From NCBI GenBank assembly GCA_028448965.1, contig JAONQT010000005.1, positions 1 through 40,976 on the forward strand: a stretch of 40,976 bases of DNA. Direction: 5' to 3'. Shown here piece after piece: positions 1 through 40,976 of this stretch. The stretch's first letter is position 1; each line of letters begins with the position of its first letter. A model generated the notes under the pieces. That model saw only the letters and a program-made list of their open reading frames with translations. It was not told where the DNA came from and ran no database searches. Source of the stretch: Candidatus Nitrosopumilus sp. (lineage in GTDB: Archaea; Thermoproteota; Nitrososphaeria; Nitrososphaerales; Nitrosopumilaceae). The position numbers and the translations under genes were made by a program.

Positions 1-1
1 T

Positions 2-376
2 CTTATTCATTATACCGAAGGTTCAATTTCAACATATCAAGAGAATGAAAAATTATTTTTTGAAATAAATCATCCAGATAAATGGAGTTTTGCAAAAATT
101 ACAATTACAAATAGCAAAAATGGAAATATAGATACAATTACTACAACACCAGATAAAAAAATATCATTAAAAATCTATGAAAATGGAGAGTATTGGATAG
201 ATGCAAAAATAAAAATAAACGGAAATACATCTGATGCATTTAATACAATCAAAGTTACTTCACTTTCAGAAAAAATAGAAAAAATAGAATTAAGAAACAT
301 ACCAGAAAAACAAATTATATTAATAGTTTCAATAATTGTAATTGTTGGAATTGTGGGATTATTAATTAGAAAATAA
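2..376 (+). CDS. C-terminal part of a membrane-anchored extracytoplasmic protein (5'-truncated by window edge)
   Basis: Open frame from nt 2 to TAA at 374-376 (LIHYTEGSISTYQENEKLFFEINHPDKW...IPEKQIILIVSIIVIVGIVGLLIRK*); C-terminal TM helix followed by RK. Absent from the ORF track because it has no start. Confidence 0.6.
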   Translation, partial: LIHYTEGSISTYQENEKLFFEINHPDKWSFAKITITNSKNGNIDTITTTPDKKISLKIYENGEYWIDAKIKINGNTSDAFNTIKVTSLSEKIEKIELRNIPEKQIILIVSIIVIVGIVGLLIRK

Positions 377-377
377 T

Positions 378-1982
378 TTATGCAGAATATTTAGGACCTG
401 CTGCAATTATATCATTTGAAACATTTTCAAATTTCTTAAAGTTTTCAACAAACATTTGAGCCAACTTTCTTGCAGAAAGATCATAGGAATCTTTGTCAAC
501 CCAAGTATGTTTTGGATCTAAAATTTCAGATGGAACACCTTCAACTTCTGTCGGAATATCAAGGTTAAGTAAATCATCGTGGCGATACTTTACAATATCA
601 AGTGCACCAGAAATTGCTGCAGTAACCATTGCACGGCTGTATTTGATCTTTATTCGTTTACCAACACCATATGCTCCGCCAGACCATCCAGTATTAACAA
701 GATAAACAATAGTGTTATGTTGATTAATTTTTTCACCAAGAAGTTTTGCATAAACTGAAGCTGTTCTAGGCATAAATGGGGCTCCAAAACACTGAGAAAA
801 GACAGATTTTGGTTCTTTAATGCCCCTTTCAGTTCCTGCCAATTTACTAGTATAACCAGACATAAAATGATACATTGCTGCTTCTTTAGTTAATCTAGAA
901 ACAGGAGGTAAGACACCTAAAGCATCAGCAGTCAAAAATACAATTACACGTGGATTTCCACCAACACTAGGAATTACTGCACCTGGAATAAAATCTAAAG
1001 GATAGCCAACACGAGTATTTTCAGTTAATGAATTATCATCATAATCTGGAATATTATCATTTAAAACAACATTTTCTAAAAGTGCACCAGGTTTAATTGC
1101 ATTCCAAATTTCAGGTTCTGCTTCTTGACTAAGATTAATACATTTTGCATAACAACCACCTTCAAAATTAAATGTTCCATTATCAGACCAACCATGCTCA
1201 TCATCACCAATTAATTTTCTATTAGGATCTGCAGAAAGAGTTGTTTTACCAGTACCAGATAATCCAAAAAATAATGCAGTGTCTCCTTTTTCACCAATGT
1301 TTGCAGAGCAATGCATTGGAAAAATATTTTGGTCAGGTAACAAGAAATTCATTACACCAAACATTGATTTTTTCATTTCACCAGCATATTCAGTTCCACC
1401 AATCAAAACAATTTTTCTAGTCAAATCAATTAAAATAAAAACATCACTTTTAGTTCCATCAATTTTAGGATCTGCTAAGAAATCATTAATACATAAAATA
1501 GTAAATTCAGGTTTATGTTTTTGTAATTCCTCATCTGTAGGTCGAATAAATAAATTACTTGAAAACATGCTTTGCCAAACATGATCATTAATTACTCTAA
1601 TAGGTAAACGAGTTTCAGGATCAGCTCCTACAAAACCATCAAAAACAAAAAGTTCTTTGTTAGCAACAAATTCTTTCATCTTTTCAAAAAGCTTTTCAAA
1701 TTTACCACTTGGGAATTGATGGTTAATTTTTCCCCAATCAATAGTATCGTGAGTTTTATCATCATAAACAATAAATCGATCATCAGGTGATCTGCCAGTA
1801 TATTTTCCTGTATTAACTGAAAGAGAACCTGTAGAGTTTACAACACCTTCTTTTCTATCAACAGAAATAGCCACCATTTCATCAGTAGGTAAGTTTCTAT
1901 GAACTTTGGATGGATTAATACCAAAAGTTGTTAATTGTGCCAAAAATTGTTCAGTAGTAGATCTACCAAGTAATTCTGTCAA
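378..1982 (-). CDS. pckA: Phosphoenolpyruvate carboxykinase (ATP)
   Basis: 534 aa; GLSGTGKTTLSADPNRKLIGDDEHGW and GGTEYAGEMKKSMFGVMNFLLP motifs typical of ATP-PEPCK; TTG start. Confidence 0.96.
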   Translation of the reverse strand: MTELLGRSTTEQFLAQLTTFGINPSKVHRNLPTDEMVAISVDRKEGVVNSTGSLSVNTGKYTGRSPDDRFIVYDDKTHDTIDWGKINHQFPSGKFEKLFEKMKEFVANKELFVFDGFVGADPETRLPIRVINDHVWQSMFSSNLFIRPTDEELQKHKPEFTILCINDFLADPKIDGTKSDVFILIDLTRKIVLIGGTEYAGEMKKSMFGVMNFLLPDQNIFPMHCSANIGEKGDTALFFGLSGTGKTTLSADPNRKLIGDDEHGWSDNGTFNFEGGCYAKCINLSQEAEPEIWNAIKPGALLENVVLNDNIPDYDDNSLTENTRVGYPLDFIPGAVIPSVGGNPRVIVFLTADALGVLPPVSRLTKEAAMYHFMSGYTSKLAGTERGIKEPKSVFSQCFGAPFMPRTASVYAKLLGEKINQHNTIVYLVNTGWSGGAYGVGKRIKIKYSRAMVTAAISGALDIVKYRHDDLLNLDIPTEVEGVPSEILDPKHTWVDKDSYDLSARKLAQMFVENFKKFENVSNDIIAAGPKYSA

Positions 1983-2128
1983 TATTCCGATCTCCTAGCG
2001 TGTGTTTGAACATATACAGTGGTCATAAGATATTTAGATCCGCGCTGATTTTCCTTATTATCTCTTTTCCATATTGAATTTTTTTAGGTCGAGGAACGTA
2101 TTTATTCCAAAATCCAAGACTTAGTTCC

Positions 2129-2533
2129 ATGCCAATCAACAAGGAATTGATCGAGAAAAGACAGGAGATAAAAAAACACAATCCTGATTTTGTAAGACCA
2201 GAAAGTTGGCGTTATGTTAGACTTCAAACTAATTGGAGAAAACCAAAAGGCATAGATCATCATCAACGAAAACAAAAAAGTAGAGGTCGACCAGGTTTAG
2301 TTAAAGTTGGATATGGTGGACCTAGAGATGCAAAAGGATTGCACCCTTCAGGATTTACAGATAATTTAGTTTTCAATGTTTCAGATTTAGAGAAATTAGA
2401 CCCAAAACAAGATGGAGTTAGATTAGGACATAGTGTTGGTACTAGAAAGAGAAAAGAAATTGTCCTTAAAGCAGTTGAAAACAAATTTAAAATATTTAAT
2501 GCAAGAGTGAGTGTAATTGCCGATAAATCTTAA
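2129..2533 (+). CDS. rpl32e: 50S ribosomal protein L32e
   Basis: ESWRYVRLQTNWRKPKGIDHHQRKQKSRGRPGLVKVGYGGPR motif. Confidence 0.95.
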   Translation: MPINKELIEKRQEIKKHNPDFVRPESWRYVRLQTNWRKPKGIDHHQRKQKSRGRPGLVKVGYGGPRDAKGLHPSGFTDNLVFNVSDLEKLDPKQDGVRLGHSVGTRKRKEIVLKAVENKFKIFNARVSVIADKS

Positions 2534-2972
2534 AGATAAAAAAAGACTCGCCTCCAGAGTTACTGGTGTTGGAATTCATAGAATTAAATTTGATTCAGAT
2601 CATCTAGACGATATCGCAGATGCAATTACTAGAGAAAATATTCGTAGTTTGATTACTGCAAATACAATTCAAATTAAACCATTTACAGGAACATCAAGAG
2701 GAAGAGCCCAACACAAGTTGGATCAAAGAAAGAAAAGAGGTACAGGACAAGGTTCCAAACAAGGTACAAAGGGTGCAAGAGTTGGCAAAAAAACTGTGTA
2801 TGTTGCTAAGGTACGTTCACTAAGAAGATTATTAAAAATTGCAAAAGATAGAAAAGATTTGACTAATCCAGAGTTTTGGACATTGTACAAAAAAGTAGGC
2901 GGAAATACAGTTAGAAATAAAGCTCACTTGAGAACTTTGATGGATGAAATTAAAACTAAAAGAACAGATTAA
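2517..2972 (+). CDS. rpl19e: 50S ribosomal protein L19e
   Basis: LKDKKRLASRVTGVG...RGRAQHKLDQRKKRGTGQGSKQGTKGAR; TTG start overlapping the L32e 3' end. Confidence 0.95.
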   Translation: MPINLKDKKRLASRVTGVGIHRIKFDSDHLDDIADAITRENIRSLITANTIQIKPFTGTSRGRAQHKLDQRKKRGTGQGSKQGTKGARVGKKTVYVAKVRSLRRLLKIAKDRKDLTNPEFWTLYKKVGGNTVRNKAHLRTLMDEIKTKRTD

Positions 2973-3268
2973 AATCTAAATAATTTTTTATTAAAACTTT
3001 CAATTTTACCATTAGTAATTTTTATACCTTCATTAGAAAGCATTTTCATTTTAACATGTTCACCATAAGCATATCCACCAATTTTACCAGTGGACATTAC
3101 AACTCGATGACAAGGAACCAAAACAGGGTAAGGGTTATTCTTCATAATCTTTCCAATTAATCTTTGACCATTTTTTAATCCAACTACTTTTGCTAAATCA
3201 CCATAAGTTGTAACCTGACCTTGTGGAACATCCAGTAATTTTTTGTAAACTTTTTGTTCAAGATTCAT
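2969..3268 (-). CDS. ogt: Methylated-DNA--protein-cysteine S-methyltransferase, short single-domain form
   Basis: PVLVPCHRVVMSTGKIGGYAYG contains the PCHR active-site motif; 99 aa. Confidence 0.88.
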   Translation of the reverse strand: MNLEQKVYKKLLDVPQGQVTTYGDLAKVVGLKNGQRLIGKIMKNNPYPVLVPCHRVVMSTGKIGGYAYGEHVKMKMLSNEGIKITNGKIESFNKKLFRF

Positions 3269-4041
3269 AATTTAATTATCTCAAGTGGTGTAGATTCAAG
3301 TAAATCAAGAATTTTTTGTTTGTTTGCTCCCAATCCACGCCAATCTAAAAGAGCAACTTTTGCCATTTTGTTTTGAGTAATAATATGAGAGAATAATATC
3401 TCATCAAGTTCATCCAATGCATGTTTTGGTACAACTGTACCAAGAGCATATTTTCCTTCCAGTAATTCAGTAGTAAATTTAGAGGAATAATGAGTGCCTC
3501 CAAAACAAATTGCTACAGGGTTTTCACATATAGAATTAACAAAAACCTGATGAATTAACTTGGCAACTGAAATGCATAATGAAATATCAGTCCATTGTTT
3601 TTCAGTGGTACCAATTTCAATAAAAATTGTGGGTTTAGTTAATGCAGTTGGACCATGATGAGTTGCCTCAATGGTTATTTGGAATTTTGAAAAGTTAGAT
3701 TGATGCCTTTGTAATATTTGGAGATATTGTTTTTGAAGGTTAGGGTGAGGTATAGCAACTTGTCTGGCATTACCACCAAATTTTGCTTCAGAGAAATTAC
3801 CAGTACTATGACAAGTTAATGCAAGTACACCAGATTTTGCAGCATGTTTTGAAAGAAATACAAAACCATCATAATCGTATTTTTCTTCAAGCCAATCAGC
3901 AGAAATAGTAGGAGTAGAAATTATGATTAAATCATAATATTTTCCACGAAAAATATCACCATCCAGAGTCATTTCATGTGAAAGAAAATTTGCCATATTG
4001 TAACCTGCAGGGTCATCTCGATAAGCAACTAAGAGTTCCAT
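3265..4041 (-). CDS. dtdA: D-aminoacyl-tRNA deacylase, archaeal DtdA (GEK1-like) type
   Basis: MELLVAYRDDPAGYNMANFLSHEM...LTCHSTGNF...EATHHGPTALTKPTIFIEIGTTEKQW...CFGGTHYSSKFT. Start moved to internal Met42 of the track ORF (3265..4164), since the extension overlaps secE antisense. Confidence 0.88.
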   Translation of the reverse strand: MELLVAYRDDPAGYNMANFLSHEMTLDGDIFRGKYYDLIIISTPTISADWLEEKYDYDGFVFLSKHAAKSGVLALTCHSTGNFSEAKFGGNARQVAIPHPNLQKQYLQILQRHQSNFSKFQITIEATHHGPTALTKPTIFIEIGTTEKQWTDISLCISVAKLIHQVFVNSICENPVAICFGGTHYSSKFTTELLEGKYALGTVVPKHALDELDEILFSHIITQNKMAKVALLDWRGLGANKQKILDLLESTPLEIIKL

Positions 4042-4080
4042 GAGATAAGGAATATAAGGACACCTTATTAATTTCCACCA

Positions 4081-4254
4081 ATGAACCCGAAACAGACTTT
4101 GAAAAATATGTCTAATACTATGAAAATGGCTAAAAAGCCAGACAAGGATGAATATACACAGCATTTGAGATTAGTATTAACTGGAATTTTAGGAGTTGGT
4201 ACTATTGGATTTATAATTCAATTTGTGTTTTCGGTAGTTACATTTGGTCGATAA
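4081..4254 (+). CDS. secE: Preprotein translocase SecE subunit (57 aa; missing from the ORF track)
   Basis: ATG 4081 to TAA 4252-4254: MNPKQTLKNMSNTMKMAKKPDKDEYTQHLRLVLTGILGVGTIGFIIQFVFSVVTFGR; single TM, immediately upstream of spt5 and L11 as in other archaea. Confidence 0.85.
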   Translation: MNPKQTLKNMSNTMKMAKKPDKDEYTQHLRLVLTGILGVGTIGFIIQFVFSVVTFGR

Positions 4255-4256
4255 AA

Positions 4257-4715
4257 TTGTCTGAAGAAATAAAATCACATTTATTTGCAATTAGAACCAC
4301 AGGAGGACAAGAAAAAGTGGTTATGAGATTATTAGAAGCTAAAGCAAATGCTAATCAAATTAATATTCAATCAGTTTTTTGGGTAAGTGATCTTAAAGGA
4401 TATGTTGTAGTTGAAGCAATTAATCCAAGTGATGCATATTTAGCAGTTGAAGGTGTAAGACATATTCGAGGTCAATTAAGAGGAGAATTAGAATTCAAGG
4501 ATATCGAAGGATATCTTGTAAAGAAATCAACAGTTTCAACATTAGCAGTGGATGATATTATTGAAATTACCGGTGGTCCATTCAAAGGAATGAAGGCAAC
4601 AATTACCAGAATAGATGCAGATAAAGAAGAAGCAACAGTTGTTTTGTTAGATGCATCTTATCAATTACCAGTAACAGTAGATGCAAACTACCTAAAGCTC
4701 TCGAGTGGAGCTTAG
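4257..4715 (+). CDS. spt5: Transcription elongation factor Spt5 (NusG-like, NGN plus KOW)
   Basis: LFAIRTTGGQEKVVMRLLEAKA...GYVVVEA...VRHIRGQLRGEL...VDDIIEITGGPFKGMKATITRID (KOW). Confidence 0.93.
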   Translation: MSEEIKSHLFAIRTTGGQEKVVMRLLEAKANANQINIQSVFWVSDLKGYVVVEAINPSDAYLAVEGVRHIRGQLRGELEFKDIEGYLVKKSTVSTLAVDDIIEITGGPFKGMKATITRIDADKEEATVVLLDASYQLPVTVDANYLKLSSGA

Positions 4716-4750
4716 GAAGGATTAAATTTTCATTTTGAGTTGAATAAGTA

Positions 4751-5230
4751 ATGGGAGAACAAAAAGTATCATCACTTGTAACTGGAGGAGGAGCATCAGC
4801 AGGACCACCATTAGGTCCAGCACTAGGTCCTCTAGGCGTTAACATTATGGAAGTTATCGCATCAATTAATGAAAAAACTAAAGACTTCGAGGGAATGAAA
4901 GTTCCTGTAACTGTAATAGTAGATACAGATACAAAGAAATATGAAATTGAAATTGGTATTCCTTCAGCTGCAGCACTCATCATGAAAGAAGCAGGGATTA
5001 CAAAAGGATCTAGCACTTCAGGTACTGAATGGGCAGGAGATGTAACAATGGATTCAATTGTCAAAGTTGCAAATACAAAACTCGAAAAATCTTATGCATC
5101 ATCATTAAAATCAGTTGCAAAAACCATCATTGGAACATGTGTAGCATTAGGAGTTAAAGTAGAGGGGAAAACTCCTAAAGAAATTACTGCCGAAATCAAT
5201 GAAGGTAAATGGGATCAAAAATTCCAATAA
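4751..5230 (+). CDS. rpl11: 50S ribosomal protein L11
   Basis: VTGGGASAGPPLGPALGPLGVNIMEVIASINEKT motif. Confidence 0.97.
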   Translation: MGEQKVSSLVTGGGASAGPPLGPALGPLGVNIMEVIASINEKTKDFEGMKVPVTVIVDTDTKKYEIEIGIPSAAALIMKEAGITKGSSTSGTEWAGDVTMDSIVKVANTKLEKSYASSLKSVAKTIIGTCVALGVKVEGKTPKEITAEINEGKWDQKFQ

Positions 5231-5686
5231 CTATTCGATAAGATAAACAGGATCTTTATCGGTTTTTTGTAATTCTACAAAGGTTTCAGTATTTTGAATA
5301 CCTTCTATTTTTCCAATTTTTTCAATAACTACTGTATGTAACGCTTCAAGATTTTTAGCATATACTTTAATCATAATATCAAATCTGCCAGTTACCTCTG
5401 AAATTGAAACAACTTCAGATGTTTCCATGAATTTTTTATGAATTATTTCTTTATGTTTTGGATCTCGGTTGATTCCAACAGAGGCCTTTACTCCAATACC
5501 TAACAATGATTCATCAATTTCAACGGTAAATTTTTTGATTAATTTTTTTTTCATTAATCGTTTAATTCTACTATACAGTACAGAAGCATTAATCCCAAGT
5601 TTTTTTGACAATGTGGGAACTGAAACAGATCCATCCTGTGTTAATTCATAAAGTAATTTCATATCTAAGTCATCAAAGCGATGCAA
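5231..5686 (-). CDS. Lrp/AsnC family transcriptional regulator
   Basis: N-terminal HTH (DDLDMKLLYELTQDGSVSVPTLSKKLGINASVLYSRIKRL) plus RAM-like domain (VTGRFDIMIKVYAKNLEAL). Confidence 0.93.
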   Translation of the reverse strand: MHRFDDLDMKLLYELTQDGSVSVPTLSKKLGINASVLYSRIKRLMKKKLIKKFTVEIDESLLGIGVKASVGINRDPKHKEIIHKKFMETSEVVSISEVTGRFDIMIKVYAKNLEALHTVVIEKIGKIEGIQNTETFVELQKTDKDPVYLIE

Positions 5687-5743
5687 TGTACTAGAAAATT
5701 GGCTATCTCATTTAATATATCTAAGTTTTAACAAAAATTTGCT

Positions 5744-5750
5744 TATAAAT
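5744..5750 (+). promoter_or_regulatory. Candidate TATA box for the rpl1-rplP0 transcript
   Basis: TATAAAT about 100 nt before ATG 5852; implies a 5' leader of about 75-80 nt. Confidence 0.45.
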
Positions 5751-5799
5751 TACAATTATTAGGTATAAAAAATAGAATTTGTTAAAATGAAAAATGAGT

Positions 5800-5836
5800 G
5801 AAAGCCTAATCTCTAAACGATTTTAAGTAGGTTTTC
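5800..5836 (+). promoter_or_regulatory. Hairpin in the rpl1-rplP0 5' leader (candidate ribosomal-protein autoregulatory element)
   Basis: GAAAGCCTA (5800-5808) pairs with TAGGTTTTC (5828-5836): 9 contiguous pairs including one G-U, 19-nt loop, ending 15 nt before the rpl1 ATG. Confidence 0.45.
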
Positions 5837-5851
5837 TGAAATTTGTTCGTA

Positions 5852-6514
5852 ATGATTACAGAAGCACAATTGGCAGAAGTGATAACAAAAGCCAAAGAAA
5901 GTACCAAAAAGAGGAAATTTAAACAATCTATAGAATTAATAATTAATTTCAAAGATATTGATGTAAAAAAAGGATTTGCCATTAATGAAGTAATTCAACT
6001 TCCAAAAACTAATTCTCCTGCAACAGTATGTGTAATTGCTACAGGGGATATGAGTCAAAAAGCAAAAGCTGCAAAAGCAGATTCAGTTATTGGAAATGAA
6101 GAATTAACAAAGTATGAAGCAAACAAAAGAGAATCTAGAAAATTCATTAATAAATATGATTTCTTTTTAGCAGATACAAAAATTATGCCAACAGTTGGTA
6201 AAGCACTAGGTCAACTTTTAGGTCCAAGAGGAAAAATGCCAACACCAGTTCCGTTTAATGCACCTATTGATGCATTTCTAGCAAGATTTAGAACATCAAT
6301 TAAAGTTAGAACAAGAGCATCATTATCAATTTCATGTAAAATTGGAGATGAATCTATGGAGAATGCAGATTTAGCAATTAATGCATTTACGGTTCTAAGT
6401 GCAATAGAGAAAAAATTACCAAATGGTGAAAAAAACATTAGAAAAGTTTTGATTAAAACAACAATGGGTAAACCAGTAAAACAAGTGCAGGAGATAAAGA
6501 AGAAGTATGCATGA
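5852..6514 (+). CDS. rpl1: 50S ribosomal protein L1
   Basis: KYDFFLADTKIMPTVGKALGQLLGPRGKMPTPVP motif; ATG at 5852 preferred over the track TTG at 5843. Confidence 0.96.
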   Translation: MITEAQLAEVITKAKESTKKRKFKQSIELIINFKDIDVKKGFAINEVIQLPKTNSPATVCVIATGDMSQKAKAAKADSVIGNEELTKYEANKRESRKFINKYDFFLADTKIMPTVGKALGQLLGPRGKMPTPVPFNAPIDAFLARFRTSIKVRTRASLSISCKIGDESMENADLAINAFTVLSAIEKKLPNGEKNIRKVLIKTTMGKPVKQVQEIKKKYA

Positions 6515-7373
6515 GAATAGAACTACATATCCAAAAAGAAAAACGGAAATGTATCAACAATTATTAGAATTACCAAAAAAATACAAAACAATTTCAATAA
6601 TTCAAATGAGAAAAGTTCGTTCTACACAAATTTTACCATTAAGAAAAACTTTGAAAGGGGAAGTAGAATTTGTATGTGTCAAAGATAGAGTTGCAAAAAA
6701 AGCACTGGAAACATTAGATGTTCCAGGAATGAAAGAAATTTCAGGTGAACTAAAAGGACAACTAATGTTCCTATTTACAAACATGTCACCATTCAAACTA
6801 AACGTACTATTGGGTAAAAACAAAGTCATGATGGGTGCACGAAGTGGAGATATTGCAAGTATCGATATTGTAGTACCTGCTAAAAATACAGGAATTGCAC
6901 CAGGACCAATGCTTACAGAATTCAAAGACGCAGGAATTCCAACAAAAATTGATCAAGGAACAATTTGGATTGCAAAAGATACAACACCAGCAAAAAAAGG
7001 TGAAGCAATTAATGAAAAATTAGCATCAATTTTAGGTAAATTAGACATCAAACCAGTGGAAGCAGGAATCTCACTTTATTCAGCAGTAGAAGAGGGTCTC
7101 AAATATACTGAACAAGAAATGATAATAGATGTTGAGAAAACAAGAAATGAATTTGCACAATTCCACCAAGAAGCACTATCACTATCAATTGAAGCAGGTT
7201 ACATCACTGCAGATAATGTTACACAAATCCTTACAAAAGCAGCACAATCCGCACGCTCAGTATCAATTGAATCAGGTTTCATGACAGATGAAACTAAAGA
7301 GCAAATTTTACAAAAAGCAGATGCACAAGCTAAAGGCGTAGCAGGCGAAGCAAAAGATTACACACCAGCATAG
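6507..7373 (+). CDS. rplP0: 50S ribosomal protein L10 / acidic stalk protein P0
   Basis: 288 aa; YKTISIIQMRKVRSTQILPLRKTLKGEVEFVCVKDRVAKKAL...VVPAKNTGIAPGPMLTEFKDAGIPTKIDQGTIWIAKDT motifs; overlaps the rpl1 stop. Confidence 0.95.
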   Translation: MHENRTTYPKRKTEMYQQLLELPKKYKTISIIQMRKVRSTQILPLRKTLKGEVEFVCVKDRVAKKALETLDVPGMKEISGELKGQLMFLFTNMSPFKLNVLLGKNKVMMGARSGDIASIDIVVPAKNTGIAPGPMLTEFKDAGIPTKIDQGTIWIAKDTTPAKKGEAINEKLASILGKLDIKPVEAGISLYSAVEEGLKYTEQEMIIDVEKTRNEFAQFHQEALSLSIEAGYITADNVTQILTKAAQSARSVSIESGFMTDETKEQILQKADAQAKGVAGEAKDYTPA

Positions 7374-8018
7374 TCAATCAGTATTTTTTACTTTAGGCAA
7401 ATTCCAATTATACTTTATTGCAATTAACCTCAATAAGGTAGTTAGGATTATCCCAACAATAGTAGCATAGTAAATGTCTTCTGTAAAATACAAAATTATA
7501 GAAAATATCACAATACCAATAAAGCTTGCAGAAAGATAAAATTCTTTTACAAAAACTATTGGAACTTGGTTAACAAAAATATCTCGAAGAATTCCTCCGC
7601 CAGCAGCAGTTAAGATACCTGCTAATAAAATTGCCAAAAAATTTAATCCAAAAACATTGTATGCAAAAGTTGCCCCAATGATTGTAAATACTCCCAATCC
7701 AATAGCATCAAATTTCAAAAATAAATTCCAGTGTTTTTTGAGACGGGAGTACAAAAAGAAAATTATGATTCCAGATGCAATTGTTGCAACAATGTAAGTA
7801 GGATCAGCAATAGAATTAGGGATTCTACCTAAAATAACATCTCGGATTGTGCCACCAGCAACACCAGTGATAGTTGCAAGTACTAAAATTCCTACAATAT
7901 CAAATTTTTTTTCAATTGCCTTAAAAGCACCTGTTATTGCAAATGCCACAGTGCCAAACAGATCTAAAACATAAATAAAAAACTCAGAAGTAAAAGAAAA
8001 TTCCGTCAACAGATACAA
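7374..8018 (-). CDS. Trimeric intracellular cation channel-like / UPF0126 family membrane protein
   Basis: LDLFGTVAFAITGAFKAIEKKFDIVGILVLATITGVAGGTIRDVILGRIP and a second AAGGGILRDIFVNQVP repeat. Confidence 0.9.
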   Translation of the reverse strand: MYLLTEFSFTSEFFIYVLDLFGTVAFAITGAFKAIEKKFDIVGILVLATITGVAGGTIRDVILGRIPNSIADPTYIVATIASGIIIFFLYSRLKKHWNLFLKFDAIGLGVFTIIGATFAYNVFGLNFLAILLAGILTAAGGGILRDIFVNQVPIVFVKEFYLSASFIGIVIFSIILYFTEDIYYATIVGIILTTLLRLIAIKYNWNLPKVKNTD

Positions 8019-8086
8019 AGACGGTACACAGTGTAATTAAGATTAATAAAAATAAGTATAAAATTAAGTTGAAAGAATAAAGTTGC

Positions 8087-8386
8087 TTAGCCGAATAAGG
8101 ATGATAATCCTTCCATGGCTGCTTCTTCGTTTTTAGGTTCTTCTTTCTTTTCTTCTTTTGCTGGTGCATCTGATGTTGCTGCGGCTGCTGCTGGTGCGGC
8201 TGCTGCTGCTACAGGTGCGGCTTTAACTGCCTCATCGATGTTAACATCGGCTAAGGCTGCAACTAGTGATTTAACTTGGGCTTCATTAACTTCAGCGCCA
8301 GATGCTTTAACAACTGAACTGAGGTTTGCCTCGTTAACTTCTTTGTCTAGTTTGTGAAGAAGTAAAGCAGCGTATACATATTCCAT
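8087..8386 (-). CDS. rpl12: 50S ribosomal protein L12 / P1 (stalk)
   Basis: [30 protein letters not shown]...[40 protein letters not shown]. Confidence 0.95.
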
Positions 8387-8450
8387 TGTAACATGAATCT
8401 CTTAGGGCATAATATAAAACTATGGTGAAGTTACGCCTAAAATTAAATAT

Positions 8451-8960
8451 CTAATTTAGAATTTTAAGACTTCTACAAACAGCGTACAAAGTTCTCCTCA
8501 AATTTGGATCGGTTAAAGTCTCCATTCTATTTTTCAAAATTCGTTTTGCTTCATCTCTTTCCTTACCTGGAGCCAAAGATAAAACATTGTTGATGAATTC
8601 AGGTAATGATTCACGTATCCAACCATCAAGCATTGAGTAAATTTTTGGAGGAATAATATCACATTTATCAACATCAAGATCTAAAACATCAGCAAAATTC
8701 TCAGATTCCACTCTATACACCAATGCTAAAACAACATTATCAGGAGTTGGATGATTAAGAATTTCATTAGATCTTTCTCCAGTTTTTCCTTGGGCTATCT
8801 TATTTTTGAGACCAATTGGATTAACAAGTATACCAGTTACACCTACTTTTCTATCATCAACACCAGTTACAACAGCAAAAATAAAGTCATTAAATTCACC
8901 ATTTTTTTTAATTGAGAAAATATGAGCTCCTTCTTTTAGCGTAGGTTTACTTCCAAACAT
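8451..8960 (-). CDS. Conserved hypothetical protein
   Basis: Track ORF 8451..9008; likely true start at MFGSKPTLKEGAHIFSIKKNGEFNDF (8960). No family recognised. Confidence 0.6.
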   Translation of the reverse strand: MFGSKPTLKEGAHIFSIKKNGEFNDFIFAVVTGVDDRKVGVTGILVNPIGLKNKIAQGKTGERSNEILNHPTPDNVVLALVYRVESENFADVLDLDVDKCDIIPPKIYSMLDGWIRESLPEFINNVLSLAPGKERDEAKRILKNRMETLTDPNLRRTLYAVCRSLKILN

Positions 8961-9040
8961 GATTAGAATGAATGATTGATTATATTTAATGTAACCATTA
9001 ATCGACAATTCTTAATATCGGAAAGTAGAATGCCTCAACG

Positions 9041-11710
9041 TTGGATAAAAATCAGATTTTAAAAGAATTTTCCTCAGATCCTGACAAATACTATAATGTC
9101 AAACTATTCCAAGAACAGGGATTTGTTAGAAAGTCATGTACAAAATGTAAGAGATTCTTTTGGACTTTGGACTCAAATAGAACACTTTGCCCAGATGACG
9201 GAACTGATACTTATTCATTCATTGGAGAACCACCAACATCAAAAAGATTTGATTATACACAAGCATGGAAACAAGTTGAAGAATTTTTTGTAAAAAATAA
9301 TCACACGTCAATTAGTAGATATCCAGTAGTATGCAGATGGCGTGATGATTTGTATTTTACAATTGCATCAATAGTTGATTTTCAAAGGGTCATGGGTTCA
9401 AAAGTCGTATTTGAATTTCCTGCAAATCCACTAGTTGTTCCACAAACATGCTTGCGATTCAAAGATTTAGAAAATGTTGGAGTTACTGGAAGACACTTTT
9501 CGAGTTTTTGTATGATTGGACAACATAGTGTTCCAAATAATCAAGGGTATTGGAAAGATGAGTGCGTTGATTTGGATTATAGATTACTCACTGATCAATT
9601 TGGAATTAAAAAAGAAGAAGTAGTTTTTGTTGAAGATGTTTGGGCAGGTGGAGGTTCATTTGGTCCATCTTTGGAATATTTTGTTAGAGGGTTAGAGCTT
9701 GGTAATGCAGTCTTTACAGAATTTCAAGGAGAATTAGGTCAACACACTACACTTGATCAAAGAGTAATTGACATGGGTGCTGGACTAGAGAGATTCGCAT
9801 GGATTACTATGGGTACACCTACTGCGTATGATTGTTGTTTTGGTCCAATCAATGAAAAATTATACAATACAATTGGTATAGATTCGGATTCAGAGGTTTT
9901 ACGAAAATACTTTACAGAAATTGCAAAAGAGATTGATCATTATGATGATCTAAATGAAGTTAGACGTCTTGCAATAAAAAATGCAGGAATTACAGATTCA
10001 CAATTAACAAAAATGATTACACCTATGGAAGGAATGTATCTAATTGCAGACCATCTTCGTACTTTGATATTTGCAATCACTGATGGTGCACTGCCAAGTA
10101 ATGTTGGTGGAGGATATAATCTCAGAATGATGTTACGAAGAATTAATGCAACAATCAGCAAATTAAATCTAAAGTTAGACATTGATGACTTGATTGATTC
10201 ACATATTGATTATCTCAAAGATACCTATCCTGAACTAGATGAGAAAAGAGAAGATGTCAAACAAATTCTCAAGATAGAATCTGCCAGATATGAGGAATCA
10301 AAGGTACACATGAAGAAAAAAGCAGAGAAGATTCGTGAGAAAGGTACCCCAACAGTTGATGAACTCATTACATTTTACGAATCAGATGGAATTACTCCAG
10401 AATATCTTAAAGAAGTCGATGCAATTGAGGAAGTTCCATCTTCATTTTACTCTAAATTATCGGATTTACATCAATCAGAAAAGAAAAAAGCAATTACTGA
10501 ATTGCCATTAGAACAACTTCCAGAAACAGAGACTCTATTTTACAAAGATGATCCGATGGAATTTGAGGCTAAAGTCATCAAAGTATTTGATGATCAAGTA
10601 GTATTAGACAAAACGTCATTTTATGCCAGAGGAGGAGGTCAGGAACCTGATCATGGAAGTATTGCAGGATTTGAAGTAGTTGATGTGGATAAACATGCAA
10701 ACATTATAGTTCACAAATTAAAAGGTGGAATTCCAAATGAAGGTGATACCGTTCAATGTAAAGTGGATGTAACAAGAAGGTCGAACATTACAAAAAACCA
10801 TACCAGTACTCACATCATCAACACATCAGCTAGAAGTGTTTTGGGTTCATGGGTTTGGCAACACTCTGCATTCAAAGACGATGATCATGCAAGATTAGAC
10901 ATTACACATCATTCTTCACTTAATGATGAACAAGTAAAACAAATTGAAGATGCAGCAAATAAAATGATCAAAGATAACTATCCAGTTAAAATTGAATATT
11001 TTGACAGAGGTACTGCAGAGCAAAAATATGGATTTAGAATTTATCAAGGCGGAGTTGTTCCAGTAAAATCTGTAAGAATTGTATCAATTGAAGATAAAGA
11101 TATTGAAGCTTGTGGTGGAACTCATGTAAATAGAACAGGAGATATAGAATTAATTAAAATTACAAAGACAAAAAGAATTCAAGATGGTGTTGTTCGTTTA
11201 GAATTTGTATCAGGACCAAATGCATTTGATTATGTGAAAGAGCAGCAAGAAGAATCAAAGAAAAAAGAGCAACAAGCAATTGTAAAACAACAATTAGAAA
11301 GACAAAGAGAAGAAAATAAGAACAAAGCAAAAGAAAAGATTCCAGGATTTATAGAAAAAATACTATCTGGAGAATCACTAGACTCTGAAGGAATTAACAA
11401 TAAAGCAAAACTGTGTTTTACATCAAGTGAAAATTATGATGATTATTTCCATCAAAACTTTGGAAAGAAATTAGTTGCAAAAGATGATACTGCAGCATAT
11501 TGTGGAATTTTTGAAGCAGGTCCAACCATACGAGTAATAATATTTGCAGGTGGGAAATCAGGCGTAAATGCTGGTGATATTGCCAAAGAAATAGCCTCAA
11601 TTTTAGGCGGTTCAGGTGGTGGTGATGCTAAATTTGCTCAAGGTGGAGGCAAAGACACATCTAAAAAAGACGCTGCAATACAAAAAGCAAAATCAATGAT
11701 TTTAGGATAA
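9041..11710 (+). CDS. alaS: Alanyl-tRNA synthetase, archaeal type
   Basis: 889 aa; FDYTQAWKQVEEFF, NHTSTHIIN, EACGGTHVNRTGDIELIKI motifs; TTG start. Confidence 0.97.
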   Translation: MDKNQILKEFSSDPDKYYNVKLFQEQGFVRKSCTKCKRFFWTLDSNRTLCPDDGTDTYSFIGEPPTSKRFDYTQAWKQVEEFFVKNNHTSISRYPVVCRWRDDLYFTIASIVDFQRVMGSKVVFEFPANPLVVPQTCLRFKDLENVGVTGRHFSSFCMIGQHSVPNNQGYWKDECVDLDYRLLTDQFGIKKEEVVFVEDVWAGGGSFGPSLEYFVRGLELGNAVFTEFQGELGQHTTLDQRVIDMGAGLERFAWITMGTPTAYDCCFGPINEKLYNTIGIDSDSEVLRKYFTEIAKEIDHYDDLNEVRRLAIKNAGITDSQLTKMITPMEGMYLIADHLRTLIFAITDGALPSNVGGGYNLRMMLRRINATISKLNLKLDIDDLIDSHIDYLKDTYPELDEKREDVKQILKIESARYEESKVHMKKKAEKIREKGTPTVDELITFYESDGITPEYLKEVDAIEEVPSSFYSKLSDLHQSEKKKAITELPLEQLPETETLFYKDDPMEFEAKVIKVFDDQVVLDKTSFYARGGGQEPDHGSIAGFEVVDVDKHANIIVHKLKGGIPNEGDTVQCKVDVTRRSNITKNHTSTHIINTSARSVLGSWVWQHSAFKDDDHARLDITHHSSLNDEQVKQIEDAANKMIKDNYPVKIEYFDRGTAEQKYGFRIYQGGVVPVKSVRIVSIEDKDIEACGGTHVNRTGDIELIKITKTKRIQDGVVRLEFVSGPNAFDYVKEQQEESKKKEQQAIVKQQLERQREENKNKAKEKIPGFIEKILSGESLDSEGINNKAKLCFTSSENYDDYFHQNFGKKLVAKDDTAAYCGIFEAGPTIRVIIFAGGKSGVNAGDIAKEIASILGGSGGGDAKFAQGGGKDTSKKDAAIQKAKSMILG

Positions 11711-11717
11711 ATGAAAA

Positions 11718-14588
11718 ATGGAAATTAACTGGAACCAAATTGAAACTAAATGGCAAGCTAAATGGAACGAGTCAAAAGACTTTGAGACAAATCCAAATGA
11801 GAAACCAAAAAAATTTATCACAGTAGCTTACCCATATCCAAACTCACCACAACACATTGGACATGGAAGAACATACACACTAGCTGATGTTCATGCAAGA
11901 TTTTATCGAATGAAAGGGTATAACGTATTGTTCCCAATGGGATTTCACTATACTGGTACCCCAGTTTTGGGAATGGCAAAAAGAATTCAATCTCAAGAAA
12001 AAGAAATTCTGGATGGACTACGAAATGTCTACCATGTACCAGAAGAAGACATCAAAACATTTGTTGAACCAATAAAAATTGCAGATTACTTTCATGAAGA
12101 AATTAAAGCAGGAATGATTGAGATGGGATACTCTATAGATTGGAGAAGGGAATTTACAACAATTGTTCCAGGTTATCAGAAATTTATTGAATGGCAAATT
12201 ACAACTCTAAAAGAAAATGGTAAAATTATTCAGGGTTCACATCCAGTAGGATGGTGTCCACGTGATCAAAACCCAGTATCTCAACACGATACAATGGGAG
12301 ATGTTGAACCAAAAATTGATGACAAAAATCATCTAGTTAAATTCAAGTTTGGTGAATACATATTTCCAGTTACAACATTACGTCCTGAAACAATTTTTGG
12401 TATAACTAATCTTTGGGTTAATCCAAATACCATATACAAGAAAATCAAAGCAGATGATGAGAAATGGATTGTCTCTGAAGAATGTGCAAATAAAATAAAA
12501 TTCTTTGGAAAAGAAATTACAATTGAGGGAGATATTGCAGGAACTGAAATAATCGGAAAATTTGCTACAGCACTTCACAATAATCAAGAAATTCCAATTT
12601 TAGAAGCAGAATTCGTAGAGCCAGGTATAGGAACAGGTCTAGTCATGTCAGTTCCAGCCCATGCACCAAAGGACTACCAGGCATTAATGGATCTCAAGGC
12701 TAAAAATCACGAATTAGCCTCAAAAATTGAGCCTATTCCAATCATTGTCACAGAAGGATATGGACAGATTCCTGCAAAGGAGATTTGTGAGAAAATGGGA
12801 GTATCAGACCAATCTGACCAAAAATTAGAAGAGGCAACAAACGAGTTATACCTGAAAGAATTCACAGATGGAAAACTAAATGACAAATGTGGAGATTTCC
12901 AAAATGAGAAAGTTCAGTTTGGACGAAATAAAGTTAGAGATTGGTTAATGGAAAATAAACATCTAGAAAAATTTCCAGTACTTGAAAATGCTCCAGTAAA
13001 ATGTAGATGTGGAACAGAATGTGTTGTTAAAATTTTGAACAATCAATGGTTTTTGAATTATGGAGATGAAGAATGGAAAGAAACTGCAAGAAATTGTTTT
13101 GATGAAATGAATATTCTACCAAGTAAAATTACAACAGAGTTTAAAGAAGTAATTGATTGGTTACACGAAAGAGCATGTGCAAGACAACAGGGATTGGGAA
13201 CTAAACTACCATGGGATAAAGATTGGATTGTTGAGAGTCTCTCTGATAGTGTAATTTACATGGTATATTACACAATGTCAAGATTTGTAAATGATGGAAC
13301 ACTAAAACCTGAAAACCTTACAAAAGAATTCTTTGATTATATTTTACTTGATAAAGGAAACATCTCACTAGCTGTTAGCACATCAAAATTATCTGAGGAT
13401 ATAATTGGTATGGTCAAAAAAGAATTCCAATACTTTTATCCAGTTGATTCAAGACATTCAGGACGAGACCTAGTTCAAAATCATTTGTCATTTTTTGTCT
13501 TAAACCATGTTGCAATATTTGAGAAAAAATTATGGCCACAAGAAATTGTTGTTAATGGTTCTGTAATGATGGATGGTGCAAAAATGAGTAAGAGTATGGG
13601 AAATATCATTCCACTAAGAACAGCAATTAAAGATTATGGTGCAGATCCAATTAGATTAGCAATTATTTCATCAGCTGAATTACTTCAAGATGCTGACTTT
13701 AACATGGAATCAGTCTCAGGCATTCAAAGTAAGCTTGAGTCACTTTTGGAGGAATGTAGTACCCTCAAAGCATCACAAATTGGTAATTTGGAGGCTGAAG
13801 ATAAGTGGATTTTATCAAGAACCCAAGGAATGATAGCCCAAGTTACAGAAGCAGTTGAAAAAATGAGGCTACGTGAAGGTCTTCAGGATATACTATTTTC
13901 ATTTGAATCTGATTTGAGTTGGTATGCAAAGAGAGTAGAGGCTAAAGGAAGAAACAATGTTTCAGGAATATTACACCAAATTAATTCAGCCAGAGTGGCA
14001 ATGTTGTCCCCATTTGCACCACATATTGCAGAAGAAATGTGGGAAAAATTAGGATACACAGAACTTGCATCAAAATCAACATGGCCTGAATTTTCAAAAG
14101 AAAATATAGATTCAACATCAATTCAATCTGAAGAACTACTAAAATCAACAATTGATGATATTGTAAATATTTTAAAAATAACAAAAATAACTCCACAAAA
14201 AATTGTAATTTATGTAAACTCTGATGAGTTCAAATCTAAAGTTTATAGAAAAATTTTAGGAATTATGGTAGGTGGTCAAAACAATATGGGAACAGTAATG
14301 AAGGAACTAATTGCAGATCCTCAAACTACAGAAGCTAAAAAAATGCCAGACTATATCCAAAAGGTAATCAAAGACTTGCATTCAGAATCTGAAGAAATTA
14401 AATCAATGAAAGTAGAGTCTGAAGAGTTTGATGAAAAACAATTCTTATCTACAGAGTTGGCAAGTATTGGCAAAAAGGAATTTGGAGTAGAGATTCAGGT
14501 GTTTGGAGCAACTGATGAGGATATCTATGACCCTAAGGGAAAAGCCAGACATGCAAGACCATTCAAACCAGCTATACTAATTGAATAA
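11718..14588 (+). CDS. leuS: Leucyl-tRNA synthetase
   Basis: 956 aa; PYPNSPQHIGHGRTYTLADVHARFYRMKGYNVLFPMGFHYTGTPV and DGAKMSKSMGN (KMSKS). Confidence 0.97.
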   Translation: MEINWNQIETKWQAKWNESKDFETNPNEKPKKFITVAYPYPNSPQHIGHGRTYTLADVHARFYRMKGYNVLFPMGFHYTGTPVLGMAKRIQSQEKEILDGLRNVYHVPEEDIKTFVEPIKIADYFHEEIKAGMIEMGYSIDWRREFTTIVPGYQKFIEWQITTLKENGKIIQGSHPVGWCPRDQNPVSQHDTMGDVEPKIDDKNHLVKFKFGEYIFPVTTLRPETIFGITNLWVNPNTIYKKIKADDEKWIVSEECANKIKFFGKEITIEGDIAGTEIIGKFATALHNNQEIPILEAEFVEPGIGTGLVMSVPAHAPKDYQALMDLKAKNHELASKIEPIPIIVTEGYGQIPAKEICEKMGVSDQSDQKLEEATNELYLKEFTDGKLNDKCGDFQNEKVQFGRNKVRDWLMENKHLEKFPVLENAPVKCRCGTECVVKILNNQWFLNYGDEEWKETARNCFDEMNILPSKITTEFKEVIDWLHERACARQQGLGTKLPWDKDWIVESLSDSVIYMVYYTMSRFVNDGTLKPENLTKEFFDYILLDKGNISLAVSTSKLSEDIIGMVKKEFQYFYPVDSRHSGRDLVQNHLSFFVLNHVAIFEKKLWPQEIVVNGSVMMDGAKMSKSMGNIIPLRTAIKDYGADPIRLAIISSAELLQDADFNMESVSGIQSKLESLLEECSTLKASQIGNLEAEDKWILSRTQGMIAQVTEAVEKMRLREGLQDILFSFESDLSWYAKRVEAKGRNNVSGILHQINSARVAMLSPFAPHIAEEMWEKLGYTELASKSTWPEFSKENIDSTSIQSEELLKSTIDDIVNILKITKITPQKIVIYVNSDEFKSKVYRKILGIMVGGQNNMGTVMKELIADPQTTEAKKMPDYIQKVIKDLHSESEEIKSMKVESEEFDEKQFLSTELASIGKKEFGVEIQVFGATDEDIYDPKGKARHARPFKPAILIE

Positions 14589-14711
14589 TTAATAGTGATT
14601 TTTACACGTTGAGCAAACATATGCAATTTTAGTTTCTAAATCATAAGGAATGTTCACTTTGGATAGTTGAACTATAGTAAATCCCCTACAAATCTTACAA
14701 ACGCCTTGCAA
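14589..14711 (-). CDS. Small zinc-ribbon-like protein, about 40 aa (not in ORF track)
   Basis: TTG start 14711 to TAA: LQGVCKICRGFTIVQLSKVNIPYDLETKIAYVCSTCKNHY*; two CxxC knuckles (CKIC, CSTC). Confidence 0.5.
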   Translation of the reverse strand: MQGVCKICRGFTIVQLSKVNIPYDLETKIAYVCSTCKNHY

Positions 14712-14877
14712 CAGTACTGATTGTAAAATTTAGAATTAACCAGATGTGTCAAAATAGGGTTCGATCAAGGTCAGAGGTAATTTACCCACGAAATTAACTA
14801 CTTTTTGAGATATCTAACATATGATTAAAGAAATAATTGGATTTGTGTGGGACTTAATTTCAGGGCAGTAAGTAATT

Positions 14878-14976
14878 TTATTCAGAGTTATTTCGTCTAT
14901 CTCTTAATTCTCTAAAACGTTCTACTCTTCTTAACAAATTAGATAGGGTGGTTTGTTTAACTTCTAATTCATTCAT
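14878..14976 (-). CDS. Small basic helical protein, 32 aa (not in ORF track)
   Basis: ATG 14976 to TAA 14878: MNELEVKQTTLSNLLRRVERFRELRDRRNNSE*; heptad-like hydrophobics. Confidence 0.35.
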   Translation of the reverse strand: MNELEVKQTTLSNLLRRVERFRELRDRRNNSE

Positions 14977-15039
14977 AGTTAGACGAATTTTTTGTTCATG
15001 AAATTATCAAATAACTAAAAAATGCCTAGTTTTGCACAG

Positions 15040-15468
15040 TTAAGTTTCAATATCCAAATCAACATGAACTTGCTGTATACATGAGTTGAGTTGCTCCTCA
15101 TTTCCAATCCAGGTTTCACGACAATTCTGAAGTTGTTCTTCATAGGTATCCCAAAACTCATTGCTTTGAAGTAGAGAATTTTTTCCATCCTTTGCCATGT
15201 GATAAACTTCTAATCCAGTAAAGCCCTCATACCTTTGAATCATTTTTTCATGAGATTCCTCAAATCGTTTTAATTCAATGTAACATGTTTCTTGAGAATA
15301 GCCAGATAGTTCCTCACATTGTTTTATTTTCTGTTGGAGTTCGTAATATGATAATTCAAGGTTTCTCAACTCTCGTTCTTTGACAAAATCACCATAGTCA
15401 GCAGTAGCTATAATTCCAATAAAGATACCAACTACAATTACAATGGCAACTACAACGATTGTTTTCAT
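15040..15468 (-). CDS. Membrane-anchored hypothetical protein
   Basis: N-terminal TM (IVVVAIVIVVGIFIGIIATA) then a helical region with several Cys (KQCEELSGYSQETCYIEL...LQNCRETWIGNEEQLNSCIQQ). Confidence 0.6.
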   Translation of the reverse strand: MKTIVVVAIVIVVGIFIGIIATADYGDFVKERELRNLELSYYELQQKIKQCEELSGYSQETCYIELKRFEESHEKMIQRYEGFTGLEVYHMAKDGKNSLLQSNEFWDTYEEQLQNCRETWIGNEEQLNSCIQQVHVDLDIET

Positions 15469-15485
15469 AATGTATGCCTATTACT

Positions 15486-15510
15486 CATAGATATTATCCC
15501 TTTTTGAAAA
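15486..15510 (-). promoter_or_regulatory. 25-bp promoter element, copy 1
   Basis: Minus strand TTTTCAAAAAGGGATAATATCTATG; 17 nt between element and the 15468 start codon. Identical copy at 17368-17392. Confidence 0.6.
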
Positions 15511-15559
15511 ATACACGACAATAATATTCCCTATTAGTGATTATTTCTATCTAAAAATA

Positions 15560-16246
15560 ATGGAAAGTGATAGATTATCTGAATGGTTTGTTCCAAAATT
15601 TGGTTCACGAAATTTTAGACTATCAGTAGGAATTTTGTTTTTACCTTATACAGGAATGGTAGTATCATTTGCAATATGGGGTTCTCTTTCAGTAGAACAT
15701 GAACTTGATCGAATAATATCTATTAGTTTACTCTACTTTTTTGCAATTGGGGTAGCAGCACATTGTCTTGATGCATTAGGAAGTAAAAAAAAGCCATGGG
15801 GCCACATATCACATAGAAAAATTTGGATTGTGTCAATTATTTCATTAGCCATATCTTTTTCAATTGGATTGCATTATGCATTTTTGGATTCATGGTTATT
15901 ATTTCCAATAGGAATCATCGAAGGGTTTTTTCTTTTTGCATATAATTTGGAATTATTCAAAGGAAGATTTCACAACAACACATCATTTGTGATATCATGG
16001 GGGGTTTTGCCTGTTTTTGCAGGAGCTGCAATTCAATCAAATACAATATCAATTGAAACAATAATTTTATCTGCAATTGCAGGTTTTGCAAGTTATATCT
16101 TAATTATTACATCAAAAAAATATAAAATTCTAAAACAACAAAATGCAAATTATGAAATATATTATAAAAAAGAAACAATGCTCAAAATTATAACATCTAC
16201 TGTTATAATTGGTACAGTTTTATTTTTTCTCACAGCATACCTTTAA
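15560..16246 (+). CDS. Multi-pass membrane protein, possible divergent UbiA-superfamily prenyltransferase
   Basis: 228 aa, many TM segments; HCLDALGSKKKPWGHIS and FAYNLELFKGRFHN fall where UbiA proteins carry the Asp-rich and Yx(8)K-type motifs, but NDxxD is not intact. Confidence 0.45.
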   Translation: MESDRLSEWFVPKFGSRNFRLSVGILFLPYTGMVVSFAIWGSLSVEHELDRIISISLLYFFAIGVAAHCLDALGSKKKPWGHISHRKIWIVSIISLAISFSIGLHYAFLDSWLLFPIGIIEGFFLFAYNLELFKGRFHNNTSFVISWGVLPVFAGAAIQSNTISIETIILSAIAGFASYILIITSKKYKILKQQNANYEIYYKKETMLKIITSTVIIGTVLFFLTAYL

Positions 16247-16270
16247 TTCATAAAAACACATCAAACTGTA

Positions 16271-16699
16271 TTGAATAAAATTGAAAATTTGTTAAATAAA
16301 ATACTAAATGCTCCTGTAGGTCAAGTTGAAATGATTTTAGGTGAAGCGCTAAATTGTAATATTAAATTACAAGTCATAGAACAAAATAAAAATTCTTCAG
16401 GTCAGTTTGTGAGAAAAATTTCAATTATAGCACAAGAATTTCCAGTGATAAAAGCTAACGTAAAATTTGATTCTGCAGTCTTACCTGAATTAATTGTGAC
16501 TGATCTTTTAAAGAAAAAACATGGAATTGGAACAATTCTCAATATGAATAACATCAAAGCTACCAGAAAAATGCTGTCATTAAATCAAAATGAAAATAGT
16601 GTATTAAGAGAATATCAAATTATTCATAATGAAATAGTTTGGTTTACCATAATTGAAGAAATAAAGTTAGGCAGTCTTGGTTCCAACAATAATACATGA
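16271..16699 (+). CDS. Chorismate-lyase-like (UbiC/UTRA fold) protein, tentative
   Basis: 142 aa; IKLQVIEQNKNSSGQFVRKISIIAQEFPVIKANVKFDSAVLPELIVTDLLKKKHGIGTIL...SVLREYQIIHNEIVWFTIIEEI resembles the chorismate lyase/UTRA layout. Confidence 0.4.
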   Translation: MNKIENLLNKILNAPVGQVEMILGEALNCNIKLQVIEQNKNSSGQFVRKISIIAQEFPVIKANVKFDSAVLPELIVTDLLKKKHGIGTILNMNNIKATRKMLSLNQNENSVLREYQIIHNEIVWFTIIEEIKLGSLGSNNNT

Positions 16700-17350
16700 A
16701 GTGCCCCAAGTGAAATCTTGTCTGTTAACTGTCATTCCATAATCTCTCATAGTTTCCTCATATTCTTTAACCCAATTTGTGGTCCTTATCAGAGAAGGTA
16801 GATCAACAAATACATTTTTCCAGTTAGGAATAAAAAATCCTATAAAATAAAGTACTTTAAAGTATAAATTCCACATTTTTTGTACAAAGAGATTTTTTGG
16901 ATATGTAAAATCATGTAAAATTATTTTTCCATCTACATTTAGATGTTCAATACAATTTTTTATCAAAATTTTAGCTGTACAATATTTTGGTAGATAGGAT
17001 GTTGTAATACAATCAAATTTTTTTTCCAGATTAAGTTTTTCAGCATCTTGATTTACAAAAGAGATATTTGGATATGACATTAATTTTTTTTTTGCTTTTT
17101 CAAGATAGTTTTTAGTAATATCCACACCAGTAATTTTGGCTTGTGGTAATTTTTTTGCAATTTGTTTTGTAAGTATTCCGGTACCACACGCAAGATCTAA
17201 TACTGTTTTTTGATCAGATAATTGTTCTAAAATCTTATTTTTCCAAAGAGAGTCTTTTCCAAAAGTAGTCCAATGCACTATATTATCATATGAATTAGAA
17301 GTATTGTTAAAAAATGTAGGAACCAAATCTTTTGGATTTTCCTTAATCAT
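16667..17350 (-). CDS. SAM-dependent methyltransferase (UbiE/MenG-like class I)
   Basis: VLDLACGTGILTKQIAKKLPQAKITGVDITKNYLEKAKKKL (motif I/II), NCIEHLNVDGKIILHDFTYP. Confidence 0.85.
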   Translation of the reverse strand: MIKENPKDLVPTFFNNTSNSYDNIVHWTTFGKDSLWKNKILEQLSDQKTVLDLACGTGILTKQIAKKLPQAKITGVDITKNYLEKAKKKLMSYPNISFVNQDAEKLNLEKKFDCITTSYLPKYCTAKILIKNCIEHLNVDGKIILHDFTYPKNLFVQKMWNLYFKVLYFIGFFIPNWKNVFVDLPSLIRTTNWVKEYEETMRDYGMTVNRQDFTWGTSCIIVGTKTA

Positions 17351-17367
17351 TATTATCTAATATCACC

Positions 17368-17392
17368 CATAGATATTATCCCTTTTTGAAAA
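17368..17392 (-). promoter_or_regulatory. 25-bp promoter element, copy 2
   Basis: Same 25-mer as 15486-15510, also 17 nt from the start codon (17350). Confidence 0.6.
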
Positions 17393-17401
17393 TAAAATTT
17401 A

Positions 17402-17555
17402 AAAAAAATAAGACCAACGGGCTTAAGATCAATACCAAAAAGGTATCAGATGAGAGCCCATTCACTTAAGATCAGAAAGTGTCCATTTTTCTGATGACAG
17501 TGATTTAGCCTTAAAATCTCAAACGATTGTTTGTAGATGACAGACTTGGTCTTGT
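17402..17555 (-). ncRNA. Candidate stand-alone structured small RNA (about 150 nt)
   Basis: Minus strand: ATTATATAG TATA-like element (17585-17577) about 25 nt before terminal helix AAGACCAA/TTGGTCTT (17553-17546 with 17416-17409); internal hairpins CAAAC/GTTTG, CACTT/AAGTG, GGGCT/AGCCC enclosing ATACC/GGTAT; T7 run right after the closing helix (17407-17401). No good ORF. Confidence 0.55.
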
Positions 17556-17686
17556 AACTATGTTAAGCTAATTTTTCTATATAATGAGCACTCATAATTT
17601 CTACTAGTGGTAATTGCTACTAAATAGTGCCACAAATTTAGATTCCAGATAGTCTATTTATTAGAGATAGAAAGTGCAAAAGTATC

Positions 17687-18700
17687 TTGAAAATTGCTGT
17701 AATGGGAATGGGTGTAGCAGGCTCTTATCTAATGGCCAGACTAAAAGACTCGGAACATGATGTAACAGGATATGAAAGAATGCCAAGTGAAAGACATGAT
17801 TCAATTTGTGCATGGGGTACAATTAAAAAAGAATTAACTGATTTTTGTAAAAAAACTGGAAGAGATTTTAATGACTTTCTAATTCATGATGGAAAAGAAA
17901 TGCATGTTAAAATGAATGATAATGTAAAATTTGATATTGGTTTGAAAGGACTTTGTACTTACAATAAACTTGGATTGATTAAAGATTTCATTAAAGATTC
18001 TAATGTAATTTATGGAAAAGCTCCTAGATTAGCAGAAATTGAAAATGATTATGACATGATAGTGGACTGTACAGGATTTAACAGAAGTTACTTGCCAAAA
18101 ATGGAACAGGATTTCTATTTACCAACATACGAGTATAAAGTTGAATATGAAAACGGAGTTCCTTATGATGACTTTTACATTGAACCATTTCCAGGAATGT
18201 CAGGATACTTTTGGTACTTTCCATTAGGAGAAAAACATGCACATATTGGAGCAGGAGATTACAATAAAGATCACATAAAGGCAACAGATAGATTTTTGAA
18301 AAAACATGGAGGAAAAATTCTTGCAACAAAAGGACGTCCAATTAGATTAGCAACTCCAGATAAATGCAAACCATACTATTCAGGTAAAGTAGTAGGGGTT
18401 GGAGAATCAATTGGTACAGTGTATGCACTTCTAGGTGAAGGAATCATCCCATCTATGCAATGTGTGGAAATTTTCTTAGAAAACATGCATGATTTTGCAG
18501 CATATGAGAAGGCAATTGAGAAACACTATAGCGTTTATGCCAAAGTCTTTAATTTTGTAAGAGCAAAAATTCAAAATGACTTTAGTTTTCTCAAGGCACT
18601 ACCAGACTTTATTGCAATTTTCCGTTACATGAAAAGAAATGAAGACAGATTTGGAATGAAAATTAAAATTGCAGATTTACTAAAAGTTGCTAAAGCCTAA
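17687..18700 (+). CDS. Geranylgeranyl reductase family FAD-dependent oxidoreductase
   Basis: MKIAVMGMGVAGSYLMARL Rossmann; YFWYFPLGEKHAHIGAG; VGVGESIGTVYALLGEGIIPSM; TTG start with TATTTATT about 27 nt upstream. Confidence 0.85.
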   Translation: MKIAVMGMGVAGSYLMARLKDSEHDVTGYERMPSERHDSICAWGTIKKELTDFCKKTGRDFNDFLIHDGKEMHVKMNDNVKFDIGLKGLCTYNKLGLIKDFIKDSNVIYGKAPRLAEIENDYDMIVDCTGFNRSYLPKMEQDFYLPTYEYKVEYENGVPYDDFYIEPFPGMSGYFWYFPLGEKHAHIGAGDYNKDHIKATDRFLKKHGGKILATKGRPIRLATPDKCKPYYSGKVVGVGESIGTVYALLGEGIIPSMQCVEIFLENMHDFAAYEKAIEKHYSVYAKVFNFVRAKIQNDFSFLKALPDFIAIFRYMKRNEDRFGMKIKIADLLKVAKA

Positions 18701-19401
18701 GAAAAGCTAACAGCACTAAATCCTTCTCTATTAGTTCGATTTGATGCCATATTATAATCATAAATTGTTGTAGAATATGCTTGTAGTTCTTCTTTCATTT
18801 GATCTAAATTATCTGCAAGATAAAATCCAGGACAATCCCCTGTAAACTGATAAGTTGCATGTACACGAGCTTTTCCAGATTCATTTTCTAACCAACTAGC
18901 AAAGGGATAGAGATAACAAACTCCAGGTCTGTCAGGATGCATACTACATGCACCGGCATCATCTAAGAACCTACATGAAATGTGAGTTCCATCTTCTTCT
19001 GCAGTTTCATCAGTTTTTCTTTTGAGATTAATTGTAGTCATTGTAGTCATTTGTCCAGAAGGACCAGGTTCATCGTATGTTACAGTAAGAGTTTCATTTT
19101 TGATAAAATCAGCAGTATTTTTGTATTTCAGACCTTTACCAATTGTAATTAAATCATCAGAAGTTAATGGTAATCTTCCTTGTCTATCACAACAATTATG
19201 ACAGTCAGGCCAAAAACATTTCCATAAAATATATTTTTTTTCAGATTTGAGATAAGGAACATGAAAAACAACATCTTTGACTTTTACTGCAAAATCAGAG
19301 ACATCAGTAATTTTACCCAAGATGAATTTTCTCAAAATAGGATCAAATTCCCAATCTTTTTCTAACAAATCTAATGATTCTTGAATTTCATTTTGAGACA
19401 A
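18697..19401 (-). CDS. YkgJ-family Cys-rich (putative metal/Fe-S binding) protein
   Basis: KCFWPDCHNCCDRQGRLPLTSDDLITIGKGL...CRFLDDAGACSMHPDRPGVCYLYPF matches the YkgJ CxxxxCxxCC...C...C layout. Confidence 0.85.
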   Translation of the reverse strand: MSQNEIQESLDLLEKDWEFDPILRKFILGKITDVSDFAVKVKDVVFHVPYLKSEKKYILWKCFWPDCHNCCDRQGRLPLTSDDLITIGKGLKYKNTADFIKNETLTVTYDEPGPSGQMTTMTTINLKRKTDETAEEDGTHISCRFLDDAGACSMHPDRPGVCYLYPFASWLENESGKARVHATYQFTGDCPGFYLADNLDQMKEELQAYSTTIYDYNMASNRTNREGFSAVSFS

Positions 19402-19429
19402 GAGTATTCAGTTATAACCGCTTTTACAG

Positions 19430-19759
19430 ATGTTATTAATGTTGAGTGAAAAAGGGAAATATGCAGCAGCAACTGAGAACAGAAGATTTGTGTGGGCAGA
19501 AATTATTTGGCCTTTAATTTTAGAAATTAACGATATTACATTTTCATTAAAACAATTTCAAGAAAAACGTGAAAGAGTGTGTATAGAAAAAAATACAACA
19601 ATTACAATTGCCTCAAGAGGACTAGTTTCATTAGTTCTAAAAGGAATTTTATTAAAAGAAAACAATCTTTATTCACTTCATTACAAATTAATTCCATACA
19701 TGCGATTAAGAGCAGAATGCGATTATGCAACTGCAATCAATGAAGTTAGAATAAAATGA
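19430..19759 (+). CDS. Hypothetical protein
   Basis: 109 aa ORF in a gap with no competing long ORF; no recognised family. Confidence 0.5.
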   Translation: MLLMLSEKGKYAAATENRRFVWAEIIWPLILEINDITFSLKQFQEKRERVCIEKNTTITIASRGLVSLVLKGILLKENNLYSLHYKLIPYMRLRAECDYATAINEVRIK

Positions 19760-19767
19760 TTTTAGAG

Positions 19768-19855
19768 TAGCCCGAGGCAGATTCGAACTGCCGTCTCCGC
19801 CTATCCACTCTTGAGATCCAGAGGGCAGAATCCTTGACCACTAGACTATCGGGCT
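19768..19855 (-). tRNA. tRNA-Gln (anticodon CTG) with a short intron
   Basis: Acceptor AGCCCGA/TCGGGCT, D arm GTCTAGTGGTCAAGGAT, anticodon stem CTGCC/GGCGG, T arm GGCAG-TTCGAAT-CTGCC, discriminator A. A 22-nt anticodon loop implies a 15-nt intron (about 19802-19816). A1-U72 fits archaeal tRNA-Gln. Confidence 0.85.
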
Positions 19856-19918
19856 ACTTAACAGAAATTCAGGTAATTTAGAATATAATGATTTGGTGAA
19901 AATAGATTTGAAAGAATT

Positions 19919-20518
19919 CTATCGTGATGCTTGTGCAATACGTTCTAACTCGTGTCTTTTCTTTACTGATGGTGAGTTAGAATCATTATTTGCTGCAAGA
20001 ATTAATTGTTCAGCTAAATGTTCTTCAATTGGTTTAGGATTAGAAAATGTTGCTTCTTTTACTGAATCAGCAATAAATTTCAAAGCCATATCAACTCTTC
20101 TGATTGGTGCGACGTCAACGGATACATGGTATGTGGTACCACCATAAACAATTCTAGTAGTATCCTCAGTTGGAGCAGAAAATTCTATTGCTTTAACTAA
20201 TACCTGAACAGGATTTTGTCCTGTTTTTAATGCAATAATTTCAAAAGCAGTTTTCACAGTATTGATTAATTTAGTTTTTTTACCAGTCATTCTACCAGTA
20301 TTTTTTGCATATTTTTTACCAAAATGCATTGATTTGTTGATTAGTCTTTCAACAATGTTAACATCAGCTTTATTGAATCTCTTTAATGCAGAACGACCAA
20401 AAGTGTAAGGTAAAACTTGTTTTCTTAAAGATATGGCAGTCTTTAATCCAGGATCTACAATTTCAATATCAGATAAATCCCATTTTCTAAACAATAATAG
20501 ATTTTTTGTTTCAGCCAT
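19919..20518 (-). CDS. rps7: 30S ribosomal protein S7
   Basis: GRMTGKKTKLINTVKTAFEIIALKTGQNPVQVLVKAIEFSAPTEDTTRI...RRVDMALKFI. Confidence 0.96.
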   Translation of the reverse strand: MAETKNLLLFRKWDLSDIEIVDPGLKTAISLRKQVLPYTFGRSALKRFNKADVNIVERLINKSMHFGKKYAKNTGRMTGKKTKLINTVKTAFEIIALKTGQNPVQVLVKAIEFSAPTEDTTRIVYGGTTYHVSVDVAPIRRVDMALKFIADSVKEATFSNPKPIEEHLAEQLILAANNDSNSPSVKKRHELERIAQASR

Positions 20519-20520
20519 TC

Positions 20521-20958
20521 CTATCTCCTTGGTTTCTCCTTCTTTCCAATTACTAATTCATGAAGTGATGTACCATTAACTTTAGAAACTTTGAATCTAA
20601 CACCAGGAATATCTCCCATTGCACCACCTTGTGTTGCACCCATACCTTCAATGGTAACCTCATCGTGTTCATCTATGAAATTCATAGCACCGTCTCTTGG
20701 CAAGAATGCTGTAACGGATTTACCATTTCTAATTAATTGAACTCTAACACATTTTCTAATAGCAGAGTTTGGTTGTTTTGCAGCAATACCAACTTTTTCT
20801 AAAACAATACCACGTCCTTGTGGTGCACCTCCAAGAGGATCTGATTTTTTATCAATACCAAGTTTTCTTCTTTTGTAAGTAGAAATTGCCCAACGTTGTT
20901 TTTTCTTTTTAGTAGTTAGTACTCTACCGGCAAATAATCCTAATGGTGATTTTCTCAT
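20521..20958 (-). CDS. rps12: 30S ribosomal protein S12
   Basis: [62 protein letters not shown]. Confidence 0.97.
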
Positions 20959-20961
20959 ATC

Positions 20962-21426
20962 CTATAACTCCATGGTTGCCCTTTCAGGACTATTAATCAA
21001 TACACTCCCAATATCAAAATATCGTTTAGCCAATAATCTTGCTTTTTCAGCATTTCTACCCTCTCTACCAACTACAATTCCTTTCTTTCTTGGGTCTACC
21101 ATAACAATTGCCTGTTTTGTTCCATCTGCTCGCGTATTTAATTTTACTTCAGAAACTAGTTTATTGTTTAACAAATTAGTAAGAAATTTAGCTGGATCTT
21201 CGTCATATTCTACCAACTCAACATTACGTTTAACCATATTTTGTAAAGATTTGATATGCATGCCACCTTTACCAATTGCAAGTCCCATTTTACCAGTGTT
21301 TACCACAAAAATTACTCTATCTTGTTTTTCATCTTCAATACAATCTCTTGCAACTGCACCAGTTACATTTTGAAATAATGACATCATTCGCATTTGATCA
21401 GTTGAAAGTTTAATGGCTTGTGTCAT
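20962..21426 (-). CDS. nusA: NusA-like KH-domain transcription factor
   Basis: MGLAIGKGGMHIKSLQNMVKRNVELVEY...VDPRKKGIVVGREGRNAEKARLLAKRYFDI; between L30e and S12. Confidence 0.93.
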   Translation of the reverse strand: MTQAIKLSTDQMRMMSLFQNVTGAVARDCIEDEKQDRVIFVVNTGKMGLAIGKGGMHIKSLQNMVKRNVELVEYDEDPAKFLTNLLNNKLVSEVKLNTRADGTKQAIVMVDPRKKGIVVGREGRNAEKARLLAKRYFDIGSVLINSPERATMEL

Positions 21427-21490
21427 AAGAATTCCTGTTTATCTCCAAGCCAAAAATGTCTCATTTAAACTTAGGTTAGACAAAACAGAG

Positions 21491-21814
21491 TTAGACATTT
21501 TTTTCCTCAGTTTCTGTATCTTTTAAAATTGATTTGATATTTCCCTCATCGATTGCTGTAAATGAAATTGTTGAAATTCTAAATTGTAAGCCGCACAGTC
21601 TACCCAGTGCAACTGAAGTTCCTTGAAAGTTTACTAGAGGTACTTTTTGTTTTTTTGCATCAGATTCAATTTTCTCAAGCATTTTTTTATCTACTGATTG
21701 AGATAATACAATTAACTTGGAATTATTTACAGAGTTCAAAACTTCTTTACTACCCATAGTTAACTTGTTTTCTTTACGGGCATCCTTCAATGATTTTTCA
21801 AGTATTTTACTCAT
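21491..21814 (-). CDS. rpl30e: 50S ribosomal protein L30e (L7Ae family)
   Basis: LTMGSKEVLNSVNNSKLIVLSQSVDKKMLEKIESDAKKQKVPLVNFQGTSVALGRLCG; position in the RNAP-S12 cluster. Confidence 0.88.
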   Translation of the reverse strand: MSKILEKSLKDARKENKLTMGSKEVLNSVNNSKLIVLSQSVDKKMLEKIESDAKKQKVPLVNFQGTSVALGRLCGLQFRISTISFTAIDEGNIKSILKDTETEEKNV

Positions 21815-21937
21815 GTATTTTCCTTATCACGATCGTCTTGACAGGGCTTTATAGGTTTATTGAAAAAATATTTGTATATATTAAAAAAATCAGATTAAAA
21901 TAATTTTTTTAATATAATAAAATTAAATTTAATGATA

Positions 21938-23116
21938 TCAATCAACGGTGATAATTGTAAATGTAGGTGGGCTTATCGGTATTAGTTCATTTAAGGAATT
22001 CCAGACATAAGTTTCCAAAATATAAGTATCAGATTTTGGAGGAATCCAAGATTGAGAAATATCTAAAATTTGATTAGGAGATAATTGTCCTTGAATCCAA
22101 GATAGTGAAATTACAGAGTCATTAGAATTTTTTATTTGGAAAAAATAAATAAATTCTTGATTATAACTAACTTTATTTTCAACGATTCCAACTATTTGCA
22201 TTTGTAAATTTGAAAGATAGTTAGTTATAGGATTACCAGAACTATCAGATAAAAAAATTGGAGAAACTTGTATTCGGTTGATAGGTAAAATTGAAGAATT
22301 AATCGTTGCAAAAGTTTCAACATATTGATTATCAGATTTTGAAAATGGTTTTGGTAATGTATGATCATCATATTTTGCAAAAATTTTATCACCAGGAAGT
22401 GCATAAAGTCTATTCCCACTAGAAGTTTCAGTAGATATCTGGATGGTTGCAATAAAATCACCAGAACGTTCGGATGTTTCCATTGCAATAACTTGTATTC
22501 CCCCATTATCTGAATCTGAAAAAACTTCTACAGTAGTGGTATCAATTATTTCAGGATTTAAATTTAAATCAGAATCAATCACACGAATTTGAACAGGATC
22601 ATTTGTAAGAAAAATATCTTTTGAAAATTGAATTACACCATGATTCCAACTTATCGGAAATGATTCAACAAGTACAACACCATCTGCAAATTCAAATGAA
22701 ACAGTGATTGAATCATCATTATCAGATTCTAAAAATCCATTTGTTGGTCCATTTCCAATAGTTTTAGGATTTGTATCAAAAATTCCATCACCGTTAACGT
22801 CATGTAAGAAACCTGTAAGAATTACTTCGCCAGAAAAAATTCCAGAATTTGAAGAAGTTTCTGTAAATCTATATGGTTTTAAAAAATTGTCACCAGATGA
22901 AATTTTGATTGCATGAGATTCAGTTTGACCAATAGAATCAATTTGATTTGGATTACTATTCCAACTAGGTGCGATAATAGAAATAATAATTTTATCAGTC
23001 CAAGAATAAACAGGTTTATCTGTAAAAATTGGTGCAAAAGGTTTTTGGTAATCTGGAATAGATTCAGCATAAACTGGCCCAAAAAGTACAAGAAATACTA
23101 ATAAAAATTCATACAT
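21938..23116 (-). CDS. Secreted beta-rich surface protein
   Basis: N-terminal signal peptide (MYEFLLVFLVLFGPVYAES) and repeated extracellular motifs (KPYRFTETSSNSGIFSGEVILTGF; METSERSGDFIATIQI). Confidence 0.7.
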   Translation of the reverse strand: MYEFLLVFLVLFGPVYAESIPDYQKPFAPIFTDKPVYSWTDKIIISIIAPSWNSNPNQIDSIGQTESHAIKISSGDNFLKPYRFTETSSNSGIFSGEVILTGFLHDVNGDGIFDTNPKTIGNGPTNGFLESDNDDSITVSFEFADGVVLVESFPISWNHGVIQFSKDIFLTNDPVQIRVIDSDLNLNPEIIDTTTVEVFSDSDNGGIQVIAMETSERSGDFIATIQISTETSSGNRLYALPGDKIFAKYDDHTLPKPFSKSDNQYVETFATINSSILPINRIQVSPIFLSDSSGNPITNYLSNLQMQIVGIVENKVSYNQEFIYFFQIKNSNDSVISLSWIQGQLSPNQILDISQSWIPPKSDTYILETYVWNSLNELIPISPPTFTIITVD

Positions 23117-23166
23117 ACATCATATTAGTTAAAATCAGATTTAATGCTTGATAATATTTTTTAAAG

Positions 23167-23400
23167 TTAGTCAGTAGGTAAGGATATTGCTAAAATATTA
23201 TCTCCACGTAACAGAATTTTTCCAAGACTAAGATGTTTTTCTTCAGAAATATCTTCAGCATTATTTAAAGTAAGATTCATGTGAATATCAAAATCAATCA
23301 AAGTTCCTTGAACAGTTTTAGTGTTTCTTAAACGTAGTAAAACAATTTTTCCTTGACAAGCACTCATTACTGTAGAAATTTCATCAGCCATAATTATCAC
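23167..23400 (-). CDS. LSm/Sm-like archaeal protein
   Basis: CQGKIVLLRLRNTKTVQGTLIDFDIHMNLTLNNAEDI...GKILLRGDNILAISL (Sm1/Sm2 motifs). Confidence 0.93.
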   Translation of the reverse strand: MIIMADEISTVMSACQGKIVLLRLRNTKTVQGTLIDFDIHMNLTLNNAEDISEEKHLSLGKILLRGDNILAISLPTD

Positions 23401-23406
23401 TTAATT

Positions 23407-26400
23407 TTATTTTTTCTTGCTCACTTGCATGTACAAGTCAACAGTACCACTTCCAATTGGGATTTGACTACCAACAATTACATTTTCAGTTATACCCTTG
23501 AGTGCTTCAACTTCGCCTTGAAGTGCTGCATGGGCTATAGTTGGTACAGTAATTTCGAATGCGGCTCTTGCAAGAACACTATCTTTAGTACCAGCAATTC
23601 CATGTCTACCAATTTGTTGCATGTAACCTCTAGAACACATTAAGTCAGATACCAACATGATGTATCGATTATCTACTTCTAAACCTTGATCTCCCAATGT
23701 ATGTTGAAGTTCACTGATTAATGCATTTCTTGCTGCTTCAATACCCAAAGTTCCTGCAATTTCAAAGACATTATTTGTTCTAACATCTCTTTTATCAATA
23801 CCTTTGACCTCAAGTACTTTAGCAATATTTGAACCAGTGGTTTGAATTACCCATTCGTCATCTTTTTGAACTAATGTTACCCGTTCAATATCAGGAACTC
23901 CTTTAACAGTTGTATTGAGAACTTTATTTCTAATTGCAATTGCAATAGCAGTATCAGCTTCATCAACTAAATTCAATGTAATTAATTCACCAGTTACTTC
24001 CATCTTGAATTTTTTATTTGATGAAAGTGATGCTTCAACTTCTGCAACAGAGCAACCTCTTTCTTTAAGTCGTTTTTCACTTAAAATTAATTTAATGTTA
24101 GTAGAATAGTCAGTTTCAGTATCTGCAATTAAGGCACTTACTTTAGTCTGTAAAACATTTCGTGCAACTTCAATTGCTTTTTCTCTATTATTTTTAATAT
24201 CTTTCTCTAAATAAACATCCATAGTTGGAGTAACAGGTTTCTTTCTGGCATCAACTAGTTCAATTAATCTTGGAAGACCTAATGTAACATTTCTTTCCTT
24301 AATTCCTGCAAAGTGGAATGTTCTCAAAGTCATCTGAGTACCAGGTTCACCAATAGATTGAGCAGTTACAATTCCTACTGCTTGTCCAGGCTCTACACGA
24401 GCCTTATCGTAAAGTGAAAGACCTTTTTTACATACTGCTTCAACACCAGGTTTACTAAGACCTGATTTGTTTAATGCATCAGTTACAAGTTTAGTTAATC
24501 TTGGATTAAATGTATTAGTATATTTTTTGGTAATTTTCTCAATTTCATCTTTTGTTGCTTTTGTTCCAGAATCAATCATAGTTTGGGATGCAGCTAATCT
24601 ACTTGGATTAAAGGCCTCACCATGATCACTTTTCTGTACATCAATACCATCTTCACCATAAAGGAATTGAACAATATGACCGTGTGGGTCTCTTACAGTT
24701 CCATCATATTCTAATCTAATATGTTCTAGTGCATTGATCAATCTACGTTGCATGTAACCACTTTGTTGTGTTCTAACTGCAGTATCTACAAGTCCTTCAC
24801 GACCACCCATTGCGTGGAAGAAGAATTCTAATGCAGTTAATCCAGTTCTGTAATTTGATTTTACAAATCCATGAGCATCAGGATTACTGTCATGTTGTTT
24901 ATAGTGAGTTAATGCACGATTTGCATATCCAGTACTCATTCTATTACCTCTTCTAGACTGTTGACCTAATGCTCCAGCCATCTGACCTACGTTAAGTGCT
25001 GAACCCCTAGCACCAGTGGTTGCCATAATTTTTCCAGCATTACCATCATCAAGAGAATCGTTTGCAGTATCGCCTGCTTTAACTCTGGCTTTACCTAATT
25101 CGTTTACAATGTAAGCCTCTAATGCTTCTTCAGCTTTCATACCTCTTGTAAGTTTCAATGTTCCTTTTTCATATTGAGAAGTTAAATCTGCAACAACATC
25201 ATATGTATCGCTAATATCATCCAGAATTTGTTTCTCATTCTTTTCTGGAACTTCAAGATCACCATAACCATAACTGAAACCATAATGGGTAATGAATTGT
25301 TTTACCATAATGAGAATAGAGTTTAAGAAATTTTTCCCAACAGCATTACCATAATCTTTGGTAATTCTGTGTAAGACACTTTCTGGTTCTTCTGCACCTA
25401 TTGACGTTTTATCAATTACACCACTGATTAATTCACCGTTTTTAATTACAACATCATTTGATTTTCCACCAGTACCCTTTGACCATTTTGATGTAAGTAC
25501 ATAGTTGAAGTCACTTGGTAAGAATAATGAGAATAATTGTTTTCCAGTATATGCTGGACCATCTTTTGTTTTGGTACCAGGTTTTGGAAGTGGATCAGTA
25601 TATCCACCTAGCATTGCATAGTTTGAAAATTCTTGAACAGACAAAACAGTATCATCTTTTGTAAGAAGATATGCACCAGTGACAAAGTCTCTTAGTGCTC
25701 CAATAATTGGACCACCATATCTTGGTGAAATTAGTTGATCTTGAACTCTCATCAAAAGAATTGCTTCTGCTCTTGCCTCTTCACTTTGAGGTACGTGAAG
25801 ATTCATTTCATCACCATCAAAGTCTGCATTATATGGTGGACAAACAGATGGGTGTAATCTGAAAGTTTTACCAGGAAGTACTCTCACATAGTGAGCCATG
25901 ATGGACATCTGGTGAAGTGATGGTTGTCTGTTAAACATTACAATATCTTTGTCTGCAAGATGTCTTTCTATCAAATATCCAATTTCAAGTGTTTCAGCAA
26001 TTGTTGAACGATCTTCAACAAAGTCTAATCTAATTTTTACACCATCTGGTCTTACAATATAGTTAACACCTGGGAATTTTTCAGGTCCATTAATTACTAA
26101 AGTTCGCATTCTTTCAATATTCCATTCAGTTACAATTTCAGGAATTGTTAATTTCATAGCAACCTGTTCTGGAACACCGACTTCAGACAAATCTAAGTTA
26201 GGATCAGGTGAAATTACAGTTCTACTAGAAAAGTCAACTCTCTTTCCAGATAAGGAACCTCTGAATCTACCTTCTTTTCCTTTGAGTCTTTGAGTTAATG
26301 TTTTTAGAGGACGTCCAGAACGATGATGAGCTTGTGGAATTCCAGAAACTTCATTATCAAAATAGGTAGTAGAATGATACTGTAACAAATCTACTAAATC

Positions 26401-27198
26401 TTGAACAATTAATGGAGGGGTTCCAGCTTCTTTACTTTCTTTTAATCTCTGATTAACTCTAATGATATCAACCATCTTGTGTGTCAAATCATCTTCAGAT
26501 CTAATTCCAGTTTCAAGAATAATTGAAGGTCTAACAGTTACAGGTGGTACAGGTAGAGCTTGAAGAATAAACCATTCTGGTCTTGCAGTTACAGGATCAT
26601 AATTTAACAAAGATAAATCATCATCAAGTATTTGTGAAAATCTTTCTCTAATTGTAATTGGTAATAATCTATGTTCACCAATTTCTGTTTTTTCTACAAA
26701 AATTGTTGGTTTTGTAAATACTAATTCATATTGTGTTTTTCCACAATGAGGACATTCTTTTGCTTTCTTTGCTTTTTCAATAATTTGTTCAGGAATACGT
26801 TTTTGAGAAACAACAGTATAAGCAGCATGTTTGTCTTTAATTTTTTGAAATGCATTCAGATCTTCTTGAGGAACTTTTAATCTATTACAAGAACGACATG
26901 TAGATTGTAATAATTTATAGATATTATCAATAAATGCAATATGTAAAATTGGTTCTGCAAGTTCAATATGTCCAAAATGTCCAGGACATCTAGCTGCAGT
27001 ATTTCCACAAGTTAAGCATTTTTGACCAGGTTCAAGAGTACCTAATCTTCCATCCATTAGACCTCCTTGAACCGGCATTCCATCTTCATCATATGTTTCA
27101 GGGGCAGTAATTTCAGCCACAGAATATTTTCTAATTTCAGTTGGAGACCATACAGAAAAACGAATTCCATCAATTGCTTTAATTGCTTGAATAGACAT
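23407..27198 (-). CDS. rpoA: DNA-directed RNA polymerase subunit A (A' and A'' in one 1263-aa protein)
   Basis: NADFDGDEMNLHVPQSEEARAEA, RQPSLHQMSIMAH and the A''-type GEPGTQMTLRTFHFAGIKERNVTLGLPRLIEL in a single ORF. Confidence 0.97.
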   Translation of the reverse strand: MSIQAIKAIDGIRFSVWSPTEIRKYSVAEITAPETYDEDGMPVQGGLMDGRLGTLEPGQKCLTCGNTAARCPGHFGHIELAEPILHIAFIDNIYKLLQSTCRSCNRLKVPQEDLNAFQKIKDKHAAYTVVSQKRIPEQIIEKAKKAKECPHCGKTQYELVFTKPTIFVEKTEIGEHRLLPITIRERFSQILDDDLSLLNYDPVTARPEWFILQALPVPPVTVRPSIILETGIRSEDDLTHKMVDIIRVNQRLKESKEAGTPPLIVQDLVDLLQYHSTTYFDNEVSGIPQAHHRSGRPLKTLTQRLKGKEGRFRGSLSGKRVDFSSRTVISPDPNLDLSEVGVPEQVAMKLTIPEIVTEWNIERMRTLVINGPEKFPGVNYIVRPDGVKIRLDFVEDRSTIAETLEIGYLIERHLADKDIVMFNRQPSLHQMSIMAHYVRVLPGKTFRLHPSVCPPYNADFDGDEMNLHVPQSEEARAEAILLMRVQDQLISPRYGGPIIGALRDFVTGAYLLTKDDTVLSVQEFSNYAMLGGYTDPLPKPGTKTKDGPAYTGKQLFSLFLPSDFNYVLTSKWSKGTGGKSNDVVIKNGELISGVIDKTSIGAEEPESVLHRITKDYGNAVGKNFLNSILIMVKQFITHYGFSYGYGDLEVPEKNEKQILDDISDTYDVVADLTSQYEKGTLKLTRGMKAEEALEAYIVNELGKARVKAGDTANDSLDDGNAGKIMATTGARGSALNVGQMAGALGQQSRRGNRMSTGYANRALTHYKQHDSNPDAHGFVKSNYRTGLTALEFFFHAMGGREGLVDTAVRTQQSGYMQRRLINALEHIRLEYDGTVRDPHGHIVQFLYGEDGIDVQKSDHGEAFNPSRLAASQTMIDSGTKATKDEIEKITKKYTNTFNPRLTKLVTDALNKSGLSKPGVEAVCKKGLSLYDKARVEPGQAVGIVTAQSIGEPGTQMTLRTFHFAGIKERNVTLGLPRLIELVDARKKPVTPTMDVYLEKDIKNNREKAIEVARNVLQTKVSALIADTETDYSTNIKLILSEKRLKERGCSVAEVEASLSSNKKFKMEVTGELITLNLVDEADTAIAIAIRNKVLNTTVKGVPDIERVTLVQKDDEWVIQTTGSNIAKVLEVKGIDKRDVRTNNVFEIAGTLGIEAARNALISELQHTLGDQGLEVDNRYIMLVSDLMCSRGYMQQIGRHGIAGTKDSVLARAAFEITVPTIAHAALQGEVEALKGITENVIVGSQIPIGSGTVDLYMQVSKKK

Positions 27199-27199
27199 C

Positions 27200-30100
27200 T
27201 TAGAGTTTCTCCTTTATGAGTAATCTTGGTGCAACATTTAGACTTTGCATTTCTTGTAATAATAATTTGAAAGCGTATGCTACAGATACAGAAGATACTT
27301 TGGCTTTATCTCCACAAACTCTACAAATATACTTTCTTTGTTTAACATCATGATATGCTACAAGACCACATCTTTCACATACAAAAATATCAGATTTGTC
27401 AGATTCATCTAACAATCTATCTTTTAGAATCATAGAAGCACCGTAAGCAATTAAACAATCTCTTTCCATCTCACCAAATCTTAATCCACCACCTCTAGCT
27501 CTTCCTTCAGTTGGTTGTTTAGTTAACATTTGGACTTGTCCACGTGCTCTTGCATGTATTTTATCTGCAACCATATGATGAAGTTTTTGATAATATACTA
27601 CACCAATAAACACATCAACAGGAAATGCTTTTCCAGTTCTTCCATCATACATTATTTCTTTACCAGAATATTTGAAATTGTGTGCATCCATTACTTCTTT
27701 AACTTCATCCATTTTTTCTCCAACAAATGCAGAACCATCAAATCTTTTTCCACGAAATGATGCAGCTTTACCACAAACAGATTCCATCATCATTCCAACA
27801 GTCATTCTTGATGGGAATGCATGAGGATTAATCAAAACATCAGGTGACATACCTTCAGCAGTATATGGTAAATCTTCAGCTTTTGCTAAAATTCCAAGTA
27901 CACCTTTTTGTCCATGTCGTGATGCAAATTTATCACCGATTTCTGGAACTCTCATATCTCTTGCTCTAATTTTATACATTTTTCCACCTTCATTAGATTG
28001 AGTCATAACAACAGTATCAATAACACCAGTTTCTGAAGGTCTTACACCAATTGATGTATCTCTTCTGTATGGACCAGAGGATTCAAACTCTCTATATTCT
28101 TCCATAAATCTTGGTGGACTAGTTTTACCAATCAGAATATCTCCGCCTTTAACAGGAGATTCAGATGCTACAACCCCATCTTCTTCAAGTAATCGGTAGG
28201 CACGTTCACCTTTGTAACCTCTAATGTTATCTTCAGCATTTGGAATTTCAAAACTATCTCTCATTCCACCAGGATATTGTTTTGCTTCAGCATCATAAAT
28301 TCTAAAGAAGAAAGTTCTACCTAATCCTCTATCTACAGAAGCTTGACTGAGAACAATTGCATCTTCAATGTTATAACCATCAAATGGTAATACTGCAACT
28401 ACACAGTTTTGGCCTGCGGGTCTATCTTCCAATCCCAGAAGTTTCATTGCTTTTGTATTAACAGCTGGAACTTGTGGATATAGCATAAGATGTTGTCGAA
28501 CATAAGTACTAGTATTCATCATTGGTGTTGAAAATCCTAAACTTTGTTTTGCCATTGCAGATTCATATGTATTTCTTGGAGATTGGTTATGTTCTGGATA
28601 TGGAATGATTGATGCACCTGCACCTAAGATTGCTGGTGGGAATACTTCAAGATGAGTATATTTTTTGGTATCTTTATCATCTAATGTAACATAACAATTT
28701 TCTTCTTCATTTGCATCAATTAATTCTAAAGCACCCATTCTCAAAAGATCAGTCCAAGAAAGTAATTTCTTAGAAATTTTATCTAAAAGATCTTGTGTTA
28801 ACAATGGTTTGTTATCTTTGATAATTATTAATGGTCTCAAAACTCTTCCAGCATTACAATTTACATATAATCGTCTTGTTGCTTCATCGTGTTCATCAGA
28901 TTTATGGAATGAGACGCCAACATGAGGGTGAATTTTTGAATTTCTTCTAAGATCTCTAAGAGATTCTGCTAATTCGAGTCCATCTTTAAAATATCCAATT
29001 AAACGACCATCAACAAATATTCTAGTTCCATCTTTTTTCAAATCATCTTTTGCATCAAAGAAGTGTACAGTTCCAAGATCATAAAGCTTTTCTACAATTT
29101 CTTCAGATGGTACATTTACTGAAATGATTCCAGATAACGCGAGATTTTTTACCAATCCACAGTTTGAACCTTCAGGTGTTTCACTAGGACAAATTCTTCC
29201 AAAGTGTGTTGCGTGTAAATCTCTTGCTTCGAAATTTGGTTGAGTTCTACTAAGTGGTGATTGAATTCTTCTAAGGTGACTAATTGTTGAAAGATAATTA
29301 GTTCTGTCAAGTAATTGAGTGACTCCAACGCGTCCACGACCCCAGTTTCCTGTTGCAATAGCATTGTTTAGCTTATCAGTAATAATTCCAGGACGTATGG
29401 CTGCAGCAACTGCATTAATACCACGTTTTTGACCTGAGCGTTCTAACTGATATTTCATATCTCTAACTAAATTTCTAAATGCGGTTCTAAACAAATCTGC
29501 AAGCATTTGTCCTGCAAATTTAATCACTTTATTTCCATAATGATCTTTATCATCAGGAGTTATCCAACCAAGTTTTAATTCTAATAATTTACAAGCTGCT
29601 TCACCTAAGAATTGTGCTTTTTCTTTTCTATTTTCAGGATGTTTACCCAAGTGAGGTAATAGACCCCAATCAAGTAAAGTTTCAGCACGTTTAATTTGAA
29701 ATTCTTCTAACATTCCAGGTGCAATTCTTTTACTGATGTAAACAATTGCATCTTTTGATGTAGGAACATCTCCTGCTTTTTCAAATGAACCTTCGAGTTC
29801 ATCTTGAAGTTCATCTACTAAAGAAACTACTGCTGCAATTTCTTTATCAGACTCTAAACCTAAAGCTCTCATTAAAGTAACAACTGGTATATCAACTGGA
29901 GAACCAGGGATTCTAGCAACAATTAATCCATCATTTTTCATTACAAGTTCTAATTTTGCACGATAACCAACAATAGATGAATAGACTTTAGCTTTGAAAA
30001 CAATATTTCCTCCAACAGTTTCTCTATCAACAATAATTTTATTGTAAGAAAGATCCTCTAATCCAACAATTACTCTTTCAGATCCATTAATGATAAAGTA

Positions 30101-30550
30101 ACCACCAGGGTCATTTGGATCTTCACCGTGTTCAATTAATTTTGGATTAGAAAAGTTATTTAAAATACATGCATTTGATTTTGCCATTACTGGTACGTCG
30201 CCAATGTGAACAAATCTAGATTCCAGAATTTTTCCATCTTCAATTACACTAGCTTCCATCATAACAGGTGCAGAATAAGAAACATTTCTCAATCTTGCTT
30301 CAGCTGGAGTAATATGAGTAATAGAACCATCAAGTTCCATCATTCTTGGTTGTTGAAGTTTAACTTTACCTAATTGAATTTTGTATGGATACTCAGCATT
30401 TTCAATATCAATTTGTCCAACTTCATTGATAATACTTTGTAATCCTCGTTCTAAAAATTCATCAAAAGAATTTAGATGTTGTTTTGCAATACCTTCTCTT
30501 TTTAAAATATCTTGAATTACGGGCCAACGTTTGTTAGAAGGATGAACCAA
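27200..30550 (-). CDS. rpoB: DNA-directed RNA polymerase subunit B (unsplit)
   Basis: 1116 aa; GYFIINGSERVIVGLEDL, GDKFASRHGQKGVLG, RGGGLRFGEMERDCLIAYGA. Confidence 0.97.
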   Translation of the reverse strand: MVHPSNKRWPVIQDILKREGIAKQHLNSFDEFLERGLQSIINEVGQIDIENAEYPYKIQLGKVKLQQPRMMELDGSITHITPAEARLRNVSYSAPVMMEASVIEDGKILESRFVHIGDVPVMAKSNACILNNFSNPKLIEHGEDPNDPGGYFIINGSERVIVGLEDLSYNKIIVDRETVGGNIVFKAKVYSSIVGYRAKLELVMKNDGLIVARIPGSPVDIPVVTLMRALGLESDKEIAAVVSLVDELQDELEGSFEKAGDVPTSKDAIVYISKRIAPGMLEEFQIKRAETLLDWGLLPHLGKHPENRKEKAQFLGEAACKLLELKLGWITPDDKDHYGNKVIKFAGQMLADLFRTAFRNLVRDMKYQLERSGQKRGINAVAAAIRPGIITDKLNNAIATGNWGRGRVGVTQLLDRTNYLSTISHLRRIQSPLSRTQPNFEARDLHATHFGRICPSETPEGSNCGLVKNLALSGIISVNVPSEEIVEKLYDLGTVHFFDAKDDLKKDGTRIFVDGRLIGYFKDGLELAESLRDLRRNSKIHPHVGVSFHKSDEHDEATRRLYVNCNAGRVLRPLIIIKDNKPLLTQDLLDKISKKLLSWTDLLRMGALELIDANEEENCYVTLDDKDTKKYTHLEVFPPAILGAGASIIPYPEHNQSPRNTYESAMAKQSLGFSTPMMNTSTYVRQHLMLYPQVPAVNTKAMKLLGLEDRPAGQNCVVAVLPFDGYNIEDAIVLSQASVDRGLGRTFFFRIYDAEAKQYPGGMRDSFEIPNAEDNIRGYKGERAYRLLEEDGVVASESPVKGGDILIGKTSPPRFMEEYREFESSGPYRRDTSIGVRPSETGVIDTVVMTQSNEGGKMYKIRARDMRVPEIGDKFASRHGQKGVLGILAKAEDLPYTAEGMSPDVLINPHAFPSRMTVGMMMESVCGKAASFRGKRFDGSAFVGEKMDEVKEVMDAHNFKYSGKEIMYDGRTGKAFPVDVFIGVVYYQKLHHMVADKIHARARGQVQMLTKQPTEGRARGGGLRFGEMERDCLIAYGASMILKDRLLDESDKSDIFVCERCGLVAYHDVKQRKYICRVCGDKAKVSSVSVAYAFKLLLQEMQSLNVAPRLLIKEKL

Positions 30551-30552
30551 AT

Positions 30553-30804
30553 CTAAATCTCCACCACATATCGATAGTAAAGACTTTCACCAGCAGTTGG
30601 ACTGGTTCTAGTAATTTTTATCATGTCACCAGGTTTTATGCCCAGTCCCATAATAGCAGGATCGTTAACAAAGATTAAGGGTAATTCAGTTGGTTGACAA
30701 TTATATTTTTTCAAAACTTCTTCTGCTTCAGATTTTGAAATAATTTCATGTTTTGGAACATATACATGATCAGGAACTAAAATTTGATTTTTCTTAATTG
30801 CCAT
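30553..30804 (-). CDS. rpoH: DNA-directed RNA polymerase subunit H
   Basis: LVPDHVYVPKHEIISKSEAEEVLKKY...DPAIMGLGIKPGDMIKITRTSPTAGESLYYRYVV. Confidence 0.96.
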   Translation of the reverse strand: MAIKKNQILVPDHVYVPKHEIISKSEAEEVLKKYNCQPTELPLIFVNDPAIMGLGIKPGDMIKITRTSPTAGESLYYRYVVEI

Positions 30805-30907
30805 TTAAGCAGCCTCCAGATCGAACATTAAATGTAATAGTAAATAATACACACAAACTGAAAAAAATCACGCTCGGGTTAATATATATCTAATCTGAAA
30901 CTTCAAA

Positions 30908-31687
30908 TCAAGAAATCGTTTTCTTATTTACTCTATTTGCAATATTTGCAGCAATACCACCTGCAGCAATTCCATTATCAATATTTACTACAGATAATCC
31001 CAATGAGCAACTTTGTAACATTGATGCCAAGGCTGCAATTCCTTTCTCCCCATACCCATATCCTACTGATGTTGGAATTCCAATAATTGGAATATCGACC
31101 ATTGTGGAAACTAGTGTTGCCAAAGCTCCTTCCATTCCTGCTGCAACTATGATACAATCAACGTCTTCTTTAATCATTTTTTTTAAAATTGGAAATATTC
31201 TTTGAATTCCAGCTACTCCCACATCATAACTTGTAATACATTTACAATTCATTGCCTCACACATGATTCTTGCTTCCTCAGCTACTCCAATATCAGAAGT
31301 TCCTGCAGTCATTATTCCAACTTTTCCACCTTGAAATTTAATTGGTTTTTTAAATAATAGTATGGTTGAAGAATTTTTTCCTATTTCTATTTTGACTTTT
31401 AATTTCTTTGCAAATAATATAATTTTTTTATAATCATTTTTTTTAATTCTTGAAACAATTACGGAATTTGTTTTATCTAGAATTTTTTTAATAATTTTTT
31501 TTGTATCTTCCAATTCTTTTGTTTCTGCAAAAATTACTTCTGGAACTCCTCTTCTTTTACTTCTATTGATATCAATTTTTGCAAAATTTTCTACTTCTTC
31601 AATTGAATATAGAGTAAGAAGTTTTTTTGCAGAAGTTGTAGAGATCTTTCCAGATTTGACGGATTCCAAAATTTCATTAATTTTCAA
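30908..31687 (-). CDS. larB: LarB-like (AIR carboxylase/PurE-related) protein for nickel-pincer-nucleotide synthesis
   Basis: VGIMTAGTSDIGVAEEARIMCEAMNCKCITSYDVGVAGIQRIFP...AAGMEGALATLVSTMVDIPIIGIPTSVGYGYGEKGIAALASMLQSC. Confidence 0.9.
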   Translation of the reverse strand: MKINEILESVKSGKISTTSAKKLLTLYSIEEVENFAKIDINRSKRRGVPEVIFAETKELEDTKKIIKKILDKTNSVIVSRIKKNDYKKIILFAKKLKVKIEIGKNSSTILLFKKPIKFQGGKVGIMTAGTSDIGVAEEARIMCEAMNCKCITSYDVGVAGIQRIFPILKKMIKEDVDCIIVAAGMEGALATLVSTMVDIPIIGIPTSVGYGYGEKGIAALASMLQSCSLGLSVVNIDNGIAAGGIAANIANRVNKKTIS

Positions 31688-31720
31688 TAAACTTCTTACT
31701 TTGTGTGAATAATAAAAGGA

Positions 31721-32635
31721 TTAAATTTCAATACCAGATAGTGCATCTTTAACATTTGCAACGCCTTTATCAAACATTTGTCTTTCTTCATCATTTAGGT
31801 CTAATTCAATAATTTTTTCTACTCCATTCTTTCCAATGACTGCAGGAACACCTATTGTAACATCGGAATGACCATATTCGCCATCAAGATAAGTTGCTAC
31901 AGGAATAACTTGTTTTCTATCTCTTACAACAGTTTCAATTATTGCAGATATTGCATTTCCTGGTGCATGTACTGTAGCTCCCTTTAGCTCTATTACTTTA
32001 GCTGCAACTTGTTTGGTATTTTGAACAATTTCATCTAGTTTTTCTTTTGGTAAAAATGATGATAATGGGATTCCAGATACTGATGAGAATCGTGGTAAAG
32101 GTAACATGTTTTCTCCATGTTCACCAATTACTAATCCTCTGATTGAATCCCTAGAATGACCTGTAGATTCATGAATAAATTGTCTAAATCGAGATAAATC
32201 TAACATTCCACCCATACCAAATACTCTACTTCTATCAAATCCAGATACTTTCTGAGTAATGTAAGCCATTGGGTCTAATGGATTTGAGACTGGAATTATC
32301 ATGGAGTCATCTGCATATTTTTTTATATTTTCTGTTACACTTTTTACAATTGAAGCATTAATTTTCAATAAGTCCATTCGTGTCATTCCTGGTTTTCTGG
32401 CAGAACCTGCTACTACCACGACAATATTTGATCCCCGGATATCCTCATAATCATTCGAACCTTTTACTTCTACATCAATACCTTGTTCAGATAGCATATG
32501 ATTAATGTCCATAGCTTCACCTTGTGGTAAACCTTTAGCAACATCAAGTAACAGAATTTGATCATCCAATTTCTTTAATGCTGAGAATAATGCTGCATCT
32601 CCACCCACTTTACCTGAACCAATAATGGTAATCAT
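31721..32635 (-). CDS. mdh: Malate dehydrogenase (LDH-like family)
   Basis: [31 protein letters not shown]...[26 protein letters not shown]...[23 protein letters not shown]. Confidence 0.93.
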
Positions 32636-32724
32636 AAGAATTACATATAATTTTGAAATTATAAATCTAATGAAATTGATTAAGAATTAGGCGAATTTAT
32701 AAGCATTTTTGATATTTTTTAATC

Positions 32725-33948
32725 ATGGTCATTGTCATTGATCCTCAAATTGCAGGTATATCAGGAGATATGATTTTAGCAGCTTTAGTGAATTTAGGTG
32801 CAGATAAAAATAAAATTATTGAGGGAATTATAAAATCGCAAAAATTTCTTTCAGGTTCTATTATCAAAAAAATGGATTTTCAGAAAATACAAAAACGTGG
32901 AATTGTATCAACAGAATTAATTTTAGAAATTGATGAGAATATTTCTGAAAGAAAAGGTATTGAAATCAAAAAAGCTATATTAGATTCAGTTAATGAATTA
33001 AGTCTTCCAACAAGGGCAAAAATATTTGCAGAATCATGTATTAAGACTTTAATTTCTTCAGAATCTAAAATTCATGGTATTTCTGAGGATTCAGTTCACT
33101 TTCATGAAGCATCCAGTATAGACACTCTAGTAGATATTGTCGGAATAACCATTGCATTAGATGATTTAAAATTGTTTGATGAAAAAATTGTTTGTTTACC
33201 TGTTTCAGTCGGAGGTGGCACTGTTAGTTTTTCACATGGTACTATGTCAAATCCTGCAAGTGCAATTCTTCAAATTTTTAAAAACTCTAATTTGAATATT
33301 CAAGGAAACGATTCAAAAAGAGAATTAACAACTCCCACAGGAGCCTGTATTTTGGTAAATCTAACAAATAATCCAATCCAACATTATCCTTCAATGAATA
33401 TAGGTTCAATCGGTTATGGAGCGGGTCAAAAAGATATTGAAGGTTTTTCTAATGTATTAAAAATAATTCAAGGTGATGAAAATAATTTTGAGATTGATTC
33501 TGTAAAAATTCTTGAAACAAACATTGATGATGTTTCAGGTGAAATACTGGGACATTTAATTGAAAAAATTATGGATCAAGGTGCAAAAGATATTTCAATT
33601 TATCCAGGAATTACAAAAAAAGGAAGACCGACAAATCTTGTTTGTGTAATTTGTGATGATGTTAAAGTTGATGTAATAATTGATACTTTAGTACTAGAAA
33701 CAGGTACTTTAGGTGTTAGAATTTCAAATTCTAATCGATATATTATTCCTAGAACAAATCATAATTTTTCATTAACTTTTGATGGTAAATCTTATGAAGT
33801 AAATTATAAAAAATCATGTCATAAAGGAAAAATTCATTTTAAAATTGAATTTGAGAATTTAAAAAATATATCAAATGCGTTAGATAAACCAATAGTTGAT
33901 ATCGAATCATTCTTGAGAAAGGAGATTGAAAAGAGGGAAGATCTATGA
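32725..33948 (+). CDS. larC: LarC-like nickel insertion protein (single unsplit ORF)
   Basis: DPQIAGISGDMILAALVNLG...VHFHEASSIDTLVDIVG...LPVSVGGGTVSFSHGTMSNPASA...LETNIDDVSGEILGHL. Confidence 0.92.
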   Translation: MVIVIDPQIAGISGDMILAALVNLGADKNKIIEGIIKSQKFLSGSIIKKMDFQKIQKRGIVSTELILEIDENISERKGIEIKKAILDSVNELSLPTRAKIFAESCIKTLISSESKIHGISEDSVHFHEASSIDTLVDIVGITIALDDLKLFDEKIVCLPVSVGGGTVSFSHGTMSNPASAILQIFKNSNLNIQGNDSKRELTTPTGACILVNLTNNPIQHYPSMNIGSIGYGAGQKDIEGFSNVLKIIQGDENNFEIDSVKILETNIDDVSGEILGHLIEKIMDQGAKDISIYPGITKKGRPTNLVCVICDDVKVDVIIDTLVLETGTLGVRISNSNRYIIPRTNHNFSLTFDGKSYEVNYKKSCHKGKIHFKIEFENLKNISNALDKPIVDIESFLRKEIEKREDL

Positions 33949-34745
33949 TGAATAAATTAAATGAGTTAGTTAGTTGGTTTGCAGATAAAAATAAAGTAAT
34001 GATTGCATTGTCAGGTGGAGTAGATAGTGCTGTTGTTGCATATGCTGCTTTTCAAGCACTAGGGAATTCTGCTATTGCAGTTACAGCAGATTACAAAACT
34101 TTGTCTGAGGAAGAACTTTTTTCAGCAAAACAAGTATGTTCAGAAATAGGTATTAAACAAATTTTTTTAGATTATAGTGAGCTTGAAAATGAAAAATTTG
34201 TAAAAAATGATTCGAATCGATGTTTTTATTGTAGAATGGAATTAGGTGAACATCTAATTGAATTATCTAAAAAACATAATGTGAAAATAATAGTTGATGG
34301 AACTAATGTTGATGATTTAGGTGACTATAGACCTGGAATTCAGGCACTCAGAGAAAATGGTATACGAAGTCCTCTTGTAGAAACTAAATTTTTAAAATCT
34401 CAAGTTCGGGAAATTGCAAAATCTGTTGGATTATCTGTATATGATAGACCTTCCAATTCTTGTTTGGCATCTAGAATTCCATGGGGTCAAAGAGTAACTG
34501 CTGAAAAATTAACTCGAATTGAATTTGGAGAAACACTAGTTAAACAACTTACTAATCTTAAACAAGTTAGAGTTAGAGATTTTGAAGGTTCTGCAAAAAT
34601 TGAAGTTGATAAAAAAATGATTTCCATATTTGATGAAAAAATTATGAAACAACTAAATGAAAAATTAAAAATAATTGGATTCACTTCTGTTGAAATTGAT
34701 AAAGATGGGTATAAGCCTGGAAAAATTAATGTGATTCCAAATTGA
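33945..34745 (+). CDS. larE: LarE-like ATP-dependent sacrificial sulfur transferase
   Basis: MIALSGGVDSAVVAYAA (PP-loop), DGTNVDDLGDYRPGIQALRENGIRSPL, PSNSCLASRIPWGQRVT; CxxC at RCFYCR. Confidence 0.92.
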   Translation: MMNKLNELVSWFADKNKVMIALSGGVDSAVVAYAAFQALGNSAIAVTADYKTLSEEELFSAKQVCSEIGIKQIFLDYSELENEKFVKNDSNRCFYCRMELGEHLIELSKKHNVKIIVDGTNVDDLGDYRPGIQALRENGIRSPLVETKFLKSQVREIAKSVGLSVYDRPSNSCLASRIPWGQRVTAEKLTRIEFGETLVKQLTNLKQVRVRDFEGSAKIEVDKKMISIFDEKIMKQLNEKLKIIGFTSVEIDKDGYKPGKINVIPN

Positions 34746-35911
34746 TTTATCTAGATAATGCAGCATCAACTCAAATTCATAATGATGTCTTAGATTCAAT
34801 GTTACCGTTTCTTAAAGAACAATATGGAAATCCATCATCAATACATCGATATGGTAGATTAACCCGAAAAGCAATTCATAAAGCACGAAAACAAATTGCA
34901 TCTCTAATTAATGCAGATCCTGCTGAAATTTTGATTACTTCTGGTGGAACTGAATCTAATAACACAGCATTAGTTGGAATTTCATCACAATTTCCATCTA
35001 GTCAAATTATTACCTCATCTATAGAACATGATGCAATTTTAGAACCATGTAAAAAACTAATTTCAAAAGGATTCCAAGTAATTCATCTACCAGTAGATGA
35101 ATTTGGAATGGTCCATATATCAAATTTAGAAAATATTATTTCTAAAAAAACAAGTCTTGTTTCAGTAATGTTTGGAAATAATGAAGTTGGTACTATACAA
35201 CCAATTGCAAAAATTGCTAAAATATGTCATAAAAAAGAGGTTCTTTTTCATACTGATGCCATTCAAGCTGTAGGTAAACTTCCTGTAGATGTAAAAGAAT
35301 TAGACGTAGATTTACTATCTATTTCATCGCATAAACTTCATGGACCAAAGGGAATCGGTGCATTATACATCAAAGAAGGAGTAAAAATAGATCCTATTAT
35401 TTTGGGTGGTGGTCAAGAATTTAGATTAAGATCAGGTACTGAAAATGTTGCTAGTATTGTTGGATTTGGTCAAGCATGTGAAATTGCTCAAAATAATTTA
35501 ATTGAAAATACTTCATCAATAAAAAAACTTCAGACATTATTAGTTAAGAAAGTTTTAGATGAAATTCCAGAAACTACATTCAATGGTCACTTGGAATCTC
35601 GTTTATCCAATAATGCCCATTTCACTTTCCTTGGAGTTAATGGTGAGGATCTCATAATCAAATTAGATGAATATGGAATTGCTGCATCCACTGGTTCAGC
35701 ATGTTCAGTTAATACTCAAAAAGCCTCACATGTTTTAAAATCCATGGGATTCTCTTTAGAACAAATCACTGGTTCTTTACGTTTAACTATTGGAATTTTT
35801 AATACCGAAAATGAAATTAATGAAACTGTAGAAATTCTTAAAAAAGTGGTTGAAGAACTTCGTGCAGTTTCTCCATTTAAAGAAAAATATTCTTTTGGGT
35901 CTAAAAATTAA
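34742..35911 (+). CDS. Cysteine desulfurase (NifS/IscS class V aminotransferase)
   Basis: IYLDNAASTQIHNDVLDSM...GNPSSIHRYGR...SSHKLHGPKGIGALYI...STGSACS (catalytic Cys loop). Confidence 0.95.
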   Translation: MIYLDNAASTQIHNDVLDSMLPFLKEQYGNPSSIHRYGRLTRKAIHKARKQIASLINADPAEILITSGGTESNNTALVGISSQFPSSQIITSSIEHDAILEPCKKLISKGFQVIHLPVDEFGMVHISNLENIISKKTSLVSVMFGNNEVGTIQPIAKIAKICHKKEVLFHTDAIQAVGKLPVDVKELDVDLLSISSHKLHGPKGIGALYIKEGVKIDPIILGGGQEFRLRSGTENVASIVGFGQACEIAQNNLIENTSSIKKLQTLLVKKVLDEIPETTFNGHLESRLSNNAHFTFLGVNGEDLIIKLDEYGIAASTGSACSVNTQKASHVLKSMGFSLEQITGSLRLTIGIFNTENEINETVEILKKVVEELRAVSPFKEKYSFGSKN

Positions 35912-36711
35912 AGTTTAATTTGAAATTTATTTTTTGTTAGTAAAATAGACACCATAATTCCTATTGTTAAAATTATCATTGCAATTGTACCAAATTCAGG
36001 AATTACATATGTACCGATAATTTGAATTTCAGAATCACCAGGTTCAAAATTAATGGTTATTTTTCTAATATCTGAATTTGATATAGATTCCTTGTATACT
36101 GTTTGTACATCATCAATTAGAATGATAAATTGTTCATCTTTTCCATTTTGTTTTTCAGCATCAATGAATTCTCGAGGCAAATCCAAAATTATTTTTCCCT
36201 CATCTAATGAATCAATTTTTAATATTATTCCAAAAATATTTGGATCTATTACCGTACTTTCAACAATTCCTCCAACTATAGTATATCTAATATCAAATGT
36301 TCCACTATCTCCAGCATTAACAACTAAATTATCTATAGTTTCAATAATTTCTGCTTTTGTATTATATGTAAATAATATTTCAGCCATATTGGCTTCTCCA
36401 TATGATGTTTTTACTATGTAATCCCCATTTTTCATCCATTGTGGACCTTCAGCAATTATTGTGTGTGAATAATTACCATCTTTGCCTACTTTAATTTGTG
36501 CTATATCGATTAAATTACCTTCTTGGAATAATTGTAATGTGACTTGGGTATCGCCTATAATTGTAGATATATTTCCTGAAATTAAGATAGTGTCTCCTTC
36601 ATCATAATTACTATCATCTGTTTGTACTGAAATTAACGAGGTACTTGCAAAAGCAGTTCCACCAAACACTAATGTTAGAATCATTAAAGTAGAAAATATT
36701 CTAATATGCAT
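35908..36711 (-). CDS. PEFG-CTERM surface protein 1
   Basis: Signal peptide, Ig-like modules, C-terminal VIPEFGTIAMIILTIGIMVSILLTKNKF. Confidence 0.88.
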   Translation of the reverse strand: MHIRIFSTLMILTLVFGGTAFASTSLISVQTDDSNYDEGDTILISGNISTIIGDTQVTLQLFQEGNLIDIAQIKVGKDGNYSHTIIAEGPQWMKNGDYIVKTSYGEANMAEILFTYNTKAEIIETIDNLVVNAGDSGTFDIRYTIVGGIVESTVIDPNIFGIILKIDSLDEGKIILDLPREFIDAEKQNGKDEQFIILIDDVQTVYKESISNSDIRKITINFEPGDSEIQIIGTYVIPEFGTIAMIILTIGIMVSILLTKNKFQIKL

Positions 36712-36780
36712 AATCTTTGAAAGAGAAATTTCTATATCTCTTTTACTATTAAAAATAAAAAATGAAAAAAAGTTGTAATT

Positions 36781-37644
36781 TTAGTATCTTGGAACGATGC
36801 TAAGTCTTGATTTTGCGGAAATTGCAATTATTGAGATAATTGCTACTGCTAGAATCATGGCTGCAATTGTACCAAACTCTGGAACTACTAATCCATCGGC
36901 TACTTCAACTTCTACTGAGTCTGTAAATGCTGAACCACTTCCTTGTTGAGCCGTAACTATGTATGCTCCGTCTTGTGACCATAGAGGTCCTCCGACTAGA
37001 ATATTTGTAGCAAAGTCACCACTTGTATCTGGGGATATTTGATCAACATTAACTAGATTTCCATTTGGCGATGTTACTGTAAATGTAACATCCTCATTGG
37101 TTTTACTAGTCTGTCCTGTTATCTCAATAGTATCTGATCCTTCCATTGCATTAGCAGAGATGGATAATCCTCTATCAGATTCAGTTGATTCAGAATTTGC
37201 TACAAGTGCATCTTCGTTAGAGTAATTTTCTACGAGACTAGATTGAGTTGTAGCTGTTTCCGTAGTTGTTCCACTAAGTACTTCAACACCAAGTGTGATG
37301 CTGTATAGTAGTGATGTTCCTTGATTGGCTTTTATCATATAGAATCCATCTTGTTTCCAATTAGAAACATTGAATTCTGTACTAAATTCGCCATCTGTGG
37401 GTGTTTCTTGACCTATAGCCTGTAGATTATTACCATCTGGTGTTTTCACTGTAAATGTAACTGCACCATTATTTGCTGTAGTTGTTCCAGTGATTGAGAT
37501 AGTGGTTCCTCCTTCTTCGGCTGTAGCTGTTAGTGACATTCCAGCATCTTTTGCAAAGACATCTTGTTGAACTGAAGTTACTGACATTAGTGCTACTACC
37601 ATTAGAACTAGACTAATCGATCGTGTTGAATTTTTGAAATTCAT
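36781..37644 (-). CDS. PEFG-CTERM surface protein 2
   Basis: Signal peptide, two Ig-like modules, C-terminal VVPEFGTIAAMILAVAIISIIAISAKSRL. Confidence 0.9.
   Translation of the reverse strand: MNFKNSTRSISLVLMVVALMSVTSVQQDVFAKDAGMSLTATAEEGGTTISITGTTTANNGAVTFTVKTPDGNNLQAIGQETPTDGEFSTEFNVSNWKQDGFYMIKANQGTSLLYSITLGVEVLSGTTTETATTQSSLVENYSNEDALVANSESTESDRGLSISANAMEGSDTIEITGQTSKTNEDVTFTVTSPNGNLVNVDQISPDTSGDFATNILVGGPLWSQDGAYIVTAQQGSGSAFTDSVEVEVADGLVVPEFGTIAAMILAVAIISIIAISAKSRLSIVPRY
36802..36884 (-). repeat. Near-identical PEFG-CTERM encoding segment, copy A
   Basis: 83 nt aligned to 37729-37811 with 2 visible mismatches and a 61-nt exact run (36824-36884). Confidence 0.85.
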
Positions 37645-37707
37645 CTAGTTGCAATCACGTCCTTTCGGTATTTATGTATATATAACACATGAAAAAAAGT
37701 TATTACT

Positions 37708-38619
37708 TTAATATCTTGACTGTATTGCAAGTCTTGATTTTGCGGATATCGCAATTATTGAGATAATTGCTACTGCTAGAATCATGGCTGCAATTGTACC
37801 AAACTCTGGAATTACAAAGGTACCGATAATTTCAATTTGCTCAGTTCCTGCATTAAATTCAATAGTTAACGTTCTATCAGTATCAGTTGTAAGTTCTTCA
37901 AAGTCTACTTCTTCGCCATCAACTAATACAAAAAATTCATCATCTCCACCATTAATGGATGCATCAAGAACAGATCTTGGAATTGTTAATGTTATTGATC
38001 CATCATCTGTTGCTTGAATATAGATTAACAAAGAAACTGCATCCATATCGGGTATAACATTAATTAATTTTGCATTAATAATTTCATATGAAACTAAATC
38101 TGTAGAATCTTGAACTACAATAGTAGTTGCAGTAACTATAGAATCCACAATGATTGGATTTTCAATTACTATATCTTCAACTAAATCTTCAACTAAGTCT
38201 TCAACTAAGTCTTCAACTAAGTCTTCAACTAGTTCACTTGAGGGTGAACTAGTAATTCCACCAAACTCAAAGGATGTAGTTCCAGATTGTTCCCTATACT
38301 GAACCTTAATTGTATAGGTTCCTTCGGCCTTCATTAATTTTCCACCTAGTTTAATTTCTGTACTAAATTGATAATCTGATCCAACTGTCATTTGATCAAG
38401 TGCCACTAAGTTTCCATTAGGGGATTGAATGATTAAACTAAGTTGATCCCCTGGAACCATATTTTTTATTTCACCGAATATTGAAACTGTTTCACCATCC
38501 AAATAGGATGATTTATCGGTATTCACATCAATTGATCCATTTTCTCCAAATGCTGGCGTAACAGCAATACTAGTAGTTAAAATTCCAAGTAATGCAAAAA
38601 TCATTAATTGAGTTTTCAC
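37708..38619 (-). CDS. PEFG-CTERM surface protein 3
   Basis: Signal peptide, Ig-like module, acidic VEDL repeat, C-terminal VIPEFGTIAAMILAVAIISIIAISAKSRL. Confidence 0.9.
   Translation of the reverse strand: MKTQLMIFALLGILTTSIAVTPAFGENGSIDVNTDKSSYLDGETVSIFGEIKNMVPGDQLSLIIQSPNGNLVALDQMTVGSDYQFSTEIKLGGKLMKAEGTYTIKVQYREQSGTTSFEFGGITSSPSSELVEDLVEDLVEDLVEDLVEDIVIENPIIVDSIVTATTIVVQDSTDLVSYEIINAKLINVIPDMDAVSLLIYIQATDDGSITLTIPRSVLDASINGGDDEFFVLVDGEEVDFEELTTDTDRTLTIEFNAGTEQIEIIGTFVIPEFGTIAAMILAVAIISIIAISAKSRLAIQSRY
37729..37811 (-). repeat. Near-identical PEFG-CTERM encoding segment, copy B
   Basis: 83 nt aligned to 36802-36884; exact run 37751-37811. Confidence 0.85.
38174..38233 (-). repeat. Tandem 12-bp coding repeat (about 5 units) encoding (LVED)n
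   Basis: Plus strand TCTTCAACTAAA/TCTTCAACTAAG x3/TCTTCAACTAGT; protein ELVEDLVEDLVEDLVEDLVEDIV. Confidence 0.9.
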
Positions 38620-38765
38620 TAATTAATTCTAAGTTAATTTAGGATATTTAAGGTTGGGAAAATATTATTTGACCATTTAGGAAAAATGAAAATCATTAAA
38701 ACAGAAAAAACTAGGTTTGTCATGCTCGTAAATGATATATAAGATAGTCTAAGGATTGGAGATAG

Positions 38766-40346
38766 TTGGCTGGCAAACGTGTTGTTCTTACTGCAGATCG
38801 TAGTTTGATGACAAATTATAGAGGAAATTTCCTGTATGGATTTATTGCATGTGGCCCATACGAAGTTTTACCAGAATGGGTTTTTGATAAAGTATTTTGT
38901 CCATCAGTAGAAACAGATCCAATTACCGGTGAAGTAAAAGTAGCTCAAGTAGGATTAAGAAGAATTGAAAGTTCACTAATCAATGGCGGATATAAAAAAG
39001 AAGATGTATTCATGGCACATCCTGAAATGCTTCAAAAATCAATTGGACCAGATACCAAAGTTGTTGGAATTAATGTAATGGATCCTTTAGGAATGGCACC
39101 AGTTACCACAACAATGTCACCAGAAAAATTATCCTATGTAGCAATGAAATTTAAAAAAATGTGTGCAAGTATCATTCAACTCAAAAAGAAATATGATTTC
39201 AAAGTTGTAGTTGGAGGTAACGGGGCATGGGAATTAGCAAAATCAGATAGAATGAAAATTCACGGAATTGATACAGTTGTTGTTGGAGAAGCAGATGAAT
39301 TAGCAGTTGATCTATTTCAAGATTTAGAAAAAAATGATGCACCAGAATTAATGCATTGTTTTGTAAGAAACTTAGAAAATATTCCAGTTATTGAAGGTCC
39401 TACAATTAATTCATTAATTGAAGCAATGAGAGGATGTGGTAGAGGTTGTGACTTTTGTGATGTCAATAAAAGATCAAAAAAAGATTTACCATTAGAAAGA
39501 TTACAACATGAAGCAAAAACTAATTTAGATTATGGTTTTGATTCAATTTGGTTACATTCAGATGAAATGTTACTTTATGGATGTGATAGTAGAGATTTCG
39601 TTCCAAACAGAGATGCAATTGTAGATTTATGGAAAGGTCTCAAAGGATTAGGTGCTAATTTCATTGGAACTACACATATGACATTTTCAGCAGTTGCAGC
39701 AGATCCTACATTAATGCAACAAATTTCTCAAGTCAATGAACAAGATAAAACAGGTAGATGGCTTGCAACAAATCTAGGAATTGAGACAGTTTCGCCAGAT
39801 ATGGTAAAGAAACACTTAGGTGTTAAAACAAAACCATTTGCACCTGAAGAATGGGGTAGTGTTGTAAGAGAAGGAGCAAAAATTCTAAATGAGAATCATT
39901 GGTTCCCAGCTGCAACTATAATCATAGGATGGCCTGATGAGACCCCAGATGATGTTCAATATACAATTGATATGATGAGCGACTTTAGAACAATGGACTT
40001 TAGAGGATTAGTAGCACCCCTACTATACCAAGACTTTAGTGAGAAAAACTCTATGCATTTTGGAAATCTAAATGAAGCACAATTTACATTATTTTGGAGA
40101 TGTTGGGAAAATAACTTACGCGTAATTAATGACATCATCCCAATTATTCTAAGAAACAAGACATATGGACCACCAATGAAGGTGTTCATGTATGGTATTC
40201 TCAAAGCAGGTACTTGGGCAATTATGAGATATCTTAGAGGTTTATGTAAGGATCTATTCAATGGTAAAACTCCTGATCAAATCCTTGATAAATATGCAAG
40301 AACTAAATCAGTAAATGAACCAAAATTCTTAACAAAGAAACTATAA
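38766..40346 (+). CDS. B12-binding-domain radical SAM protein
   Basis: 526 aa; IEAMRGCGRGCDFCDVNKRSKKDLPLERL (CxxxCxxC radical SAM motif), preceding VVGINVMDPLGMAP/VVVGGNGAWEL/DTVVVGEADE typical of the B12-binding-like domain. Confidence 0.88.
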   Translation: MAGKRVVLTADRSLMTNYRGNFLYGFIACGPYEVLPEWVFDKVFCPSVETDPITGEVKVAQVGLRRIESSLINGGYKKEDVFMAHPEMLQKSIGPDTKVVGINVMDPLGMAPVTTTMSPEKLSYVAMKFKKMCASIIQLKKKYDFKVVVGGNGAWELAKSDRMKIHGIDTVVVGEADELAVDLFQDLEKNDAPELMHCFVRNLENIPVIEGPTINSLIEAMRGCGRGCDFCDVNKRSKKDLPLERLQHEAKTNLDYGFDSIWLHSDEMLLYGCDSRDFVPNRDAIVDLWKGLKGLGANFIGTTHMTFSAVAADPTLMQQISQVNEQDKTGRWLATNLGIETVSPDMVKKHLGVKTKPFAPEEWGSVVREGAKILNENHWFPAATIIIGWPDETPDDVQYTIDMMSDFRTMDFRGLVAPLLYQDFSEKNSMHFGNLNEAQFTLFWRCWENNLRVINDIIPIILRNKTYGPPMKVFMYGILKAGTWAIMRYLRGLCKDLFNGKTPDQILDKYARTKSVNEPKFLTKKL

Positions 40347-40386
40347 ATTTTAAAAGTAATTTTTATTTTAAAAATTGATAATTGAG

Positions 40387-40710
40387 CTATAGACCTTGAA
40401 TAGCTTGATCAGCAATTGTATTTCTTTTTGGTGTTATTGAGATAAAGTAAATTTTATCTGCTCTTTCAACACTTTCTACTTTTTTGTAAGATTTTGTAGA
40501 GACATCAAATTCATAAATTCCTGCTTCAAGTTCACCTTTTGCATAAAGCATAAGATATGATTCTCCAGTTGATGGACTAAGTGGAATGAAAGACATTATG
40601 CTGCCTTTGTAAGAATTAATTGGAATAGTATTCTTCATTGGAGGTGCTGCTGCAGACATATACATGAAGAGATCCTCAATATTTTCAAATTCTTCGTACT
40701 CAGTTTTCAT
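40387..40710 (-). CDS. Conserved hypothetical protein
   Basis: 107 aa ORF with compact coding-like sequence (MKTEYEEFENIEDLFMYMSAAAPPMKNTIPINSYKG...); no recognised family. Confidence 0.6.
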   Translation of the reverse strand: MKTEYEEFENIEDLFMYMSAAAPPMKNTIPINSYKGSIMSFIPLSPSTGESYLMLYAKGELEAGIYEFDVSTKSYKKVESVERADKIYFISITPKRNTIADQAIQGL

Positions 40711-40764
40711 AATATCAGATAATTTGTTTCAGTATAAGAACCTATTATGCTAATAGTGGTTAAA

Positions 40765-40974
40765 TTATTTTCTGGACTTAATTTGTTGGTGAACTTTCAT
40801 TCCAATCAATGCAGGTGCTGCAATGTACATTCCCAAGTTTAGTGCAATAACTGAGAGTCCAAATCCGAGAACTTCTGATTCAGAGTCAGCGTTCTCCATG
40901 ATTGCCAATGATGAAAGCATTGGTGTCAATCCAAGTTTGACTGCTTCTTTGAACATTGGATTTTCACGTTCCAT
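40765..40974 (-). CDS. Small hypothetical membrane protein (may extend past the window edge)
   Basis: 69 aa; hydrophobic segment SEVLGFGLSVIALNLGMYIAAPALIGM. Confidence 0.5.
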   Translation of the reverse strand: MERENPMFKEAVKLGLTPMLSSLAIMENADSESEVLGFGLSVIALNLGMYIAAPALIGMKVHQQIKSRK

Positions 40975-40976
40975 GT

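Follow-up and report, generated by a model that had tools for sequence, protein, structure and literature searches.

A repeated internal-loop module marks a predicted family of small RNA genes in Nitrosopumilaceae

In the window, that is, the whole 40,976-nt stretch of Nitrosopumilus DNA analysed, we identified a predicted structured RNA of ~145 nt (17553-17410, minus strand) in which three arms present one and the same small internal loop. Comparison of genomes places it in a hitherto undescribed RNA family of the Nitrosopumilaceae, whose module is carried by genes with one, two or three arms; that the module is common to a family of separate genes is not visible from the window alone. This comparison may be taken to establish the RNA fold and its strand, the module and the family, as well as the link between the hairpins and a promoter element. 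As the best explanation of the whole we propose, with a probability of about 0.5, that the module RNAs are most likely decoys or scaffolds recognised by a partner.

An earlier note on this DNA had proposed that the minus strand encodes a stand-alone structured RNA with its own TATA box, and both parts of the proposal stand. The RNA folds into a four-way junction, with a terminal helix (P1) closing three arms (P2 to P4) and a U-run directly after P1, where the note had seen it (Table 1). The MFE of -49.6 kcal/mol compares with -28.8 +/- 3.5 for shuffled sequences (z = -5.9; 0/200 shuffles as stable). A three-arm covariance model (R1) matches the window's genome at 17410-17554 with 127 bits, and the transcript would start near 17553-17560. 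There is no notable open reading frame in the RNA, the longest stop-to-stop frame lying mostly inside it being 38 aa. The TATA-like ATTATATAG reported at 17585-17577 is present on the minus strand, and two of the proposed hairpins, CAAAC-AATC-GTTTG and GGGCT...AGCCC around ATACC-TTTTT-GGTAT, were recovered in both the sequence and the fold. The terminal repeat AAGACCAA/TTGGTCTT exists and pairs, with its 3′ half at 17417-17410, one base off the position first given. A further hairpin had been read as CACTT-N9-AAGTG; its letters are present, but it is neither formed nor conserved, and the actual arm in its place is UCACU-GUC-AUCAGAAA...UUUCUGAU-CUUA-AGUGA.

Table 1. Features of the predicted RNA locus and the genes beside it (window coordinates).
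Feature	Position	Strand	Basis or remark
Candidate upstream promoter element CACTAGTAGAAATTATGAGTGC	17588..17609	(-)	CTAGTAGAAATTATCAGTA in relatives; common to most homologues and single-hairpin genes; element-hairpin coupling genome-wide
TATA box ATTATATAG	17577..17585	(-)	Position kept in 29/29 homologues
Three-armed RNA, P1 to P1	17410..17553	(-)	Fold, covariation, covariance model
Terminal helix P1, 5′ strand AAGACCAA	17546..17553	(-)	Sequence and fold
Arm P2 with module	17507..17546	(-)	Internal loop GUC 17541-17539 / UUUA 17515-17512
Arm P3 with module	17462..17503	(-)	Internal loop GUC 17498-17496 / CUUA 17470-17467
Arm P4 with module	17419..17459	(-)	Internal loop CUC 17454-17452 / CUUA 17427-17424
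Terminal helix P1, 3′ strand TTGGTCTT	17410..17417	(-)	Sequence and fold
Eight-T run past the closing helix, candidate terminator	17401..17408	(-)	Sequence only
UbiE-like methyltransferase gene	16667-17350	(-)	Same strand, downstream of the RNA
Reductase-like gene, divergent from the RNA	17687-18700	(+)	Weak GGR-type matches

Conservation and covariation extend through the genus. Nucleotide search (E below 1e-3) returned clear homologues, full-length or partial, in about 40/60 same-genus genomes, and 29 of these homologues were taken into an alignment; most of them form the same four-way junction when folded individually. With the structure fixed, 86.7% of the alignment cells are paired, and both sides have changed in at least one sequence at 28/51 pairs. 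Of 500 shuffles, 0 came up to the alignment in pairing percentage, in pairs changed on both sides or in covariation score, and in a control in which partner columns were slid by 1-3 positions pairing went down to 31-45%. P1 aligns weakly, with 64.8% of its cells paired across the 29 homologues, because its sequence and length differ between clades. G-U cells far outnumber A-C cells in the arm alignment (39 vs 3), which settles the minus strand as the RNA strand; the consensus energy of the alignment is -53.3 on this strand vs -44.8 on the opposite one.

P2, P3 and P4 have in common one asymmetric internal loop, 5′ NUC / 3′ CUUA. In the three arms its 5′ strand reads [G/C]UC and its 3′ strand CUUA, and it is bounded by a U-A pair on the outer side and an R-Y pair on the inner side. 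The earlier note had seen a sequence repeated twice, with TGATCTT mostly in loops, and had read this as suggestive of a repeated antisense seed. We found instead three copies in the window of a larger unit, CU-[G/C]UC-AUC...GAU-CUUA-AG (one copy reads UUUA), in which TGAT is helix and only CTT lies in the internal loop. Across 50 arms, taken both from three-arm genes and from singles, no variation occurs at loop positions U7, C8, U36, U37 and A38 or at the closing A39, and C35 is kept in 49/50. The helices on both sides of the loop covary (92% paired; 0/500 shuffles), the helical part of the repeat changing with compensation (AUC/GAU, GUC/GAC, ACC/GGU), and the apical loops differ from arm to arm. 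An invariant two-sided loop between compensating helices points to a recognised three-dimensional motif and not to an antisense seed. A kink-turn reading of the loop was rejected by inspection of either strand, there being no tandem G-A.

The near-invariance of the internal loop, its rigid spacing and the lack of an Rfam relative would also suit an RNP machine not yet recognised, with this RNA as its core, or an RNA that binds a ligand or acts as a catalyst by itself, in place of a decoy. We consider this unlikely, as an essential machine would hardly be present so patchily, with copy number and valency that change (see below), and a ribozyme or an aptamer would be expected to have a larger invariant core than the one of about 7 nt seen here. 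Trans-acting antisense pairing of TGATCTT or of the loops with mRNAs is rather unlikely. Such an sRNA could well be a stand-alone transcript with repeated sequence, and antisense sRNAs are known from archaea, for instance sRNA162 of Methanosarcina mazei (PMC3510493); however, half of the putative seed is helical and covarying, the invariant strands of the loop are too short for a seed, and the apical loops vary.

Copies of the module outside the three-arm gene were found by pattern search, and a covariance model of the single arm (R2) was run on the genomes. In the window's genome it matches P2, P3 and P4 with E of 1.8e-7, 8e-8 and 1.1e-7, respectively (R1 and R2 E-values are rough). The module was detected in 13/15 genomes, with 2-15 R2 matches per genome; weak R1 matches of ~30 bits, for the most part single arms or due to chance, were left out of the three-arm count. 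Once three matches are subtracted for the three-arm gene, the number of single hairpins is, for example, 1 in G006, 3 in G007, 4 in G052, 6 in G022, 8 in G013 and 10 in G054, so that a complete genome with the module may have as many as about ten singles. A genome of another genus (G083) holds seven singles and no strong three-arm gene, and one other genus has a two-arm gene (G111, G114). The window RNA, with a NUC/CUUA loop between covarying helices and a TATA about 27-30 nt ahead, has the features of this family. Second three-arm copies in which the middle-arm module has been lost were also observed (L077, L081, L082, L083, L085, L086), four of them 116-120 nt before a DUF6659 gene.

Among 300 genomes of the phylum, module matches are confined to the window's family, Nitrosopumilaceae, where they occur in 7 genera; none was found outside it. 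A pattern scan of the whole collection placed 35/36 matches in records of Nitrosopumilus, Nitrosopumilaceae/-ales or marine thaumarchaea, the remaining one, on an Oscillospiraceae contig, being presumably due to chance. Two module patterns gave 0 matches in virus contigs (IMG/VR), and a viral origin was rejected on this ground. No match to the RNA was obtained in G021, G056, G030 and G048, which are of the same genus and fairly complete, and genera g15 and g18 are without the module; such genomes may serve as contrasts in a search for the partner protein. Since some genomes of the genus more than 90% complete are without the module, it is not essential to the whole group.

The module genes share upstream signals. 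A TATA box lies 27-30 nt before P1 in 29/29 three-arm homologues, and a perfect YTAAATA 25-36 nt ahead of the core in 28/47 single hairpins (0.13 expected); some single copies are without a clear TATA. Most single copies and homologues have in addition a common element upstream of the TATA, including ATCAGTA: in a genome of 1,645,259 bp, the sequence upstream of the three-arm gene reads CTAGTAGAAATTATCAGTACCTGTTAAATA and that of the singles CGTAGAAATTATCAGTA...TCTAAATA. Loci of the family in this genome are at 324,578-324,721 (+), 520,106-520,146 (-) and 1,004,150-1,004,190 (-). When six genomes were scanned for AATYATCAGTANNNYCTAAATA (AATYATCAGTA-N3-YCTAAATA) with at most 2 mismatches, 28 sites were obtained vs 2 in a backwards control. 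Comparison by hand put 24/28 of the sites directly upstream of an arm-model match, and one further site precedes a degenerate hairpin missed by the arm model (L194). Element matches at G083:C1:1086186, G022:C1:63822, G007:C1:901687 and G052:C1:1081489 have no recognisable hairpin. The element was not found at the tRNA genes examined, which were rejected as sharers of it. Taken together, the TATA spacing, the directional upstream element and the G-U/A-C asymmetry argue for transcription in one direction.

The position of three loci is kept from species to species: the three-arm RNA by the reductase gene, a single hairpin by a plastocyanin-family gene and another single by a gene that we take, from its sequence, to be ABC1-kinase-like. 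The last arrangement was seen in three genomes. The plastocyanin-side hairpin, present in three genera, is divergent from its neighbour, and its end coincides with the stop codon of a convergently oriented gene of unknown function; a link to copper-protein expression is possible. The loci concerned are L094-L100, L130, L147 and L156. The conserved loci and the differing extra copies suggest that the family consists of ancient fixed members and lineage-specific copies.

Scattered intergenic copies whose number and place differ between species could also represent a dispersed palindromic repeat, a REP/MITE-like mobile element without cellular function. One locus would fit this: two inverted module hairpins with near-identical upstream sequence lie 1.9 kb apart (L124; G054:C1:561146, 563024), a pair that may be part of a larger inverted duplication. 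We hold a mobile element to be improbable all the same. REP/MITE repeats are likewise dispersed intergenic palindromes, but the module genes differ from them in having their own promoters, with TATA and promoter element retained, in the positional conservation of the three loci, and in compensatory changes under conserved loops. As for a RAYT-type transposase, 11 genomes yielded only one degraded Y1_Tnp (Y1 transposase) trace.

The upstream neighbours of the three-arm gene are kept across species and comprise rpS12 and rpS7 (ribosomal names that we assign from sequence), tRNA-Gln, a CxxCxxCC protein and the reductase. The downstream neighbour varies, being a nitroreductase, a methyltransferase, an acetyltransferase-like or an unknown gene, or is convergent (L072, L080). 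In many species a same-strand gene begins 14-99 nt past the RNA (a nitroreductase, or in the window the UbiE-like methyltransferase, at 17350), an arrangement that a cis-acting leader such as a riboswitch or an attenuator would also produce. That reading is quite improbable, as the gene downstream changes or converges while the upstream neighbours are constant, and the nitroreductase genes have an apparent TATA-like TTAAATTT of their own about 29 nt ahead of the ATG; we did not assign the RNA to the riboswitches or leaders. Because the genes downstream vary or converge, the three-arm RNA probably acts in trans. A role at the DNA level, or as a bidirectional transcription terminator, which the position of several singles 2-44 nt beyond the stop codon of a convergent gene might suggest, is very improbable in view of the asymmetry of 39 to 3, the TATA spacing and the directional element.

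Comparison with known RNAs gave no match to the family. Rfam 15 returned tRNA-Gln matches only for the window at the gathering threshold, chance matches only for the RNA region at E<=10, and only a tRNA for the single- and two-hairpin loci. Rfam and inspection for boxes bear out the earlier note in that the RNA is not RNase P, SRP or C/D RNA, and it gave no Rfam match to a known housekeeping RNA. Archaeal C/D box sRNAs are small non-coding RNAs too, and their models gave weak chance matches far below gathering scores; the transcribed strand is without a box C (UGAUGA), and this class was rejected. Archaeal H/ACA guides have one to three hairpins with an internal loop in each, but here the loop is identical in all module copies; they were rejected for lack of a k-turn and of tandem G-A, and because a U-run and not ACA follows P1.

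Closer in design are CsrB/CsrC and RsmY/RsmZ of bacteria, stand-alone RNAs repeating a short recognition hairpin, with several genes per genome. Their loop is GGA, whereas the module is a two-sided internal loop, in archaea, and sequestration of a partner is here a proposed role. Y RNAs, bound by Ro/Rsr, resemble the module RNAs in being small and stand-alone with a conserved irregularity in the stem. CsrA and TROVE/Ro proteins are the best-known partners of such RNAs. CsrA (PF02599) is absent in 11 genomes searched, and the CsrB/RsmZ type was rejected for want of a CsrA/RsmA partner, the repeated hairpins on a stand-alone RNA notwithstanding. TROVE (PF05731) is absent in 14 genomes searched; with no Ro/Rsr partner there and no Rfam match, Y RNA was rejected as well. 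We did not find the module RNA reported in the openly licensed papers searched. The abundant uncharacterised archaeal ncRNA Tan1, of 229 nt, has marine Euryarchaeota as its host (PMC5069720), and Nitrosopumilus is not mentioned in a paper on 104 motifs (PMC2864571).

The decoy or scaffold explanation thus takes the following form. A small non-coding RNA gene with a TATA promoter of its own would be transcribed on the minus strand, and its RNA would fold to a four-way junction, each arm presenting the same NUC/CUUA loop flanked by U-A and purine-pyrimidine pairs. One partner acting in trans, probably an RNA-binding protein other than CsrA or Ro/TROVE, would recognise the module, and the module RNAs would serve as multivalent decoys or scaffolds with valency set by copy number, much like RNAs that sequester proteins. 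Display of a binding site in trans is favoured because the universal part is a small loop on variable stems, in separate transcription units with differing neighbours, and the presence of one, two or three module copies in different genera fits the valency of such a site. Tentatively, at a little short of even odds, we would see here a lineage-specific archaeal RNA-protein regulatory system, in which a dedicated promoter element upstream of TATA drives a multigene family of RNAs showing 1-3 module copies to an RNA-binding protein.

In the sea, ammonia-oxidizing archaea rank among the most abundant cells, and neither the Rfam scan of the window nor the papers searched gave a non-coding RNA family specific to them. 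The present family has a clear, repeated and covarying module, several genes per genome and a shared promoter element. The module may offer a direct bait for an archaeal regulatory RNA-binding protein and the promoter element a way into transcriptional control, and an apparent copy of the family in the cultured strain N. maritimus makes the proposal testable.
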